NCBI GenBank assembly: GCA_029959295.1 | Contig: JASCOH010000012.1 | Location: 1 to 64,000 of the forward strand | DNA length: 64,000 nt | Source of the DNA: Flavobacteriaceae bacterium PS02334 | GTDB lineage: Bacteria > Bacteroidota > Bacteroidia > Flavobacteriales > Flavobacteriaceae | Reading direction: 5' to 3' | Part shown: positions 1 to 64,000 of the stretch, piece by piece | How the letters are laid out: each line of letters opens with the position of its first letter | Numbering within the stretch: position 1 is the stretch's first letter | Made by a program: the position numbers and the translations under genes | The notes under the pieces: model-generated | Database searches by the model: none | What the model was told of the DNA's origin: nothing | What the model saw: the letters and a program-made list of their open reading frames with translations, nothing else

Positions 1-239
1 TCAAAATTTATCCAAATCCAAACAAAGGAAGCTTTACCGTTCAGTTTGATTCAAAATCAGGAAATGAAATCAAGGTTGGTGTAAATGACATCAGCGGAAG
101 ACAAATCTTCAACCGTTCATACCAAAACACGGGATTGTTTTCTGAAAACTTAAAATTGGACAACCTTCAATCTGGAATCTATCTTGTAACTGTTCAAGAT
201 GGTGATAGAAGAGAAGTTAAGAAAATTGTAGTTGAATAA
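1..239 (+). CDS. C-terminal end of a T9SS-sorted secreted protein (partial)
   Basis: Only the last 78 or so codons are inside the window; the 5' part lies to the left. The visible peptide begins KIYPNPNKGSFTV, passes through VNDISGRQIF and ends with GIYLVTVQDGDRREVKKIVVE. This is the type A sorting domain recognised by the Bacteroidetes Type IX secretion system, which sends cargo across the outer membrane and removes the domain. The cargo itself cannot be identified from this fragment. A hairpin terminator follows closely. Confidence 0.9.
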   Translation, partial: KIYPNPNKGSFTVQFDSKSGNEIKVGVNDISGRQIFNRSYQNTGLFSENLKLDNLQSGIYLVTVQDGDRREVKKIVVE

Positions 240-258
240 TTTTCAATCATAAATAAAC

Positions 259-290
259 AAAAAGGGAGCTAATTTAGCTCCCTTTTTTAT
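259..290. terminator. Bidirectional hairpin terminator
   Basis: AAAGGGAGCTAA and TTAGCTCCCTTTT form a stem with almost no loop, flanked by A and T runs on the two sides. It sits between the T9SS cargo gene on the plus strand and the convergent lipoprotein gene, so it can serve both. Confidence 0.8.
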
Positions 291-808
291 TGTAGTTTAA
301 TTTGTATTTCCTTTGTTTTTTGGTTGTCTACTATCGCTGGAATAATTATGCTTAATTCGTTTTTAATTCTCTTTAAACTGCCTTCATTTACTTCATAATA
401 GCCTGCTTTTCCTTTGCAATAACAGAAAACGCCAAAAACCATTTTAGTAGCTTGAAGTTCTTGATTTATGAATAAAAATTCTTTTCTATTCTTTTCAACC
501 TCAAAAATAATTTCTTCGCGATATCCTGCGTCTTGAAGCGATGTGTCTTTTATTATGTCTGAATAGTTATAGCGATACACATCATGACTTATGCTTTCAT
601 TGAGTTTGTAATAAGTTTTGCCAATGCCGTCTGTTTCGATATCCAAACTCTTATTTTCGAGTATTTCAAATTTGCATTCTCCATTTTTAGGGCAAATACT
701 TTCTATTTTAAAACTAGCCTTATTTATGCTTTTTAGATTATTAGAATTGTGATTCGAGCCACATGAAATTGCAAGAAACGTAAAATGAAGCAAGACTATT
801 TTTTTCAT
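287..808 (-). CDS. Hypothetical lipoprotein
   Basis: A 173-residue protein with a lipoprotein signal peptide: a short K-rich start, a hydrophobic core and the lipobox LAISC, with the acylated cysteine at residue 16. The mature part has no domain I recognise. It contains a C-x-C pair (VFCYCKG) near residue 128. It stands alone, converging on the T9SS cargo gene and upstream of nothing obvious. Probably periplasmic and anchored in the inner or outer membrane; function unknown. Confidence 0.75.
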   Translation of the reverse strand: MKKIVLLHFTFLAISCGSNHNSNNLKSINKASFKIESICPKNGECKFEILENKSLDIETDGIGKTYYKLNESISHDVYRYNYSDIIKDTSLQDAGYREEIIFEVEKNRKEFLFINQELQATKMVFGVFCYCKGKAGYYEVNEGSLKRIKNELSIIIPAIVDNQKTKEIQIKLQ

Positions 809-850
809 AATATTAAATTTTCTTGAATGAATATGGCAAAATATAAGCCA

Positions 851-1471
851 TTATTTTCCGTTGAAAGACGTCATTGTGATTTCGAGTCCGGCAAGGGCAA
901 AAGATTGGATGATTTCAGCGGAAATATCTAGTCTTTCTGTAAGTTTTGACTTTTCATCGTCATTCCATTCACCGAGGACGTAATCAACTTGTTTTCCTTT
1001 TTTAAATTCATCGCTGATTCCAAAACGAAATCTTGGATATTCTGAAGTATTTAAGATTTGCTGGATGCTTTTCAGGCCGTTGTGGCCACCGTCACTTCCT
1101 TTTGTGCGGATTCTGATGCTTCCAAAAGGTAAGTTTAAATCGTCAGTAATGATCAAAACGTTTGAGGCTGGAATATTTTCTTTGTCCATCCAATATTTTA
1201 CGGCTTTTCCGCTAAGGTTCATGTAAGTGTTTGGCTTTAAAAGAAAAAGGGTTCTTCCTTTTAATTTGTATTCTGCCATTTGTCCCAATTTTGCGGTTTG
1301 GAATTCTACGGATTCTTTTCTGGCCAAATGATCTACGACTTTAAAACCGATATTGTGCCTTGTATTTACGTATTCTGCGCCAATGTTGCCGAGGCCAACG
1401 ATGAGAAATTTTTTCATTGGGTCTATTTCTGTTTTGTTTTCTTTTTTGAATATGTTGGATAGCCAATTCAT
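851..1471 (-). CDS. pth: Peptidyl-tRNA hydrolase
   Basis: Pth cleaves the ester bond of peptidyl-tRNAs that drop off ribosomes, recycling tRNA in the cytoplasm. The fold signature is clear: FLIVGLGNIG, then NTRHNIGF with the catalytic His, DDLNLPFG with the catalytic Asp, and GSDGGHNGLKS. The frame opens at 1471 (206 residues), but an internal Met at 1417 (MKKFLIVGLGN) matches the usual start of the family and gives 188 residues, closer to normal. The first 18 residues (MNWLSNIFKKENKTEIDP) may be a lineage-specific extension. It is the last gene of the prs-rplY-pth group. Confidence 0.95.
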   Translation of the reverse strand: MNWLSNIFKKENKTEIDPMKKFLIVGLGNIGAEYVNTRHNIGFKVVDHLARKESVEFQTAKLGQMAEYKLKGRTLFLLKPNTYMNLSGKAVKYWMDKENIPASNVLIITDDLNLPFGSIRIRTKGSDGGHNGLKSIQQILNTSEYPRFRFGISDEFKKGKQVDYVLGEWNDDEKSKLTERLDISAEIIQSFALAGLEITMTSFNGK

Positions 1472-1531
1472 TTTGTAAAAATAGTTTTTCTGTGGGGAAT
1501 TTCGAAGGAATTTTTTAAAGAGGATTTTATG

Positions 1532-1637
1532 TTGTCATTGCGAGCAACGAAGCAATCTAATCGCGCTTGTCAAAAACCACTTTTTAATTAGTTTATCGAT
1601 TCATATTATGTGATTGCTTTGTTTCTTGCAATGACAA
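1532..1637. repeat. REP/MITE-like imperfect inverted repeat
   Basis: The left arm 1532-1557 (TTGTCATTGCGAGCAACGAA...) and the right arm 1610-1637 are inverted copies with a few mismatches, around a roughly 52-base centre. The arm sequence resembles the intergenic CATTGCGAG...GCAATC elements that recur in many bacterial genomes. It lies between pth and the rplY terminator and encodes nothing. Confidence 0.7.
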
Positions 1638-1648
1638 TAAGGCATAAA

Positions 1649-1680
1649 AAAAGCACCAGTTTTGAGGCTGGTGCTTTTGA
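1649..1680 (-). terminator. Hairpin terminator after rplY
   Basis: AAAGCACCAG and CTGGTGCTTTT form a 10-bp stem with an 8-base loop, followed on the minus strand by a T run. It lies just downstream of rplY, so pth may be transcribed partly by read-through. Confidence 0.75.
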
Positions 1681-1697
1681 TATAAATAAGAATGAAA

Positions 1698-2309
1698 TTA
1701 TTTTTTCTTTCCTTTTGCTGGAGCTTTTGCGGCTTTTGCAGCTTCTTGAGCAGCTTTCATTGCAGCACGTGAGATTCTCACTTGAGCAACTACAGTGTTT
1801 TCTGGGTGAAGCAATTTATAGTTGTCTGAAACTAATTTAGTAACGTATAATTTGTTACCCATTTCAAGACCTGAGATTTCAGCTTCTACGAAATCTGGAA
1901 GATTTTTTGGTAAAGCTTTAACTCTCAATCTACGTTGGTTCAAACGTAAAACACCACCTAAAAGTACACCTGGAGAAACTCCTGTTACTTTAACTGGAAC
2001 TTCCATAGTGATTTCTTTGTCATCATGTAATTGGAAGAAATCTAAGTGCAAAATCTTGTCTGAAACAGGGTGCACTTGAGTATCTTGCAATACTGCGTTG
2101 AATGTTTTACCACCTTCAAGTTCGATCACAACTGTGTGAGCGTTTGGAGTGTAAATCAAGTTTTTGAATGCTTTTTCTTCTGCAGAAAAATGCACTGGCT
2201 GATCTCCTCCGTATAAAACGCAAGGAACCATTCCAGCATTACGTAAGGCTTTAGTAGCTACTTTGCCCACGCTTTCTCTTTCTGATCCTTTAATTGTAAT
2301 CGACTTCAT
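1698..2309 (-). CDS. rplY: 50S ribosomal protein L25/general stress protein Ctc
   Basis: At 203 residues this is the long (Ctc or TL5) form of L25, which binds 5S rRNA in the large subunit. The N-terminal 5S-binding domain includes [19 protein letters not shown] and PCVLYGG. The second beta domain contains [18 protein letters not shown], and the tail is Ala/Lys-rich ([14 protein letters not shown]). It follows prs with a gap of about 70 bases and precedes pth, a gene order common in Bacteroidetes. Confidence 0.95.
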
Positions 2310-2382
2310 TGTAAATATATATAATTAATAAAAAATTCTGCTTTAGGCGGTTTGTGTGAAATTGCTTAGTTTCTCGCAACGA

Positions 2383-3324
2383 CTACATCAAAAATTTACC
2401 GCTGATAGAGTTGTTGTGCTGTACCATTTGCATTACTTCTGCAAAAAGAGGTGCACAGCTTACCACTCTGATTTTCTTTGATTCTTTCTTTAACGGAATA
2501 GAATCGGTAACTATTAATTCGAGTAATTTCGAATTTTCAATTTTTTCATAAGCTTCTCCTGATAAGATAGCGTGAGTGCAGATTGCTCTGACGCTCAAGG
2601 CTCCTTTTTCAATCATCAGGTCGGCTGCTTTTGCTAAAGTTCCTCCGGTGTCAATCATATCGTCAACCAATATGATGTGTCTTCCGGTAACTTCGCCAAT
2701 CAATTCCATGCTTTCAATAACGTTTGCCGCTTTTCTTTGCTTGTAGCAAATTACAACATCTGATTCTAAAAATTTAGAATAAGCATATGCTCTTTTTGAA
2801 CCTCCCATATCTGGAGATGCAATTGTCAGATTTTCTAAGCCTAGACTTTTTACATAAGGCAAGAAAATAGTAGAAGCAAACAAATGGTCTACTGGTTTTT
2901 CAAAGAATCCTTGAATCTGGTCTGCGTGCAGATCCATCGTCATGATTCTTGTGGCTCCTGCAGCTTCTAAAAGTTTTGCAACTAATTTGGCTCCAATCGG
3001 CACACGTGGCTTATCTTTTCTGTCTTGACGTGCCCAACCAAAATAAGGAATTACAGCAGTAATATGACGTGCTGAAGCTCTTTTGGCGGCATCAATCATC
3101 AGTAAAAGTTCCATCAAGTTATCCGCACTTGGAAAAGTCGAACAAACTAAAAAGACTCTCAATCCTCTGATTGATTCTTCAAATGACGGTTGAAATTCCC
3201 CGTCGCTATAAGTTGAGAACGTTACCTTACCTAGCTCCACACCATAGCTTTTAGCTATCTGTTCGGCTAAATGTACGCTTTGAGAACATGCAAATATCTT
3301 TGCTTCTGGTTCTTGGTGCGGCAT
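2383..3324 (-). CDS. prs: Ribose-phosphate pyrophosphokinase (PRPP synthetase)
   Basis: Makes phosphoribosyl pyrophosphate from ribose 5-phosphate and ATP for nucleotide, histidine and tryptophan synthesis. The family landmarks are all present: FSDGE-like STYSDGEFQPSF (residues 38-48), YFGWARQDRKDKPR (ATP loop, about 94-107), DLHADQIQGFF (131-141) and the PRPP loop LVDDMIDTGGTL (219-230). The 313-residue length is normal. It is the first gene of prs-rplY-pth. Confidence 0.97.
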   Translation of the reverse strand: MPHQEPEAKIFACSQSVHLAEQIAKSYGVELGKVTFSTYSDGEFQPSFEESIRGLRVFLVCSTFPSADNLMELLLMIDAAKRASARHITAVIPYFGWARQDRKDKPRVPIGAKLVAKLLEAAGATRIMTMDLHADQIQGFFEKPVDHLFASTIFLPYVKSLGLENLTIASPDMGGSKRAYAYSKFLESDVVICYKQRKAANVIESMELIGEVTGRHIILVDDMIDTGGTLAKAADLMIEKGALSVRAICTHAILSGEAYEKIENSKLLELIVTDSIPLKKESKKIRVVSCAPLFAEVMQMVQHNNSISGKFLM

Positions 3325-3375
3325 TTTAATGTATTGTTTAGTAGTTAGTTAGTTGTGTGTCGCGTTAACGAGGTG

Positions 3376-3383
3376 CAAATTTA
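3376..3383 (-). promoter_or_regulatory. Candidate -7 element upstream of prs
   Basis: Read on the minus strand this is TAAATTTG, matching the flavobacterial -7 consensus TAnnTTTG, about 50 bases before the prs start codon. I see no convincing TTTG -33 box at the usual 17-19 base spacing, so confidence is limited. Confidence 0.45.
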
Positions 3384-3449
3384 GGAATAAAAATCAACTC
3401 TGCGAGAAAATTTTTTAAGTTTTTTTCTTTTATTTCAAAATAAATCTAT

Positions 3450-3457
3450 TACATTTG
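3450..3457 (+). promoter_or_regulatory. Candidate -7 element for tRNA-Leu
   Basis: TACATTTG matches TAnnTTTG and ends 25 bases before the first base of the tRNA. The upstream region is T-rich but has no exact TTTG at the -33 position. Confidence 0.5.
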
Positions 3458-3482
3458 CACCCACAATTGAAACACATCAATT

Positions 3483-3562
3483 GCCTGGATGGCGGAATTG
3501 GTAGACGCGCACGACTCAAACTCGTGTACTTAGGTGTGTGGGTTCGATTCCCACTCCAGGTA
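3483..3562 (+). tRNA. tRNA-Leu (anticodon CAA)
   Basis: The acceptor stem GCCTGGA pairs with TCCAGGT (the first pair is G-U), and the discriminator base is A. The anticodon arm CACGA-CTCAAAC-TCGTG gives anticodon CAA. The T arm is GTGGG-TTCGATT-CCCAC. An extended variable region, as in class II tRNAs, lies between the two. The CCA end is not encoded. Confidence 0.95.
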
Positions 3563-3564
3563 CT

Positions 3565-3606
3565 AAAAACCCTAAATATTTGAATTTCAAATATTTAGGG
3601 TTTTTT
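3565..3606 (+). terminator. Terminator after tRNA-Leu
   Basis: AAACCCTAAATATTTGAA and its exact reverse complement form an 18-bp stem followed by TTTTTT. It lies immediately behind the tRNA. Confidence 0.9.
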
Positions 3607-3612
3607 ATTTAT

Positions 3613-3654
3613 AAAAAAAATGCTTCTAAAACTAAATTTAGAAGCATTTTTTGT
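3613..3654 (-). terminator. Terminator of the secreted-protein gene
   Basis: AAAATGCTTCTAAA and TTTAGAAGCATTTT form a stem; on the minus strand it ends in a T run. It lies 20 bases beyond the stop codon of the gene at 3674-4069. Confidence 0.8.
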
Positions 3655-3673
3655 TATTTAAACGAGTTGATTG

Positions 3674-4069
3674 TTAATTGGCAACGACCGTATTTGGCAA
3701 AATAACCTCGGCAGTTTTTTCAATATCCTGTGGAACGGACTCAATTACATATTTCATATTTTCACCTCTTACAGTTACTTTAAATTTTTCTTGAGTAATT
3801 ACTGTAATAACTTCTACTTTTTTTCCTTGGTATTCGCAGAAATAAACTGATGTGTCTTTTACTGAAACTGCCTTTTTGATAAGCTTCATGTCTCCAATTG
3901 GTTTTACTGAAACGGTGTTGTCTGTCAGCGCAAACAAATTTCCTGGTTCGTTGTGAGGCTCTTTATTAATAGTATAATTTTCAGATTTCAAAACAACTTT
4001 ATAATAATCGGCTTGGGAATAACCCGCCACAAAAACGAGCAAGGCTAAAAATATAAATATCTTTTTCAT
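3674..4069 (-). CDS. Small secreted protein of unknown function
   Basis: A 131-residue protein with a signal peptide (KKIFIFLALLVFVAGYSQA, cleavage after about residue 20). The mature domain, about 110 residues, is beta-rich by appearance (YYKVVLKSENYTI, VSVKPIGDMKLIKKAVSV, KVEVITVITQEKFKVTV). I recognise no family. It is a single-gene unit with its own terminator and lies downstream of umuD on the same strand. Confidence 0.7.
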   Translation of the reverse strand: MKKIFIFLALLVFVAGYSQADYYKVVLKSENYTINKEPHNEPGNLFALTDNTVSVKPIGDMKLIKKAVSVKDTSVYFCEYQGKKVEVITVITQEKFKVTVRGENMKYVIESVPQDIEKTAEVILPNTVVAN

Positions 4070-4202
4070 AGCATTTTATTTTATCAAAAAAATAATTAAT
4101 TTTTCTGGATTTATTTTCTGCTAATTTACTGTGGCTTGCTGGATAAGATGTTATATTTTCTTCGAGTAAGTTTATCTGATTCAAAGGATTATTAAGAAGA
4201 TT

Positions 4203-4652
4203 TTATAATTTCTTGATCACATAAGTCACAATTCCCCAAATCATGAAATTATTTTCTTCAGAAACTTTGATTGGCTCGTAGTTTTGGTTTTCTGGCATAA
4301 GATAAAGGCTGTCTTTCTCTAATTTCAGGCGTTTTACCGTGAATTCGCCATCAATAAAACACACAGCAATTTTTTTATCTGAAGGTTCTAAAGTTCGGTC
4401 AACAATTAAAATATCCTTGTCATTTATTCCTGCATCAATCATCGAATGGCCTTCCACTTTTATATAAAAAGTAGTTTTTGCATTCTCAATTAATTCTTTA
4501 TTTAAGTCAATAGCAGTTTCTAGAAAGTCTAAAGCGGGCGAAGGAAATCCGGCGGAAACCCCTTGATTTACATAAGGAATCTTTATTTCGCTCTCTAAAT
4601 CAGGAGTAAAGAAAGTAAGTTTTTGTTTGATATGTTTAGAATTTAATGACAT
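4203..4652 (-). CDS. umuD: UmuD-like S24 self-cleaving protein
   Basis: UmuD is processed after DNA damage and then supports translesion polymerase V. This 149-residue protein has the peptidase S24 fold: a cleavage-type Ala-Gly at residues 34-35 (VSAGFPSP), the nucleophile Ser70 in KVEGHSM and the general base Lys107 in FTVKRLK. Its first codons overlap the last codons of umuC by 10 bases (ATGTCATTAA), so the two are translationally coupled. In the best-known operons umuD comes first; here it is second. No SOS operator was identified. Confidence 0.9.
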   Translation of the reverse strand: MSLNSKHIKQKLTFFTPDLESEIKIPYVNQGVSAGFPSPALDFLETAIDLNKELIENAKTTFYIKVEGHSMIDAGINDKDILIVDRTLEPSDKKIAVCFIDGEFTVKRLKLEKDSLYLMPENQNYEPIKVSEENNFMIWGIVTYVIKKL

Positions 4653-5911
4653 TTTATTACGAGAATTTCATCGAATCTTGTCGTATATCTTGCAGATAAT
4701 AAATCTTGTTTCATATTCCATGTTTTTGCGTCTTGCGTTCCGAGTTTGACTTTTCGATCGCCTAATTTTTTGTTTATATCATCGATCGTTTTCATCAAAG
4801 CCAGATGTTTCGGATTTTCTTCTTCAAATAAATGGAGCTGTTTTTCATTCGTATTTATAAGCTGCGTCACAATAACGCCTGCTTTTTTAAAACGCTGTCC
4901 TTTATTTTCTTCATATAATTTTTCTAAGATTCTAATTGCCGCTTGATTTATCGTAAGCGTAGAATCGGTACCAAAAGGCAACGTAATCGAATCGTGGTAA
5001 TATTGTTTGGCTGTAGGCGTTTTATGTTCCATAGTTCCCAACATTACGATTACGGTATGGCAGCATGAATCTTGCTTTCTCAATTTTTCGGCACATACAG
5101 AGGCGAAAGTAGAAACTCGTTCTCTTAAGGAATCGAAATCATATAAATTTTTCGGAAAACTTCTCGTGATAGCAATACTCTTTTTATTGACAGGTTCCTC
5201 CATTCCTAAAACAGATTCTCCCAATAATTCTTTTCTTAGCCGAAGGCCGATGACGCCCATTTCTTTTTTTATCCAGCTTTCATAAAAAGGTTCGGTAAAA
5301 TCATACGCAGTCAAGATATTTTTGGCTTTCATCTTTTTCTTCATTCGATAGCCAATTCCCCAAACGTCTTCAATTTTAGTCCATTTCAAAGCCTTTATGC
5401 GTTTTTCATCCGTATCAATTACATAAACGCCTTTTGTTCTTTCCGGATATTTCCGGGCAATTTTATTGGCAACTTTTGACAAAGCTTTCGACGGCGCAAA
5501 ACCAATACAAACTGGAAGGCTCAGCCCTTTCATGAGCGTAGTTTTTATCTTCTTGCCATAATCGTCATAGTCCAGGATATTCATCCCATCAAAATTCAAA
5601 AATGCTTCATCAATGCTGTAGACTTCAACTTGCGGCGTAAAGTCTCGTAAGATGTCCATCGTCCGCTGGCTCAAATCTCCATACAAAGCATAATTTGAAG
5701 AAAATACTTTTACGTTATGCTGTTTTAGCAATTCCCTGACTTTAAACTCAGGTGCCGCCATCGGAATTCCGAGCGCTTTTGCTTCGTCGCTGCGAGATAT
5801 TATGCAACCGTCATTATTAGACAATACGACGACAGGCTTTCCATTATACTGTGGCTGGAAAACCCGTTCGCAAGACGCGTAAAAATTATTGCAATCGACT
5901 AAAGCATACAT
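4643..5911 (-). CDS. umuC: Y-family DNA polymerase UmuC (Pol V catalytic subunit)
   Basis: An error-prone translesion polymerase of 422 residues, the normal length. The catalytic acidic residues are Asp6 (YALVDCNNFY) and Asp101-Glu102 (VYSIDEAFL). Tyr11 is the steric-gate position. NNDGCIISRS and SSNYALYGDLS are typical of UmuC rather than DinB. The little-finger domain and UmuC-type C-terminus follow. It is the upstream gene of the umuC-umuD pair. Confidence 0.95.
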   Translation of the reverse strand: MYALVDCNNFYASCERVFQPQYNGKPVVVLSNNDGCIISRSDEAKALGIPMAAPEFKVRELLKQHNVKVFSSNYALYGDLSQRTMDILRDFTPQVEVYSIDEAFLNFDGMNILDYDDYGKKIKTTLMKGLSLPVCIGFAPSKALSKVANKIARKYPERTKGVYVIDTDEKRIKALKWTKIEDVWGIGYRMKKKMKAKNILTAYDFTEPFYESWIKKEMGVIGLRLRKELLGESVLGMEEPVNKKSIAITRSFPKNLYDFDSLRERVSTFASVCAEKLRKQDSCCHTVIVMLGTMEHKTPTAKQYYHDSITLPFGTDSTLTINQAAIRILEKLYEENKGQRFKKAGVIVTQLINTNEKQLHLFEEENPKHLALMKTIDDINKKLGDRKVKLGTQDAKTWNMKQDLLSARYTTRFDEILVIKCH

Positions 5912-5970
5912 ACTGCAAAATTAAGATATTCAGCCTGAAAACAGATGTTAATTGTGAGCAGTTCGGTTAA

Positions 5971-6090
5971 CATAAATTGTCTGTTAATGCAGAAGAAATT
6001 GCGGAACTTGTTTTATTCTTAAGTTCTGACAAATCTTCTTCCACAACCGGAAGCTATATTATTGCTGATGGCGGTTATACTGCGATTTAA
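5971..6090 (+). pseudogene. 3' remnant of a short-chain dehydrogenase/reductase gene
   Basis: Reading from 5983, the plus strand encodes VNAEEIAELVLFLSSDKSSS, then TTGSYIIADGGYTAI and a stop at 6088-6090. This is the C-terminal end typical of classical SDR enzymes, with the TG.....DGG motif. There is an in-frame stop at 5968-5970 and no Rossmann-fold N-terminus upstream. Only about 40 of the usual 250 codons survive. It is followed by a strong terminator. Probably the scar of a deletion that joined umuC to the nuo end. Confidence 0.8.
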
Positions 6091-6107
6091 TTGCGCAGAT
6101 TATAAAT

Positions 6108-6142
6108 AAAAAAGGCTGTCAAATTTTGACAGCCTTTTTTAT
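6108..6142. terminator. Bidirectional terminator after nuoN
   Basis: AAAAAAGGCTGTCAAA and TTTTGACAGCCTTTTTT form a stem of about 14 bp with A and T runs on either side. It ends the nuo operon (minus strand) and originally the dehydrogenase gene (plus strand). Confidence 0.85.
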
Positions 6143-6155
6143 TATGAGTAAATTA

Positions 6156-7526
6156 TTAAACTAATAAATCTAATATAAAAGAGGGGTAAAGTCCAATTGC
6201 GATGTTTAATAAAATGGCAACAGTTGCGACAGCGTGATATACAAAAGGAACAGGCATTGCTTTTTCTGTAGCATCTTTCGTGTACATTGCCAAAATCAAT
6301 TTGAAGTAATATCCAACGCTAATAATTGAGTTTATTACAGCTACAATTACCAAAATAATGTGTCCAGCGCTAAGCATTTTGTCGAATAAAAATACTTTTC
6401 CGAAGAATCCTGAAAATACTGGAATTCCGGCCATTGAAAGTAAAGCACCGGTTAAAATTGCAGCTAATAGCGGACTTGTTTTTCCTAATCCGTTGAAGTT
6501 GAAAATATCTTCGTTGTCTTTATCTTTTGTTACATATAAAACTACTGAAAAGGCTGCAATTCCCGCTAAAGCATAAGCTGAAGTATAATAAAGCAAAACG
6601 CCAGCTGAAGTTGAAACTGCTAAAAGTGTCATCAGCATGAAACCTGCGTGGGAAATACCTGAAAACGCAAGCATTCTTTTTACATTTGTTTGTCTCAAAG
6701 CCATGATGTTTCCAATCGTCATAGACAGAATTGAAATGATCATCAATGCGGTTTGTGAAGAATCAGGAAGATTTACGTTCATTGCGCTTACCAATTTAAA
6801 GAAAGCGGCCATTGCAACAACTTTTGCCAATGTGCTCATTAAGGCAGTTGTCAAAGCAGGCGAACCTTCATAAACGTCTGGCGCCCAAAAGTGGAATGGC
6901 GCTGCAGCAATTTTGAAAAGCATTCCGATACTTAGTAAAATCGCACCGATATAAAACCAGTCTTCAACATCTGCTGAAGTTCCGGCTTCTTGAATTACAG
7001 CCATATCAAATGAACCGATCGCTCCGTAAATCAAGGCAATTCCGAATAAGATAAATCCAGAAGCAAAAGCGCCCATCAAGAAATATTTCATTCCGGCTTC
7101 ATTACTTTTTAGGCTTAATCGATTGCTCGCCGCCAAAACATACAATGAAATAGAAAGAATTTCAATTCCTAAGAAAAACATGGCAAGGTTTCCAAAAGCA
7201 ACCATGGCAACGGCTCCCGTCAAAAGGAACAATTTTATAGAAATAAAATCAGATATTTTGTGAAACTGCTTTTCGTGGAAACTTGGCGTCAAAGCAATTA
7301 GAAATACGGTCAAAAGAATAAACAGGCAAGAGAAAGTAGTTGCAAAGCTGTCAAATACAATCATGTTATTGTAAGTATCTGCCGTGTTATTTAATCCAGT
7401 TGCAGTCAAGCCTAAGATTGCAAGCAAGCCCACAATTGTTACTGGAACAATCGCTTTTCTTGCGTTGAAAATTTCAGCTATAAGGCATAAAATCCCTAAT
7501 CCGGCAATAGCTATTAATGTATACAT
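6156..7526 (-). CDS. nuoN: NADH-quinone oxidoreductase subunit N
   Basis: A proton-pumping antiporter-like membrane subunit of complex I, 456 residues with about 14 hydrophobic segments. Recognisable blocks include FFLGIEILSISLYVLAA (conserved Glu in TM5), FKIAAAPFHFWAPDVYEGSP (discontinuous helix and Lys) and MAGIPVFSGFFGKVFLF. It is the last gene of the nuo operon, 16 bases after nuoM, and is followed by the terminator. Confidence 0.96.
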   Translation of the reverse strand: MYTLIAIAGLGILCLIAEIFNARKAIVPVTIVGLLAILGLTATGLNNTADTYNNMIVFDSFATTFSCLFILLTVFLIALTPSFHEKQFHKISDFISIKLFLLTGAVAMVAFGNLAMFFLGIEILSISLYVLAASNRLSLKSNEAGMKYFLMGAFASGFILFGIALIYGAIGSFDMAVIQEAGTSADVEDWFYIGAILLSIGMLFKIAAAPFHFWAPDVYEGSPALTTALMSTLAKVVAMAAFFKLVSAMNVNLPDSSQTALMIISILSMTIGNIMALRQTNVKRMLAFSGISHAGFMLMTLLAVSTSAGVLLYYTSAYALAGIAAFSVVLYVTKDKDNEDIFNFNGLGKTSPLLAAILTGALLSMAGIPVFSGFFGKVFLFDKMLSAGHIILVIVAVINSIISVGYYFKLILAMYTKDATEKAMPVPFVYHAVATVAILLNIAIGLYPSFILDLLV

Positions 7527-7542
7527 TTTATATCTGACTAAA

Positions 7543-8982
7543 TTAAATTCTGTTTATAATAGTTAAAATATCTTGCAGGCTTGGCGTAATCAAATCTACA
7601 ATTGGTTTTGGATACAATCCGAAGAAAAGCAAGAAACCAATGATGATTGTTAAAGTAAAACCTTCGTTGAAAGTTATATCTGCAAATATTTTTTCATTCG
7701 TATTTCCAAGCATTACTTTTTGGAACATTTTCAACATATAAAAAGCTCCCAAAATAATGGTTGTTCCACCGATAATTGCTACTGTCAAGCTTACTTGTGC
7801 CAAACTGTATAAGACTTCGAATTCTCCAACAAAGTTGAAAGTTCCAGGCAAAGCAACAGATGCCAACACCAAAATCATGAACATCGATGTGAATTTCGGA
7901 GTTTGAGATCTGATTCCTCCCATTTCGCTGATTTTTCCGGTATTGTATCTTCTTGAGATGATTTCTGCGGCGAAGAATAATCCAACGACTACGAAACCGT
8001 GGGCGATCATTTGCAAAACTGCGCCACGCAATCCGTCTAAAGTCAAAGTATAACTTCCTGCAGCGATCAATCCAACGTGCGCCAATGAAGAATAAGCCAA
8101 TAGTTTTTTAAGATCTTTTTGTTTTAAAGCTAGGATTGAACCATAAATTACGCCAGCAATTCCTAAACCGATAAATACAAATTTATATTCTTTTGCTGCC
8201 AGCGGAGCAATTGATAATTGCCATCTGATTATACTGTAAAGTGCCATTTTTAGCATGATTCCAGATAAAAGCATTGTTCCAACAGCAGGTGCTTTTTGGT
8301 ACACTTTTGCCTGCCAAGTATGAAAAGGAACCAAAGGAATTTTAATAGCGTAAGCCATAAAAAATCCTAGAGAAATCCATAATTGCTCTTGAGAAGTTAA
8401 CGGCGTCGCTATTAAATCTCCAATCAAGAAACTTCCTGCTTTTTGGTAAAGGTAGATGAACGAAACCAGCATGAACAATGATCCGGCAAAGGTGTAAATG
8501 AAAAATTTTACAACTGCTTTCTTTCTGCTTTGCGGATCTCCATTTCCCCAAATTAAGGCGATGAAATAGATTGGAATCAAAGAAAGCTCCCAGAAAATAT
8601 AATATAAAAATCCGTCAGCGCTTAAGAAAGTTCCCACCATGGCAAAAACCATGAAGAGAATAAGTGCGTAGAAATTTTTAGATTTTGCATAAGAATTTCC
8701 AAAAGAAGAATAAATGATCAAAGGCGTCAAAGCTGTCGTCAAAAGAACTAAAGCCAGTGAAAGTCCATCAGCACCAAGGGCAAAATATATTTTTGGCAAT
8801 TTAACCCATTGCACAATTAAGGATATGTTTTTGCCAGAATTAAATTCGTTTAAAAGGAAAATTGAAGTTCCGAAAGCAGCCAAGCTGAAAAGCAAAGCTG
8901 TTTTTGAAGCCCATTTATCTCCTGATAAAAAAGTGGCAATTGCTCCAACTAATAAAATAATTAATAAAATAGATACGTCCAT
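7543..8982 (-). CDS. nuoM: NADH-quinone oxidoreductase subunit M
   Basis: An antiporter-like membrane subunit of 479 residues. Landmarks are FWELSLIPIYFIALIWG (the conserved Glu), AIKIPLVPFHTWQAKVYQKAP (the loop marking NuoM) and SLAHVGLIAAGSYTL. It lies between nuoL (10-base gap) and nuoN. Confidence 0.96.
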   Translation of the reverse strand: MDVSILLIILLVGAIATFLSGDKWASKTALLFSLAAFGTSIFLLNEFNSGKNISLIVQWVKLPKIYFALGADGLSLALVLLTTALTPLIIYSSFGNSYAKSKNFYALILFMVFAMVGTFLSADGFLYYIFWELSLIPIYFIALIWGNGDPQSRKKAVVKFFIYTFAGSLFMLVSFIYLYQKAGSFLIGDLIATPLTSQEQLWISLGFFMAYAIKIPLVPFHTWQAKVYQKAPAVGTMLLSGIMLKMALYSIIRWQLSIAPLAAKEYKFVFIGLGIAGVIYGSILALKQKDLKKLLAYSSLAHVGLIAAGSYTLTLDGLRGAVLQMIAHGFVVVGLFFAAEIISRRYNTGKISEMGGIRSQTPKFTSMFMILVLASVALPGTFNFVGEFEVLYSLAQVSLTVAIIGGTTIILGAFYMLKMFQKVMLGNTNEKIFADITFNEGFTLTIIIGFLLFFGLYPKPIVDLITPSLQDILTIINRI

Positions 8983-8992
8983 TAGTGATGAA

Positions 8993-10876
8993 TTATTGTG
9001 CTAAAAATAAATAGGCGATGATTGAAGCGGTTCCAAGTACGAAGGCAAAAAGGTATAAACCCACGCTTCCGTTTTGAAGTGCTTTTCCTTGTGTTCCAAC
9101 CATATTTGTAACTTTTCCTAATCCGAAAATAAATCCTGATAAGGCAGTTTCAATAAAGTTTTTCGAGAAGCTTCCGATAGCATAAATTGGCTTCACGATT
9201 ACCGCCATATAAATTTCATCTACATAAAATTTATTATATAAAACTTTTGAAAATCCAGTGATTTCGCTTTCTTCGCTTGGCACTTGAGATTTTTTGATAT
9301 AATTTGAATAGGCAATTCCAATTCCGATTAAGGCACCGATAACTGCAATTCCCATTAGCATATAAGTTGTTCCGTCTACATGGTGTTCTTCTCTAGCGCC
9401 GATGAAAATTGGTTTTAGATATTCATTCAGCCAACTGTGACCCGGGAAGCTGATAAAACCTCCGACTGTTGAAAGAATTGCCAAAACAACCAATGGAAAA
9501 GTGATTAATTTTGGAGATTCATGCAAATGGTGTTTTTGCTCTTCGGTTCCTCTGAATTCTTTGAAAAAGGTAAGATATAATAATCTGAACATATAAAAAG
9601 CAGTCATGATTGAAGCCAAAGAAGCGATTATCCAAAGTGCTTTATTTTCGTGGAAAGCTACCATTAAGATTTCATCCTTAGAGAAGAAACCTGCAAATAT
9701 TGGAATTCCAGAAATTGCTAAAGTTGCGATCAAGAAAGTAATATAAGTAACTTTCATGTATTTTCTCAAACCTCCCATTTTTCGCATGTCTTGTTCGCCA
9801 CCCAAAGCGTGGATTACAGAACCCGAACCTAAGAACAGACAAGCCTTGAAGAAAGCGTGCGTGATTACATGGAAAACAGCAATTTCATAAGCTCCCAACC
9901 CTAAGGCCAAAAACATCAATCCTAATTGTGAAACTGTAGAATAAGCTAATACTTTTTTAATATCGTTTTGCACCAAAGCAATAAATGCGGCAACTAAAGA
10001 AGTCAGTGCGCCAATTATTGCAATCGCGTTTTGAACTTCAGGAGTTATATCGAATAAGAAATTCATTCTGGTAATCATGAAAATTCCGGCAGTTACCATC
10101 GTCGCAGCGTGAATCAATGCAGAAACAGGCGTTGGTCCGGCCATCGCGTCTGGCAACCAAGTGTAAAGCGGAATTTGTGCTGATTTTCCGCAAGCTCCAA
10201 TGAACAAGCAAAGTGCCGCGATTGAATACCAGCCTGAAGTTGTAACAGCAGTGTTAAGTTGTAAAGCTTTTGAAACTTCGCTGAATTCTAAAGAGCTCGA
10301 CATGGCGCCAAGAATAAAAATTCCGATCAAGAAACCTAAATCCCCGATTCTGTTCATGATGAATGCTTTTTTAGCGGCATCATTATAGTCTTGGTTTTTA
10401 TACCAGAAACCGATTAAAAGGTAAGAACAAAGTCCAACGCCTTCCCAACCGATAAACATTATCAATAAGTTTGAGCCTACAACCAGTGTGATCATGAAGA
10501 AAATGAATAAGTTCAAATAAGCGAAAAACTTATTCAAATTCTCATCGTCGTGCATGTAACTGATGGAATAAATGTGGATCAAAGTTCCGATTCCAGTCAC
10601 GAACAAAAGCCAAAGAATTGACAATTGGTCTAATAGAAAACTGAAATTTACGTTGAAATTCCCAAGCGTCAACCAATGAAATAAATCAATATGGATGGGC
10701 TGTTTTGTAGTATTTATTTGGAAGAAAAAGTTCAAAGAAACTACGAAAGAAATAGCAACGGCAATGGTTCCGATGGTTCCAGAAACATTTCGGCTGACTT
10801 TTTTCCCAAAGAATACATTGAATAAAAACCCTGCGAATGGGGCCAATAGTAAAGTTAATAGTAAGCTTGTCTCCAT
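8993..10876 (-). CDS. nuoL: NADH-quinone oxidoreductase subunit L
   Basis: The most distal antiporter-like subunit, 627 residues. GWEGVGLCSYLLIGFWY carries the TM5 Glu, followed by KSAQIPLYTWLPDAMAGPTPVSALIHAATMV, which is diagnostic of NuoL. The C-terminal extension includes the long lateral helix that clamps the membrane arm (about residues 500-627). It lies six bases downstream of nuoK. Confidence 0.97.
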   Translation of the reverse strand: METSLLLTLLLAPFAGFLFNVFFGKKVSRNVSGTIGTIAVAISFVVSLNFFFQINTTKQPIHIDLFHWLTLGNFNVNFSFLLDQLSILWLLFVTGIGTLIHIYSISYMHDDENLNKFFAYLNLFIFFMITLVVGSNLLIMFIGWEGVGLCSYLLIGFWYKNQDYNDAAKKAFIMNRIGDLGFLIGIFILGAMSSSLEFSEVSKALQLNTAVTTSGWYSIAALCLFIGACGKSAQIPLYTWLPDAMAGPTPVSALIHAATMVTAGIFMITRMNFLFDITPEVQNAIAIIGALTSLVAAFIALVQNDIKKVLAYSTVSQLGLMFLALGLGAYEIAVFHVITHAFFKACLFLGSGSVIHALGGEQDMRKMGGLRKYMKVTYITFLIATLAISGIPIFAGFFSKDEILMVAFHENKALWIIASLASIMTAFYMFRLLYLTFFKEFRGTEEQKHHLHESPKLITFPLVVLAILSTVGGFISFPGHSWLNEYLKPIFIGAREEHHVDGTTYMLMGIAVIGALIGIGIAYSNYIKKSQVPSEESEITGFSKVLYNKFYVDEIYMAVIVKPIYAIGSFSKNFIETALSGFIFGLGKVTNMVGTQGKALQNGSVGLYLFAFVLGTASIIAYLFLAQ

Positions 10877-10882
10877 CAGGGA

Positions 10883-11203
10883 TTATCCTTTTAAATTTTT
10901 TAATTTGTCAATATCAATCGAATGGATGTTTCTGTAAATTCCAACTAGAATCGCTAATCCGACGGCAACTTCCGCGGCAGCGACAGCCATTGAAAAGAAT
11001 ACAAAAACTTGTCCTGCGGCATCTTGGTGATACGTAGAAAAAACTACCAAAAGCAGATTTACTGCATTCAGCATAATTTCGATTGACATAAACATTATGA
11101 TAGCATTTTTTCTGAATAATACTCCGAATATCCCAATACAAAATAAAATTGTAGAAAGATAAATGTAGTTTTCAACGCCTATTTCTTGTAAAACATTTTG
11201 CAT
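10883..11203 (-). CDS. nuoK: NADH-quinone oxidoreductase subunit K
   Basis: A 106-residue, three-helix membrane subunit. FMSIEIMLNAVNLLLV carries the conserved TM2 Glu of the proton pathway; the second conserved Glu lies in AAAEVAVGLAI. The start at 11203 is two bases from the end of nuoJ, consistent with tight coupling. Confidence 0.95.
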   Translation of the reverse strand: MQNVLQEIGVENYIYLSTILFCIGIFGVLFRKNAIIMFMSIEIMLNAVNLLLVVFSTYHQDAAGQVFVFFSMAVAAAEVAVGLAILVGIYRNIHSIDIDKLKNLKG

Positions 11204-11205
11204 AA

Positions 11206-11724
11206 CTATACGCTTAATTTTTCTTCTTTTTTAGACAATAAAACCGCTCCAATCATAGATACTAAAAGCAATACGGAAGCAAATTCAAACGGAACCATAA
11301 ATCCTTCTTTCTCGTCAAGCAAAACTTTTCCAAGAACTTTAATGGATTGATAATCTTCTCCTGAAATATAATATTCTTCGATAATTGGCATTGATTTCAA
11401 GAAAGCAGCCAAAAGTACGAAGCAAACCAAACAGAAAGAAGCTACTGCAGCGACAATCGTGAGGCCACTTTTGTGTTTTTCATCTTCCTTGTTGAGATTC
11501 ATGAGCATTATCGTAAATAAGAGCAGAATCATAATCGCTCCAGAATACACGATGATGTGAACAACCGCCAAAAATTGCGCATTGAACATCAAGTAATGAC
11601 CGGCAATTGAAAAGAAACAGATTACCAAATAAATCGCACTGTGGATTGGGTTTTTTGACAAGATGGTCAAAAACGCCGTCGCCAGAGTCAATGCAGATAA
11701 AATATAAAATACAGTTGTCAACAT
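11206..11724 (-). CDS. nuoJ: NADH-quinone oxidoreductase subunit J
   Basis: A five-helix membrane subunit of 172 residues. The block LTILSKNPIHSAIYLVICFFSIAGHYLMFNAQFLAVVHIIVYSGAIMILLLFTIML is the NuoJ core, with the helix 3 pi-bulge region around VYSGAIM. It is packed between nuoI and nuoK with gaps of one or two bases. Confidence 0.95.
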   Translation of the reverse strand: MLTTVFYILSALTLATAFLTILSKNPIHSAIYLVICFFSIAGHYLMFNAQFLAVVHIIVYSGAIMILLLFTIMLMNLNKEDEKHKSGLTIVAAVASFCLVCFVLLAAFLKSMPIIEEYYISGEDYQSIKVLGKVLLDEKEGFMVPFEFASVLLLVSMIGAVLLSKKEEKLSV

Positions 11725-11725
11725 A

Positions 11726-12271
11726 TTAATTAGCCGTTTTCAATTTAGTATTATTCAAAGCTTGCTCCAAAGGCATCACCAATTTGTCTTTTCCGTAGAT
11801 GAATTCGCCACGATCGTAGTCTGCCTGAACGATTTTTTTAGAAGTCGTCAAGTAAATCGCCTGTTTTGGGCAAGCTTCTTCACATAATCCGCAGAAAATA
11901 CAACGCAACATATTGATTTCATAGATGGAAGCATATTTTTCTTCTCTATATAAATGTTTTTCTTCCGGCTTTCTTTCTTCGGCTTTCATTGTGATGGCTT
12001 CCGCTGGGCAAGACAACGCACAAAGTCCGCAAGCCGTGCAACGTTCGCGACCTTCATCATCACGCATCAACATGTGCTGACCGCGATAAACAGGACTCAT
12101 TTCTCTCTTTTGTTCCGGATATTTAATCGTCACTTTTCTGGTGAACAAGTGTTTGATCGTAATGAACAATCCTTTCACAATCGCAACAAGATAAAGGCTT
12201 TCCAAAAAAGTCATCTTTTTGTTGGAAACCTGTGTTTTTCTTCCCGATAATGATACAGTTTCTATACTCAT
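11726..12271 (-). CDS. nuoI: NADH-quinone oxidoreductase subunit I
   Basis: A peripheral-arm subunit carrying iron-sulfur clusters N6a and N6b. Two ferredoxin motifs are seen: CTACGLCALSCP and CIFCGLCEEACP. I place the start at the Met at 12271 (MSIETVSLSGRK, 181 residues). The frame is open to 12325, but those extra codons translate the AT-rich 16-mer repeat found in other spacers and are unlikely to be protein. An N-terminal amphipathic segment (LYLVAIVKGLFITIKHLF) docks on the membrane arm. Confidence 0.95.
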   Translation of the reverse strand: MSIETVSLSGRKTQVSNKKMTFLESLYLVAIVKGLFITIKHLFTRKVTIKYPEQKREMSPVYRGQHMLMRDDEGRERCTACGLCALSCPAEAITMKAEERKPEEKHLYREEKYASIYEINMLRCIFCGLCEEACPKQAIYLTTSKKIVQADYDRGEFIYGKDKLVMPLEQALNNTKLKTAN

Positions 12272-12286
12272 TTTTGATTTAAGATT
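12271..12286. repeat. Dispersed 16-mer, copy 1
   Basis: TTTTTGATTTAAGATT. Exact copies are also at 16539-16554 (same strand) and, inverted, at 19024-19039 and 43204-43219. It lies in the nuoH-nuoI spacer. Confidence 0.75.
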
Positions 12287-12353
12287 TTTGATTTTTGAAT
12301 TGGAAAGCGAATTTCTAATTCTCAATCTTTTATTTTAATCTCTATTTATTTAG

Positions 12354-12407
12354 GTGGTCGCAATTTGCGACCACATATTTTTTTCAACTTGATATCACAA
12401 TTTGTGA
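12354..12407. repeat. Two palindromes in the nuoH-nuoI spacer
   Basis: 12354-12374 is a perfect palindrome, GTGGTCGCAA-T-TTGCGACCAC. 12395-12407 is a second, TCACAA-T-TTGTGA. Both share the CRCAATTTGYG core. There is no T run after either on the minus strand that would make a strong terminator, so they could be RNA-processing hairpins or REP-like elements. Confidence 0.7.
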
Positions 12408-12419
12408 CTTCAAAATTTA

Positions 12420-13457
12420 TTATGCATTTTCAAACAACAAAATCACTACTCCAGTAATCACAATATTTGCAATTGCCAATGGAATCAACATCTGCCATCC
12501 CAATCGCATTAATTGGTCATATCTAAATCTTGGGATCGTCCATCTCACCCACATAAAGAAAAAGATGAAAAAGCAAATTTTTGCAAATAAAACAATGATT
12601 CCAATTACGTTTGCGATATTCACACCCCAGTTTTCAACTGCCCAAGCCATTCCCGGATAGTTGTAAGCACCAAGATATAAAACCGCCAAAATCGTTGAAG
12701 AGATGAACATACTCGCGTATTCAGCAAACAAATAAAATCCCATTCTCATAGATGAATATTCAGTATGGTAACCGCCAATTAATTCGGCCTCACATTCTGC
12801 CAAGTCAAAAGGTGTTCTGTTTGTCTCCGCGAAAGAACATACCAAAAAGATTACGAATCCTAATGGCTGGTAAAAAATATTCCAGTTCATTCCTGATTGT
12901 TGTAATGCAATTTCTTTCAAGCTTAAAGTTCCTGTCATCATTAACAACGCAATGATTGATAATCCCATCGCCACTTCATACGAAATCATCTGTGAAGCCG
13001 CACGCATGGCTGACATTAGCGAGAATTTGTTGTTAGAAGCCCAGCCTCCAATCATAATTCCGTAAACACCAACAGACAAAACTCCGAAGACGTATAAAAT
13101 CGCCACGTCAATATCCGTAGCTTGTAAAATAATATCTCTTCCAAACAAATGCAACTTGTCACCCCAAGGAATAACGGCACTTGTCATCAAGGCAACACTC
13201 ATTGAAATCGCCGGACCAACTACGAATAAAAATTTATTCGGAGTATCTGGCAAGAATTCTTCTTTTGAGAATAATTTCAAACCATCGGCAAGCGGTTGCA
13301 AGATTCCACCTTTTCCAGCTCTATTCGGACCCACACGGTCTTGAAGCCAAGCGGCAACTTTTCGTTCTGCAAGCGTAGAATACATCGCCATCAACATTGT
13401 AATTGCAAAGATGATGACAATGAAAATTCCTTTTTCTATAATTATAGTGCTATCCAT
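12420..13457 (-). CDS. nuoH: NADH-quinone oxidoreductase subunit H
   Basis: A 345-residue membrane subunit that forms most of the quinone-binding chamber. The signature ERKVAAWLQDRVGPNRAGKGGILQPLADGLKL is near the N-terminus (about residues 31-62). Later come FAETNRTPFDLAECEAELIGGYHTEYS (the acidic E-channel loop) and WVRWTIPRFRYDQLM near the end. It lies six bases after nuoG. Confidence 0.97.
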   Translation of the reverse strand: MDSTIIIEKGIFIVIIFAITMLMAMYSTLAERKVAAWLQDRVGPNRAGKGGILQPLADGLKLFSKEEFLPDTPNKFLFVVGPAISMSVALMTSAVIPWGDKLHLFGRDIILQATDIDVAILYVFGVLSVGVYGIMIGGWASNNKFSLMSAMRAASQMISYEVAMGLSIIALLMMTGTLSLKEIALQQSGMNWNIFYQPLGFVIFLVCSFAETNRTPFDLAECEAELIGGYHTEYSSMRMGFYLFAEYASMFISSTILAVLYLGAYNYPGMAWAVENWGVNIANVIGIIVLFAKICFFIFFFMWVRWTIPRFRYDQLMRLGWQMLIPLAIANIVITGVVILLFENA

Positions 13458-13463
13458 TTTGAT

Positions 13464-14513
13464 TTAAATATTACCTTCCTTAAATGCTTCTTGCTCTTCT
13501 CTTTTCAAAGGAATTGCCGGCATACTGATTTTCTTTCTGTCTTGGTCACGACCTTTCAAGATTCCTTTTTCGGTTTCGATAACTACCGTGTCTAACTTTC
13601 TTGTGTAATTATTTTGGTTGATTACAGAATCTTTCTCAAATTTTCTTGGTCCTTCGATAACCCAGTCTTTCGTGTCTTTATGGTCAAAACGGCATTCGTT
13701 GCAGATGAATTCTTCCACTTCGTGAAATTCGTCTTTTCTTCCTGTAACTCTTTGGATTTCGTTACCAAACATCCAAACAGTAGTTTTTCCGCAACATCCG
13801 GGCGTTGTACATTCTCTGTGTGCGTTGTAAGGTTTGTTGAACCAAACTCTCTGTTTAAAACGGAAAGTCTTGTCAGTCAAAGCGCCAACTGGGCAAACGT
13901 CGATCATATTTCCAGAAAATTCGTTGTCAATCGCTTTTGAAATACACGTAGAAATGTTCGAGTGATCGCCTCTGTCCATAACTCCGTGAACGCGATCGTC
14001 GGTCAATTGGTCGGCAACCATCACACATCGGTAGCACAAAATGCAACGATTCATGTGCAATTGAATATTCGGACCTATATTTTCTGGCTCAAAAGTTCTT
14101 TTTTCTTCGATGTAACGCGTTTGCGATTTCCCGTGCTTAAAGCTCAAGTTTTGCAAATCGCATTCTCCGGCCTGGTCACAAACTGGGCAATCTAGCGGAT
14201 GGTTGATCAGCAAAAATTCCGTAACCGATTTTCTTGCTTCCGTAACACGCTCTGATTTGATGCTGTTCACTTCCATACCATCCATAACTCCTGTCACGCA
14301 GGAAGCCATCAACTTTGGCATCGGAGTAGGGTTGGCGTCGCTTCCTTTAGAAACTTCCACCAAACAGGCACGGCATTTTCCGCCAGAACCTTTCAATTTT
14401 GAGTAATAGCACATCGTTGGCGGTACAGATTCTCCACCAATCATTCGAGCAGCCTGCAGGATTGTGGTCCCTGGTTCTACTTCTATACTTTGACCGTCTA
14501 TTGTTACTTTCAT
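13464..14513 (-). CDS. nuoG: Short NADH-quinone oxidoreductase subunit G
   Basis: A peripheral electron-transfer subunit. Cys35, 47, 50 and 72 fit the [2Fe-2S] cluster N1b; His105-Cys109-Cys112-Cys118 fit N5; Cys157-160-163-207 fit N4. A further cysteine group (235, 240, 241, 271, 274) resembles the start of the molybdopterin-type domain. The protein ends at 349 residues, whereas NuoG in enterobacteria is about 900. The large C-terminal domain is missing, but the gene is not broken: the stop is followed directly by nuoH in the operon. A short form is what I would expect in Flavobacterium. Confidence 0.93.
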   Translation of the reverse strand: MKVTIDGQSIEVEPGTTILQAARMIGGESVPPTMCYYSKLKGSGGKCRACLVEVSKGSDANPTPMPKLMASCVTGVMDGMEVNSIKSERVTEARKSVTEFLLINHPLDCPVCDQAGECDLQNLSFKHGKSQTRYIEEKRTFEPENIGPNIQLHMNRCILCYRCVMVADQLTDDRVHGVMDRGDHSNISTCISKAIDNEFSGNMIDVCPVGALTDKTFRFKQRVWFNKPYNAHRECTTPGCCGKTTVWMFGNEIQRVTGRKDEFHEVEEFICNECRFDHKDTKDWVIEGPRKFEKDSVINQNNYTRKLDTVVIETEKGILKGRDQDRKKISMPAIPLKREEQEAFKEGNI

Positions 14514-14606
14514 TCTTTTTTAGTCTTAAAGTCTAATGTCTAAAGTCTTAAAGTCATTATTAGCGGATGCTTCTTTTGGCTTTTGGCTTTTGACTTTTGA
14601 CTGTCT
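14514..14606. repeat. Mini-repeat spacer between nuoG and nuoF
   Basis: The left half repeats AGTCTTAAAGTC and AGTCTAATGTCTAAAGTC. The right half repeats TTTTGGC and TTTTGAC in inverted sense (GACTTTTGACTGTC). The halves can pair imperfectly. No coding potential was seen. Confidence 0.55.
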
Positions 14607-15974
14607 TTATACTGTTTGCTTCGCTACCAAATGTTTTACCTTTTCAAAAGGCTCAGCCACAAAATGGTCTCTGTTTTTAATCTTTTCAGGAAAACGAACG
14701 TGGTATTCAAATTCGTCTCTGAAATGGCGAATTGCTGCTGCAACTGGCCAAGCTGCCGCATCACCTAACGGACAAATTGTATTTCCTTCGATTTTTCTCT
14801 GGATGTCCCAAAGCAAGTCGATATCTTCTTCACGGCCGTGACCGGTTTCAATTCTATGTAAAACTTTTTCAAGCCATCCTGTTCCTTCACGGCAAGGCGA
14901 ACATTGTCCGCAACTTTCGTGATGGTAGAATCTTGAGAAATTCCAAGTATTTCTAACGATGCAAGAAGTATCATTATAAACGATAAATCCTCCAGAACCC
15001 AGCATGGAACCTGTTGCAAAACCTCCGTCGCTTAATGATTCATAAGACATCAATCGGTCATCGCCATTGGCTGTCTTGTAAATCAAATGTGCTGGCAAAA
15101 TTGGCACAGAAGAACCTCCTGGAACCAATGCTTTCAAAGGTCTGTCGTCTAACATTCCTCCCAAATATTCGTCAGAATTCATAAATTCATATACGCTCAA
15201 GCCTAATTCAATTTCATAAACACCAGGATTTTTAATATGTCCCGAAGCAGAAATTAATTTGGTACCAGTAGATTTTTCAGTTCCGAATTTTGCATATTCA
15301 AGACCAGAATTATTTACGATGTAAGGAACTGTCGCAATCGATTCTACGTTATTTACAACGGTTGGATTTGCCCATAAACCGCTGATTGCAGGAAATGGCG
15401 GTTTGATACGAGGATTTCCTCTTTTTCCTTCCAAAGATTCAATTAAAGCAGTTTCTTCTCCGCAGATATAAGCTCCAGCTCCAACGTGAACGTGCAAATC
15501 CAAATCGTAACCCGTCCCTAAAATATTTTTTCCTAACCACCCCGCAGCGTAAGCTTCCTTGATAGCATTTTCTAGAATTTTGAAAACCCACATATATTCT
15601 CCACGAATATAAATGTAAGAAAGGTGTGCTTCCAAGGCGAAACTTGCGGTAATCATTCCCTCGATCAAAAGATGCGGAATGTATTCCATCAAATAACGGT
15701 CTTTGAAAGTTCCCGGTTCCGACTCATCGGCGTTGCAAACCAAGTGTCTCGGATTTCCAGATTTTTTGTCGATAAAGCTCCATTTCATTCCCATTGGGAA
15801 ACCAGCGCCACCACGACCTTTCAATCCAGAATTCTTAACTTCAGTCACAACTTCGTCAGGAGTCATTGTTTTCAGGGCTTTTTCTACAGAAGCATAACCG
15901 CCTTCACGACGATAGACTTCATAGGTTTTAATTCCTGGAACATTTATTTTGTCTAATAATATTTTCTTTGACAT
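14607..15974 (-). CDS. nuoF: NADH-quinone oxidoreductase subunit F
   Basis: The NADH-binding, FMN-containing entry subunit, 455 residues. GRGGAGFPMGMKWSF (residues 53-67) binds FMN and NADH, and GAGAYICGEETALIESLEG (165-183) is the second nucleotide-binding stretch. Cys355, 358 and 361 (ESCGQCSPCREGTGW) with Cys401 (CPLGDAAAWP) hold cluster N3. It precedes nuoG and follows nuoE by 11 bases. Confidence 0.97.
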   Translation of the reverse strand: MSKKILLDKINVPGIKTYEVYRREGGYASVEKALKTMTPDEVVTEVKNSGLKGRGGAGFPMGMKWSFIDKKSGNPRHLVCNADESEPGTFKDRYLMEYIPHLLIEGMITASFALEAHLSYIYIRGEYMWVFKILENAIKEAYAAGWLGKNILGTGYDLDLHVHVGAGAYICGEETALIESLEGKRGNPRIKPPFPAISGLWANPTVVNNVESIATVPYIVNNSGLEYAKFGTEKSTGTKLISASGHIKNPGVYEIELGLSVYEFMNSDEYLGGMLDDRPLKALVPGGSSVPILPAHLIYKTANGDDRLMSYESLSDGGFATGSMLGSGGFIVYNDTSCIVRNTWNFSRFYHHESCGQCSPCREGTGWLEKVLHRIETGHGREEDIDLLWDIQRKIEGNTICPLGDAAAWPVAAAIRHFRDEFEYHVRFPEKIKNRDHFVAEPFEKVKHLVAKQTV

Positions 15975-15985
15975 AATTTCTATTA

Positions 15986-16510
15986 TTAGTGTAAGCTTAC
16001 TTTACCGTTTTTGCAATCCTCAATCAGTTCGTCAATTTTTTCTTTCGTAAGATTTTCTTTGTAGAAATCTCCCAATTGAAGCATTGGCGCATATCCACAA
16101 GCACCAAGACATTCCACGCCTCTGACTTCGAATAGTCCGTCAGCTGTGGTTTCGCCTAAATTAACGCCTAACTTTTCGCAAGTGTAATCCATTAAATTTT
16201 CAGCGCCACGAAGACAGCACGAAGACGTTTGGCAGAATTCAAACATAAATTTACCGATTGGTCTTCTGTTAAACATCGTGTAAAACGACACCACTTCATA
16301 CACTTCGATAGGTTTGATTTCAAGGATTTCTGCCACTTTATCCATTAATTCGATGCTCAACCAATTGTCGTGAGCATCTTGAACATCGTGTAAAACTGGC
16401 AATAAAGCTGATTTTTTCTTGTCCGCTGGATAATGGCTCAAAAGCTCGTTGATGCGTTCCATCAAGGCTTCTGTTATATTTATTTCTTGTTTGATATGCG
16501 AAACTTCCAT
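15986..16510 (-). CDS. nuoE: NADH-quinone oxidoreductase subunit E
   Basis: A thioredoxin-fold subunit with [2Fe-2S] cluster N1a, 174 residues. The ligands fit Cys93, Cys98 or 99 (FCQTSSCCLRG), Cys134 and Cys138 (VECLGACGYAP). The N-terminal helical bundle has YPADKKKSALLPVLHDVQ. It forms the NADH-dehydrogenase module with nuoF and nuoG. Confidence 0.95.
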   Translation of the reverse strand: MEVSHIKQEINITEALMERINELLSHYPADKKKSALLPVLHDVQDAHDNWLSIELMDKVAEILEIKPIEVYEVVSFYTMFNRRPIGKFMFEFCQTSSCCLRGAENLMDYTCEKLGVNLGETTADGLFEVRGVECLGACGYAPMLQLGDFYKENLTKEKIDELIEDCKNGKVSLH

Positions 16511-16595
16511 ATTCTGTTACTTCTAAATATATTTAAGATTTTTGATTTAAGATTTCTGAGAGCAAAAATCTGAAATCATAAATCGGCAATCTTTT
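16511..16595. repeat. Repeat-bearing spacer between nuoD and nuoE
   Basis: Contains the dispersed 16-mer TTTTTGATTTAAGATT at 16539-16554 and an imperfect inverted arm (CTGAAATCATAAATC) at about 16570-16584, so the transcript could fold into a weak hairpin. Noncoding. Confidence 0.65.
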
Positions 16596-17831
16596 TTAAG
16601 CGTCTAATTCTCCTGCAATTACGTTCAAGCTTGACAATGTTGCAATCGCATCGGATAGCATTTGTCCTTTTACCATTTCGTTAAAAGCTTGGTAATAAAT
16701 GAAACACGGTCTTCTGAAATGTAATCTAAAAGGTGTTCTTGAACCGTCTGTAATTAAGTAAAAACCTAATTCTCCGTTCCCGCCTTCCACCGGATGATAC
16801 ACTTCTGTTATCGGAACTGGAATTTCTCCCATCACGATTTTGAAGTGATAAATCAAAGCTTCCATCGTCGTGTAAACATCTTCTTTTGGTGGCAAATAAT
16901 AATCAGGAACATTAGCATGGAAAGGACCTTCCGGCATTTTTGCCAACGCTTGTTTGATGATGCTTAAGCTTTCCCAAACTTCTGCATTTCTTACGCAGAA
17001 ACGGTCATACGTATCGCCTGATTGCCCAACTGGAATTTTGAAATCAAAATCTTCGTAAGAACTATAAGGTTGCATTACTCTAATATCATAATCTACGCCA
17101 GTCGCTCTTAAATTTGGACCCGTAAATCCGTAGCTCATCGCGCGTTCAGCAGAAATAGGACCCACGTTTATCGTTCTGTCCATAAAGATTCTGTTGCGTA
17201 ACAATAAGTTTTCAAATTCTTGCCAAACTGGAGGAAATTCTTCCAAGAAATCATTGATTTTTTTGAATGCAGCAGGACTCCATTCTCTTTCAAAACCTCC
17301 GATTCTTCCCATATTTGTAGTCAAACGAGCACCACAAATTTCTTCGTAGATTTCATATATTTTTTCTCTGAATTGAAAAACGTATAAGAAACCAGTCAAA
17401 GCTCCGGTGTCAACTCCAAGTACAGAATTACAGATAATGTGGTCAGAAATACGTGCCAACTCCATTATGATAACTCTCAGATATTGAACTCTTTTTGGAA
17501 CTTCTACATTTAATGCTTTTTCCAAAGTCATCCACCAGCCCATATTGTTGATAGGCGACGAACAGTAATTCATTCTGTCTGTCAACGGCGTGATTTGGTA
17601 AAAAGGTCTGTTTTCTGCGATTTTTTCAAAAGCACGGTGAATGTATCCAACCGTTCCTTCGCCTTCCACGATGCGCTCTCCATCCATCAAAAGAATGTTC
17701 TGGAAAATTCCGTGAGTTGCCGGGTGCGTTGGCCCAAGATTCAGAATCGATAGCTCGCTTCCGTCTTCATTTTGCCTTTGCTTGATGATATCGGCATATC
17801 TTAATTCTGGTGGTAATAATAAGTCTGACAT
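16596..17831 (-). CDS. nuoD: NADH-quinone oxidoreductase subunit D
   Basis: The 49-kDa-type subunit that lines the quinone site with NuoB, 411 residues. NLGPTHPATHGIFQNILLMDGE carries the quinone-site His; next come GYIHRAFEKIAENR and DRMNYCSSPINN. The C-terminus DAIATLSSLNVIAGELDA ends in the usual GE(x)DR-like form with LDA instead of DR. It is separate from nuoC, not fused as in some proteobacteria. Confidence 0.97.
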   Translation of the reverse strand: MSDLLLPPELRYADIIKQRQNEDGSELSILNLGPTHPATHGIFQNILLMDGERIVEGEGTVGYIHRAFEKIAENRPFYQITPLTDRMNYCSSPINNMGWWMTLEKALNVEVPKRVQYLRVIIMELARISDHIICNSVLGVDTGALTGFLYVFQFREKIYEIYEEICGARLTTNMGRIGGFEREWSPAAFKKINDFLEEFPPVWQEFENLLLRNRIFMDRTINVGPISAERAMSYGFTGPNLRATGVDYDIRVMQPYSSYEDFDFKIPVGQSGDTYDRFCVRNAEVWESLSIIKQALAKMPEGPFHANVPDYYLPPKEDVYTTMEALIYHFKIVMGEIPVPITEVYHPVEGGNGELGFYLITDGSRTPFRLHFRRPCFIYYQAFNEMVKGQMLSDAIATLSSLNVIAGELDA

Positions 17832-17855
17832 ATTATATCAATATTTTCAGTGCTG

Positions 17856-18377
17856 TTAGCAATTATCAGTTGTTCTTCCGAAGAAACGGTCATCTTTATC
17901 AGTTCTTCCGCCATCTTCCAAAGGAAATTCTTTACGCATCGGGAAAGAAGTCATTTCATCCATATTCAAAATTCTTTTCAGCTGCGGATGGCCTTTGAAA
18001 ATAATTCCGTAGAAATCATACGTTTCTCTTTCTTGCCAGTTTGCGCCAAGAAATAAACTTGTAACCGTGTCAATTTCTGGATTTTCTCCGTTTAAAAAAC
18101 ATTTGATTCTGATGCGAACGTTGTCCATCCAATTGTGCATATGGTAAACCACGGCAAATTGCCTGTCAATTTCATTATCTGGATAGTGAATTCCACAAAC
18201 GTCAGTAAGAAAGTTAAAACGCAATGTTTTGTCATCTCTTAAAAAAGTCATTACCTCGATAATTGATTCAGAATCAACTTCAAAGGTAAAGATGTCATGC
18301 TGTTGCTCAAAATTTGTTGCAATTAATTGGAAATTGTCAACAAGCTTATTTTGTATATCAGAGGTTTCTAAAGCCAT
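17856..18377 (-). CDS. nuoC: NADH-quinone oxidoreductase subunit C
   Basis: The 30-kDa-type peripheral-arm subunit, 173 residues. The family signature ANWQERETYDFYGIIFKGHPQLKRILNMDEM is at about residues 111-141, followed by FPMRKEFPLEDGGR. It links NuoD and NuoB to the connecting module. It starts eight bases after nuoB. Confidence 0.96.
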   Translation of the reverse strand: MALETSDIQNKLVDNFQLIATNFEQQHDIFTFEVDSESIIEVMTFLRDDKTLRFNFLTDVCGIHYPDNEIDRQFAVVYHMHNWMDNVRIRIKCFLNGENPEIDTVTSLFLGANWQERETYDFYGIIFKGHPQLKRILNMDEMTSFPMRKEFPLEDGGRTDKDDRFFGRTTDNC

Positions 18378-18385
18378 TTTTTGTA

Positions 18386-18934
18386 TTAAGAAATGTTATA
18401 AGAAGCTAATAATTCTTGGTATTCAGGAGAACTTCTTCTTCTCACAGATTCCGATTTTACTAAATCTTGCAAACGCATCACACCATCCAAAATTTGTTCT
18501 GGTCTTGGAGGACAGCCCGGAACGTAAACATCCACCGGAATTACCTTGTCAATACCTTGCAAAACCGAATAAGTATCGAAAATTCCGCCTGAAGAAGCAC
18601 AAGCTCCAACGGCGATAACCCATCTTGGTTCTGCCATTTGTTCGTAAACTTGACGTAAAATTGGCGCCATTTTTTTGGCAATTGTTCCCATAACCAAAAG
18701 CATGTCTGCCTGGCGAGGAGAAAAACTCATACGTTCTGAACCAAAACGTGCCACGTCATAATGCGACGCCATCGTGGCCATAAATTCAATACCGCAGCAT
18801 GAAGTCGCAAAAGGCAGTGGCCAAAGTGAATTGGCGCGCGCTAAACCTACAACGTCAGATAATTTTGTTGCAAAAAAGCCTTCGCCTTGAACTCCTTCTG
18901 GAGCATCTACTATATTTACTTTTGAATCACTCAT
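18386..18934 (-). CDS. nuoB: NADH-quinone oxidoreductase subunit B
   Basis: Carries the terminal [4Fe-4S] cluster N2 that reduces quinone. The ligands are Cys46-Cys47 (ATSCCGIEF), Cys112 (VGACASSGG) and Cys141 (VPGCPPRPE). The 182-residue length is normal. Confidence 0.97.
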
Positions 18935-19057
18935 TTTAATTTCTGATTTTTGATTTCTGATTTAGGTCGAAAAACTGTGCCAAAATCATTATCAGTTTAA
19001 AAATCAATTATTTAATCTAGGAAAATCTTAAATCAAAAAATCCCAAATCTTAAATTA
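18935..19057. repeat. Repeat-bearing spacer between nuoA and nuoB
   Basis: The left arm is built of GATTT units (TTCTGATTTTTGATTTCTGATTTAGG). The right arm contains the inverted 16-mer AATCTTAAATCAAAAA at 19024-19039 and a second AAATCTTAAAT. The two arms can pair over about 100 bases. Noncoding. Confidence 0.65.
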
Positions 19058-19423
19058 TTATTCCCACTCCAATCCTTTTTTCTTCATTACGTAGAAAAAG
19101 CCTACGACAAGAAGAAACATAAAGATTCCCATTTTTGCCAATCCCATCCAGCCCATTTCTCTGAAATTCACGGCCCAAGGATACATAAATATTACTTCCA
19201 CATCGAATAATACGAACAGAATTGCAACCAAGAAATATTTTACAGAAAAAGGAATACGCGCGTTACCGACTGATTCGATACCGCACTCAAAACTTTTATC
19301 TTTGTTTTTTGATTTTCTTCTTGGTCCTAAAAAGCTAGAACCAATGATGGTCATCACTACAAATCCAACAGCAAGCAAAAACTGCATCAATATTGGAAAA
19401 TAACTAGCCTGATCTGTGTTCAT
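19058..19423 (-). CDS. nuoA: NADH-quinone oxidoreductase subunit A
   Basis: A three-helix membrane subunit, 121 residues, the first gene of the operon. The segment between TM1 and TM2 has KSFECGIESVGNARIPFSVKYFLVAILFVLFDVEVIFMYPWA. This is the NuoA signature, with the conserved Cys and the acidic residues in TM2. Confidence 0.96.
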   Translation of the reverse strand: MNTDQASYFPILMQFLLAVGFVVMTIIGSSFLGPRRKSKNKDKSFECGIESVGNARIPFSVKYFLVAILFVLFDVEVIFMYPWAVNFREMGWMGLAKMGIFMFLLVVGFFYVMKKKGLEWE

Positions 19424-19449
19424 TGATAATTTATTTTATAAAATAGTTA

Positions 19450-19457
19450 CAAATATA
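19450..19457 (-). promoter_or_regulatory. Candidate -7 element of the nuo operon
   Basis: On the minus strand this reads TATATTTG, an exact TAnnTTTG match, 27 bases upstream of the nuoA start codon. A clear -33 TTTG is not visible. Confidence 0.5.
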
Positions 19458-19661
19458 CGAGCCAATATTGAATTCGCACCCTTACGTTTTCAATACCTTA
19501 TTATATTGTGCTTAATTTTAATTTAGAATGAATAAAAATAATAAATAAATAATTTCGCTTGTTTGTGGATATGATATTTTTTTAAATATAATTTTTAGAA
19601 TAGTTTATGATTTGACTTAAAAATACAATTCAAATTTTAAATTTAGTTAAAATCAAGTCAT

Positions 19662-19688
19662 AAAAAAACCGCTCCATAGAGCGGTCTT
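19662..19688 (-). terminator. Terminator after the cold-shock gene
   Basis: CCGCTC-CATA-GAGCGG forms a stem; the minus strand continues into seven T residues. Confidence 0.85.
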
Positions 19689-19722
19689 AGTTGTGAGGTA
19701 ACTAAAAATAGTATGCTATATA

Positions 19723-19923
19723 TTAGTCTTCAAGAACTGCAACTTGAGCAGCTACTTTACCTTTTCTTCCTTCTTCTTCTTCGTAAGATACTCTGTCACC
19801 TTCGCGAAGCTCTTCCGCTCTGATTCCTGAAGCATGAACGAAAATGTCTTTTCCTGTTTCTTCGTCTGTAATGAATCCGTAACCTTTAGACTCATTGAAA
19901 AATTTAACTGTACCTGTACGCAT
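19723..19923 (-). CDS. Cold-shock domain protein (Csp family)
   Basis: A single cold-shock domain of 66 residues that binds single-stranded RNA and DNA, probably as an RNA chaperone. RNP1 is KGYGFIT (residues 13-19) and RNP2 is DIFVHAS (26-32). Other aromatic surface residues are in GTVKFFNESKG. It is monocistronic, with its own promoter and terminator. Confidence 0.95.
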   Translation of the reverse strand: MRTGTVKFFNESKGYGFITDEETGKDIFVHASGIRAEELREGDRVSYEEEEGRKGKVAAQVAVLED

Positions 19924-19951
19924 TGTAATAGTAATAATAATTTATAATAAG

Positions 19952-19959
19952 CAAATGTA
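19952..19959 (-). promoter_or_regulatory. Candidate -7 element of the cold-shock gene
   Basis: Reads TACATTTG on the minus strand, 28 bases from the start codon. A TTTC at about 19976-19979 is a possible weak -33 box at a near-normal spacing. The 5' leader would be short, unlike the long leaders of proteobacterial cspA. Confidence 0.5.
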
Positions 19960-20216
19960 ATATTTAATATAATACGAAAGACGGTTTAGTGTTAAAAAAA
20001 TGAAAAAAAAATATTGTTTTTTTCGATCGCTTCGTTTTTTTCAGTATTGGCAACAGTTTGATTTTCAAAATTTAAAGAAATTCTGTCAGTTTTTATCCTT
20101 TTTTATATTAACAAATGTGTTGCTTTTTTTATAGTAAATTTCTTAATTCCAAAACTTCATTTTGAAACAACACTGAAACATACTACATCGTTTTCGAATG
20201 CCATGCTTTATTGGAT

Positions 20217-21347
20217 TTATTCAAATTCATTAATTCCGTATAAAATTTCTTTCATTTTTGTGCCATTAACTTCAACTGGTTTATAGGCAATGTTGAATTT
20301 GTTAATTGCCACATCGATATCATCTTTTAATTTTTTATACTCCAAAGGAAGCTTTGTTTCGCACTGTTTTTCATTTTCATAGCTATTAAGTATGATCTTG
20401 AACTTTTCATAGAATTTGCTTCCTTGATCAATAAAGTTGTTGTATTGGGCAATAAATTGTAGCAATCTGTCAATTGGAAATACAATATTAACCTGAGAAG
20501 TGTATAATTGTGATCCTTGTTGTGTTTTTAAATTTGTGAGATAGTCGCCCGTTTTTTGCTTGACATTTTCCCAGTCATCGTTTGTCCTGCAGTTTTCTAA
20601 TGTTGAAGTATATCCGATTGGTTTTGTATAATCTTTGAACAAGGTTTCGATGTCAAGTCGCATTTTTTCATTGCTTTTTTGTAGATAGGCAGTTTCAAAA
20701 TAAATTGTATTGAGATCATTTTGCATTCTCAAAGTGAAATCTAAAATGCATTCTATGTTGGTCAGTTCTTTTTCTTTTTCTTCTTTTGATAAAGATGAAA
20801 CCATCATGTTTGAAAATGTTTGTACTACAGAAACAATAGTATTTGTCCCGAGCAATGTGGTTAGGTCAATTCCGTTTTTTTTATCTTTCCTGCTTTTGAC
20901 CAATTCTTTAAGCTTTTCATATTCAGGATATTGATTTGGGTTTGACATCTTGTTTATTTCAGAAAATGTTCTAACGGAAGCAAAATGATGATCAAGACTA
21001 AGGACTTTTTCATATAAAAGCCTGATAATCTGAAGTCCTTTTAGATATCTAATTTTTGAAAGATCTTTTACTTCTTCTTTTTTCAAAAGCATTATTTCGT
21101 CTTTCAAAATATCTTTTTGAATAAGAAAATTTATCTTTTCATCAGATTCCTTTGCCTTGTAAAGACGAACGGTTACATCATGAAGCTTAATTTCTTTTTC
21201 TTTGATTATTACTGAGTAACGATTGTTCACTTTTGTTAGCTCTGTCTGCATTTCTTTAAATATTACATCAAAATCAGGATCACTTCTGTTTGCAAAACAT
21301 GTTGCAACAAAGTTCAAAAAGAAAATCAATAGGATAGATCGTTTCAT
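20217..21347 (-). CDS. Secreted coiled-coil protein of unknown function
   Basis: A 376-residue protein with an N-terminal signal peptide (SILLIFFLNFVATCFA). The mature part is rich in Lys/Glu heptad-like stretches (KEKEIKLHDVTVRLYKAKE, about residues 49-70, and ILKDEIMLLKKEEVKDLSKI), suggesting long helices. No enzyme motif is visible. It is last in a five-gene minus-strand run of secreted or membrane proteins (20.2-23.2 kb) and starts 11 bases after the gene before it, so the two are probably co-transcribed. Confidence 0.7.
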   Translation of the reverse strand: MKRSILLIFFLNFVATCFANRSDPDFDVIFKEMQTELTKVNNRYSVIIKEKEIKLHDVTVRLYKAKESDEKINFLIQKDILKDEIMLLKKEEVKDLSKIRYLKGLQIIRLLYEKVLSLDHHFASVRTFSEINKMSNPNQYPEYEKLKELVKSRKDKKNGIDLTTLLGTNTIVSVVQTFSNMMVSSLSKEEKEKELTNIECILDFTLRMQNDLNTIYFETAYLQKSNEKMRLDIETLFKDYTKPIGYTSTLENCRTNDDWENVKQKTGDYLTNLKTQQGSQLYTSQVNIVFPIDRLLQFIAQYNNFIDQGSKFYEKFKIILNSYENEKQCETKLPLEYKKLKDDIDVAINKFNIAYKPVEVNGTKMKEILYGINEFE

Positions 21348-21358
21348 GGCAGTATTTT

Positions 21359-21814
21359 TTAATTAGCTGAAAGAGCTAGATGTATAACGAGATATTCTGC
21401 TCCAACTTTAATTGGGTAATTTCCTACTGCAATTGTATTATTTGATGAAGGAATATTTAATAAGCTTAAGAAACTGCTATCAACTAAAAACGGAGTGTTT
21501 ATTTGTAGAAAAAATTTCTCGTTTCCATTTATGTTTTTAATAGTTTTTCCTAAAAGAGCTATTTGCTTTTCTTCAGACATTGAATTTTTTCTTATTTCAA
21601 TTGAAAAAGATTTTTCACTTGTTTTAAAAGCATTTGCAAGAGAAGTTTCTGGATCATCTCCTGTTGGAAATAGTTTGCAGATTGAGCCACTTAAGTGACA
21701 ATCTGGAAACTGTTTGCCTAAGCCGTTGTCATCAATGGCTATTTTTTTCGGGCTATTTTGTGAATAAATAATTCCCGACCAAAACAATACTGTAATAAAT
21801 AGTAATTTTTTCAT
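21359..21814 (-). CDS. Small secreted protein of unknown function
   Basis: The frame opens at 21853, but the Met at 21814 begins a proper signal peptide (KKLLFITVLFWSGIIYSQ), so I choose it (151 residues). The mature part has two cysteines close together (FPDCHLSGSICKLF) and a beta-like C-terminus (VGNYPIKVGAEYLVIHL). No family recognised. It is directly upstream of the coiled-coil gene. Confidence 0.65.
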   Translation of the reverse strand: MKKLLFITVLFWSGIIYSQNSPKKIAIDDNGLGKQFPDCHLSGSICKLFPTGDDPETSLANAFKTSEKSFSIEIRKNSMSEEKQIALLGKTIKNINGNEKFFLQINTPFLVDSSFLSLLNIPSSNNTIAVGNYPIKVGAEYLVIHLALSAN

Positions 21815-21862
21815 CTTTTTAATTTTTTTGATCGCTTGTGAAGTATTACACAAAAAATCATG

Positions 21863-22105
21863 TTATTGCTTTATATTACCTGGTAATATTGTGTTTTTCA
21901 AGAACACAATACAAACAAACAATAGATTTATCATACTGGTGAACATAAAGACAGCTACTGTTTTGTCTAGACTTGTAATTTTTTCACCTTCATTTTCAAC
22001 ATAACTAAGCATTTCATCATAGCTCGACAATTCAACAATAAAATATAGATTGACTATATTAAGAAATATGACGAAGATCAATGAAATTTTATTTTTTAAG
22101 TTCAT
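21863..22105 (-). CDS. Small two-helix membrane protein
   Basis: 80 residues with two hydrophobic segments, LIFVIFLNIVNLYFIV (about 9-24) and VAVFMFTSMINLLFVCIVFL (about 50-69), separated by a short acidic loop. Unknown function. It lies in the same orientation just upstream of the secreted-protein gene. Confidence 0.55.
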   Translation of the reverse strand: MNLKNKISLIFVIFLNIVNLYFIVELSSYDEMLSYVENEGEKITSLDKTVAVFMFTSMINLLFVCIVFLKNTILPGNIKQ

Positions 22106-22219
22106 AAAATTGCTTTAAGGTTTTGATTTTTGAAACGATGTTTCGGGATCATAAATTTTTAAATGCACTATATGAAATTTTCCAAATAGTGCATTTCAAA
22201 ATTTAGTTGGGAAAATGGA

Positions 22220-22681
22220 TTACATTACTGTTACGAAATTACCGCTTCCGTTGTCAGCTAATGTGTATCTTCCTGCTCTGATTGTGTATCCAGAAGCTAA
22301 TCCAAGTTGTTTAGCAGTGTCAGCCGGAAGTACATAATCTTCTTCAACAGTAATTGTGTTAGATCCAAAATGGTTTCTTACTTGTTCAAGTCCTCTTTGG
22401 TTCGCTTCTAATACTAAATTTCCTCTTTCATTTGTAGTTGCTTGAAAAAAGCGGAATTCTATAGTAATTGTTACGCTGCAAACTCCAAAGCCTCGGCAGT
22501 CACGTGAACGTCTTCCAAAATCAACATCGATAGACACTCTAACTCGCGGATTAGTTGCGTCTTCAATATTTGTAATGTTTTCAGTTTTTACTTCGTTGAT
22601 TTGGTTTTCAACTATTTCAGAAGCGTTAGCGTTAAAGCTGAACAAAGCGATTGCCATAAGGCTGTAGAATAAATTTTTCAT
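22220..22681 (-). CDS. Secreted protein, tandem paralogue A
   Basis: 153 residues, signal peptide MKNLFYSLMAIALFSFNANA. The mature protein has FGRRSRDCRGFGVC with two cysteines (a probable disulfide). From FFQATTNERG to RYTL, 64 residues match the neighbouring paralogue exactly. The region between the signal peptide and that block differs. No known family. It is upstream of the small membrane protein. Confidence 0.75.
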   Translation of the reverse strand: MKNLFYSLMAIALFSFNANASEIVENQINEVKTENITNIEDATNPRVRVSIDVDFGRRSRDCRGFGVCSVTITIEFRFFQATTNERGNLVLEANQRGLEQVRNHFGSNTITVEEDYVLPADTAKQLGLASGYTIRAGRYTLADNGSGNFVTVM

Positions 22682-22772
22682 AATATTAAAGTTTTAAAGT
22701 GGCAGTCATTCAAAATTGATTTTATGAAGAACTTGCCTTGGTTGATTATTAGGTTTGTTTAATTTTTTGAGA

Positions 22773-23237
22773 TTACATTACAGTTGCGTAAGTTCCGCTT
22801 CCATTGTCTGTTAATGTATATCTTCCTGCTCTGATTGTGTATCCTGAAGCTAATCCAAGCTGTTTAGCAGTATCAGCTGGAAGTACATAATCTTCTTCAA
22901 CAGTAATTGTGTTAGATCCAAAATGGTTTCTTACTTGTTCAAGTCCTCTTTGATTTGCTTCTAATACTAAATTTCCTCTTTCATTTGTAGTTGCTTGAAA
23001 AAAACTGATTTCGAGAGTAGCTGTTACGCGGCAAACTCCAAAGCCATTGCAGTCACGTGAACGTCTTCCAAAATCAACTGTGATGGTCAATCGAACTCGG
23101 GGATTAGTTGCGTCTTCAATATTTGTATTGTTTTCAATTTTTGTACCCTCGTTAATTGGGTTTTCATTGATTTCAGAAGCGTTAGCATTAAAGCTGAACA
23201 AAGCGATTGCCATAAGGCTGTAGAATAAATTTTTCAT
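22773..23237 (-). CDS. Secreted protein, tandem paralogue B
   Basis: 154 residues, with the same signal peptide as paralogue A. It shares FGRRSRDC-x-GFGVC and the identical 64-residue block, with synonymous DNA differences in it. It differs in residues about 25-75 and in the last ten residues (DNGSGTYATVM against DNGSGNFVTVM). This shows a tandem duplication that is old enough to have silent changes but is under selection for the C-terminal block. Confidence 0.75.
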   Translation of the reverse strand: MKNLFYSLMAIALFSFNANASEINENPINEGTKIENNTNIEDATNPRVRLTITVDFGRRSRDCNGFGVCRVTATLEISFFQATTNERGNLVLEANQRGLEQVRNHFGSNTITVEEDYVLPADTAKQLGLASGYTIRAGRYTLTDNGSGTYATVM

Positions 23238-23455
23238 AATTTAAGGTTTATTGGATGATTTCATCTTGATTGGTTGGTTTGCGATGAAATTATCAGGTTT
23301 GTTTAAAAGTTTTTTTGTTTGATTTTTTTAAAATCATTGAAATCCAAACATTAATTTCATGAAGTTTTTCTAGATTGCTTTCAAAACTTGGGATGATCTC
23401 TTATTTTTTTCATTAGTTGGTTAATTTGGTTGAACTTTATTTACTTAACTATTTA

Positions 23456-24166
23456 TTATTCCTTGTTTTCAAGAACATCTATTACGGCAGCAGTTGTAAC
23501 AGCCTTTGCATAGCTTTCATTTTGTCCTTCAGCGGCTGCAATAATTCCATAGTGAATGTCCCATCTGCGATTCTTTTTTCTTCTGTGTACATAATTATTG
23601 CTTCTTATAATGGAAGTCGAAATCAATATTTTTTCTTTATCAGTAGTTGATATTGCTACATTGGAAATGATTGATGATTCAAAGTTTATTATGTAAGTAT
23701 TGATTTCATAAGCTGAAGCATTATCATCGCTCATTGTATTTAAATTTGTGATTATGCTGTTAAGGTTGTTTTTGGCAACTGTTGATAATGCTGTGCAATT
23801 CGTGAAATTTAATTCTGAGTTTAGTAAAGTATTGATGTTTGCCAATTGAATGGATGTGTATGGAGTTTGTTGCATTGTCTGAAATTCTGTAAAAGTATTG
23901 GCTAGTTCTTCAATTTTTGAAATGGTAGTTGCTGTTGTAGTTGCTGTTGGATTTGCGTAGTAAGCTTCTAAAATTTTATGGTAAAGCTCGCCGGTTTGGT
24001 CGTATGGATTTGCGGTATTTTGCGGATTCCAATTTTTTGGCTCTTCTTTTGTTTTCAACATTAGATTTGCATCGGTTTCTGAAGTAATAGTTTCTGAACT
24101 TTCGTCTGTTGAACATGAAGTAAAAATCAATGCGAATAGAAATGTTAGTGATAATAGCTTTTTCAT
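23456..24166 (-). CDS. Hypothetical lipoprotein
   Basis: 236 residues with a lipoprotein signal peptide and lipobox FTSC (acylated Cys18). The mature region is mainly helical in appearance and Thr/Asn-rich (ATTTATTISKIEELANTFTEF, NLNSIITNLNTMSDD). No family recognised. It is the gene nearest to, and divergent from, the AraC/TPR regulator at 24562. Confidence 0.7.
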   Translation of the reverse strand: MKKLLSLTFLFALIFTSCSTDESSETITSETDANLMLKTKEEPKNWNPQNTANPYDQTGELYHKILEAYYANPTATTTATTISKIEELANTFTEFQTMQQTPYTSIQLANINTLLNSELNFTNCTALSTVAKNNLNSIITNLNTMSDDNASAYEINTYIINFESSIISNVAISTTDKEKILISTSIIRSNNYVHRRKKNRRWDIHYGIIAAAEGQNESYAKAVTTAAVIDVLENKE

Positions 24167-24561
24167 GATGGGGGTTGTTTTAAGTTTGTTTTTATGCTAA
24201 TTGTTTTTCTTGGAATATTAAAATTGAATTTAGAAATCTGTCGATTGAATTACTTCCAAATTTCTTTCACAAAGCTATCTTGGGAATTTACGCTGTGCAA
24301 ACACACATACTACGAATTCACGAATTACAAGCAACGAATTTGCGAATTCGTAGTAAGTTTGATGAGATTCAAACCATTGAAAATCAATGTTTTAAAATAT
24401 ATTTTTTTAAAAATTGGTTCACATTATTTTAAGATCTTTTTGTAGGATTAAAAAGTCGTTTTTTTTATGGTTTTAATTTTTTTTGCTTACATTTAGCATT
24501 GTAAATGTTAAAAAGACATTGTTTTTGATTCCCCAAATCTTAAAAGCATAGAATTTTTATT
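24167..24561. other. Intergenic region between lipoprotein and AraC/TPR regulator
   Basis: 395 bases without a credible gene. It is strongly AT-rich. An inverted repeat at 24308-24355 is the only structure I see. Promoters for both divergent genes should be here, but no perfect TAnnTTTG was found. Confidence 0.6.
24308..24355. repeat. 19-bp inverted repeat with 10-base loop
   Basis: TACTACGAATTCACGAATT and AATTTGCGAATTCGTAGTA pair with two mismatches; the outer 12 bp are perfect. The ACGAATT unit is repeated within the arms and loop, as in dispersed intergenic elements of Flavobacterium-type genomes. Neither side has a T run suitable for termination. Confidence 0.75.
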
Positions 24562-26256
24562 ATGATAAATAACCTCACACCATTTTTCATCATTTTGATG
24601 ATGACTACTTTTGGCTTTTCCCAGCAAAAAAGAAATGCTTTGCCTGATTCTTTAAAGAATAAATCCTACGAGTATTTAGATAAGAGAATAGATGCTTTCG
24701 AGCAGGATACTTTAATGGCTAAATTTTATCTCAATTCTTATTTAGAAAAGGCAAAAACGGATAAAAATTTTAGCCAGATGGTAAACGCATATTCTAACAT
24801 GCTGTTTTTTGTTCCTGAACAGTCAAAATATGCTTATGCAGATAGTATTGTTTCAACAGCCAAGCTGACAAAGGATAAAAACCTTATTGGTTCTGCCTAT
24901 ATTTCTAAGGGGAATTTTTATTATTCCATTAAAAACTATGTCCAGGCTTTAAATTTTTATCTAAAAGCAAGCAATTATGTTTCTGAATCAGATGCATATC
25001 TCCAGTATGAATTAAAATACCATATCGCTGGAATAAAGTTGCATCTGGGCTTTAGCGATGAAGCATTGATATTGCTTAAAGATTGCGTTGAGTTTTTTAA
25101 AAAATCTAACGAATATGATTATCAAAGAGGTTATCTAAATTCATTGCATTCGCTTGGGTTGGTTTATAATCGCCTAGGAAAATATGATTTAAGTTCTGAA
25201 ACTAATGATTTTGCAATAAAGGAAGCCCAGAGAATAGGCGTTCCGCTTACCTTAAATTATATAATTCATTCTGAAGGAGTCAATCAATATTTCAAAAAAA
25301 ACTATTCCGTTGCAATTGAAAATATTCAAAAAGCATTGCCGGCAATTAGAAGAAATAATGATTTTGCCAACGAAGCTGTTGGATATTTTTATATTGGAAA
25401 ATGTTATTGGGATCAAAATCAGCCAGAAAAAGCATTGCCCTATTTCAAAAAAGTGGATCGCGCTTTTGCTGAAAAAAAATACATACGTCCTGATTTGAGA
25501 GAGAATTATGAATTGCTTGTAGGCTATTATAAAAAAAATGGAGATGTGAAAAATCAACTTTATTATATCAATAGATTAATGAAGGCTGACAGCTTGTTAA
25601 ATGCCAATTTTAAATATATGTCTGGAAAAATCCATAAAGAATATGATACAAAATCATTGCGTTATGCAAAACAACAAATCGAAAAAGAACTAGCAGGTAA
25701 AGAAAAAGTAACCGTTTTTTTGTATTGTTCCATTGCCTTCCTGTTTTTTTTAACATTGTATTTTTTCTATCGTTATTATAACAACCAGAAACAATATCGC
25801 CAAAAATTTGAAAAATTAATGGAAGATCAAAAAGTACAGCAAAATAAAGAAGAGATAGTGGAACAAAAAAAGGAAACAGAGAGAAAAGAATTGGATATAA
25901 ATTCAGAAGTGGTTCGGTCTATTTTGAAAGAGTTGGAAAAATTTGAGGCCAAAAAGAAATTCTTGGAAAAAGATTTGACCTTGGTAAATTTAGCCTCATC
26001 CTTTAATACAAATTCAAATTATCTCTCTAAAGTCATCAACTATTACAGAAATAAAAATTATACGACTTATCTCAATGACTTGAGGATTGTTTATATAGTA
26101 AATCTTTTGAGAACCGAATCAAAATTTCGTAATTATACTATTAAAGCGCTGGCTGAGGAATCTGGATTTAGTACTCCTCAGCATTTTTCGAAAGCTTTTT
26201 TTTCAACTACAGGAATATATCCTTCCTATTTTTTAAATGAATTAAGCAAGAACTAA
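24562..26256 (+). CDS. Membrane-anchored TPR/AraC-family transcriptional regulator
   Basis: 564 residues. An N-terminal signal-like segment (NLTPFFIILMMTTFGFSQ) is followed by a periplasmic helical repeat region of TPR type (about 40-370, e.g. SLGLVYNRLGKYDLSSE, YFYIGKCYWDQNQPEKALPYFKK). A transmembrane helix (VTVFLYCSIAFLFFLTLYFFY, about 382-402), a coiled coil and a C-terminal AraC-type double helix-turn-helix (about 470-564, IKALAEESGFSTPQHFSKAFFSTTGIYPSYF) follow. The layout suggests sensing in the periplasm and DNA binding in the cytoplasm. It faces the uncharacterised secreted-protein cluster, which may be its target. Confidence 0.9.
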   Translation: MINNLTPFFIILMMTTFGFSQQKRNALPDSLKNKSYEYLDKRIDAFEQDTLMAKFYLNSYLEKAKTDKNFSQMVNAYSNMLFFVPEQSKYAYADSIVSTAKLTKDKNLIGSAYISKGNFYYSIKNYVQALNFYLKASNYVSESDAYLQYELKYHIAGIKLHLGFSDEALILLKDCVEFFKKSNEYDYQRGYLNSLHSLGLVYNRLGKYDLSSETNDFAIKEAQRIGVPLTLNYIIHSEGVNQYFKKNYSVAIENIQKALPAIRRNNDFANEAVGYFYIGKCYWDQNQPEKALPYFKKVDRAFAEKKYIRPDLRENYELLVGYYKKNGDVKNQLYYINRLMKADSLLNANFKYMSGKIHKEYDTKSLRYAKQQIEKELAGKEKVTVFLYCSIAFLFFLTLYFFYRYYNNQKQYRQKFEKLMEDQKVQQNKEEIVEQKKETERKELDINSEVVRSILKELEKFEAKKKFLEKDLTLVNLASSFNTNSNYLSKVINYYRNKNYTTYLNDLRIVYIVNLLRTESKFRNYTIKALAEESGFSTPQHFSKAFFSTTGIYPSYFLNELSKN

Positions 26257-26289
26257 AAAAATCTAGATTCATATTGAGTTTTTTTAGTT

Positions 26290-27462
26290 TTATTCTAATA
26301 ATTTTATTACTTTTTCTTCTTTTGAAGTTAGCAACATAATATTGCTGGTTTTCCAATATTCGCTTTGGAAATTGTTTCCGGCTTCAGACAAACTTTTGTG
26401 CTTGTAACGCGTTTTTTTATCTAAATCAAATTCTCCTTCTTTATAATCCATCATCACGAAATCATTCACAAATTCAAAAGTGTCATCAAAGTTTTTCTTA
26501 GTTTTCACATAGAAATTTATACGCGATTGGCTGTAAGTCATTACATATTTTTCGCCGTCAATTTTAAAATTTGTTTTTTTCGCATGTTCGTTGATTTTGA
26601 TTTTTGCAATCAACAAATTGTATAGTTTGCTGTATTTTTGATGTTCAGGAGATTTTTTCAAATCGATTTCTAAAATCAGTTTTGTTTTTGAATCATAAGT
26701 CACAGAACCTACATAAAGGTCTGATTCTACTTCAGTTTTCGGAATTACCTTAATGATTTCCAGCGCATTTCCGGCATTATCAGATTTTGTACGCAATTCA
26801 AAATCATAATCTTTATTGTTCAGCAGGCTTTTTACGGTTTTAAAATCATAAGCTTCTTCCATGGCTTCCCGAATATCAAAAAAAGTAATAGATTCTTTTC
26901 TGTCATTTATTGTTGCTTCATCCTTCTTTTCGTTCAATTTGAAAGTACGGCTCTGTTTTACATATAGATCTGAAGCGCCACTTTTTCTTTTGATATAATA
27001 ATCTAAAAGTCCGTCAGAAAACTTTACAAATTTTCCGTTTAAATTGATGAATTCTCTTCCGTAAGTATTAATTAAAAGCGATTTTTCAAGTCTTTTTTTG
27101 GAAGCATTTAATACGTCAGCAAGAATTTTATTGACAGGTTTGCTTGTTACAACGACTTCTTCTAATTCATAACCGGCTGGTTCTAAATGAATTTCAAGAT
27201 CATTTTTTCCAGATTCTAAATTGTAAGATGAGACTTTGTAATTTATATGATTTAACAACAAAGCCTTTGTTTCATTCGGAACCGTAATTCTGAATTTACC
27301 CTCCTCATTTGTAATTGTCCCGATATTTGAATTTTCTACGCCAATAGAAACCATTTCAATCGGAAGATTTGTTCCGGTTTCTCGAATAATTCCCGTGTAA
27401 ATTTTATTTTGTGAAAAGCCTAAAAAGGGCAGAAGCAAAAATAAATGTAATAGTTTTTTCAT
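26290..27462 (-). CDS. Carboxypeptidase-regulatory-like domain protein
   Basis: 390 residues with a signal peptide (KKLLHLFLLLPFLGFSQ). Residues about 20-95 form a CarboxypepD_reg-like beta domain (YTGIIRETGTNLPIEMVSIGVENSNIGTITNEEGKFRI), which in Bacteroidetes precedes TonB-dependent receptors and other envelope proteins. Here no beta-barrel follows: the rest (about 100-390) is a beta-rich domain of unknown function. Envelope location inferred. Confidence 0.8.
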   Translation of the reverse strand: MKKLLHLFLLLPFLGFSQNKIYTGIIRETGTNLPIEMVSIGVENSNIGTITNEEGKFRITVPNETKALLLNHINYKVSSYNLESGKNDLEIHLEPAGYELEEVVVTSKPVNKILADVLNASKKRLEKSLLINTYGREFINLNGKFVKFSDGLLDYYIKRKSGASDLYVKQSRTFKLNEKKDEATINDRKESITFFDIREAMEEAYDFKTVKSLLNNKDYDFELRTKSDNAGNALEIIKVIPKTEVESDLYVGSVTYDSKTKLILEIDLKKSPEHQKYSKLYNLLIAKIKINEHAKKTNFKIDGEKYVMTYSQSRINFYVKTKKNFDDTFEFVNDFVMMDYKEGEFDLDKKTRYKHKSLSEAGNNFQSEYWKTSNIMLLTSKEEKVIKLLE

Positions 27463-27533
27463 GATGATTTGGTATTTTTTTGGTTTTGTAATTTAGTATT
27501 TTAAGAATAACTTAACAAGTTTTATACCAAATA

Positions 27534-27566
27534 AAAAAGCCCCAGATTTCTCTGAGGCTTTCCTGT
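27534..27566 (-). terminator. Terminator after aspS
   Basis: AAAGCCCCAGA and TCTGAGGCTTT pair with one mismatch around a TTTC loop; the minus strand continues into T residues. Confidence 0.7.
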
Positions 27567-27581
27567 ATTTTTGAAAAATAA

Positions 27582-29327
27582 TTATTTTAATCTGATATGC
27601 AATTCTTCCAATTGTTTGTTGTCAATTACTGAAGGCGCGTCAATCATGACATCGCGTCCAGAATTGTTTTTTGGGAAAGCAATAAAGTCACGAATCGTTT
27701 CTTGGCCTCCTAAAATGGCAACCAATCTATCCAAGCCAAAAGCCAAACCTCCGTGTGGTGGTGCTCCAAACTGGAAAGCATCCATCAAGAAACCGAATTG
27801 TGCTTTTGCTTCTTCTTCAGTAAATCCTAAATATTTGAACATCAATTGTTGTGTAGCCTTGTCGTGAATACGGATAGAACCACCGCCAATTTCATTTCCG
27901 TTTAAAACCATGTCATACGCGTTTGCACGAACTTTTCCTGGATCAGTTTCAAGCAAAGCCATATCTTCTGGTTTTGGAGATGTAAACGGATGGTGCATTG
28001 CGTGCCATCTTCCATTTTCTTCGTCTTGTTCCAAAAGAGGGAAATCTACAACCCAAAGCGGTGCGAAAACTTCCGGATTTCTCAATCCTAAGCGTGTTGC
28101 CAATTCCATACGCAAAGCGCTCAATTGTGCTCTGGTTTTATTTGCCGGACCTGAAAGAACTAAAATCAAATCGCCTGGTTTTGCTCCTGTAATTGCTGCC
28201 CATTTTTTCAAATCTTCTTGATCGTAGAATTTATCTACCGAAGATTTTATGCTTCCGTCCAATTCATATTTGGCATAAACCATTCCTGAAGCACCCACTT
28301 GAGGACGTTTTACCCAGTCAATTAAATTATCGATTTCTTTTCTTGTAAATGATGCGCAATCTGGCGCTGCAATTCCAACTACCAATTCGGCAGCATTAAA
28401 AACAGGAAATTCTTTATGTTGCGAAACTTCGTTCAACTCGCCAAATTCCATCCCGAAACGGATGTCTGGTTTGTCGTTTCCGTAAGTTTTCATGGCATAA
28501 TCGTAGGTAATTCTTGGGAATTTATCTACTTCGATGCCTTTTATTGTAGAAAGCAAATGACGTGTCAATCCTTCAAAAACATTCAAGATGTCTTCTTGTT
28601 CCACAAACGCCATTTCGCAATCGATTTGTGTAAATTCTGGCTGTCTGTCCGCTCTCAAATCCTCGTCACGGAAGCATTTCACAATTTGGAAATATTTGTC
28701 CATGCCTCCAACCATCAACAATTGCTTGAAAGTTTGTGGCGATTGTGGCAAGGCATAAAATTGACCTTCGTTCATTCTACTTGGAACTACGAAATCTCTC
28801 GCGCCTTCCGGAGTCGATTTGATTAAATAAGGAGTTTCTACTTCACAGAAATCCAAATCAGATAAATATTTACGAACTTCCATCGCCACTTTATGACGGA
28901 AAAGCAAGCTGTTCTTTACCGGATTTCTTCGGATATCCAAGTAGCGGTATTTCATTCTGATGTCTTCGCCACCGTCAGTTTCGTCTTCGATTGTAAAAGG
29001 TGGTGTCAACGCTGCGTTTAAAACAGTCATTTCAGTTACTAAAATCTCGATATCTCCAGTAGACATATTTTTGTTTTTAGCTTCGCGCTCAATCACGTTT
29101 CCTTTTACTTGAATCACAAATTCTCTTCCAAGGGTTTTTGCTAGTTCAAAAACTGTTCTATCAGTACGACTTTCGTCGAAAATCAACTGCGTGATGCCAT
29201 AACGGTCGCGCAAATCAACCCAATTCATAAATCCTTTGTCGCGTGATTTCTGAACCCAACCCGCAAGAGTAACTTCGGTATTAATATGTGAAGCGTTTAA
29301 TTCTCCACAATTATGACTTCTATACAT
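27582..29327 (-). CDS. aspS: Aspartyl-tRNA synthetase
   Basis: Charges tRNA-Asp. I take the Met at 29327 ([13 protein letters not shown], 581 residues), since this is the usual start; the seven codons upstream are not conserved in kind. The OB-fold anticodon-binding domain comes first ([26 protein letters not shown]). The catalytic core has [18 protein letters not shown] (motif 2) and [15 protein letters not shown] (motif 3). The GAD insertion marks the bacterial type. Confidence 0.97.
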
Positions 29328-29345
29328 GATCAAAATTTTAGATGG

Positions 29346-29353
29346 CAAATTTA
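29346..29353 (-). promoter_or_regulatory. Candidate -7 element of aspS
   Basis: Reads TAAATTTG on the minus strand, 18 bases before the chosen aspS start. No clear -33 box. It supports the shorter start. Confidence 0.4.
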
Positions 29354-29433
29354 GTGATAATTGTGAATTAAGGATGATAAACTTGAATTTTAAAAGTAAG
29401 AAATTTTAAAGAAGTGATTCAAGTTTATGCAAA

Positions 29434-29462
29434 TAAAAAAAGCTGCCTTTTCAGACAGCTTA
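29434..29462 (-). terminator. Terminator of the lipoprotein gene
   Basis: AAGCTG and CAGCTT form a short stem around a 10-base loop; on the minus strand it runs into seven T residues. Confidence 0.65.
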
Positions 29463-29484
29463 GTTTTCTTGTTCAAGCCAAAAA

Positions 29485-29889
29485 TTATTTTACGGCTTGT
29501 GCTTGAGCATTTGCTAACGCTGTAGCAAAATCAGCCCATTTTTTTGCATCTTCTGGTGTCATTTTAGCAGCAGCAGCTTGAGCTTTAGAAGTCCATTCTG
29601 TAGCTTTTCCTTGCAATTCAGCAATTTTAGCAGCATCTTTATCTTGAGCCGCTTTAATTACGTCTTCTGAGTATTTTGCATAGTCAGAAGCAAATTTTTG
29701 CAATTCATCATTGCTAAAAGTAGGAACTTCAACAGTTGTTGTAGTTTTTGTTTCCTCAACTACTGGTGCTTCAGTTTCAGCAACCGTTGTTGAATCTGTA
29801 GTTTCAGTTTCTACTTTTACTTCATCTTTTTTGCAAGATACCATTGTTGTTAAACCAACCACTGATAATGCGAATAATACTTTTTTCAT
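29485..29889 (-). CDS. Small Thr/Ala/Lys-rich lipoprotein
   Basis: 134 residues with the lipobox MVSC (Cys19) after a signal peptide. The N-terminal part of the mature protein is a low-complexity Thr/Glu/Val linker (ETETTDSTTVAETEAPVVEETKTTTTVEV). The C-terminal 75 residues are an Ala/Lys-rich helix-forming region. Envelope lipoprotein of unknown role. Confidence 0.8.
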   Translation of the reverse strand: MKKVLFALSVVGLTTMVSCKKDEVKVETETTDSTTVAETEAPVVEETKTTTTVEVPTFSNDELQKFASDYAKYSEDVIKAAQDKDAAKIAELQGKATEWTSKAQAAAAKMTPEDAKKWADFATALANAQAQAVK

Positions 29890-30097
29890 AAAAAATTAAT
29901 AATTAAAATTTAGTATTATAAATGTAAGGAATTAATCTGTACGAATTACTTGTTTTTTGCAAAAATGTTCTTTCAATTGTTATTAACAGATAAAAAAAAC
30001 TTGAATTTTTTAATTTTTAGAAATACTTCCAATGTTAAGTTTTTAGTCAATGTTATCAAATTGTTATGTAAAAGTTTTTTTAATGTAAACTTATTTT

Positions 30098-30105
30098 TAT
30101 ATTTG
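30098..30105 (+). promoter_or_regulatory. Candidate -7 element of the MORN-type gene
   Basis: TATATTTG, a perfect TAnnTTTG match, 34 bases upstream of the start codon at 30140. The -33 region is T-rich but not exact. Confidence 0.5.
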
Positions 30106-30139
30106 ATAAAGAATTTACAAACTTTAAAATACTAAGACA

Positions 30140-30487
30140 ATGAAAAAGTACATGTTAATCGGGATTATGCTAGTATCAGGAGTTACTTTTGCACAAGAAA
30201 CTGCGCACAAATATGAAATCGTTGATAATACTGTAAAAGCTACTTATTTTCATGAAAATGGAAAAGTTAGCCAAGAAGGTTTTTACAAAGATGGCAAAGT
30301 TCACGGCAAATGGATCTCTTATGACGAAAGCGGCAATAAAAAATCCTTAGGCGAATATTCAAATGGACAAAAAACCGGAAAATGGTTTTTTTGGACTGAC
30401 AATAATTTAAGCGAAGTTGATTATTCTGACAGCAGAGTAGCGCAGGTGAAAAACTGGAAGCAAGATGCTGTTGCCAACAGAAACTAA
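30140..30487 (+). CDS. Secreted MORN-repeat protein
   Basis: 115 residues, signal peptide to about residue 19 (VSGVTFAQ). Two or three MORN_2-type repeats follow: ATYFHENGKVSQEGFYKDGKVHGKWISYDESG and SLGEYSNGQKTGKWFFW. Such repeats occur in YwqK-family proteins. Whether this one works as an antitoxin or as an envelope protein cannot be told from sequence. It is monocistronic and ends in a shared terminator. Confidence 0.8.
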   Translation: MKKYMLIGIMLVSGVTFAQETAHKYEIVDNTVKATYFHENGKVSQEGFYKDGKVHGKWISYDESGNKKSLGEYSNGQKTGKWFFWTDNNLSEVDYSDSRVAQVKNWKQDAVANRN

Positions 30488-30504
30488 TTTTTGAGTTAAT
30501 TCAA

Positions 30505-30541
30505 AAGAAAATCCATTAGTGAAAGCTAATGGATTTTTTTA
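30505..30541. terminator. Bidirectional terminator
   Basis: AAAATCCATTAG and CTAATGGATTTTTTT form a 12-bp stem around a 6-base loop, between convergent genes. Confidence 0.85.
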
Positions 30542-30544
30542 TAC

Positions 30545-31108
30545 TTATTTTTTACTTCTGTCTGCTTTTCTGCTGTTGCCAATTTCTTTAAAAGAACGAA
30601 TCAATTTGTCCATTTGTGGGGCATATTTATCTTTATTTTTTTTCATGGTCCAAGTTACAATTTGGTAGAAGCTATCTTCTCCTTCAATGTATGCCATTTT
30701 GTAAAAGACATCAATATTGTTCTCCGGAATTGTGCCTGTCATTGAAAACGTCTTCGCTTTCAACCCGTTGATTTGTATATCTTTTACTGACTCAATCTCG
30801 GTGTTTTCCATTGTGCCTTCTATGTCAGCTGTCAAAATATTAAAATATCCTTGCAAGTCTGGAGTGTATCCTGCGTTCATTAAAATTTCGGAAAGCCCAA
30901 ACTTTGGCTCATCTACAACGACTACATAAAATTCTCTAAGCAAATTTTGGTATTGCAGTGAAGCGTCATCTTGAAGGCCAGTTCCTTTGGAAAGAAATGT
31001 GGGAAGTTCAATTGAGTATTTGTGAGCAATTGTAACCGTTTCTACTTCATCAGAAGAACCGCAAGAAAATATAAAAGCCAGCAGGCAAAGGAAAATTATC
31101 TTTTTCAT
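30545..31108 (-). CDS. Hypothetical lipoprotein
   Basis: The Met at 31108 (KKIIFLCLLAFIFSCGSS) begins a lipoprotein signal peptide with lipobox IFSC, so I prefer it over the upstream Met at 31126; 187 residues. The mature domain (HKYSIELPTFLSKGTGL ... FYQIVTWTMKKNKDKY) resembles small lipoproteins that measure like PsbP- or DUF1795-type folds. That assignment is uncertain. Confidence 0.7.
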   Translation of the reverse strand: MKKIIFLCLLAFIFSCGSSDEVETVTIAHKYSIELPTFLSKGTGLQDDASLQYQNLLREFYVVVVDEPKFGLSEILMNAGYTPDLQGYFNILTADIEGTMENTEIESVKDIQINGLKAKTFSMTGTIPENNIDVFYKMAYIEGEDSFYQIVTWTMKKNKDKYAPQMDKLIRSFKEIGNSRKADRSKK

Positions 31109-31321
31109 AGGATCTATTTGATGCAATATATAAAATTTGGCAATATTATCTTCTATAAAGTTTTCTGTTGGAAATAATAGTCAGATGAGTTTGGAGTTGT
31201 TTTTTTTAATTTTTTTTATAAAAAAGACATTTTATCGACTTTAATTGCGCTTCGTCGAATAAATTTAAAGCGTTTGTGAAATATGTTTACTTTAACCGGA
31301 GAATAGTAAATATTTTAGTAT

Positions 31322-34300
31322 ATGCTAGTAAACGATATCGATCCCATAAGAAAAAAAATAGTTGTAAAGATCCACAACTATGACAAGCACATCAACTTCA
31401 GTGCTTTGAAAATCAGACAGCAACTGCTTTCGCATGCCGAATTTGAATTTTTTTGGCGCATTTCAGACAAGATAACTACAGAGCCACTGGAAGATTTCGA
31501 ATCTTTCAAGAAATTCTTTGGGGCAGAGGTTATGTTTTCCTTTTTCAATTTCTTGACCCAAAAGGAAATGCTCTTTAAAGGACTTATCGACAGCATGGAA
31601 ATCAGGAACCAAGACGGGGCGAGTGCGGGTTTTTTGGTCAAGGGGCACAGTCACACGATTGTGATGGAAGATTTGAAATATAGTCGTATGCATCTGGGGA
31701 GAACGTTGCAGGAAATTGTAGCCGAAAGCCTTAAAGGGCAGGCCGTGGGCATGTGGGAAATTGAAGATATTGCGCCAGCCAATAACCAAATAATTGCGTC
31801 AAGCCTGCAAAGCAATGAGCACGGCTGGAAATATATCTGCCGACTGGCGAAAAATTATGGCGAGTGGCTTTACTGGGACGGGACGAGGCTGCAGTTTGGA
31901 AGGCTTAAGGATTCAAAAATGGTGCTGGTGAATGGCATTCATTTGAAAAGTTTTGGGATGGGAAGCCGGCTTGTGAGCAACAAATCTTCCTATTCAGGGT
32001 ATGATTATGAGGCTGGCGCTTTGATCGAAGGGCAATTAGAAAAGACGGATGATAATTTCAATGACAGCCTGATGAATACTTCATTGAATGCGCAGAAATT
32101 GCAATTTATCAGGAAAATGGATCGGGAAATTCCTTTTCATAGCTATAATTCGAATGCGCAGCATCAGTCAGATATTGACCAAATGAATAAGCTGGATGTG
32201 GCAGGAAAGGCGGCGGCGATGGTGACTTATAGTGTGGAAAGCCATGTTCCGGTTTATGTCGGGCATATTGTGACGGTAAAAAATAAGGCGGTCGATCATG
32301 TGATGATCGTGACAAAATCAGAAATCACGAGTATTGGTGTTGGGAATTTGGTTTGCAAGTTTGAAGCGATTCCTGCGGACGCTAAGCATCCGCCTTATAC
32401 AAATTCGGAGAAACATGGAAAGGCGAAGGCACAGCCAGCGGTGGTTTTGGAAAATAATGATCCAGCAGGAATGGGACGCGTGAGAGTGAAATATTTTTGG
32501 GGAAAATCTGATAATGAGAGCGACTGGCTGCGTGTGCAGACGGTGCATGGCGGAAGCGGAAAGGGTTTTTATTTTATTCCTGAGATTGGCGAGGAAGTTC
32601 GGGTTTGTTTTGAGGGCGGTAATCCGGATAGGGGTTTTGTCAGCGGGAGCAATTTTAATGGGAAGGAGATCAGCGGGTATTCAGATTCTGGGAATAATGT
32701 AAAGGCAATCCATACGCGGAGCGGGACGAAGATTTTATTGAATGACAGTGAAGGAAGTATTTTTATTGAAGACCCGAGTGGTAATACTTGGCTGATGGAC
32801 GGAAAGGGGAATATTGGGGTGAATGCGCCGAATGATATCAGCATGAATGCTGGGAATGATATTGATATTACTGTTGGCAACAACATGACTTTTAATGTTG
32901 GTAATAAGGCAATGCTGAATATTATGCAAATGATGCTTGTCAACACGCCTTTGCTGACGCAGATGGTTTCTGAAATGTTTCATACTCAGGCTGGAAAGGC
33001 ACTTATCAATTCTGAAAATGAAATCAGAATGGAAAGCCCTGAAATGTATGTGGCAGGACAAAAGAAACTGTTTCTGCATAGTGACGAGAGTGCAGTAATG
33101 AATTCTAAAGGAGTTACTGAAGTAAAGGGCAAATCAGGCAATAAATTAAGTAATACACCGACAAAGTATAAGAAAGTGCCTATTTGGATGGATTCAAGAT
33201 GTGTCATTAAATTTAGACCTAAAGATAATTGGACAGGCGAATTCGGGTTTGACTGGATGCGACTTAATGATACAAAGCTTAAGGGAGATGCTTCTTCTAA
33301 TGTATATAAGACAATTTCTTTAGATTACAACAAGCTAAAAGGCGTTTACCAGCAAAGAGTCTTTAAAAAGAAATCAGGTACAAAAACAATTATAGTAACT
33401 TATTTTATTCCATGGCTATGCTTGTTCCCAAAAGAAGTAACAAAAAATGGTAAGCAAGTTGCTACAACTTTTGGCAATACTACCGCTAAACTGCATTTGA
33501 CAATTACGATAGAAAATGAAGAGCCGATTCGAATAGAAATGGACTATGACAAAACTTTATTCAAATTAGACAAGGATTTATTGACTCCTAAAACCAAAGG
33601 CACGCATAGCGTAGAATTGACAATAACATGTCTTAAAGAATTTGATGTTGACAAAGATATCAAAGCGGTTTCTGTTTATAAAAACGCAAAAGGCGAAGAA
33701 GAAAAAGCACTTGCTGGAAAGATAATGGTTGTAAAAAACAAACAACGCTATCAGCAAAAGGTTGTTATTGTACAGGTTAGCACAAATTTAGGTAACGGAC
33801 TAAGAGAAGCTAGGCCAGTAGGAAGGAAGACTATGTTACAAAGATTCTTAAGACAAGCATTAGTCGAACCTAATTTTCAAACCCTAACTTTAAACTTAAG
33901 CTTAAATAGAAATCCGGTGACTAGAGTAGTAACCAACCTAAGAACTAATTTTAATAATATTGCCAATGCTACTGGTGGTAATATTCCAAATGGAGCAACT
34001 GATGCCATACAGGATTTCCTCAATGCGGAGCTTTATAAAAAATATGGCACAAGTTATCAAAAAGCATATAAGATATATTTTATTGATGAAGAAGCTGGAG
34101 ATGGGGGAGGTGGCTTAGGACTATATGGCAGAGCCTATGGAGTTCCTTCAGTTGCAAGATCTGTCGTAGTATATAGATCAGGATTTAGCGATACTACAAT
34201 TGCCCACGAAACGTTGCATGCAATGGGCCTTTCCCATCCTTTTCATGGAGGCACCCATATGTTTTCAAGAAGTACTACTGATAATATAATGGATTATTCA

Positions 34301-34390
34301 GATATTGAGGCAAGTCCTGCCATACCAGTAGTACAAACGTGGAAATGGCAATGGCCAGTTATCTATCCAAATGTTGAAACTGAAAAATAA
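31322..34390 (+). CDS. vgrG: T6SS VgrG spike with C-terminal metzincin-type protease domain
   Basis: 1022 residues. VgrG trimers tip the type VI secretion needle. The N-terminal gp27-like part (1-370) is followed by a gp5-like OB fold from about 371 (NDPAGMGRVRVKYFWG, WLRVQ, GKGFYFIPEIGEEVRV) and the beta-helix needle with GTKILLNDSEGS and NAPNDISMNAGNDIDIT (to about 613). The extension (615-1022) has an unrecognised linker (PIWMDSRCVIKFRPKDNWTG), a beta region and a protease signature: HETLHAMGLSH at 962-972 (HExxHxxGxxH) and Met-turn NIMDYS at 988-993. So it is probably a specialised toxin-bearing VgrG. G+C falls from about 50% in the core to about 30% in the extension. No tss core genes are in the window. 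Confidence 0.9.
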   Translation: MLVNDIDPIRKKIVVKIHNYDKHINFSALKIRQQLLSHAEFEFFWRISDKITTEPLEDFESFKKFFGAEVMFSFFNFLTQKEMLFKGLIDSMEIRNQDGASAGFLVKGHSHTIVMEDLKYSRMHLGRTLQEIVAESLKGQAVGMWEIEDIAPANNQIIASSLQSNEHGWKYICRLAKNYGEWLYWDGTRLQFGRLKDSKMVLVNGIHLKSFGMGSRLVSNKSSYSGYDYEAGALIEGQLEKTDDNFNDSLMNTSLNAQKLQFIRKMDREIPFHSYNSNAQHQSDIDQMNKLDVAGKAAAMVTYSVESHVPVYVGHIVTVKNKAVDHVMIVTKSEITSIGVGNLVCKFEAIPADAKHPPYTNSEKHGKAKAQPAVVLENNDPAGMGRVRVKYFWGKSDNESDWLRVQTVHGGSGKGFYFIPEIGEEVRVCFEGGNPDRGFVSGSNFNGKEISGYSDSGNNVKAIHTRSGTKILLNDSEGSIFIEDPSGNTWLMDGKGNIGVNAPNDISMNAGNDIDITVGNNMTFNVGNKAMLNIMQMMLVNTPLLTQMVSEMFHTQAGKALINSENEIRMESPEMYVAGQKKLFLHSDESAVMNSKGVTEVKGKSGNKLSNTPTKYKKVPIWMDSRCVIKFRPKDNWTGEFGFDWMRLNDTKLKGDASSNVYKTISLDYNKLKGVYQQRVFKKKSGTKTIIVTYFIPWLCLFPKEVTKNGKQVATTFGNTTAKLHLTITIENEEPIRIEMDYDKTLFKLDKDLLTPKTKGTHSVELTITCLKEFDVDKDIKAVSVYKNAKGEEEKALAGKIMVVKNKQRYQQKVVIVQVSTNLGNGLREARPVGRKTMLQRFLRQALVEPNFQTLTLNLSLNRNPVTRVVTNLRTNFNNIANATGGNIPNGATDAIQDFLNAELYKKYGTSYQKAYKIYFIDEEAGDGGGGLGLYGRAYGVPSVARSVVVYRSGFSDTTIAHETLHAMGLSHPFHGGTHMFSRSTTDNIMDYSDIEASPAIPVVQTWKWQWPVIYPNVETEK

Positions 34391-34395
34391 AATTT

Positions 34396-35229
34396 ATGAA
34401 GAAAATAGTAATTACATTTATGATTCTAACTTTATTTAGTTGTCATTCACAACAAAAAGATAATGGAAGATTTATTACGAAACAAAAAAATGTTAGCCAT
34501 TTGTATAATCAATTAAATAACAAGGATATGGAAAAGTTTGATATAAAAGCATTTAATAAAAACATGAAATATGACGATGCAGGAGAACCTACATACAACA
34601 ATTCATATACTTTATCAGATGGAAAAATTATTGATGAATTTATATTAGATGATGGTTATGGGCGCTTTATAATCTCAAGTAATTCATTATTTAAAGCTTA
34701 TATGGAGTATGATGAAAATGGAATAATAAAATTAAAAGGACAATATTTTAAAAATGGAGATTTTAGATTAGGAATATGGCATGAGTATGATCAAACTGGC
34801 AAAACAATAAATACAATAGATTATGATAAACCGTTCGTTTATACTTTTGAAGATATAGCAAACTATTGTGAAAAGAATAATATACCTTTTAGTGATATAG
34901 TTTTAAGAAATTTTAATGATGAAAAAACCAAAGAATGCTATTGGGAAATCCAGTATGACGGTACTTATGAAAACAAAACAGGGCAAATAACTATAAGGAT
35001 TGATGGAAAAACAGGAGAAATAATTTTTGTAAAAAGGCTGAGTGGTTTTACTTCATTGCCTGATGGAACTGGCAAAATAGGAGTTTATGAAACACTTTAC
35101 GAGAATTCACAGGAAAACAAAAACCATGTGATTTACAAAAACTACCAAGGGAAAGACTACACCCAAGAAGAATGGAAAGCCTTTGAACAAAAAATGTGGG
35201 AAGAACATCAGAAGAAAAATAGAAAATAA
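34396..35229 (+). CDS. Lipoprotein, candidate immunity protein to the VgrG protease
   Basis: 277 residues with lipobox LFSC (Cys16). The mature part has MORN-like repeats (GIIKLKGQYFKNGDFRLGIWHEYDQTGKTI). It starts five bases after vgrG, is strongly AT-rich like the toxin end, and abuts the PAAR-like gene. T6SS effectors that act in the periplasm commonly have a cognate envelope-anchored immunity protein encoded next to them. The immunity role is inferred from location only; I know no family match. Confidence 0.65.
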   Translation: MKKIVITFMILTLFSCHSQQKDNGRFITKQKNVSHLYNQLNNKDMEKFDIKAFNKNMKYDDAGEPTYNNSYTLSDGKIIDEFILDDGYGRFIISSNSLFKAYMEYDENGIIKLKGQYFKNGDFRLGIWHEYDQTGKTINTIDYDKPFVYTFEDIANYCEKNNIPFSDIVLRNFNDEKTKECYWEIQYDGTYENKTGQITIRIDGKTGEIIFVKRLSGFTSLPDGTGKIGVYETLYENSQENKNHVIYKNYQGKDYTQEEWKAFEQKMWEEHQKKNRK

Positions 35230-35580
35230 ATGCCACACAAAATCACACAAGCAAAACTCACCTGCAATCAAGGCACAAAACCAAGCGACTTAAAAGTTAC
35301 CTCGCAAAATTTTGCCACTATTGACAGCAAAGCGATTGCCACAGAAAAAGACAAAAAAGCCAATGAAAACATTATGCCTTTTGGGCAGTGCAAATTAAAA
35401 CCTTCTTCGTCGGGTTATCTTCCCTGTGTTCCCGTTCCTGTAATTTGGCAGGAAACTGCAAAACTTGATGAGATTAACGGATATAAGATTTTGCTTGACA
35501 CTTCCACCTGCCAATGTTCAGTAGGCGGTAAAATTTCTGTGGAAGATAAAGGATATAGTGAAAAACATGAGATTGAATAA
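35230..35580 (+). CDS. DUF4280 PAAR-like protein
   Basis: 116 residues. The pattern of conserved Cys and Gly (TCNQGTKPSDLKVTSQ; IMPFGQC; GYLPCVPVPVIW; STCQCSVGGKISVED) matches the DUF4280 PAAR-like family, whose members sharpen T6SS or related contractile spikes. Cysteines are at 12, 54, 66, 94 and 96. The start codon follows the lipoprotein stop with no gap (TAAATG), so the three genes form an operon. This supports the T6SS assignment of the cluster. Confidence 0.85.
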   Translation: MPHKITQAKLTCNQGTKPSDLKVTSQNFATIDSKAIATEKDKKANENIMPFGQCKLKPSSSGYLPCVPVPVIWQETAKLDEINGYKILLDTSTCQCSVGGKISVEDKGYSEKHEIE

Positions 35581-35582
35581 AT

Positions 35583-35622
35583 TAAAAATCCCAATTGAAC
35601 TAAATCAATCGGGATTTTTTAC
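35583..35622 (+). terminator. Terminator of the T6SS spike operon
   Basis: AAAAATCCCAATTGA and TCAATCGGGATTTTTT pair with one mismatch; a T run follows on the plus strand. Confidence 0.8.
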
Positions 35623-35649
35623 TAAAAACTATTATTAATTATTCTGCTA

Positions 35650-38600
35650 CTAAACTTCATGTTTTGGATTAAAACCGTCTTCGCTTAATTCTTTGTGCTC
35701 ATAATCAGCAACCATTTCAGCTTCGTAATCTGTTTTTTCTCCCTTAGAGAATTTGTTTACGATTTTTTCCATGATTTCATAGATTACCGGAACTACGATC
35801 AAGGTCAAGAACAATGAGGAAATCAATCCACCGATGATTACCCACGCCAAACCGTTTTTCCACTCCGCTCCAGCTCCAGAAGCCAATGCAATCGGGAACA
35901 TACCAAAAACCATCGCAATTGTGGTCATCAAAATCGGACGAAGCCTTGCGTGATTCGCTTGAATCAAGGCTGTTCTTACAGATTCACCAGCTTTACGTCT
36001 TTGGTTCGTATAATCCACAAGCATGATCGCGTTTTTACAAACCAGACCGATAAGCATGATAATACCTAAAATGGTAAAGATGTTCAAGGTATTATTGGTC
36101 AAAGCCAAGGCCAGCATCGCTCCGATGAACGAAAGCGGAATCGCAAACAATACTACGAATGGGTGAATGAAACTGTCATACAAGGAAACCATTACAAGAT
36201 ATACCAAGATGATTGCCGCTAATAATGCAACTCCCAATGTTCCGAAACCTTCACTTTGGTTTTCTTGGTCACCTCCCCAGATGTAATTTACGCCTGTTGG
36301 TTTTTCTAACTTATCAATTTTTTCTTGCCACTGTGTCACGATTGTTCCAGAAGCGACACCCACGTTTTGGCCTTTTACGGTTACCGACGCCGATTTATCT
36401 CTTCTTTCTAATTCACTTGGGCCAGAACCTTCTGTTACGGTTGCGAATTGATTTAGTTTTATTTGCTGTCCGGCAGTATTGATGAAAATCAAATTGCTTA
36501 CATCGGTAATGCTTTTTCTGTCAAAAGCATTGTATTTGATATTGATGTCATATTCATATTCACCAGCTCTAAATCTTCCGTCAGTATTACCGCTGAAAGC
36601 CGTTTGCATTGTCATACCCACAGTTTGAAGGCTTAGACCAAGAGCGGCCATTTTATCACGATCCACTTTTACGTTTACTTCTGGATTTCCGTCTTCTACA
36701 GACAATTCAATCTCTGTGGCTCCAGGAATCGTACGCAATTCTTTTTCAGCTGCTATCGCAAATTTCATGGCGCTTTCCACATTCGGACCCGTAACAATAA
36801 GCCCTAAAGTCGCATCTTCCGCAGTTCCTAAAATACCAACCGGAACCGTTTTTACTTTTGCTCCGACTAATATTTTTTCTAGCTTGCGCTTTGTTTTTGC
36901 TGCGTAGACATTCGCAGGTTCATTACGTTTGTCTAATTCTACCATTTTTACGTCGATCTCTGACTTGTAAGCTGTTGCTTGAGAAGCACCAAGACCTTCA
37001 CTGGTTTGACCAACCGTTGTAATTTGGCTGTGAACAAATTCTTCTTTGCTTAAAAAATCCTCTGCTTTTTGCGTCATGAAATTGGTTTGTTCCAAAGAAG
37101 CATCTTTTGGCATTTCTATCTGAACCAAGAACTCACCACTGTCAGATGCTGCGAAGAATTCTCCACCAATAAAACCGCCTCCCATTAACCCGATTGTCGA
37201 ACCAAAAAATAGTACTAAAACAACTATGATTGTTTTAATATAATGGTCTAAACACCAAGTCAATAAATTGGATACCCAGTTGATGAAACGAGTCAGGTAA
37301 CTTTCAAAACCAAGGATGATTCTTCCGAAAAGATTTTTTCCTGTAATGTGCTCTAATTTTCCATAACGAGAAGAAAGCCAAGGAATAATCGTGAATGACG
37401 CCACCAAAGACAACAAAGTTGAGATGATAACTGTCACACAGAATTGCGTGATAATGTTAGAAACCAAACCTGTACTCATTGCGATTGGTAAAAATACCAC
37501 TACGATTACCAAGGTGATTGATACAACCGTTCCGCCGATTTCAGCAGTTCCGTCATAAGCGGCACGAACTCGGTTTTTACCCATTTCCATGTGCCTGTAA
37601 ATATTTTCAAGAACCACAATCGCATCATCCACAAGGATACCTACCACAAGTGATAATCCTAATAAACTCATCAAGTTTAAGGTATATCCTAATAAGTAAA
37701 TTCCAATAAAAGTGGCAATCAACGATGCTGGAATTGAAACCATTACGATCAGCGAGTTTCTAATACTATGCAAGAAAAATAACATTACAAAGGCAACCAA
37801 AACTACGGCGATAAGCAAATCGTGTACAACAGAATCAGCCGCTTCCAATGTGAAAATTGTACTGTCTTTTGCGATTTCAAGTTTCAGTCCGTTTGCTTTA
37901 TAATCGGTTTCAAGTTTGGCAATTGTTTTTACCAATTCTTCACTTACTGCTACCGCATTTGCATCAGATTGCTTAATTACTTGTAAAATAATTGCACTTT
38001 TTTGATCAACACGAGCAACTTTTTCCGTAATTTTTTGAGTATCCTGAACATCGGCAATATCGCCTAAACGCACTTGGATTCCGTTTTTTGAAGAAACAAT
38101 CAAGTTTCTTAATTCTTCCACATTTTTATATTTTCCAGCCAGACGGATCAATATTTTTTGCTCACGCGTTTGAATATTTCCTGTCGGGAAATCTAGATTT
38201 GAAGACAAGATATTTTGCTGTACATCCGGAATAGAAAGGTTGTAGCCTTGCATTTTCACGGCGTCAAGATTCACTTGGATTTCTCTTTCTTCTCCACCAA
38301 TAATATTTACCTGCGCCACACCTTGCACTCGCGAAAGAATCGGAGCCAATTTTTTGTCGATCAAGTCATAGAATTGAACTTCGTCCATTTTTCCGTTGGC
38401 ACCAATCGTCATAATCGGCAAATCGCTCAGGGAGAATTTGGTCAATGAAGGCGTTTCTGCATCGTCTGGCAAGTCGCTGATGATGGCATTTATCTTTCTT
38501 TGTGCATCATTCATCGAAATATTTACATCGGCCGTCGAAGTCAATGTGATAGAAACAGTCGACAAACTTTCGTAAGATTTCGAATCGATCTTTTTAATAT

Positions 38601-38826
38601 TTTCTAAGGAAGCAATCGCATCTTCAATTTTTTTGGTTACCGTGTTTTCAACCTCACTCGGCGAAGCACCAGGATAAGTCGTGGCAATTGTGATTACGTT
38701 TGTCTCGAATTTCGGAATCAATTCGTAGCCCAAATTGCTATAACTGAACAGTCCGCCAAGAGTCAGAATTGTAAACAATACAATTACCAGCGAAGGACGT
38801 TTTATGGATATTTCTGCTAATTTCAT
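35650..38826 (-). CDS. RND efflux transporter permease (AcrB/HAE1 type)
   Basis: 1058 residues, the normal length. The proton-relay Asp400-Asp401 in TM4 (GILVDDAIVVLENIYRHME) and the Lys in GLVCKNAIMLVDY (TM10) are both present. The N-terminus (KLAEISIKRPSLVIVLFTILTLGG) and the GVAQVNIIGGEEREIQVNLD porter signature also fit. The drug-export partner proteins are just upstream on the same strand. The substrate cannot be inferred. Confidence 0.95.
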   Translation of the reverse strand: MKLAEISIKRPSLVIVLFTILTLGGLFSYSNLGYELIPKFETNVITIATTYPGASPSEVENTVTKKIEDAIASLENIKKIDSKSYESLSTVSITLTSTADVNISMNDAQRKINAIISDLPDDAETPSLTKFSLSDLPIMTIGANGKMDEVQFYDLIDKKLAPILSRVQGVAQVNIIGGEEREIQVNLDAVKMQGYNLSIPDVQQNILSSNLDFPTGNIQTREQKILIRLAGKYKNVEELRNLIVSSKNGIQVRLGDIADVQDTQKITEKVARVDQKSAIILQVIKQSDANAVAVSEELVKTIAKLETDYKANGLKLEIAKDSTIFTLEAADSVVHDLLIAVVLVAFVMLFFLHSIRNSLIVMVSIPASLIATFIGIYLLGYTLNLMSLLGLSLVVGILVDDAIVVLENIYRHMEMGKNRVRAAYDGTAEIGGTVVSITLVIVVVFLPIAMSTGLVSNIITQFCVTVIISTLLSLVASFTIIPWLSSRYGKLEHITGKNLFGRIILGFESYLTRFINWVSNLLTWCLDHYIKTIIVVLVLFFGSTIGLMGGGFIGGEFFAASDSGEFLVQIEMPKDASLEQTNFMTQKAEDFLSKEEFVHSQITTVGQTSEGLGASQATAYKSEIDVKMVELDKRNEPANVYAAKTKRKLEKILVGAKVKTVPVGILGTAEDATLGLIVTGPNVESAMKFAIAAEKELRTIPGATEIELSVEDGNPEVNVKVDRDKMAALGLSLQTVGMTMQTAFSGNTDGRFRAGEYEYDINIKYNAFDRKSITDVSNLIFINTAGQQIKLNQFATVTEGSGPSELERRDKSASVTVKGQNVGVASGTIVTQWQEKIDKLEKPTGVNYIWGGDQENQSEGFGTLGVALLAAIILVYLVMVSLYDSFIHPFVVLFAIPLSFIGAMLALALTNNTLNIFTILGIIMLIGLVCKNAIMLVDYTNQRRKAGESVRTALIQANHARLRPILMTTIAMVFGMFPIALASGAGAEWKNGLAWVIIGGLISSLFLTLIVVPVIYEIMEKIVNKFSKGEKTDYEAEMVADYEHKELSEDGFNPKHEV

Positions 38827-38849
38827 TTTTTTTATTTTAGTTGTTAGCC

Positions 38850-38927
38850 ATTAGGCAAAAGGCAATAGTAAAAACTAAATGCTTTTTATATAATAGTTAA
38901 ATTTTTCGCTATTGGCTTTTGCCTAAT
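38850..38927. repeat. Inverted repeat in the MFP-RND spacer
   Basis: 38850-38868 (ATTAGGCAAAAGGCAATAG) and 38909-38927 are inverted copies with a single mismatch, around a 40-base centre. Not followed by a T run on the minus strand. Probably a REP-like element; it may also adjust expression between the two genes. Confidence 0.75.
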
Positions 38928-38936
38928 TTCTCTTGC

Positions 38937-40001
38937 CTATTTAATAATTTCCACTTTGCTTCCGTCCTGCAAATTGATTTGTCCAGTCACAATTACTTGT
39001 TGTCCGTCAGTTAGTCCTTCTAAAATTTCCACTTTGTCGCCGATAATTCTTCCTGCGGTTACTTTTTTCAATCTAGCAGTTCCGTTTTCTACGATGAAAA
39101 TTTGATTGCTGCTCACACTTCCTACGAAAGCATTTCTAGGCACAATCTTAAGGGAGCTTTTTTGTTGTTTCGAAGCAAATTCAGCAGTTCCATACATACC
39201 TGCTTTCAAATCGTTTGAAGCATTGTTTGCGATTTCAATTTCCACCGGAAAGTTCAAGCTTTCGTCTGCTTTTGAAGCGATAAATGTAATTTTTCCAGAG
39301 AATTCCTTATCAGGATAAACGCTCGCTTTGATTTTTGTAACATCGCCAACTTTCAGGCTTGCAACTTGGCTTTCATTAACCGTAACATTCAATTTCAACT
39401 TAGAAACATTTACGATATCAAACAATTCTGTAGCCGGCATTCCTGCTAAGATAGAACCTGGCTCGATGTATTTTTTATTGATAAATCCGCTGATCGGAGC
39501 TTTGATTCTTGTGTCGCCAACATTGATATTTGCTTGCGTCAATTGCGTTTTAGCATTTACCATTGCCAATCTTGCTTGGTCTAATTGCTGTTTTGTAACA
39601 CCGCCAGTTTTAAAAGCATTTTCATATCGGTTGTAATCTGTGACTGCATTCTGGTAAGTCGCATTTGCATTTGAAGCTTCCACATTCACAACATCGCTTC
39701 TTACTATGGCAAGAACTTGGCCTACTTTTACATAATCACCTTCTTTTGCAAGGACTTTGATTACTTTTCCTGATTTTTCAGCAGAAAATTTTAATTCTTG
39801 AATCGGCTGAAAATTACCATTTGAAACGAAATCCAAAGAAACATCTTGTGTTTTAACCGTATCAATTTTTACAGAAACCGTAGCGTTTTTCTCAGCAACA
39901 ATCGCTGTTTTCTCTTCGTTTTCTTTCTTATTGTTCATTAAAATAAAAGCAATCAATCCGAAGACCGCGATTCCTATTACTATATAAAGTAGTTTTTTCA
40001 T
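38937..40001 (-). CDS. Efflux RND periplasmic adaptor (membrane fusion protein)
   Basis: 354 residues with an N-terminal membrane anchor (KKLLYIVIGIAVFGLIAFILMNN). The lipoyl-like hairpin (VIKVLAKEGDYVKVGQVLAIV, about 92-112) and the C-terminal beta-barrel (VPRNAFVGSVSSNQIFIV ... GLTDGQQVIVTGQINLQDGSKVEI) mark the HlyD/AcrA family. It bridges the RND pump and the TolC-like channel. Confidence 0.94.
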   Translation of the reverse strand: MKKLLYIVIGIAVFGLIAFILMNNKKENEEKTAIVAEKNATVSVKIDTVKTQDVSLDFVSNGNFQPIQELKFSAEKSGKVIKVLAKEGDYVKVGQVLAIVRSDVVNVEASNANATYQNAVTDYNRYENAFKTGGVTKQQLDQARLAMVNAKTQLTQANINVGDTRIKAPISGFINKKYIEPGSILAGMPATELFDIVNVSKLKLNVTVNESQVASLKVGDVTKIKASVYPDKEFSGKITFIASKADESLNFPVEIEIANNASNDLKAGMYGTAEFASKQQKSSLKIVPRNAFVGSVSSNQIFIVENGTARLKKVTAGRIIGDKVEILEGLTDGQQVIVTGQINLQDGSKVEIIK

Positions 40002-40008
40002 TGTATGA

Positions 40009-41376
40009 TTAGTTTGTAAGTGTTCTTAATTCTCCTTTTGCTTTGATTAACTGGATTTCTGCCAATTTATAATCTAAAAGTGCAGAAGTATAATTGTTTT
40101 GTGCTTCAACATGAGAGTTTTCAGCATCTAACAAATCGGTCAATGGCGCCAATCCGTTGTAATAATTGTTTTTTGTATTGTCTAAAACTTCCTGCGCCAA
40201 CTGCACATTTTCGCCTTGATTTTTAATCGTAATCAAGCTGTTGTTGATTTGCGTTTTGGCATTTTCGTAGGCCAAGTCAAGAGAAAGTTTCGTGTCAATC
40301 ATGTCTTCCTTGTTTTTGCGGATGTCAACATCGGCTTGGCGAACTCTTGCTCTAGTTCCGAAACCTGTGAAAATTGGAATTCTCAAGTTCAATCCGATAG
40401 AAGAATAATCCGACCAATAAACCCCGTCAGCAGGTTTTGCTCCTAAAGGCATTTCTGGACCTTGCCCGATATAGTTGTAACTTCCAGATAAAGAAAGTGT
40501 TGGGTAATATTCAGCAATGACTGCTTTTTTCTGGTAAGTCAAAAGCTGTTCTTGTTTTTCCAATAACAAATATTCAGTTCTTGTGGCCGTATTTGGTGCT
40601 TCGGAAAGCATCTGAGGCGTTACTTCAAATTCTGTATCAGGAATCACGATTGGCGTTTCGATCGGCATTCCCATATAAAATTTCAAAGAATTTTCTTGTA
40701 ATTGAACAGCATTGATCAATTGCTGGCGTTGCGTATTGATATTGTATAAATTCACAGTCAGACGGTCAAGATCAATTTTTTTCGCCAGTCCGTTTTCAAA
40801 CTGGCCTTTGATGATGTCTCTTACTTTTGAGGTGTTTACATAATTGCTGTCTACAACCGCCAATTTTTCTCTTTGAACAAAAACTTGATAGTAGTTGTTT
40901 GCCACTCTTTCAATAACCTGTTCCTCAGTTAATTGCTGGTTTATTTGATAAAATTCTCTAGTTGTTTTAGCTGCTTTTAATCCTGTAAAAACGGCTTGGT
41001 CAAAAATGGCTTGGGTTAATGTAACGCCTCCTGTTGCTGTCCATTTTTGCCCTAACGGAGCCAAAACGGTTGTTCCCGGAGCACCAAAAATATCTCCAGG
41101 CAAGGCATTTAATTGCAAAATCGGATTGTAAGTCATGTTTCCGTTTGCCGTAATTTGAGGCAGCGCTCTTGAACGAACTTCCTGAATTTGGTAATTACTG
41201 TTTTCTACTTGAAGCTTCGCTTTTTTGGAATCTGCTTTGTTTTCCAAGGCATATTTTATCGCATCTTTCAACGTCAGCGTCTGGCCTTGCGCCTGAACGC
41301 TTTCTGAAATGAAAAGAGATGCCACAAAAATGAAAGCAACTGCTTTAAGCTTTGTTAAGCTACTTATGGTCTTCAT
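40009..41376 (-). CDS. TolC-family outer membrane efflux protein
   Basis: 455 residues with a signal peptide (to VQAQG). The two helical repeats typical of TolC are seen in AIKYALENKADSKKAKLQVENSNYQIQEVRSRALPQI and its counterpart AQEVLDNTKNNYYNGLAPLTDLLDAENSHVEAQNNYTSALLDYKLAEIQLIKAKGEL. It lies 7 bases upstream of the adaptor gene. Confidence 0.95.
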   Translation of the reverse strand: MKTISSLTKLKAVAFIFVASLFISESVQAQGQTLTLKDAIKYALENKADSKKAKLQVENSNYQIQEVRSRALPQITANGNMTYNPILQLNALPGDIFGAPGTTVLAPLGQKWTATGGVTLTQAIFDQAVFTGLKAAKTTREFYQINQQLTEEQVIERVANNYYQVFVQREKLAVVDSNYVNTSKVRDIIKGQFENGLAKKIDLDRLTVNLYNINTQRQQLINAVQLQENSLKFYMGMPIETPIVIPDTEFEVTPQMLSEAPNTATRTEYLLLEKQEQLLTYQKKAVIAEYYPTLSLSGSYNYIGQGPEMPLGAKPADGVYWSDYSSIGLNLRIPIFTGFGTRARVRQADVDIRKNKEDMIDTKLSLDLAYENAKTQINNSLITIKNQGENVQLAQEVLDNTKNNYYNGLAPLTDLLDAENSHVEAQNNYTSALLDYKLAEIQLIKAKGELRTLTN

Positions 41377-41408
41377 TTGTTTAAATTTATAATTGATTGT
41401 GATTGATT

Positions 41409-42005
41409 TTACTTGATAAATAAGGTATCCATGATGATATCTTTTCGGTCTGATAGAATTTTTTCATATTCTTCATCTGTCAAACGCATCGTTTTTTGAA
41501 AAAGCGGACGCATTGCAATCGGGAAAGAAGTCATCGAAACCATATTGAGGATAAATTGGATGGGATCCGTTTTTCTGATCAAGCCGTCTTCCATTGCCAC
41601 TTCAAATTCTTCGTAGAATTTTTTTAGCATTCTGTCCATTCCTTCCTCGTCTTTGAAATAACAGCCTTGATTGAATTGGGTGACCAGATACATTTCCATG
41701 TAAGGATATTCTTTTGCGATTTCAAACGAATCATCAATGAATTCAGCAATTTTTGCCTTGAAAGGAAGTTCTGAAAACATAATAGATTCTGTTCTTTCCT
41801 GCTCCCTTTCTTGAGCGTCAGTAAATACAAGTTCAAATAATTTATCTCTAGACCTAAAATAATAATTGATTAAAGTTCTATTTACTCCCGCAGCATCGGC
41901 AATTTCTTGAGTGGTCGCATTAAATTTTCCTTCTCCAAAAAATAATCTTTTGGCAGTGTTTTTAATCAACTCTTCTGTTGCATCGTCTTTTTTAGTTGTT
42001 GCCAT
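41409..42005 (-). CDS. TetR-family transcriptional regulator
   Basis: 198 residues. The N-terminal helix-turn-helix (NATTQEIADAAGVNRTLINYYFRSRDKLFELVF, about 24-56) is that of TetR repressors; the rest is a ligand-binding helical domain. It is the first gene of the efflux operon tetR-tolC-MFP-RND, so it is the likely local repressor. Dyad symmetries overlap the promoter just upstream. Confidence 0.95.
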   Translation of the reverse strand: MATTKKDDATEELIKNTAKRLFFGEGKFNATTQEIADAAGVNRTLINYYFRSRDKLFELVFTDAQEREQERTESIMFSELPFKAKIAEFIDDSFEIAKEYPYMEMYLVTQFNQGCYFKDEEGMDRMLKKFYEEFEVAMEDGLIRKTDPIQFILNMVSMTSFPIAMRPLFQKTMRLTDEEYEKILSDRKDIIMDTLFIK

Positions 42006-42024
42006 TTTTGTTTAACTAAATTAT

Positions 42025-42079
42025 TTAACAATTTTGTCAAGGCAAAGGTATGTACAAATTTGTTAGACAAAAATGTCAA
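42025..42079 (-). promoter_or_regulatory. Promoter and candidate operators of the tetR-efflux operon
   Basis: On the minus strand a -33 TTTG (complement of 42068-42071) and a -7 TACCTTTG (complement of 42043-42050) are separated by 17 bases, an ideal flavobacterial promoter. The spacer contains the palindrome ACAAATTTGT (42054-42063), and TTTGT-TAG-ACAAA overlaps the -33 box (42059-42071). Outer arms TTAACAATTTTGTC (42025-42038) and GACAAAAATGTCAA (42066-42079) match inverted at 12 of 14 positions. These are good TetR operator candidates. Confidence 0.75.
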
Positions 42080-42186
42080 ATTTATTTTTAACTATTTTTT
42101 AACAGAAACCGTTTTCGCTTGAATTATCCTCAAAATCATATTTGGTTTACAAGACTAATACTGTAAATTAGCGCAAAATTATTTTT

Positions 42187-43161
42187 ATGCATTCCATCAG
42201 CGACTACCAAGAAAATTTCCTGAATTATTTAGAAAGCCAGAAAATTTCTCGAGAACCAAAAAGTCTTTACGAACCGATTCATTATATTTTATCTTTAGGC
42301 GGTAAAAGAATTCGTCCGATTTTGACGCTGATGACTGCAGAAATTTTTGATGCAGATTATAAGGAAGCACTTCCTGCAGCTTTGGCCGTTGAGGTTTTTC
42401 ATAATTTCTCTTTAGTTCACGATGATATCATGGACGACGCGCCTTTGCGAAGAGGAAAAGAAACTGTTCACGAAAAATGGAACTTAAATACCGGAATTCT
42501 TTCTGGCGATGCGATGCTGATTTTGGCCTATCAATATTTTGAAAAATACGAACCAAGAATTTTTCAGTCTTTGGCAAAATTGTTCAGCAAAACGGCACTT
42601 GAAGTTTGCGAAGGCCAGCAATGGGACGTTGATTTTGAAAATCGTGATGATGTTACGATTCCAGAATATTTGAAAATGATTGAATACAAAACTGCGGTTT
42701 TGGTTGCGGCAGCGATGAAAATGGGAGCAATAATTGCCGAAACGAATGAAGAAAACTGCAATGCAATTTATGATTTTGGACTAAATCTCGGAATCGCTTT
42801 CCAACTGCAAGACGATTATTTAGACGCTTTTGGAAATCCAGAAACTTTCGGGAAACAAGTTGGTGGAGATATTATAGAAAATAAAAAGACATATTTATAT
42901 TTAAAAGCTTTAGAATTTTCTACTAAAGAAAATGCAGAGCAATTGATGAATTTATTTTCAATTCAGCCAAGTGATAATACTGAGAAAATCAATTCTATAA
43001 AGGAAATTTTCAATGAAACTGGTGCTTCTGAAGCGACGCAAACTGCAATTAAAGATTATACTTTAAAAGCTTTTGAAACTTTGGATCAGATGAAAATTGA
43101 CGAAAGTAAAAAGTCGATTTTGAGGAAGTTCGGAGAGAATTTAATGAGCAGAAAGGTTTAA
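42187..43161 (+). CDS. Polyprenyl diphosphate synthase (FPP/GGPP synthase family)
   Basis: 324 residues. The two Asp-rich motifs that bind Mg-pyrophosphate are DDIMDD (79-84, in LVHDDIMDDAPLRRG) and QLQDDYLDAFG. GGKRIRP (39-44) lies at the N-terminus. A Phe five residues before the first motif and the HNFSLVHDD context suit a chain elongating enzyme for C15-C20 products, but product length cannot be settled. Supplies isoprenoid precursors for quinones and cell-wall carrier lipids. Confidence 0.93.
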   Translation: MHSISDYQENFLNYLESQKISREPKSLYEPIHYILSLGGKRIRPILTLMTAEIFDADYKEALPAALAVEVFHNFSLVHDDIMDDAPLRRGKETVHEKWNLNTGILSGDAMLILAYQYFEKYEPRIFQSLAKLFSKTALEVCEGQQWDVDFENRDDVTIPEYLKMIEYKTAVLVAAAMKMGAIIAETNEENCNAIYDFGLNLGIAFQLQDDYLDAFGNPETFGKQVGGDIIENKKTYLYLKALEFSTKENAEQLMNLFSIQPSDNTEKINSIKEIFNETGASEATQTAIKDYTLKAFETLDQMKIDESKKSILRKFGENLMSRKV

Positions 43162-43203
43162 AATTCAATTGCAATAACAATTTCAAAAATCAATTCTACG
43201 CCA

Positions 43204-43219
43204 AATCTTAAATCAAAAA
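43204..43219. repeat. Dispersed 16-mer, inverted copy
   Basis: AATCTTAAATCAAAAA, the reverse complement of the 16-mer at 12271 and 16539, directly upstream of the small protein at 43226. Confidence 0.75.
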
Positions 43220-43225
43220 TCATAA

Positions 43226-43576
43226 ATGTTCATAGCTCCACTAAATACTGACAATTTGCTTTCAGAGGCTGAAAAGGAAAACTTATACCTGAAATTAATC
43301 GAACAGATCAACAAAGATTTTAATTTAGCCAATGAGCCGATTGATTTCCCGATGAGTACTTCGCCGCAAGAACTGAAAATTCAATTGCATGAAAAAATAT
43401 TTCGATTGATTCAATACAAATTCGCAGAATACTTGAATCTGCTTTATATTATTGATGTTTCAGAAAACGAAATCAAAAAGTTAGACGGTTCTGATTTGGT
43501 AAATTTATCTGAAGACGTTGCTTTTTTGATTTTAAAAAGAGAATGGCAGAAGGTTTGGTTTCGAAATAAGTTTTAA
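43226..43576 (+). CDS. Small conserved hypothetical protein
   Basis: 116 residues, no signal peptide, hydrophilic with several Leu/Ile-rich helices (LKIQLHEKIFRLIQYKFAEYLNLLYIIDVSENEIKKL). I recognise no named domain. It follows the polyprenyl synthase gene by 65 bases, and its stop overlaps the convergent toxin pseudogene stop. Confidence 0.65.
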   Translation: MFIAPLNTDNLLSEAEKENLYLKLIEQINKDFNLANEPIDFPMSTSPQELKIQLHEKIFRLIQYKFAEYLNLLYIIDVSENEIKKLDGSDLVNLSEDVAFLILKREWQKVWFRNKF

Positions 43577-43862
43577 AGAGGCTGCTTATTTGGGTCTTGG
43601 CGAGTGTCGAAAATGCTTAAAATTGTCAATTTGTCGACTTCCGCCATATAAATAACTTTGTAATGGCTAACAATTAATCTTCTATATTCTGGTTGTAGTA
43701 TGTCTTTTTGATATTGATGTGTAAATCGAATTTCTTCAATTCCATTAGCAATATTATCTAAATTGCGTCTGCAACTTTTTTAGATATCGGTTTATAATAA
43801 TTGTAAATGGCTTTTAATTCTTGTTTGGCGAAATCATCCCAAACTATTTTTGGTTTTTTCAT
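43573..43862 (-). pseudogene. ParE/RelE-type toxin, frameshifted
   Basis: The first frame reads MKKPKIVWDDFAKQELKAIYNYYKPISKK, then a stop follows after VADAI. The second frame continues with RRNLDNIANGIEEIRFTHQY and then QKDILQPEYRRLIVSHYKVI, ending YMAEVDKLTILSIFDTRQD. Adding one A to the run AAAAAA (minus strand, complement of 43777-43782) restores a 96-residue ParE/RelE-like toxin. It follows the antitoxin with TAAATG. A sequencing error, genuine inactivation or slippage are all possible. Confidence 0.85.
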
Positions 43863-44108
43863 TTACCAATTTTTCATTTCATTTAATAAATCTTCGTGGG
43901 TTGTATAATGACCTTCTCTAACTCTTTGCAATGCATTATCAAGTTTTTCCTTGTATTCCTTTCGAGTCAAAGGCTTTCCTTCCACAGTATGCGCAACGAT
44001 TTCTTCTTCCTTATAATTGTCAATTGTTTCTTTGACAACTTGAAGTAGCTTTTCGTCTGCGTCATTTAGCAAATTTAAAATGCTGTCTTTTAGTTCTAAA
44101 GCTCCCAT
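43863..44108 (-). CDS. Antitoxin of the ParE/RelE-type pair
   Basis: 81 residues, highly charged and helical (LKDSILNLLNDADEKLLQVVKETIDNYKEEEIVA, then LTRKEYKEKLDNALQRVREGHYTTHEDLLNEMKNW). The last part (GHYTTHEDLLNEM) resembles the toxin-binding tail of such antitoxins. The gene precedes and abuts the toxin gene in the classic antitoxin-toxin order. Confidence 0.85.
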   Translation of the reverse strand: MGALELKDSILNLLNDADEKLLQVVKETIDNYKEEEIVAHTVEGKPLTRKEYKEKLDNALQRVREGHYTTHEDLLNEMKNW

Positions 44109-44159
44109 TTTCTTCTCTATTTTATTATTGCAAAGTTACTGATTTATTTAAAGCTTTGA

Positions 44160-44693
44160 TTAAAAATAAACCCTCACAAAAGGCATCAAAGCATCACTAT
44201 AAACATTTTTATCACTGTCATGCAAAACATTATATCTCACACCGAGAGTTATATTATTAGTTCGGTATCCAATTCCTAAAAACAGAGCAGTATTCCAGAA
44301 ATTGTCATCTTTAAATTGTAATTCATCATCATAATCGACATTTACACGCAATTGTTCTAACTCGGCAGAAAGCTGAATTTCCGGAATTGGATTTCCAAGT
44401 ACAATCAAACTTGGTCCATACATATAAGATTCATAGAAATTTTTATCACGAACATAGCTTCCTTGCAAACCTAAGCCTGCTGCAAAATATTCATTGAAAT
44501 TGTAAATTGCACTCGGAGCTATTACGATATTAGTATAATTAGAACCAAAACCAATGCCTAATCCGCCACCAAAACTCACTTTGTTCCAGAAATTTTCCTC
44601 TTGAGCCTGTTGCGCTTTTGCGTTTTGTGAGAAAGTAAATAAACCAACTGCGAAAACGATTTTTGTTATATGATTAATATTAAGTAATTTCAT
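44160..44693 (-). CDS. Outer-membrane beta-barrel-like protein
   Basis: 177 residues, signal peptide to about AKAQ. The mature part alternates Gly/aromatic beta-strands (SFGGGLGIGFGSNYTNIVIAPSAIYNFNEYFAAGLGLQGSYV, TALFLGIGYRTNNITLGVRYNVL) and ends with aromatic Phe (FVRVYF), typical of small outer-membrane barrels. Role unknown. Confidence 0.8.
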   Translation of the reverse strand: MKLLNINHITKIVFAVGLFTFSQNAKAQQAQEENFWNKVSFGGGLGIGFGSNYTNIVIAPSAIYNFNEYFAAGLGLQGSYVRDKNFYESYMYGPSLIVLGNPIPEIQLSAELEQLRVNVDYDDELQFKDDNFWNTALFLGIGYRTNNITLGVRYNVLHDSDKNVYSDALMPFVRVYF

Positions 44694-44760
44694 ACCCTAA
44701 ATTTAAGTTAAGATTAGTACATAAAAGTATGAAATAATTATTAGATTGTTCTAATTGTCG

Positions 44761-44768
44761 TACTTTTG
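44761..44768 (+). promoter_or_regulatory. Candidate -7 element of sucA
   Basis: TACTTTTG matches TAnnTTTG, 39 bases before the sucA start codon. No well-spaced -33 TTTG was found. Confidence 0.45.
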
Positions 44769-44807
44769 CAAAAATATTTCTAACATATTAGGACATTCAA
44801 TTATATT

Positions 44808-47594
44808 ATGGATAGGTTTTCCTTTTTAAACGCGGCACATACTGAATTTTTTGCTCAATTATACGATCAATATCTTGAAAATCCGGATAGTATAGAACCA
44901 AGTTGGAGAAGTTTTTTCCAAGGTTTTGACTTCGGGATGGAAACATATAACGAGGAATATCAGGCGCCAGCACAACAATTGGCCAATTACGCATCTTCAA
45001 ATTCTGTGGACGTAAGCCAAATTTCTGAGAAATTACAAAAAGAATTTAATGTCTTAAAGCTGATTGAAGCTTACAGAGCACAAGGTCACTTGTTTACCAA
45101 AACAAATCCGGTTCGTGAGCGCAGAATTTTTACACCAAACTTGGATCTTGAAAATTTCGGACTTTCAAATGCAGATTTGAATACCGTTTTTGACGCTGCA
45201 AAAGCAATAAAAATTGCACCTTGCACGCTGACAGAAATCCTTGGTCACTTAGATAAAATCTACCGTGAGCATATTGGCGTTGAATATATGTACATCAGAA
45301 ATCCAGAGGTAAGACAATGGATTCAGGACAAAATTGGATACAACGACAATCAGCCGAAATTTTCTGCGGAAGAAAAGAAAAACATCCTAAATAAATTGAA
45401 CGAAGCGGTTTCTTTCGAGAACTTTCTTCATACAAAATATGTAGGCCAAAAACGTTTCTCTCTTGAAGGTGGCGAAACTTTGATTCCGGCATTGGATGCT
45501 TTGATCGAAGCTGCGGCTGAAAAAGGAGTGGAGCAATTCGTTATGGGAATGGCTCACCGTGGTCGTTTGAACGTTTTGGCAAATATCTTCGGAAAAAATA
45601 CACAAGACATTTTCTCTGAATTTGACGGAAAAGATTATGATGATGATGCGCTTTTTGATGGTGACGTAAAATATCACCTTGGCTTGACTGCTGACAAAAA
45701 GACAAAATCAGGAAAAAATATCAATATCAATTTGGCGCCAAATCCTTCTCACTTGGAGACTGTTGGAGCTGTAATTGAAGGAATCGCGAGAGCAAAACAA
45801 GACCGTCATTTTCCAGATGATTTCTCAAAGGTATTGCCAATCGCACTTCACGGTGACGCGGCAATTGCCGGACAAGGAATCGTTTATGAAATTGTTCAAA
45901 TGGCACATTTGGATGGTTACAAAACAGGAGGAACAATCCACATCGTGATCAACAACCAAGTTGGTTTTACGACAAATTATTTAGATGCGCGTTCTTCTAC
46001 GTATTGTACGGACGTTGCAAAAGTGACAAATTCTCCGGTTTTACACGTAAATGCGGATGATGCTGAAGCTGTTGTTCATGCAATGTTGTTCGCTTTAGAC
46101 TACAGAATGCAATTCGGAAGCGATGTTTTCATCGACTTATTAGGATATAGAAAATATGGCCATAACGAAGGTGACGAACCGCGTTTTACACAGCCAAAAT
46201 TATACAAACTGATTGCTAAACATGAAAATCCGAGAGATCTTTATGCAGCTAAATTAATTGCTGACGGAGTTATTGACGATAAATATGTGGGCAAATTAGA
46301 GAAAGAATACAAAGGAGTTTTGGATGAAAATCTAGAGGCTTCTCGTAAAAAAGACTTGACAATCATCACTCCGTTTATGCAAAACGAATGGGGCGGTTAT
46401 ACGCAAGCGGATGAAACAGAAATGCTTCAAAAAGTAAACACGACTTTCTCAAAAGATATTTTGACAGACATTGCAACGACAATTACAACATTGCCAAGCG
46501 ATAAAAAGTTCATCAGCAAAATCCAAAAGCTGATCAACGACAGAAAAAATATGTTCTTCGAAACCGATAAGTTAGACTGGGCAATGGCTGAATTATTGGC
46601 TTATGGTTCCTTGATGACTGAAGGTTATGACGTTCGTATTTCTGGTCAAGATGTGGAAAGAGGAACATTCTCGCACCGTCATGCGGTTGTAAAAGTAGAA
46701 GATTCTGAAGAAGAAGTAATCCTTTTACAGCAATTGAACAACCAGAAAGGGAAATTCAATATCTTCAATTCACTTTTATCTGAATATGGAGTGGTTGGTT
46801 TTGACTACGGATATGCTTTGGCTAGCCCAAAAACATTGACAATCTGGGAAGCACAATTTGGAGATTTCTCTAACGGAGCTCAAATTATGTTGGACCAATA
46901 TATTTCTGCAGCAGAAGACAAATGGAACAATCAAAACGGTTTGGTAATGTTATTGCCACACGGTTATGAAGGCCAAGGAGCAGAGCACTCTTCAGCAAGA
47001 ATGGAAAGATATTTACAGCTTTGCGCGAACCATAATATGTTTGTGGCAGATTGTACAACGCCGGCAAACTTCTTCCACTTATTGAGAAGACAGATGAAAA
47101 CCACGTTCAGAAAACCTTTGATTGTGTTTACACCAAAAAGTTTGTTGCGTCATCCTTCGGTAGTTTCTTCTGTGGATGAATTTGCAAACGGAGGTTTCCA
47201 AGAAGTTTTGGATGATCCAAATGTAGAAGCAAAAGACGTGAAAACATTGGTATTCTGTACGGGTAAATTCTACTATGATTTGGTAGCAGAAAGAGAAGCA
47301 AACGGAAGAAAAGACGTGGCATTCGTGAGAATCGAGCAACTTTTCCCATTGCCAGTAGAACAATTGAAAGCAATTATTGAGAAATATCCAAATGCTGACG
47401 ATTATGTTTGGGCGCAAGAAGAGCCTAAAAACATGGGAGCTTACAGCTATATGTTGATGAATTTTGATTTGGTAAAATTAAGAGTCGCTTCATTAAAAGC
47501 ATACAGCGCACCGGCAGCAGGAAGTTATGCACGTTCTAAAAAACGTCATGCAGCAGCAATTGCGATGGTTTTTGACAAAAATCTTTTTAGTTAA
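44808..47594 (+). CDS. sucA: 2-oxoglutarate dehydrogenase E1 component
   Basis: A thiamine-diphosphate enzyme that decarboxylates 2-oxoglutarate in the TCA cycle. 928 residues. The N-terminal E2-binding segment is FSFLNAAHTEFFAQLYDQYLENPDSIEPSWRSFFQGF; then MGMAHRGRLNVLANIFGK, HLETVGAVIEG and LHGDAAIAGQGIVYEIVQM (TPP region), and GYEGQGAEHSSARMER in the pyrimidine domain. It is followed 77 bases later by sucB. Confidence 0.97.
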   Translation: MDRFSFLNAAHTEFFAQLYDQYLENPDSIEPSWRSFFQGFDFGMETYNEEYQAPAQQLANYASSNSVDVSQISEKLQKEFNVLKLIEAYRAQGHLFTKTNPVRERRIFTPNLDLENFGLSNADLNTVFDAAKAIKIAPCTLTEILGHLDKIYREHIGVEYMYIRNPEVRQWIQDKIGYNDNQPKFSAEEKKNILNKLNEAVSFENFLHTKYVGQKRFSLEGGETLIPALDALIEAAAEKGVEQFVMGMAHRGRLNVLANIFGKNTQDIFSEFDGKDYDDDALFDGDVKYHLGLTADKKTKSGKNININLAPNPSHLETVGAVIEGIARAKQDRHFPDDFSKVLPIALHGDAAIAGQGIVYEIVQMAHLDGYKTGGTIHIVINNQVGFTTNYLDARSSTYCTDVAKVTNSPVLHVNADDAEAVVHAMLFALDYRMQFGSDVFIDLLGYRKYGHNEGDEPRFTQPKLYKLIAKHENPRDLYAAKLIADGVIDDKYVGKLEKEYKGVLDENLEASRKKDLTIITPFMQNEWGGYTQADETEMLQKVNTTFSKDILTDIATTITTLPSDKKFISKIQKLINDRKNMFFETDKLDWAMAELLAYGSLMTEGYDVRISGQDVERGTFSHRHAVVKVEDSEEEVILLQQLNNQKGKFNIFNSLLSEYGVVGFDYGYALASPKTLTIWEAQFGDFSNGAQIMLDQYISAAEDKWNNQNGLVMLLPHGYEGQGAEHSSARMERYLQLCANHNMFVADCTTPANFFHLLRRQMKTTFRKPLIVFTPKSLLRHPSVVSSVDEFANGGFQEVLDDPNVEAKDVKTLVFCTGKFYYDLVAEREANGRKDVAFVRIEQLFPLPVEQLKAIIEKYPNADDYVWAQEEPKNMGAYSYMLMNFDLVKLRVASLKAYSAPAAGSYARSKKRHAAAIAMVFDKNLFS

Positions 47595-47671
47595 TTAGAT
47601 TCTGTCAAGGCTAAAAACCGTAATTTTGAAATAAGAAAACAAAAAATAACACACCATAAAATTATATACAG

Positions 47672-48922
47672 ATGATTTTAGAAATGAAAGTTCCTTCTCC
47701 AGGGGAATCAATCACCGAAGTTGAAATCGCAACTTGGTTAGTAAAAGATGGAGATTACGTAGAAAAAGATCAAGCGATTGCTGAAGTAGATTCAGACAAA
47801 GCAACTTTAGAATTACCTGCAGAAGCTAGCGGAATTATCACGCTTAAAGCGGAAGAAGGCGATGCTGTGGCTGTTGGTCAAGTGGTTTGCCATATTGATA
47901 CTGACGGAAAACCTTCAGGTGACGCTCCGGCAAAAGAAGAAAAGAAAGAAGAGAAAAAAGAAGAAGCTCCAAAAGCTGAGGTTAAAAAAGAAGAGCCTAA
48001 AAAAGAAGAAGTAAAACCAGCTCCAGCGGCTGAAAAATCTTATGCTTCAGGAACTCCTTCGCCAGCAGCACGAAAAATTTTGGACGAAAAAAATATGGAT
48101 TCATCATCAGTTTCTGGTACAGGAAAAGGTGGAAGAATTACAAAAGACGACGCCGTAAACGCTGTTCCGTCAATGGGAACTCCAACAGGAGGAAACCGTG
48201 GCTCAGAAAGAACAAAATTGTCAATGCTTCGTAGAAAAGTGGCGGAACGTTTAGTTGCTGCTAAAAACGAAACAGCAATGTTGACTACGTTTAACGAAGT
48301 GAACATGACGCCAATCAACAATCTTCGTAATGAATACAAAGATGCGTTCAAAGCGAAACACAACGGTATCGGTTTAGGATATATGTCTTTCTTTACAAAA
48401 GCAGTAACAAGAGCTTTGCAATTGTATCCAGATGTAAACTCAATGATGGACGGAGATCACAAAATTGCTTTTGATTTCGTTGACGTTTCAATCGCAGTTT
48501 CAGGACCAAAAGGTTTGATGGTTCCTGTGGTTAGAAATGCAGAAAACTTGACTTTCCGTGGAATTGAAGCTGAAATCAAAAGATTGGCTATCAAAGCGCG
48601 TGACGGACAAATCACTGTTGACGACATGACTGGCGGAACATTCACAATCACAAATGGTGGTGTTTTTGGAAGCATGCTTTCAACGCCAATCATCAATCCT
48701 CCACAATCTGGAATCTTGGGAATGCACAACATCATCGAGCGTCCAATCGCGGTGAATGGTAAAGTGGAAATCCACCCAATGATGTACGTTGCTTTGTCTT
48801 ACGATCACAGAATCATCGACGGACGTGAATCAGTTGGTTTCTTGGTTGCAGTGAAAGAAGCATTAGAAAATCCAGCAGAATTGTTGATGGATAACAATCC
48901 TAAAAAAGCTTTGGAACTATAG
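47672..48922 (+). CDS. sucB: 2-oxoglutarate dehydrogenase E2 (dihydrolipoamide succinyltransferase)
   Basis: 416 residues. The lipoyl domain has the modified Lys43 in [13 protein letters not shown] Lys/Glu/Pro linker follows, then the E1/E3-binding domain ([14 protein letters not shown]). The catalytic domain ends with [17 protein letters not shown], where His is catalytic. It transfers succinyl to CoA in the complex with SucA. Confidence 0.97.
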
Positions 48923-48941
48923 TTTCAAACTTATCATAAAT

Positions 48942-48974
48942 AAAAAATCCCGTTCAATTGAACGGGATTTTTTT
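48942..48974 (+). terminator. Terminator after sucAB
   Basis: AAAAAATCCCGTTCAA and TTGAACGGGATTTTTTT form a perfect stem with practically no loop, followed by a T run. It also serves the convergent gene. Confidence 0.9.
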
Positions 48975-48983
48975 GTTTTAGAT

Positions 48984-51290
48984 TTACTCTTTGATGATTT
49001 TTATTGTCTTTTGAGATTTTACAGAAGTAACTTTTACAAAGTAAATTCCTTTTGAGAATCTTGAAAAATCAATCTCAATATTTGCAGAAGAAGTATTTTT
49101 CGTAAGAATTTGTTTTCCTGTAATGTCACTTACAGTAAAGGATTTTATACTGCCAGAATCATTTAAATTTAGGTTTAATTTGTCCTTGACGGGATTTGGG
49201 TAAAACGATAAGTTATTATTTTCAAATTCTTCAGCGCTTAAAGTTGCTACAAATTCTGTTTGCGTAGTATTTGTGATAATTGCTGGATTGCTATCAAAAT
49301 AAATCTTTGCAGTGTTTTGAATAATATCACCGACAGCATAATTTGATTTAGGTTTTACTTGAAATAAAATATAGCCTTTTCCGGTTTCTGGATTTGTAGA
49401 AGAAGGAGGTAGATTTATGCCATCGAATTTCCAAGTCAAATTATTTGTAGTCCTTTCTAAAGCGTAAGCATGGCTAGAAGTAATCATTTTTAGTAAATTT
49501 TCATCTAGTCTAGAATCTAAAATATCAGTCACTTTTATATCTTGTGCATTTCCATTTCCAGTGTTCTCAAATCGGATTGTATATGTTAAGTAATCGTTTT
49601 GGGTAAATTGGGAGAAAAGGATTTTGTTTCCATGGCTTTCCATTTTGTCATTTGGATCATAAGATCCTGTGATAGTTTGCGTAAGACTGGAAACGTTATT
49701 TGCCGGATCACTATCATTTTGAGAAATAGTTATTGATGCTGAAGTTGTTAATTGACTGCCTAAAGTAACTGCCGGCAAGTTTGGAACCTGCATTTTAATC
49801 CTCATTGAGATGTGGCTTCCGGGAGGTAAATCTGTAAATTGGTAGGTGAATCCTGTAGATGTTGGAGTCAATCCATACTCATTCATGTTTATAATGGTAA
49901 GGTGCGGATCTTTAGTGAAGGTAACAGTTCCGGATGCATTTTGATTTCCATTATTCCCAAAATAAAGGTAATTATAATAGATTGTGTTAGGCCTTAGTTG
50001 CGAGCCACTTATAGAAATTTTTAAATCTTCACAAGGAAATGCCCTTATTGGAAAATTATAGGTTGTAATACCAGAATTTGCCGGTACCGTTACATTGTTA
50101 TAAGAAGAAATCGGAAGAGAATATTCTCCTGCGCAAGAATTGTATATGCCGTAATTAATGTCATAACGATTCGCAGGATTTGTTTCATAAATAATAGGAA
50201 CTCCATTCGAGGTATACAAATAATGAACAGGGTCTGCATTATTTATTCTATAGTTAAAATTGCCTTGGGTAAAATTTGCTTCTGAAATCTCCTGAATGCC
50301 ATTATTGTTTGTGTCAATAAAAGGATTTAATTTAATTCCTCTTGCGATATTTAAAGTGAAATCTGTAAATAGTTTAATATATAGCGAGCTTCCTCCAGGG
50401 GTTGTGCCAGTTGCTGAAGCCCAAGCAGAAACAAATCCAGCATTAATATCGCTTTGAGTGAGTAAGTGTATCGCCGTTACAGAAGTATTTGTTGCGCCAG
50501 CTGGGATTGAGGCTATTGGTGATCCACTGATAGTAATTGCGCCGGATCCTTGCCCTATCTCAATATTATTAATAGGGCAGTTGAGTTGGTTTGTTATGCT
50601 AAATTGATAAGAAATTCTATCTCCTACATTCGTAATTCCGTCGTTATTATAATCAATATATCTTCCTGTCATGGTGCCGCTTATTCCATTGATATAATTT
50701 ATTTGTGCGGGAACGGTTGTAGTAGAACTACAACCAGTGCTATTCTTTACTTTAAAAGTATAGTTTCCAGGCTCTAAGTCATTTATTGTATAGTTGGTTC
50801 CTGAACCAGTTATCTCGGTCGTTATATTGTAGTATTTATATTGTGTAATGGTCCAAGAGCCGGTAGTTGGCAAGCCTTCTAATGTCACGCTTCCTCTTGA
50901 ATTGTTACAGGTAGGTTGTGTAATGTTTTGAATAACTGGGGGTGAAATATTGCAAACATCTACAGTTATAGTAGCTGTATCGCAATTTGTCGTGCTGTTG
51001 ATTTGGCATAACTTGTATTGAATATAATAAGTTCCTGCAGGAGTTCCGCGAAGAACGCTGATTGAGCCATTATTATTTGCAAGATAAACGGATGGATGCG
51101 TTGTAGAAAGTTGAGTTATTGCATATCCTGCTGGGTAAATGTCGTTATTTAGCGCCTGCATAGAGAAAAATCCACCCAATTCACCATTGACAGTGATACT
51201 ATCATCATTAGCAATGACGGTAACCTGAGCAAAAATTGAAATATTTATAAATAATCCTAAAACAATAATAAACAGGTAGTCTTTTTTCAT
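48984..51290 (-). CDS. T9SS-sorted large surface protein with DUF-type repeat domains
   Basis: 768 residues from Met 51290 (KKDYLFIIVLGLFINISIFAQV), which starts a proper signal peptide; the frame extends to 51374. It contains an adhesin-like PKD/SprB-type repeat (VCNISPPVIQNITQPTCNNSRGSVTLEGLP), further beta-sandwich segments, and a DUF11/DUF7619-like domain (GSYDPNDKMESHG ... YLTYTIRFENTGNGNAQDIKVTDILDSRLD). The C-terminal type A sorting signal is FYPNPVKDKLNLNL ... KGIYFVKVTSVKSQKTIKIIKE. Surface or secreted; ligand unknown. Confidence 0.85.
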   Translation of the reverse strand: MKKDYLFIIVLGLFINISIFAQVTVIANDDSITVNGELGGFFSMQALNNDIYPAGYAITQLSTTHPSVYLANNNGSISVLRGTPAGTYYIQYKLCQINSTTNCDTATITVDVCNISPPVIQNITQPTCNNSRGSVTLEGLPTTGSWTITQYKYYNITTEITGSGTNYTINDLEPGNYTFKVKNSTGCSSTTTVPAQINYINGISGTMTGRYIDYNNDGITNVGDRISYQFSITNQLNCPINNIEIGQGSGAITISGSPIASIPAGATNTSVTAIHLLTQSDINAGFVSAWASATGTTPGGSSLYIKLFTDFTLNIARGIKLNPFIDTNNNGIQEISEANFTQGNFNYRINNADPVHYLYTSNGVPIIYETNPANRYDINYGIYNSCAGEYSLPISSYNNVTVPANSGITTYNFPIRAFPCEDLKISISGSQLRPNTIYYNYLYFGNNGNQNASGTVTFTKDPHLTIINMNEYGLTPTSTGFTYQFTDLPPGSHISMRIKMQVPNLPAVTLGSQLTTSASITISQNDSDPANNVSSLTQTITGSYDPNDKMESHGNKILFSQFTQNDYLTYTIRFENTGNGNAQDIKVTDILDSRLDENLLKMITSSHAYALERTTNNLTWKFDGINLPPSSTNPETGKGYILFQVKPKSNYAVGDIIQNTAKIYFDSNPAIITNTTQTEFVATLSAEEFENNNLSFYPNPVKDKLNLNLNDSGSIKSFTVSDITGKQILTKNTSSANIEIDFSRFSKGIYFVKVTSVKSQKTIKIIKE

Positions 51291-51331
51291 AATGTAAGAT
51301 TTTATCTTCAAATATATAATTAAAAAGCCAT

Positions 51332-51368
51332 AAAAAAAATCCCACTCAATTTGAATGGGATTTTTTTC
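51332..51368 (-). terminator. Terminator of the aspartic protease gene
   Basis: CCCACTCAA and TTGAATGGG pair with one mismatch; the minus strand carries eight T residues after it. Confidence 0.75.
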
Positions 51369-51377
51369 TAACATTTT

Positions 51378-51815
51378 CTATTTCAGATAAAAACATTCTT
51401 CTTCATAATCAATAATTCCCTTTCCTTTTATCAAAATATCGGCGCCAATAATTCCATGCACTCGCTTCGCTTTATATTGTTCCAGAGCTAAATTTACATG
51501 CGACAAGTCAAAAATAACTAACGAAAAATCATCAGTTTTCCAGCGTCCTAATTGTAATAAATTATCAGAAGACATTTGTGTGTCCATTCCAACAGCGCCC
51601 GCGCCCGCTGCTTTCGTAAGTGAATCTTCAGCTGTTAATTGAAAATGATGAATGTCATTGAAATCTACACAACTGCTGGAAGCGCCCGTGTCTAAAATAA
51701 AATTCCCGTCAATTCCATTAATTTTTGCCTTGATTATGAGATGATTGGTTTTTGAAATTTTAAGCTTGACTCTTTTGTAGCCTTTTAATTTCGAGTTATC
51801 GTAATGTTTGTCCAT
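51378..51815 (-). CDS. Retropepsin-like aspartic protease
   Basis: 145 residues. The active-site motif FILDTGASSSCVDF (DTGA) is at about residue 40, and IIGADIL with a flap-type Gly-rich stretch (AAGAGAVGMDTQ) follows. This is a small clan AA peptidase, presumably active as a dimer. No signal peptide is visible, so it may be cytoplasmic. Substrate unknown. Confidence 0.85.
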   Translation of the reverse strand: MDKHYDNSKLKGYKRVKLKISKTNHLIIKAKINGIDGNFILDTGASSSCVDFNDIHHFQLTAEDSLTKAAGAGAVGMDTQMSSDNLLQLGRWKTDDFSLVIFDLSHVNLALEQYKAKRVHGIIGADILIKGKGIIDYEEECFYLK

Positions 51816-51964
51816 TTTTTCGCTGATGATATACTCAAAAATAGGCTAATTAAATTTAAAACGAAATTACTGAAAGCATAATTTTTTATTAAAGAAAAGA
51901 CGTAATCTATTAAATTGGGGTGCTTAAACTTGCATCTCTTTTGCATTGTGCCTATTTTTGCTCT

Positions 51965-52732
51965 ATGATTTTCACCGACACCCATTCCCACATTTACAGC
52001 GAAGAATTTGCTCAAGACAGAACCGAAATGATGCAGCGCGCTTTTGAAGCCGGCGTCAAAAGAATTTTCGTTCCGTCGATTGATTCTACTTACACCGAAA
52101 AAATGTATGAAATCGAAAAGCAATATCCTGAAAATGTCTTTTTGATGATGGGCTTGCATCCGACTTACGTAAAAGAAAATTATGAAGAAGAATTAGCTTT
52201 CGTTGAACAAGAATTAGCCAAAAGAAAATTCTACGCAATAGGCGAAATCGGAATTGACCTGTTTTGGGATAAAACCTTTTTAGAGCAGCAAAAAATAGCT
52301 TTCAGACGACAAATTCAATTAGCTAAAAAATACAAATTACCCATAAATATTCATTGCCGTGATGCTTTTGATGAAGTTTTTGAAGTGTTGGAAACTGAAA
52401 AAGGAAATGATTTATTCGGAATTTTTCACTGTTTTACAGGAACCTATGAACAAGCATTACAAGCAATTTCTTATAATTTAAAACTAGGAATCGGCGGTGT
52501 TGCTACTTTTAAAAATGGCAAAATCGATCAATTCTTGAATGAAATTGATATAAAAAATATCGTCTTGGAAACCGATTCGCCATACTTAGCACCAGTGCCA
52601 TTTCGTGGCAAAAGAAACGAAAGCAGTTACACAAAATTAGTCGCTGAAAAGCTAGCCACAATTTATAATTTGCCTTTAGAAGAAATTGCTAAAATAACAA
52701 CCGAAAATTCAAAGGCTATTTTCAGCATTTAA
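51965..52732 (+). CDS. TatD-family metal-dependent hydrolase
   Basis: 255 residues from Met 51965 (MIFTDTHSHIY), chosen over the earlier Met at 51920 because TatD starts there. Metal ligands are seen in DTHSHIY, GEIGIDLFWD, INIHCRDAF, FHCFTG and ETDSPYLAP. TatD proteins are 3'-5' exonuclease/DNase-like enzymes. Confidence 0.93.
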   Translation: MIFTDTHSHIYSEEFAQDRTEMMQRAFEAGVKRIFVPSIDSTYTEKMYEIEKQYPENVFLMMGLHPTYVKENYEEELAFVEQELAKRKFYAIGEIGIDLFWDKTFLEQQKIAFRRQIQLAKKYKLPINIHCRDAFDEVFEVLETEKGNDLFGIFHCFTGTYEQALQAISYNLKLGIGGVATFKNGKIDQFLNEIDIKNIVLETDSPYLAPVPFRGKRNESSYTKLVAEKLATIYNLPLEEIAKITTENSKAIFSI

Positions 52733-52797
52733 CAAAGAAATCAAACAAAATTCATAAAATTTTTGTTCATTTGTGGATTGTTAAAAAAATACAGTAA

Positions 52798-53934
52798 ATG
52801 TCAAAATTTGATAAAATCCGACCGTTCTATGATGTTGAAGTAAATGAGGCTTTGCATAAAGTTGCCGACCATCCGATGATGAAGGCGATGATGAGCTTTA
52901 CCTTTCCGGAAGTAGATGAAAAAGTTTGGATCGAGCAGTTGAAAAGAACACATTCTATAAGGGATTTTCAATGCAATTTCATTTACCAAGCCGTACTAAA
53001 AGTTCTTGAAAAAAGTTCTGACGGCTTAACAACTTCTGGTTTCGAAAAGCTAGACAAGCACACGCCTTATCTTTATATTTCGAATCACAGAGATATTATT
53101 TTAGATACGTCTCTGTTAAATACATGCTTGTTTGACAATGGTTTAGTAATGACTGCTTCGGCAATTGGAGACAATTTGGTAAAGAAAACTTTCCTGCATA
53201 TTTTATCAAAATTGAATCGAAATTTTTTGGTTCAAAGGGGTTTGGCGCCAAGAGAATTGCTTCAAAGTTCAAAATTAATGTCAGAATATATCAGCCAACT
53301 GATTTTAAGAGAAAACCGTTCTGTTTGGATTGCGCAGCGTGAAGGAAGAACAAAAGACGGAAATGACGCGACGCATCCAGGCGTTTTGAAAATGCTTTCG
53401 ATGGCTTCTGACGAGTCAAATTTGATGGAATATTTCAAGAAATTAAAGATTGTTCCGGTTTCTATTTCTTACGAATATGATCCTACAGATGCTTTGAAAA
53501 TGCCGCAATTAATGGCGGAAGCCAATGATGAGGTTTATATTAAAGACAAAAACGAAGATTTCATGACACTTTTAAGCGGTATCATGGGTCAGAAAAAACG
53601 AATCCATATTCATGTCGGCGATGTTTTAGATACTGAATTGGATAATATTGCTTCTGAATTTGACAATTCAAACAAGCAAATCCAAGCTCTGGCGCAGGCT
53701 ATTGACGACTCGATTTTGAATTCTTATAAATTGTGGCCGACAAATTACATCGCTTATGATTTGCTGAACAATACCAATAAATTTTCTCATTTATATACGG
53801 AGAAAGAAAAATCGCTTTTCGAAAGACGTCTGGAAATCAGAATCGACGAAAATAATCCGATTGAAATGCAAGGATTTTTGGCAATGTATGCGAATCCTGT
53901 CGTAAACAAATCAAAATACGAAAATGCTATCTAG
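52798..53934 (+). CDS. 1-acyl-sn-glycerol-3-phosphate-type acyltransferase
   Basis: 378 residues. The acyltransferase core starts with the block ISNHRDIILD (catalytic His-Asp motif, about residues 97-106), then LNRNFLVQRG, and SVWIAQREGRTKDG for the substrate-binding motif. It is probably peripheral to the membrane. It makes phospholipids or ornithine lipids; the exact acceptor is unknown. Its stop overlaps the start of the asparaginase gene by 11 bases. Confidence 0.85.
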   Translation: MSKFDKIRPFYDVEVNEALHKVADHPMMKAMMSFTFPEVDEKVWIEQLKRTHSIRDFQCNFIYQAVLKVLEKSSDGLTTSGFEKLDKHTPYLYISNHRDIILDTSLLNTCLFDNGLVMTASAIGDNLVKKTFLHILSKLNRNFLVQRGLAPRELLQSSKLMSEYISQLILRENRSVWIAQREGRTKDGNDATHPGVLKMLSMASDESNLMEYFKKLKIVPVSISYEYDPTDALKMPQLMAEANDEVYIKDKNEDFMTLLSGIMGQKKRIHIHVGDVLDTELDNIASEFDNSNKQIQALAQAIDDSILNSYKLWPTNYIAYDLLNNTNKFSHLYTEKEKSLFERRLEIRIDENNPIEMQGFLAMYANPVVNKSKYENAI

Positions 53935-54952
53935 GCCAAAAATACTTTTGATTTATACCGGCGGAACTATCGGTATGATGAAAGATTTTGAGACCGGAGC
54001 TTTAAAGGCGTTTAACTTTAGCAAATTGCTCCAAAGAATTCCGGAATTGAAACAATTGGACTGTGAAATCGAAACGATTTCGTTTGACAATCCGATTGAT
54101 TCTTCAAATATGAATCCTGAAAAATGGGTAAAAATTGCTACGATAATTGAAGAAAATTATACTCTTTTTGATGGATTTGTAGTGCTTCATGGTTCAGATA
54201 CCATGTCGTATTCTGCTTCTGCATTGAGTTTTATGTTGGAAAATTTGGCAAAACCTGTAGTTTTCACAGGTTCGCAATTGCCGATTGGAGATTTGAGAAC
54301 TGATGCAAAAGAAAACTTAATTACCGCAATTCAAATCGCTTCCCTGCAAAATAAAAACAAGCCTGTTATTAACGAAGTTTGCCTTTATTTTGAATATAAA
54401 TTATACAGAGGAAATCGTACTACAAAAATAAACGCAGAACATTTTAATGCTTTTGTGTCTTCGAATTATTCACCTTTGGCAGAATCTGGCGTACATTTAA
54501 AAGTTAATAATGAACTGCTTTTGCCAAAATCAGGCGCTAAAAAATTCAAAGTCCACAAAGAAATTGATGACAATGTAGCCGTAATAAAAATGTTTCCGGG
54601 AATTAGCGAAAACGTACTTTCAGCAATTTTTAATATTCCGAATTTAAAAGGAATCGTTTTGGAAACTTATGGAGCCGGAAATGCGCCAACCGACGACTGG
54701 TTTATTGCCGTGTTGAAAAAAGCGATTAAAAACGGACTGCAGATTGTGAATGTCACGCAATGTTCGGCAGGAAGCGTCGATATGGGAAAATATGAAACCA
54801 GTTCTGCCTTGAAAAAAATAGGCGTGATTTCTGGAAAAGATATTACCACGGAATCTGCAATCACAAAGCTGATGTACCTTCTAGGGCAAAAAGTAGCTCC
54901 AAATGTTTTCAAAACCATCTTTGAAACTTCATTGCGTGGCGAATTGTCATAA
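53924..54952 (+). CDS. ansA: Type I L-asparaginase
   Basis: 342 residues without a signal peptide, so cytoplasmic. The first active-site block is IYTGGTIGMMKD (Thr15), with DSSNM at 59-63. The second is VVLHGSDTM (residues 87-94): the position that is usually the catalytic Thr in HGTDT is Ser91, a conservative change. The conserved Lys (RTTKINAEHF) is present. It hydrolyses asparagine to aspartate and ammonia. Translationally coupled to the acyltransferase. Confidence 0.9.
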   Translation: MLSRPKILLIYTGGTIGMMKDFETGALKAFNFSKLLQRIPELKQLDCEIETISFDNPIDSSNMNPEKWVKIATIIEENYTLFDGFVVLHGSDTMSYSASALSFMLENLAKPVVFTGSQLPIGDLRTDAKENLITAIQIASLQNKNKPVINEVCLYFEYKLYRGNRTTKINAEHFNAFVSSNYSPLAESGVHLKVNNELLLPKSGAKKFKVHKEIDDNVAVIKMFPGISENVLSAIFNIPNLKGIVLETYGAGNAPTDDWFIAVLKKAIKNGLQIVNVTQCSAGSVDMGKYETSSALKKIGVISGKDITTESAITKLMYLLGQKVAPNVFKTIFETSLRGELS

Positions 54953-55012
54953 TTGTCTTTGAAAATTTTCTTTACTGATTTTTTTTGCATTTATTTGCAA
55001 CCGCAATAAAAT

Positions 55013-55099
55013 AGAGAGGTGTCCGAGTGGTTGAAGGAGCAAGCCTGGAAAGTTTGTATATGGGTAACTGTATCGTGGGTTCGAATCCCATCCTCTCTG
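55013..55099 (+). tRNA. tRNA-Ser (anticodon GGA)
   Basis: The acceptor AGAGAGG pairs with CCTCTCT, and the discriminator is G. The anticodon arm CAAGC-CTGGAAA-GTTTG gives GGA. A long variable arm (class II) precedes the T arm GTGGG-TTCGAAT-CCCAT. CCA is not encoded. The 87-base length is normal for serine. Confidence 0.95.
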
Positions 55100-55118
55100 C
55101 TGAATTATAAATTACTTC

Positions 55119-55154
55119 AAATTCCATTAGATCGCAAGATTTAATGGAATTTTT
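55119..55154 (+). terminator. Terminator after tRNA-Ser
   Basis: ATTCCATTA and TAATGGAAT form a stem around an intervening loop, followed by TTTTT. Confidence 0.75.
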
Positions 55155-55362
55155 GCTTTTAGATTATTTCAAATATGATTTAAGATTTCTTCAAAATCCA
55201 TGCAATCTAATGTTTTCCAGTGCTTTTAAAATAGGTAAAACCACGCGCTAGAATTTTCCGTTTTATGATTTTATTTGTCAATGGGGAACTTTTCTTGCTG
55301 GGTTCAGTTCGTTTTCTTGCCTGTGAGAATAGATGAAATTAATAATCTAAAAATATATAATT

Positions 55363-57078
55363 ATGGAAAATTATTTGCATGGCTTGCTCGATGAAGACAA
55401 CGACCCAATTATTCAGCAATATCTGAAATATATTGATGAAGGAATTCCTCCTGCAGAAAAACCCAAAGATGTATTAATTATTGGTGCCGGAATGGCCGGA
55501 ATGGTAGCTGCAAGTTTGCTAAAACAAGCCGGACACCGTGTTACAATTGTGGAATCAAATACTCGCGTGGGAGGAAGAATCAAAACTTTCAGAAATACAA
55601 AAGACAAAAAGTATTTTGAAGATGACAGTGTTTATGGTGAAGCAGGAGCAATGCGCATACCGACGATACACCAAATGGTACTTAAATATATTGAAAAATT
55701 GGGTTTGAAAGTAGAGCCTTTTTACTATTTGTCGGTTGATAAGGAAGAAGCGATCAAACATCAAGAAGATCCTAATAGTCCTGTGCCGACAACTACAAGG
55801 AATTCCGTTTTTTATATCAATCGCAAGCGAATAATCCAAAAAGAATACTTTAAAGATAAAGCGGATATCAATAAATTGCTTGATTTTCATCTTGGAGAAA
55901 GTGAAAACCAGCGTGCAGATGTGCTTTTGGCTAATCTTGTTGCCCCGTTGAAAGCGTTTATTGCAGAAAATCCGGAAAAAAATTGGCCTTTGCTTATAGA
56001 CCGTTTTGGAGAATATTCGATGCGCCGTTTTTTAAAGGAGCATTCTTTGTATTCAGAAAATGCCATCGAAATGATAGGCGTCATTCAAAATTTAGAATCC
56101 AGAATGGCTTATGATTTTATCCAAAGCTTCATTGAGCAGAATATTATCAAAGACACGACACGATTTATGGAAATTGTTGGCGGCAGCGATTTATTGCCAA
56201 AAGCTTTTTTTGAAGCTCATGATCTCAAGGATAACACTTATTTCGATTGCAGGATGACAAAATTAACGCTTGTAAATGACAAAATTAAAATTGGTGTTGA
56301 TGTTGAAGTGAAGCGAGATCATCAGTTTTATGAAAAGGCAGGTTTTAAAGCTTTGAAAACGCCAGTAAGTGATTTAGAATTTGATGAAGTTATTGTCACA
56401 ATTCCGTTTTCTGCGTTAAGGCATGTGTATGTTACGCCACAGTTTAAGCAATTGAAACGTAAAGCGATTAGAGAACTGCATTATGATTCGGCAACAAAAA
56501 TATTATTAGAATTCAGAGAAAAATGGTGGCAGGAAGCGCCTTACAATATTGTTGGCGGAGGAAGTATTACTGATTTTTCAAACCGATTTACATATTATCC
56601 AAGCAATGATATCGGAAGCAAAGGGCACGGAGTAATTTTGGCTTCGTATTGCTGGTCTGACGAAGCAAGTCGCTGGGATTCTCTAGATGATGATGACAGA
56701 TATTACTATGCTTTAAAAAATCTAGCAATGATACACAGTGATGATGAAAACGAACAGCAGCGTATTATTAATTTGGCAGTAGTCAGTTCTAATCTAAAAA
56801 ATGGAGACGGATCAGGCCGAATAATCGGAGCGGCAACGCAAAGCTGGATGCGTGATCCTTATGCTTATGGCGAAGCGGCAATCTTTAATCCCGGGCAATT
56901 GAATTTATTGCAACAGCATATCATTTCAACAGAATGGAAAGGGAGAGCGCATTTTGCAGGCGAGCATACTTCCCTTAAACATGCGTGGATTGAAGGCGCA
57001 ATTGAATCAGGAATTAGAACTGCTTTAGAAGTCAATGAAAATACGGGGAACCTAAATAATCCGATTCAAAATGACTAA
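55363..57078 (+). CDS. FAD-dependent amine/L-amino acid oxidase
   Basis: 571 residues. The dinucleotide-binding motif is [15 protein letters not shown] (GAGMAG at 41-46) and is followed by [14 protein letters not shown] (FAD-ribose acidic and RxGGR-type loop). The C-terminal FAD motif is [21 protein letters not shown]. This is the flavin monoamine oxidase/L-amino acid oxidase superfamily. The next gene, overlapping by eight bases, is a 2-oxoacid decarboxylase, so the product is probably a 2-oxoacid from an amino acid such as Phe, Tyr or Trp. Substrate inferred, not proven. Confidence 0.85.
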
Positions 57079-58829
57079 GAAAATCACTGTTGCAAAATAC
57101 CTCCAGCTTCGTTTAGAACAATTAGGATTGACGCATTTATTTGGAGTTGCTGGAAATTATACGGCGCCACTTTTAAATACGATTCAAGAAGATAAAAAGA
57201 CAAAAATTCAAATTGTCAATGATACCAATGAAATAAACGCTGGCCATTGCGCAGATGCTTACGCTCGTCAATACGGCTTTGCAGCTGTCGCCGTTACTTA
57301 CGGAGTCGGTGCATTTACGCTCTTGAATTCTGTCGCAGGATCTTACGTAGAACATTGTCCAGTGCTTGTTATCAATGGCGCTCCAACGAATCGTGACCAG
57401 CTTCGAAGTATTGCGCAAGGCCTTTTAGCCTCGCACATGACAGGTGACATGTATAGCAATATCAATGTTTTTAGGAATGTAACCGTAGCGGCAGAGCAAA
57501 TTATGAACGCTTCGGAAGCGCCTTATAAAATAGATTCTATCTTGAATGCCTGTATTTTATATGGAAGACCAGTTTATTTAGAAGTTTTCGAAGATGTTTG
57601 GAGAATGGAATGTGATCCGCCAGTCGATGCTTTGATCCAAAAATCGACATCCGGATGCAAAACGACGGCACGTAAAGCGGCGCAAAAAGTGGCAACAATG
57701 GCGCGTGGAAAAGAAATTATTTTTTGGGGAGGAATTGAAATACAGCGCAAAGGCATCCAAAAAGAATTTTTGGAATTGATTGAAACTACGGATACGGAAT
57801 TTGTAACTGCAATACTCGGAAAATCAATCGTCTCAGAAGATCATCCAAATTTTAAAGGAGTTTTTTAATGGAAATGCTTCGCCTAAAGACGTCAAGGAAA
57901 GATTTGAAAAAGCGCAAGTGAAAATTGGTCTGGGAGTCTGGACAACAGGAAAAAATCTCGGAGGATTTGATGTCTGGAAGGATGATACTGTGCTCGCAAA
58001 CCACAGCGGTGTTCGAATTGGCGCATCTTATATTGCAAATGTATCGCTTAAGGATTTTATGATTTTCCTTAAAGAAGAATTGACAAAAGTGAATTTCAAG
58101 GCCTATGAAATGTATGCCGAGCAGCAATTATCTAAATCCTTTTTTGTAGCGGAAGAGCAACAGTCGAAAAGCGCGAAAATTTCATTGACCTATGATTCTT
58201 TTTTCAAGAGAATCAACAGTTTTATTGATAGCAGTCATGTTGTAGTTGCTGATGCCGGATTTCCATTACTTGGCGCACAAGGCATTCACATTGCAGAGCC
58301 TGACGGATTTGTAGCGCAAGCTTCTTGGCTTTCAATCGGATATTCTGTGCCTGCCGCAACCGGCGTGAAATGTGCCAGACCTGATAAAAGAGCTGTCGTG
58401 TTTGTTGGCGACGGCGCTTTTCAAGAAACCTGTCAGGCAATTTCTACTCAAAATAAATTGAAACACGATACCATAGTTTTTGTTTTGGATAATGGCATTT
58501 ATGGCATCGAGCAGATGCTTGTAAATCCAAATCCGTTTCGTGGGAAAGAAAAAGTGGAATATAGCGTGCCCGATTTGAATAGTGTTTATTCCTATAACGA
58601 AATGCATCCTTGGAAATATGCAAAACTCGTGGATGTTTTTGGAGGTCAGGGCTTTGAAGTTACTACAGTCGACGAATTAGAAGAAGTTTTAAAGCAATTA
58701 GGAAAAATTAAAGAAAATACTATCATTCACGTTCACATCCCAAAAACGTCTATTCCTGAAGCGATAGCTTATAAAAATGAGGAGCCAGGAGAAGACGAAT
58801 TCTTGAACGAACATTGGAATTTGTGTTAA
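57071..58829 (+). pseudogene. 2-oxoacid decarboxylase (indolepyruvate/phenylpyruvate type), frameshifted
   Basis: The first part (57071-57868) has the Glu54-containing TPP motif NDTNEINAGHCADAYAR and GAPTNRDQL, with ASHMTGD where PDC-like enzymes usually have HH. It ends with a stop in GGAGTTTTTTAATGG. Removing one T of the run at 57861-57866 continues into NGNASPKDVKERFEKAQ and the second frame. That frame holds the TPP motif GDGAFQETCQAISTQNKLKHDTI and LDN. Restored length is 585 residues, close to the family's 550. One base error, slippage or true inactivation. Confidence 0.85.
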
Positions 58830-58855
58830 ACAAAAAGTATAAATAAAGAATAATT

Positions 58856-58902
58856 CCTGCCTGAAAGATTATGCAAATGCAATTTTTAAGGCAGGTTTTT
58901 TA
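58856..58902 (+). terminator. Probable terminator after the decarboxylase
   Basis: CCTGCCT and AGGCAGG pair around a 26-base loop, followed by TTTTTT. Confidence 0.6.
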
Positions 58903-58914
58903 TTTCTAAAAATT

Positions 58915-59508
58915 TTATCTTCCCCAAATTCCACTTTCAATAATCATCGGAATCACAACTCCGGCAACAAAAGCAGACATCACCAAAGTCCAGTCGCGTT
59001 TTGAAAATCGAAAAACCGTTTGAACAATATAAGATAGAATCAAAACGATTAAAACTACAATTATTTGCGCAGCTTCAATTCCCAAAGCGAATTCTAATAA
59101 TGGCAATAATTTATCAGAAGCGCTTCCGGGAAGTATAGTTTTAAAGTAATTAGAAAATCCCAATCCGTGGATAATTCCGAAGAAAAGCGTGACGAAAGAA
59201 ACAAAACTTAGGCTTTCATTTTTGCTGTTTTTTCCAGCCGTAAAAAGATGAAAAAGTGCCGTCGACAAAATAGTTATTGGAATAAAGAATTCAACCAAAT
59301 CAACTCTAAATCTAACAATTTCATAAACAGAAAGCAAAAGTGCCAAAGTATGTCCGGCAGTAAAGAGTGTAACTAAAACCAAGACTTTTTTCCAATCTCT
59401 AAAAGCATACGGAACAATTAATGCAATGAGAAAAAGCACGTGGTCATAGGCATTAATATCCAAAACGTGGTGCAAACCGGTGTTGAAATAAATCCAGAAT
59501 TCTGACAT
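58915..59508 (-). CDS. HupE/UreJ-family membrane protein
   Basis: 197 residues from Met 59508 (MSEFWIYFNTGLHHVLD); the longer frame from 59583 has an untypical N-terminus. Five to six hydrophobic segments are visible. The first block, GLHHVLDINAYDHVLFLIALIVPYAF, then LVTLFTAGHTLALLLSVYEIV, is the HupE/UreJ motif, with metal-coordinating His and Asp. These proteins are Ni or Co permease-like. No hydrogenase or urease gene is nearby. Confidence 0.85.
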   Translation of the reverse strand: MSEFWIYFNTGLHHVLDINAYDHVLFLIALIVPYAFRDWKKVLVLVTLFTAGHTLALLLSVYEIVRFRVDLVEFFIPITILSTALFHLFTAGKNSKNESLSFVSFVTLFFGIIHGLGFSNYFKTILPGSASDKLLPLLEFALGIEAAQIIVVLIVLILSYIVQTVFRFSKRDWTLVMSAFVAGVVIPMIIESGIWGR

Positions 59509-59610
59509 ATTTGATGATTTTGAGGAAGCCAAACTTACAATTATTTTTGCAATGTGTTTATTTATGTTAAGAAAACCTTTCAAATAGTATCGTTAAAATA
59601 GAAATAGATT

Positions 59611-59618
59611 TATATTTG
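59611..59618 (+). promoter_or_regulatory. Candidate -7 element of the TerB-like gene
   Basis: TATATTTG matches TAnnTTTG; it ends 16 bases before the start codon. -33 not clear. Confidence 0.45.
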
Positions 59619-59634
59619 CAGAAAATATATAATT

Positions 59635-60066
59635 ATGTCAATTTCAGATTTATTTGATAGCGGATTTAAAAATAGAAATAAAGGACATTTCTCTTCAATC
59701 GTGAGAGTTGCGATGGAAAACGGTCATTTGAGCGAAGAAGAAAGACATTTCTTAGATAAATTAGCGCACCAGTTGGAAATTTCTCCAGAAGAATATGCAG
59801 AGATTCTTGCAAACCCAATGAAATATCCAATCAATCCTCCTTATTTGCACACGCAAAGGTTGGAGCGTTTGTATGATTTGTCAAGAATGGTTTATGCAGA
59901 CCACGTTCTAGGGCCAAGACAAAAAGAAATTTTGACGCGTTTTGCTTTAGCTTTAGGATTTACGCCAGGAAACGTTCATTATATTACTGATAAAGCGTTG
60001 TCTTTATTGGTTTTGGGAGTAGATTTAGATACTTTCCTTTTCGAAATGCAACACATGAATAAATAA
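59635..60066 (+). CDS. TerB-like protein
   Basis: 143 residues, all-helical, cytoplasmic. The sequence VAMENGHLSEEERHFLDKLAHQLEISPEEYAEIL and VYADHVLGPRQKEILTRFALALGF fits the TerB (tellurite resistance) fold with two repeats of about 60 residues carrying acidic metal-binding-type loops. Isolated; a single gene ending in a terminator. Whether it has a role in tellurite or stress response is unknown. Confidence 0.8.
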   Translation: MSISDLFDSGFKNRNKGHFSSIVRVAMENGHLSEEERHFLDKLAHQLEISPEEYAEILANPMKYPINPPYLHTQRLERLYDLSRMVYADHVLGPRQKEILTRFALALGFTPGNVHYITDKALSLLVLGVDLDTFLFEMQHMNK

Positions 60067-60088
60067 TTTTTATTCTCTTTATAAAAAC

Positions 60089-60119
60089 AAAAAAGCTCCG
60101 AATTTCGGAGCTTTTTTTA
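60089..60119. terminator. Bidirectional terminator
   Basis: AAAGCTCCGAA and TTCGGAGCTTT form a perfect stem flanked by A and T runs, between convergent genes. Confidence 0.9.
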
Positions 60120-60125
60120 TAATTA

Positions 60126-61136
60126 TTAGTTGTTGGCTTTTTCCATAAATTCCTCCGCTTTTTCCACCATATTATAACTTCCGCAGAAAAAAGGAACGCG
60201 CTGGTGCAATTCTGTCGGCTGGATTTCCATGATTCTTCCAAAACCGTCAGAAGCTTTTCCGCCCGCTTGTTCTGCCAAAAAAGCCATCGGATTGCATTCA
60301 TATAAGAGACGCAGTTTGCCGCTTGGCGCTTTTGAACTTGTCGGATAAATATAGATTCCTCCTTTGATCATATTTCTGTGGATATCTGAAACCAAGCTTC
60401 CGATATAGCGCGAAGTATAAGGTCGGTCGTTTTCCTCAAGCTGGCAATATTTGATGTAATCTTTTACGCCTTGCGGAAAGTGGACATAATTTCCTTCGTT
60501 TATAGAATAAATAGTTCCGTCTTTTGGGAATTGCATGTTTGGGTGCGAAAGATAAAAAGTTCCGATTGCAGGATTTAAAGTAAATCCGTTTACGCCACGG
60601 CCAGTTGTGTAAACCAGCATTGTTGAGGTTCCGTAAATTACATAGCCTGCAGCAACCTGATTGATGCCAGGCTGTAGAAAATCTGCTGAAGTTACCGGAG
60701 TTCCGATCGGCGTTACCCTTCTGAAAACAGAAAAAATTGTCCCGACAGAAACATTTACGTCAATATTCGAAGAGCCGTCAAGCGGATCCATCAAAACTAC
60801 ATATTTGTTATTATGGCACTCGTCTTTTCCTTTAATTACGATGAAATCATCATTTTCTTCAGACGCTATGCCGCACACAATTTCACGATTAATCAACGTC
60901 TGGATAAAAGTCTCATTGGCAAAAACATCCAGCTTTTGCTGATCTTCGCCTTGAATATTCTGGCCTCCAACAGCGCCGACGATATCGACCAATCCGGCTT
61001 TGTTTACTTTATAATTTACGACTTTGGCTGCCAATCGAATGGAGTTGATAAGCCTTGATAATTCCCCAGAAGAATACTGAAAGTCTTCCTGCTTTTCGAT
61101 AATGAACTCGCCTAATGTTTTGTTTCTTTCTTCCAT
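60126..61136 (-). CDS. fbp: Fructose-1,6-bisphosphatase class I
   Basis: Hydrolyses fructose 1,6-bisphosphate to fructose 6-phosphate in gluconeogenesis. 336 residues. The metal-binding signature is [24 protein letters not shown] (DPLDGSSN at 117-124). [26 protein letters not shown] near the C-terminus includes the catalytic-site residues. The start codon is followed by [10 protein letters not shown]. Confidence 0.97.
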
Positions 61137-61246
61137 TTACTATAACGTTGTAGTGTATGCAAATATCGTTTTTAAATTTAATTATTTCGAAATAAAATTT
61201 TATATCATTTTCAAATAAATGTTAATAATTTAATCTAAAGTTATTT

Positions 61247-61254
61247 TATCTTTG
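61247..61254 (+). promoter_or_regulatory. Candidate -7 element of the M48 protease gene
   Basis: TATCTTTG matches TAnnTTTG; it ends 22 bases before the start codon at 61277. -33 not clear. Confidence 0.5.
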
Positions 61255-61276
61255 TTTTAAATTTAAAACCATACAA

Positions 61277-62122
61277 ATGAAGAAAAATTCGATGTTATTA
61301 GGCTTGTTAGTTACATTTTTTGGCGTAACTACTGCAAATTCGCAAATCTTGGGAGATAAAGCGATCGGTGCTGTACAAAAAGGAGTGAAAGGATTTACGT
61401 TTAGCGATGCAGAAGCTGCTGCATTGTCAAAAGAAGCAGTTGCCCAAATGGATAAAGATAATCCTGTGGCTGGGGCAAAAGACCCATATACTTTAAGATT
61501 GAATCGTATTTTTGGGAAACATAAAAACGAAAACGGTTTAGTTTTAAATTATAAAGTTTATGCCGTAAAAGATGTCAATGCTTTTGCAACTGCTGACGGA
61601 AGCGTTAGAGTTTTTCAAGGATTAATGGATGTAATGGACGACAATCAGTTGCTTGCCGTAATTGGTCATGAAATTGGCCACGTTGCCAATCACGATTCAA
61701 GAGACGCGGTAAAAGCGGCTTATAAAAAGGAAGCCTTGATTGATGCCGCAGCGTCACAATCTGGAAAAGTGGCAACATTTTCTGAAAGCCAATTGGGTAA
61801 AATCGGAAATGCGATGATTGACAGCAAACACAGCAGAAAGCAAGAAACAGAAGCCGATGATTTCTCTTATGATTTCATGAAGAGAAATAAATATGACGTA
61901 AATGCCGTGGAATCTGCTTTCAATATTTTAGCGAAAATGAGCGAAGGAACGGAAGCTTCGTTTTTAGACAAGATGATGAGTTCGCATCCAGATTCAAAAG
62001 ATAGAGCTGAGAAGGCGAAAAAAAGAGCTGAAAAAGACGGATTGTACAAAGCGTATGTTCAAAAACCGATTGTAAATAAGGCAGTCAAAACGACTAAAAA
62101 AACTACGAAGAAGAAAAAATAG
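61277..62122 (+). CDS. M48-family zinc metalloprotease
   Basis: 281 residues with a signal-type N-terminus (MLLGLLVTFFGVTTANS). The active-site helix is VIGHEIGHVANHD (HEIGH at 131-135), with the third ligand Glu190 in RKQETEADDFSYDFM. The C-terminus is Lys-rich (VKTTKKTTKKKK). Probably a periplasmic peptidase of the BepA/HtpX-like type. It lies six bases before the acetyltransferase gene. Confidence 0.92.
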   Translation: MKKNSMLLGLLVTFFGVTTANSQILGDKAIGAVQKGVKGFTFSDAEAAALSKEAVAQMDKDNPVAGAKDPYTLRLNRIFGKHKNENGLVLNYKVYAVKDVNAFATADGSVRVFQGLMDVMDDNQLLAVIGHEIGHVANHDSRDAVKAAYKKEALIDAAASQSGKVATFSESQLGKIGNAMIDSKHSRKQETEADDFSYDFMKRNKYDVNAVESAFNILAKMSEGTEASFLDKMMSSHPDSKDRAEKAKKRAEKDGLYKAYVQKPIVNKAVKTTKKTTKKKK

Positions 62123-62128
62123 TCCTAG

Positions 62129-62602
62129 ATGATTATCCGAAAAGGAACTAAAAATGATATGCCAGCTATTTTAAATTTAATAAAAGAGCTGGCTATTTTT
62201 GAGAATGAACCTCACGCTGTGGTCGTTTCTGCAGAAGATTTGGTTCGAGATGGCTTTGGAGAAAATCCGCTGTTCACTACATTTGTGGCTGAAGCTGACA
62301 ATGAAATCATCGGAATGGCATTGTTTTATTTCCGATTTTCAACTTGGAAAGGCAAAACGATTCATCTGGAAGATTTGATCGTAACGGAAAGCAAGCGCGG
62401 AACCGGAGCCGGTTTTAAATTATATACCGAAGTAATTAAGGAAGGCAAAAGAGAAAACGTTCGCCGAATTGAGTGGAATGTTTTAGACTGGAATACGCCT
62501 GCAATTGATTTCTATAAAAAATCGGGCGCAAAAATTATTGAAGATTGGCGTGTCGTTCACATGGACGAAGAAGGAATTGATAATTTTTTAAAAATAACAT
62601 AA
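62129..62602 (+). CDS. GNAT-family N-acetyltransferase
   Basis: 157 residues. The acetyl-CoA binding motif V/I-x-x-x-x-R-x-x-G-x-G is seen as IVTESKRGTGAGFKLY (about 118-133), and the C-terminal segment is DWNTPAIDFYKKSGAKI. Substrate unknown. Probably co-transcribed with the M48 gene. Confidence 0.9.
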   Translation: MIIRKGTKNDMPAILNLIKELAIFENEPHAVVVSAEDLVRDGFGENPLFTTFVAEADNEIIGMALFYFRFSTWKGKTIHLEDLIVTESKRGTGAGFKLYTEVIKEGKRENVRRIEWNVLDWNTPAIDFYKKSGAKIIEDWRVVHMDEEGIDNFLKIT

Positions 62603-62659
62603 GTTTCAAATTTTGAAGAAACTAAATCCCCATAGGACTAAAATCTGAATCTAAGAATA

Positions 62660-63919
62660 ATGAGAATATTTAAATTTGGTGGCGCTTCTGTGAAAGACGC
62701 TGATGGTATTAAAAACGTTTATAATGTTTTGCAACAAGTTGGTTATGAGGATGTTTTGCTGGTGGTTTCGGCTATGGGAAAAACAACAAATGCTTTGGAA
62801 GCTGTCATAAAGAACTATTTTGAGAAATCTCCAGAACTTCAATCTTCTGTTCAAGATGTCAAAAAATACCACAACCAGATTTTATTAGATTTATTTGAAG
62901 ACGATAAAAATGCAGTTTTCAGCGCAATAAATTCGTTGTTTTCTGATTTGGAAAGCTTTCTTAAAAACAATAAATCTCCCAATTATAATTTTGTTTATGA
63001 CCAGATTGTAAGCTTTGGAGAAATTATTTCTACGACAATTATCAGCCATTATTTCAATTATAGAGATTTGAAAAACCAATGGCTCGATGTCAGAAATTTT
63101 ATAAAAACAGATACCACTTATCGTGATGCAATCGTTGATTGGGATCAAACTCAAAAGCTGATTTCAAAAAACGTAAAGAAAAAAGTCTTGAATATTACCC
63201 AAGGATTTTTGGGTTCTGACGAAAATAATTTCACTACGACTTTAGGAAGAGAAGGTTCAGATTACACCGCTGCAATTTTTGCGTATTGTTTAAATGCAGA
63301 AAGCGTGACGATTTGGAAAGATGTTCCAGGTGTCATGAATGCTGACCCGAGGTATTTTGAAAATGCGACTTTGCTGAACCAGATTTCTTACAGAGAAGCA
63401 ATAGAGTTAGCATTTTACGGAGCTACAGTTATCCACCCAAAAACGTTGCAGCCTTTGCAGAGAAAGGAAATTCCACTGTTTGTAAAATCATTTTTGAATC
63501 CGTCTTTACCGGGAACAAGCGTGAGCAAAGGAGCTGATTTAGAACCACATCTGCCTTGTTTTATTGTAAAAAGAGACCAATTGCTGATTTCGCTTTCATC
63601 AATTGATTTTTCTTTTATCATGGAAGAAAACATCAGCGAAATCTTCGGACTTTTCCACCAATATAAGATGAAAGTGAGCTTGATCCAAAATTCTGCTATC
63701 AGTTTCTCTGTTTGTATTGAAGATAAATTCGGCAATTTTAATGAGCTGAAAAATATCCTTTCAAAAAAATTCAAAGTTTCTTATAATGAGAATGTTTCGC
63801 TTTACACGATTCGCCATTTCAATAAAGACGCTTCAAAATTGGTCGAAAATGGTAAAGAAGTTTTGCTGAAGCAAGTCAGTAGAGAAACAATGCAGATTGT
63901 GACTAAGGATGTGAATTAA
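62660..63919 (+). CDS. Aspartate kinase (monofunctional)
   Basis: 419 residues. The N-terminal kinase motif is FKFGGASVKDADG, then TTLGREGSDYTAAIFAYCLNAESVTIWKDVPGVMNADPR and KTLQPLQRKEIP. The regulatory C-terminal part (about 310-419) is shorter than usual and ACT-like. It makes aspartyl phosphate for lysine, threonine and methionine synthesis. No homoserine dehydrogenase domain is fused here. Start chosen at MRIFKFGG. Confidence 0.93.
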   Translation: MRIFKFGGASVKDADGIKNVYNVLQQVGYEDVLLVVSAMGKTTNALEAVIKNYFEKSPELQSSVQDVKKYHNQILLDLFEDDKNAVFSAINSLFSDLESFLKNNKSPNYNFVYDQIVSFGEIISTTIISHYFNYRDLKNQWLDVRNFIKTDTTYRDAIVDWDQTQKLISKNVKKKVLNITQGFLGSDENNFTTTLGREGSDYTAAIFAYCLNAESVTIWKDVPGVMNADPRYFENATLLNQISYREAIELAFYGATVIHPKTLQPLQRKEIPLFVKSFLNPSLPGTSVSKGADLEPHLPCFIVKRDQLLISLSSIDFSFIMEENISEIFGLFHQYKMKVSLIQNSAISFSVCIEDKFGNFNELKNILSKKFKVSYNENVSLYTIRHFNKDASKLVENGKEVLLKQVSRETMQIVTKDVN

Positions 63920-63938
63920 GAAAAAATAGAGTCCAAAA

Positions 63939-63976
63939 TAAAAACGCGATTGATTGATTTCAGTTGCGTTTTTTTC
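63939..63976 (+). terminator. Probable terminator after aspartate kinase
   Basis: AAAAACGC and GCGTTTTT form a stem around a 17-base loop, followed by T residues. Confidence 0.65.
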
Positions 63977-64000
63977 TTTCCCAAATTTTAATTTTATAAA

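Follow-up and report, generated by a model that had tools for sequence, protein, structure and literature searches.

Organization of the locus and its T6SSiii background

The window (the whole 64,000-nucleotide stretch of DNA analysed, from Flavobacteriaceae bacterium PS02334) carries three genes on the + strand, followed by a terminator-like repeat. The features are:

31322..34390, +, VgrG-LINK-metzincin-type peptidase fusion (complete ORF, 1022 aa)
31322..33136, +, VgrG part, residues ~1-605, OB domain 371-443 (Pfam Phage_base_V; 30% identity to the T6SS-cluster VgrG)
33182..33757, +, LINK domain, residues ~621-812, boundary approximate (family alignments)
33236-33262, +, GEFGFDWMR motif of LINK (family alignments)
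33758..34387, +, metzincin-type peptidase domain, residues ~813-1022, boundary approximate (PDB profile match, profile-profile comparison, family alignment)
34205..34237, +, HETLHAMGLSH zinc-binding motif, residues 962-972 (ORF translation, 94-row alignment)
34283..34300, +, NIMDYS Met-turn, residues 988-993, with M990 and invariant Y992 (ORF translation, 94-row alignment)
34396..35229, +, probable immunity lipoprotein, 277 aa, lipobox Cys16 (lipobox motif, recurrent downstream gene, co-variation)
35230..35580, +, DUF4280 (PAAR-like) spike-tip protein, 116 aa (Pfam DUF4280, PF14107, E 1.9e-23)
35584..35619, no strand assigned, terminator-like inverted repeat just past the DUF4280 gene (inverted-repeat scan)

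The N-terminal part of the fusion matched Phage_base_V at residues 371-443 (Pfam, E 2.4e-20), and residues 8-561 aligned with the VgrG that this genome encodes in its T6SS cluster (30% identity, E 2.3e-75). A preliminary description, made from the sequence alone, had taken residues 1-613 for a canonical VgrG. Both homologies uphold VgrG, but not "canonical": Phage_GPD remained under its gathering score (Pfam, E 6.2e-5) and the NCBIfam VgrG models gave sub-cut-off matches only, so the VgrG part is divergent. An enzyme domain placed behind a VgrG N-terminus is the architecture of a specialised ("evolved") VgrG effector. No N-terminal secretion signal was evident by eye on the fusion protein, and searches for phage, plasmid or viral carriage returned no match.

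The lipoprotein gene starts after a gap of 5 nt. The product of the third gene scored 83.6 bits with PF14107 (cut-off 26.3) and belongs to DUF4280, which is described as PAAR-like (PMC5349215). The scan lists the repeat at 35584..35619 on the - strand, and its + strand reading ends in a T run too; terminator-like sites in the region numbered 4, with 2.7 expected from shuffles.

A genome search for T6SSiii core genes, proposed in the preliminary description, found TssC (PF17541, E 1.9e-238) and a T6SS cluster with TssN (E 2.2e-91), a gp25-type baseplate protein, VgrG and a ClpB-type ATPase, presumably TssH. In this cluster a VipA-like TssB fell below the cut-off (E 8.4e-4), and the ORFs taken as TssF, TssK and TssG had no Pfam matches. 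The canonical sheath model PF05943 had no match in the genome, whereas PF17541 did. TssC of T6SSiii was encoded by 21 of the 23 genomes with LINK (absent from two) and by 29/323 genomes without it, the Fisher p of 6.5e-18 being inflated by related species. The T6SSiii genes in the same genome and the evolved-VgrG architecture support the T6SS effector reading first put forward from the sequence.

LINK and the metzincin-type peptidase

Between VgrG and peptidase lies a conserved domain of ~190 residues, LINK. It had been noted as a new, unrecognised linker (615 to ~800); it remains unrecognised, and family alignments reveal a real conserved domain. An HExxHxxxxxH motif was in frame with LINK in 28 of 30 LINK loci, and the other two correspond to a contig end (L215) and a degenerate copy (L204). 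In FIX-domain effectors, too, a conserved domain separates VgrG or PAAR from the toxin, and a T6SS is encoded in >96% of FIX-bearing genomes (PMC6688995). FIX is described there as accompanying various toxins, whereas LINK was found only with the metzincin-type peptidase; given the same-frame motif in those 28 loci, we rejected LINK as a general delivery marker of the FIX kind.

In the translation and in the alignment of relatives, HETLHAMGLSH (residues 962-972) reads as HExxHxxGxxH and NIMDYS as a Met-turn, M990 lying 18 residues past H972, as initially reported. The three His and the Glu of the motif, and Y992 (the Met+2 Tyr), were invariant in 94/94 rows, and because of this invariance the motif is not due to chance. 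Position 969 was Gly in 77/94 rows. Position 990 was Met in 84/94 rows (L in 8, I in 1, V in 1), although 63 of the 94 rows came from scan patterns containing the Met-turn, in which this position is conditioned. In the 31 rows from outside that pattern scan the H, E, H, H and Y were again invariant, and Met was present in 21.

When the family profile was compared to the PDB, metzincins ranked first (myroilysin, E 6.4e-5; astacin, E 0.0017). In profile-profile comparison M43 scored 97.1 and the other three metzincin groups 92.0, 91.3 and 88.9, the astacin and BF0631 groups being single sequences, while the gluzincin M1 control scored 57.5. Both hallmarks of the metzincin superfamily, HExxHxxGxxH/D and the Met-turn, are present, and the initial metzincin assignment agrees with the motifs and with the PDB ranking. 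The further suggestion of a pappalysin-like enzyme fared less evenly: M43 is the highest of the four groups, but the Pfam M43 model (PF05572) had no match to the fusion protein at E up to 1, and matched 2 of 26 modules weakly (best E 0.0093). No Pfam peptidase model reached its gathering score on the fusion protein, which lay under the cut-off for M43, reprolysin-like M12B, astacin/myroilysin and TIGR03952 (BF0631 family). Among NCBIfam models the last matched the family best (24/94 members, best E 1.5e-6). All these families share the active-site motif and the Met-turn; in contrast to them, the peptidase described here rides on a spike. GH31 glycosidase matches (L034, L061; L062 by position only) were judged to be chance. 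The motifs and profile matches support a peptidase of metzincin type; its three His would sit on one zinc, and the domain would be proteolytically active.

Alternatively, the peptidase might be a processing enzyme that frees LINK or the VgrG tail after delivery, LINK being the actual toxin or a binding part. It would fit with LINK never being found without the peptidase at intact, long-enough loci, and metallopeptidases process toxins of another injection system (Zhang et al., 2012, PMC3482391). The processing domains described there are, however, N-terminal to the toxin, whereas the peptidase of this fusion occupies its very C-terminal end; a PDB profile search found no solved structure resembling LINK (best E 0.56), and a free protease explains lipoprotein immunity at least equally well. 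We consider a processing role unlikely.

The downstream lipoprotein and the carriers of the module

The lipobox of the window's lipoprotein is MKKIVITFMILTLFSC, and a lipobox-like Cys was present in 71/74 downstream proteins (both by motif only). Of 77 loci outside the building set of the lipoprotein profile, 55 had a homologous lipoprotein gene as their next downstream gene; in the remaining 22 the next gene did not match, four of them having no called gene there. Within 3.5 kb downstream 137/357 ORFs matched the profile (profile-building proteins and duplicate loci included) vs. 5/582 elsewhere. MORN-type proteins are widespread, so some of these matches may be generic. Several loci carry the lipoprotein gene in tandem copies.

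Module and lipoprotein distances were correlated (r 0.73, 74 pairs; maximum of 2000 permutations 0.11). At the 27 VgrG-linked loci r was 0.70 between module and lipoprotein and 0.18 between module and VgrG (partial 0.69), a control that addresses only in part the confounding of such correlations by shared ancestry. These data suggest that the lipoprotein is probably the immunity protein, MORN-like and possibly with a PepSY-like C-terminus.

The 68-row lipoprotein profile had as its best PDB match a PepSY/M4-peptidase propeptide protein (E 4.9e-4; its two stretches alone E 0.48 and 8.4), with an uncharacterised protein a close second (E 8.6e-4). The similarity is limited to the last hairpin, near residues 195-215, where hhalign gave 41% over 17 columns (unrelated controls <1%). 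PepSY was matched weakly by 4/22 members at E up to 1 (best 0.002) and by 7/68 relatives at E up to 0.1 (PF03413, best 0.0037); Pfam PF03413 had no match on the window's own lipoprotein. The lipoprotein might therefore protect without PepSY-type inhibition of the active site, by shielding or mimicking a periplasmic substrate or by binding LINK: the PepSY similarity is weak and confined to one hairpin, and MORN-like repeats, which are not known to inhibit proteases, are the commoner match (40/68 members). The best PDB match of the profile, on the other hand, speaks for PepSY; we give protection without PepSY an appreciable chance, somewhat below even.

We collected 97 further full-length LINK plus peptidase modules (identical copies removed), all from Bacteroidota and spanning many genera. 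The carrier was fused in 41 (TssD (Hcp) 21, VgrG 15, DUF4280 5) and was the next gene upstream in 37 (VgrG 27, DUF4280 8, TssD 2); 19 had none fused or directly upstream, some being cut by contig ends. On the module tree (79 labelled rows) the carrier class switches at least 13 times. Matches occurred in 90/395 genomes, mostly short ones on the HExxH stretch of other metzincins, so that counting all 90 as module carriers was rejected; near full-length matches were found in nine (G000, G001, G154, G352, G498, G552, G601, G616 and G628). Relatives of the pair across Bacteroidota, on several parts of the spear, suggest an undescribed family of weapons against rivals. The preliminary description did not mention the lipoprotein gene, the third gene (PAAR-like) or the breadth of the family across several carriers.

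A candidate antibacterial protease and its probable antidote

We propose that the three genes make up a small VgrG island belonging to the Bacteroidota T6SSiii. VgrG, probably tipped by DUF4280, would bear at its C-terminus a toxin that combines LINK with a zinc protease of metzincin type, and contraction of the sheath would drive the spike into a neighbouring cell. The fusion would in this way be secreted by the T6SS, delivered and kill its target, with the protease cutting at least one envelope protein there, most likely a periplasmic one. In the periplasm of sister cells the lipoprotein would bind and block the protease and so confer protection; speculatively, its PepSY-like C-terminal part could inhibit the protease in trans, much as a propeptide does. 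The toxin-immunity cassette would move among VgrG, Hcp/TssD and DUF4280 carriers, or the toxin would travel as cargo encoded separately. The gene order, the homologies, the conservation of catalytic residues, the genome's T6SSiii, the recurring carrier and lipoprotein linkage and the co-variation are computed observations. Overall, we consider it likely that this VgrG island represents a new family of T6SSiii effectors, antibacterial proteases with lipoprotein immunity.

An effector directed against eukaryotes, whether protists or animal hosts, with the lipoprotein not an immunity protein, appears very improbable. Host-associated genera are among the family members, and for VgrG2b an action on both cell kinds has been proposed (PMC6899460), but lipoprotein genes that lie alongside, co-vary and often come in tandem typically mark antibacterial effectors, and the family is distributed over many genera.

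The antibacterial mode of action is best read as resembling that of VgrG2b/PA0261 (Tpe-Tpi) of Pseudomonas aeruginosa, which, as described, shares a C-terminal HExxH zinc peptidase on VgrG, an immunity gene directly downstream and periplasmic action (presumed here); one relative's immunity protein is a lipoprotein, and relatives are VgrG-fused or separate cargo (PMC6899460). In contrast, VgrG2b is reported with thermolysin-like structural homologues and HEXXH (PMC6899460), whereas the protein here has HExxHxxGxxH, a Met-turn and the Met+2 Tyr, with LINK as an additional conserved domain and T6SSiii as its system, and its immunity protein, going by descriptions, looks different from PA0261. A single-sequence PDB search gave no match at E up to 1, and no VgrG2b-named chain was among the 60 of 134 PDB profile matches listed.

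Tox-MPTase1-5 and PVC-metallopeptidase are also zincin-like polymorphic-toxin domains, some from Bacteroidetes, and one zincin-like domain of that set was suggested to use T6SS; they differ in that their description gives HExxH and, as a rule, Rhs repeats (PMC3482391). The Tox-MPTase Pfam models did not match the fusion protein and were absent from the matches tabulated for 26 modules. In Listeria Mtz/Tim a metzincin gene likewise precedes a gene for a lipoprotein (TIMP-like) with a proposed protease-inhibitor fold, but, going by its description, this is a secreted Gram-positive pair outside T6SS whose lipoprotein is cleaved and released (PMC8235301).

Titles and abstract openings in the open-access literature revealed no T6SS metzincin effector, although an earlier description is possible, and a search of the same literature for a PepSY immunity protein of type VI secretion found no paper. 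To our knowledge, few Bacteroidota T6SS effectors are understood. If the proposal is true, it would add a whole toxin-immunity family to the Bacteroidota T6SS and account for VgrG, Hcp and DUF4280 fusions that lack annotation in genomes of Flavobacterium, Chryseobacterium, Aquimarina, Pedobacter, Prevotella and Porphyromonas. Two searchable signatures, the GFDWMR domain and the lipoprotein, would be gained, and the question of which envelope protein a T6SS protease cuts would become directly testable in laboratory strains. More tentatively, and with doubts prevailing, undescribed metzincin-type toxins of T6SSiii might occur throughout the phylum, with lipoprotein antidotes based on the PepSY module that gives peptidase propeptides their inhibitory action, and accompanying the toxin from one Hcp, VgrG or PAAR-like carrier to another; the "safety catch" of a protease would then have become a detachable antidote.

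A VgrG island with a metzincin-type peptidase

The putative toxin ORF lies in a compact set of genes:

31322-34390, + strand: VgrG-LINK-peptidase ORF (1022 aa, by translation), LINK being a conserved domain of ~190 residues between VgrG and peptidase
34396-35229, + strand: lipoprotein gene (277 aa), starting 5 nt past the toxin ORF
35230-35580, + strand: DUF4280 (PAAR-like) gene (116 aa; Pfam, E 1.9e-23), with no gap from the lipoprotein gene
35584-35619: terminator-like repeat, directly past the DUF4280 gene

Given this repeat, and genes on the opposite strand flanking the set on both sides, the VgrG-LINK-peptidase, lipoprotein and DUF4280 genes look like a single isolated VgrG island. GC content shifts sharply along the operon (31322-35580), from 43% in the VgrG part to 28% in the lipoprotein gene. 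The full values (VgrG part 43.2%, LINK 33.5%, peptidase 37.8%, lipoprotein 27.6%, DUF4280 39.0%, window 35.7%) give the kind of patchwork that a swapped cassette would be expected to show. Elsewhere in the window, two adjacent and very similar small secreted proteins of 153 and 154 aa (22220-22681 and 22773-23237, - strand) appear by eye to be a recent tandem duplication.

The preliminary description had proposed a VgrG with a C-terminal HExxHxxGxxH signature and a Met-turn, and this was borne out. The N-terminus of the ORF matched Phage_base_V in Pfam (E 2.4e-20) and Phage_GPD under the gathering score (E 6.2e-5), residues 962-972 read HETLHAMGLSH, and NIMDYS contains Met990. The top Pfam match of the peptidase part was Reprolysin_4 (E 0.014, under the cut-off), and a phmmer search of the PDB with the last 413 residues gave no match at E up to 1. 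A profile from 94 of 98 aligned modules (LINK plus peptidase; L055, L106, L157 and L185 were omitted as long or divergent) placed metzincins first among its PDB matches: myroilysin (E 6.4e-5), astacin (0.0017), ADAMTS-5 (0.0036), pappalysin-1 (0.0049) and ulilysin (0.024). A ribosomal protein (E 0.081) was among the best 60 of the 134 chains matched. H962, E963, H966, H972, T986 and Y992 are invariant in the 94 rows, with Gly at position 969 in 77, Met at 990 in 84 and Gln at 1010 in 93. For 31 rows the Met-turn pattern played no part in retrieval; among these, the positions of H, E, H, H, Y and Q still show no variation, and Met occurs in 21.

Profile-profile probabilities for the peptidase part were 97.1 with M43, 92.0 with reprolysin-like, 91.3 with BF0631 and 88.9 with astacin, vs. 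57.5 with the gluzincin M1 control. Since BF0631 and astacin were each represented by one sequence, and E-values lack calibration when there is a single target, we read this only as pointing to a metzincin, perhaps nearest M43, in line with the fold first suggested. The region ahead of it, which had not been recognized, remained distinct as LINK: it resembled no solved structure (best E 0.56) and scored below 1 against each of the same five targets.

Spread and carriers of the module

Of 299 genomes in the family, 22 had a match to the C-terminal 413 residues; GH31 enzymes among the weak genome matches were dismissed as chance. Modules were gathered from the neighborhoods of matches and from public genomes, where a scan based on a 5-row alignment yielded 76 loci. 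Counting as full-length those that begin by profile position 12 and extend to at least position 390, there were 104, or 97 once seven identical copies were removed and near-identical ones kept. In the tally of these 97, 34 of them without a named class, hosts were Flavobacteriaceae, Weeksellaceae, Sphingobacteriaceae, Chitinophagaceae and Cryomorphaceae, together with Prevotellaceae, Bacteroidaceae, Tannerellaceae, Porphyromonadaceae and Dysgonomonadaceae.

Carriers were called with small purpose-built profiles, and Pfam confirmed examples, namely five TssD proteins and one DUF4280 protein. The module is fused to TssD in 21 cases, VgrG in 15 and DUF4280 in 5; in others the carrier gene immediately precedes the module on its own strand, no more than 400 nt away (VgrG in 27, DUF4280 in 8, TssD in 2), and 19 of the 97 have no carrier in either position. 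Seven modules behind a separate DUF4280 gene (L128, L151, L156, L157, L166, L168, L181) have 247-291 residues ahead of LINK, which gave no match to the carrier profiles. On a tree of 98 modules including that of the window, 79 with a carrier label, carrier class switches at least 13 times; when mode is scored along with class, the minimum is 23 changes vs. a shuffled mean of 43.8; carriers are thus swapped, though not freely.

Stand-alone modules in which 50-75 residues precede LINK number 32, and 29 of them share, by eye, a ~55-residue N-terminus. The same segment heads proteins with other, unrelated C-termini, among them a Tae4 amidase (E 3.5e-11), Het-C (6.1e-36), DUF3289 (1e-17) and a weakly lipase-like one, and is borne by a 399-aa protein in the T6SS cluster of the window's own genome (L033:2865-4061). 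The name Tae4 denotes a family of amidase effectors of the T6SS, and this ties the stand-alone metzincins independently to T6SS. The segment is a candidate signal for the delivery of cargo by T6SSiii. It was also seen at L102, L132, L135, L154, L160, L176 and others, many bearers lying directly behind VgrG.

The lipoprotein partner

The window lipoprotein has, by eye, the lipobox LFSC; a lipobox was found by motif in 71 of 74 downstream homologues, and C-x-x-Q in 58. At 77 of 79 independent loci there was at least 500 nt downstream (two lacked room), with a next downstream gene called in 73. A profile built from 22 such lipoproteins matched that gene in 55 of the 77. Of the 357 ORFs lying up to 3.5 kb downstream it matched 137, a count that includes profile-building proteins and duplicate loci, vs. 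5 of 582 elsewhere, two of the five being overlapping module neighbors missed by the rule (L111, L128). At L163, L179, L159, L048 and L100 the toxin gene is followed by four or five immunity-like lipoprotein genes in tandem (five copies in L163; L048, L159 and L179 have four), as if stocked against related toxins; the toxin gene is broken in L159 and L179.

Module and lipoprotein distances are correlated (r 0.73, 74 pairs; maximum of 2000 permutations 0.11). VgrG served as a control at the 27 loci where it too was present at sufficient length: there module and lipoprotein correlated at 0.70 (partial 0.69; at most 0.26 in 1000 permutations), vs. 0.18 for module-VgrG and 0.19 for lipoprotein-VgrG. 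Toxin and lipoprotein therefore move as a pair, and the carrier VgrG apart.

Pfam found MORN_2 in 40 and PepSY in 7 of 68 lipoproteins (best PepSY 0.0037), and in 15 and 4 of the smaller set of 22 (best 0.002); the window's own lipoprotein matched neither. In the PDB, the 68-row profile matched a PepSY/M4 propeptide protein best (E 4.9e-4, or 0.48 and 8.4 for the two stretches taken singly), followed by an uncharacterized protein (8.6e-4) and a beta-galactosidase (0.0046), both aligning to the N-terminal part, and lower down by YpmB (0.19) and the metalloprotease Mcp02 (0.9). With hhalign, the C-terminal part reached 41% over 17 columns against 12 of 14 PepSY stretches, and below 1% against the M43, M1 and reprolysin controls. 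Because M4 peptidases are inhibited by PepSY domains in their propeptides, we propose as a hypothesis that the lipoprotein may be a propeptide-like inhibitor, the antidote working as a propeptide in trans.

Secretion system and proposed action

The ORF had been proposed to be a T6SS effector, and T6SSiii genes were found in the genome (4.59 Mb, 69 contigs). The sheath model PF05943 had no match, and T6SSiii TssC was detected at E 1.9e-238. The cluster, on contig C55, includes TssN (E 2.2e-91), a baseplate protein of gp25 type (8.4e-8), an ATPase of ClpB type, a second VgrG, a VipA-like TssB (8.4e-4, under the cut-off) and, by eye, two TssD-like ORFs; its candidate TssF, TssK and TssG ORFs had no Pfam match. 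It also encodes a 1283-aa DUF4280 protein (L033:5304-9155), perhaps a cell-wall effector, which matches CHAP and glycoside hydrolase 19 weakly and in each case under the cut-off.

Among 346 genomes drawn from the order, LINK occurred in 23 and TssC in 50: both in 21, LINK only in 2, TssC only in 29 and neither in 294 (Fisher p 6.5e-18, a value inflated by related species). In the two genomes where LINK occurs but TssC gave no match, the modules, L055:7383-13421 (G154) and L202 (G873), could be delivered by another injection system; that of G154 lies at the end of a 2012-aa protein without a recognized carrier.

Acidic residues past the lipoprotein Cys are a surface-export signal. Among 71 lipoproteins, 42 have none in the six positions past Cys, 21 have one and 8 have two, so this signal is not general. 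The lipoprotein nature of the probable immunity protein points to a periplasmic site of action. The metallopeptidase domain of Pseudomonas aeruginosa VgrG2b is described as toxic in the periplasm of E. coli, not in the cytoplasm, and bound by the immunity protein PA0261 (PMC6899460). By analogy with this pair, the most likely action of the toxin would be proteolysis of envelope proteins in the rival's periplasm. Module and lipoprotein make up a real and coherent family of probable T6SSiii effector-immunity pairs, of a broadly known type but apparently undescribed in the open-access literature.
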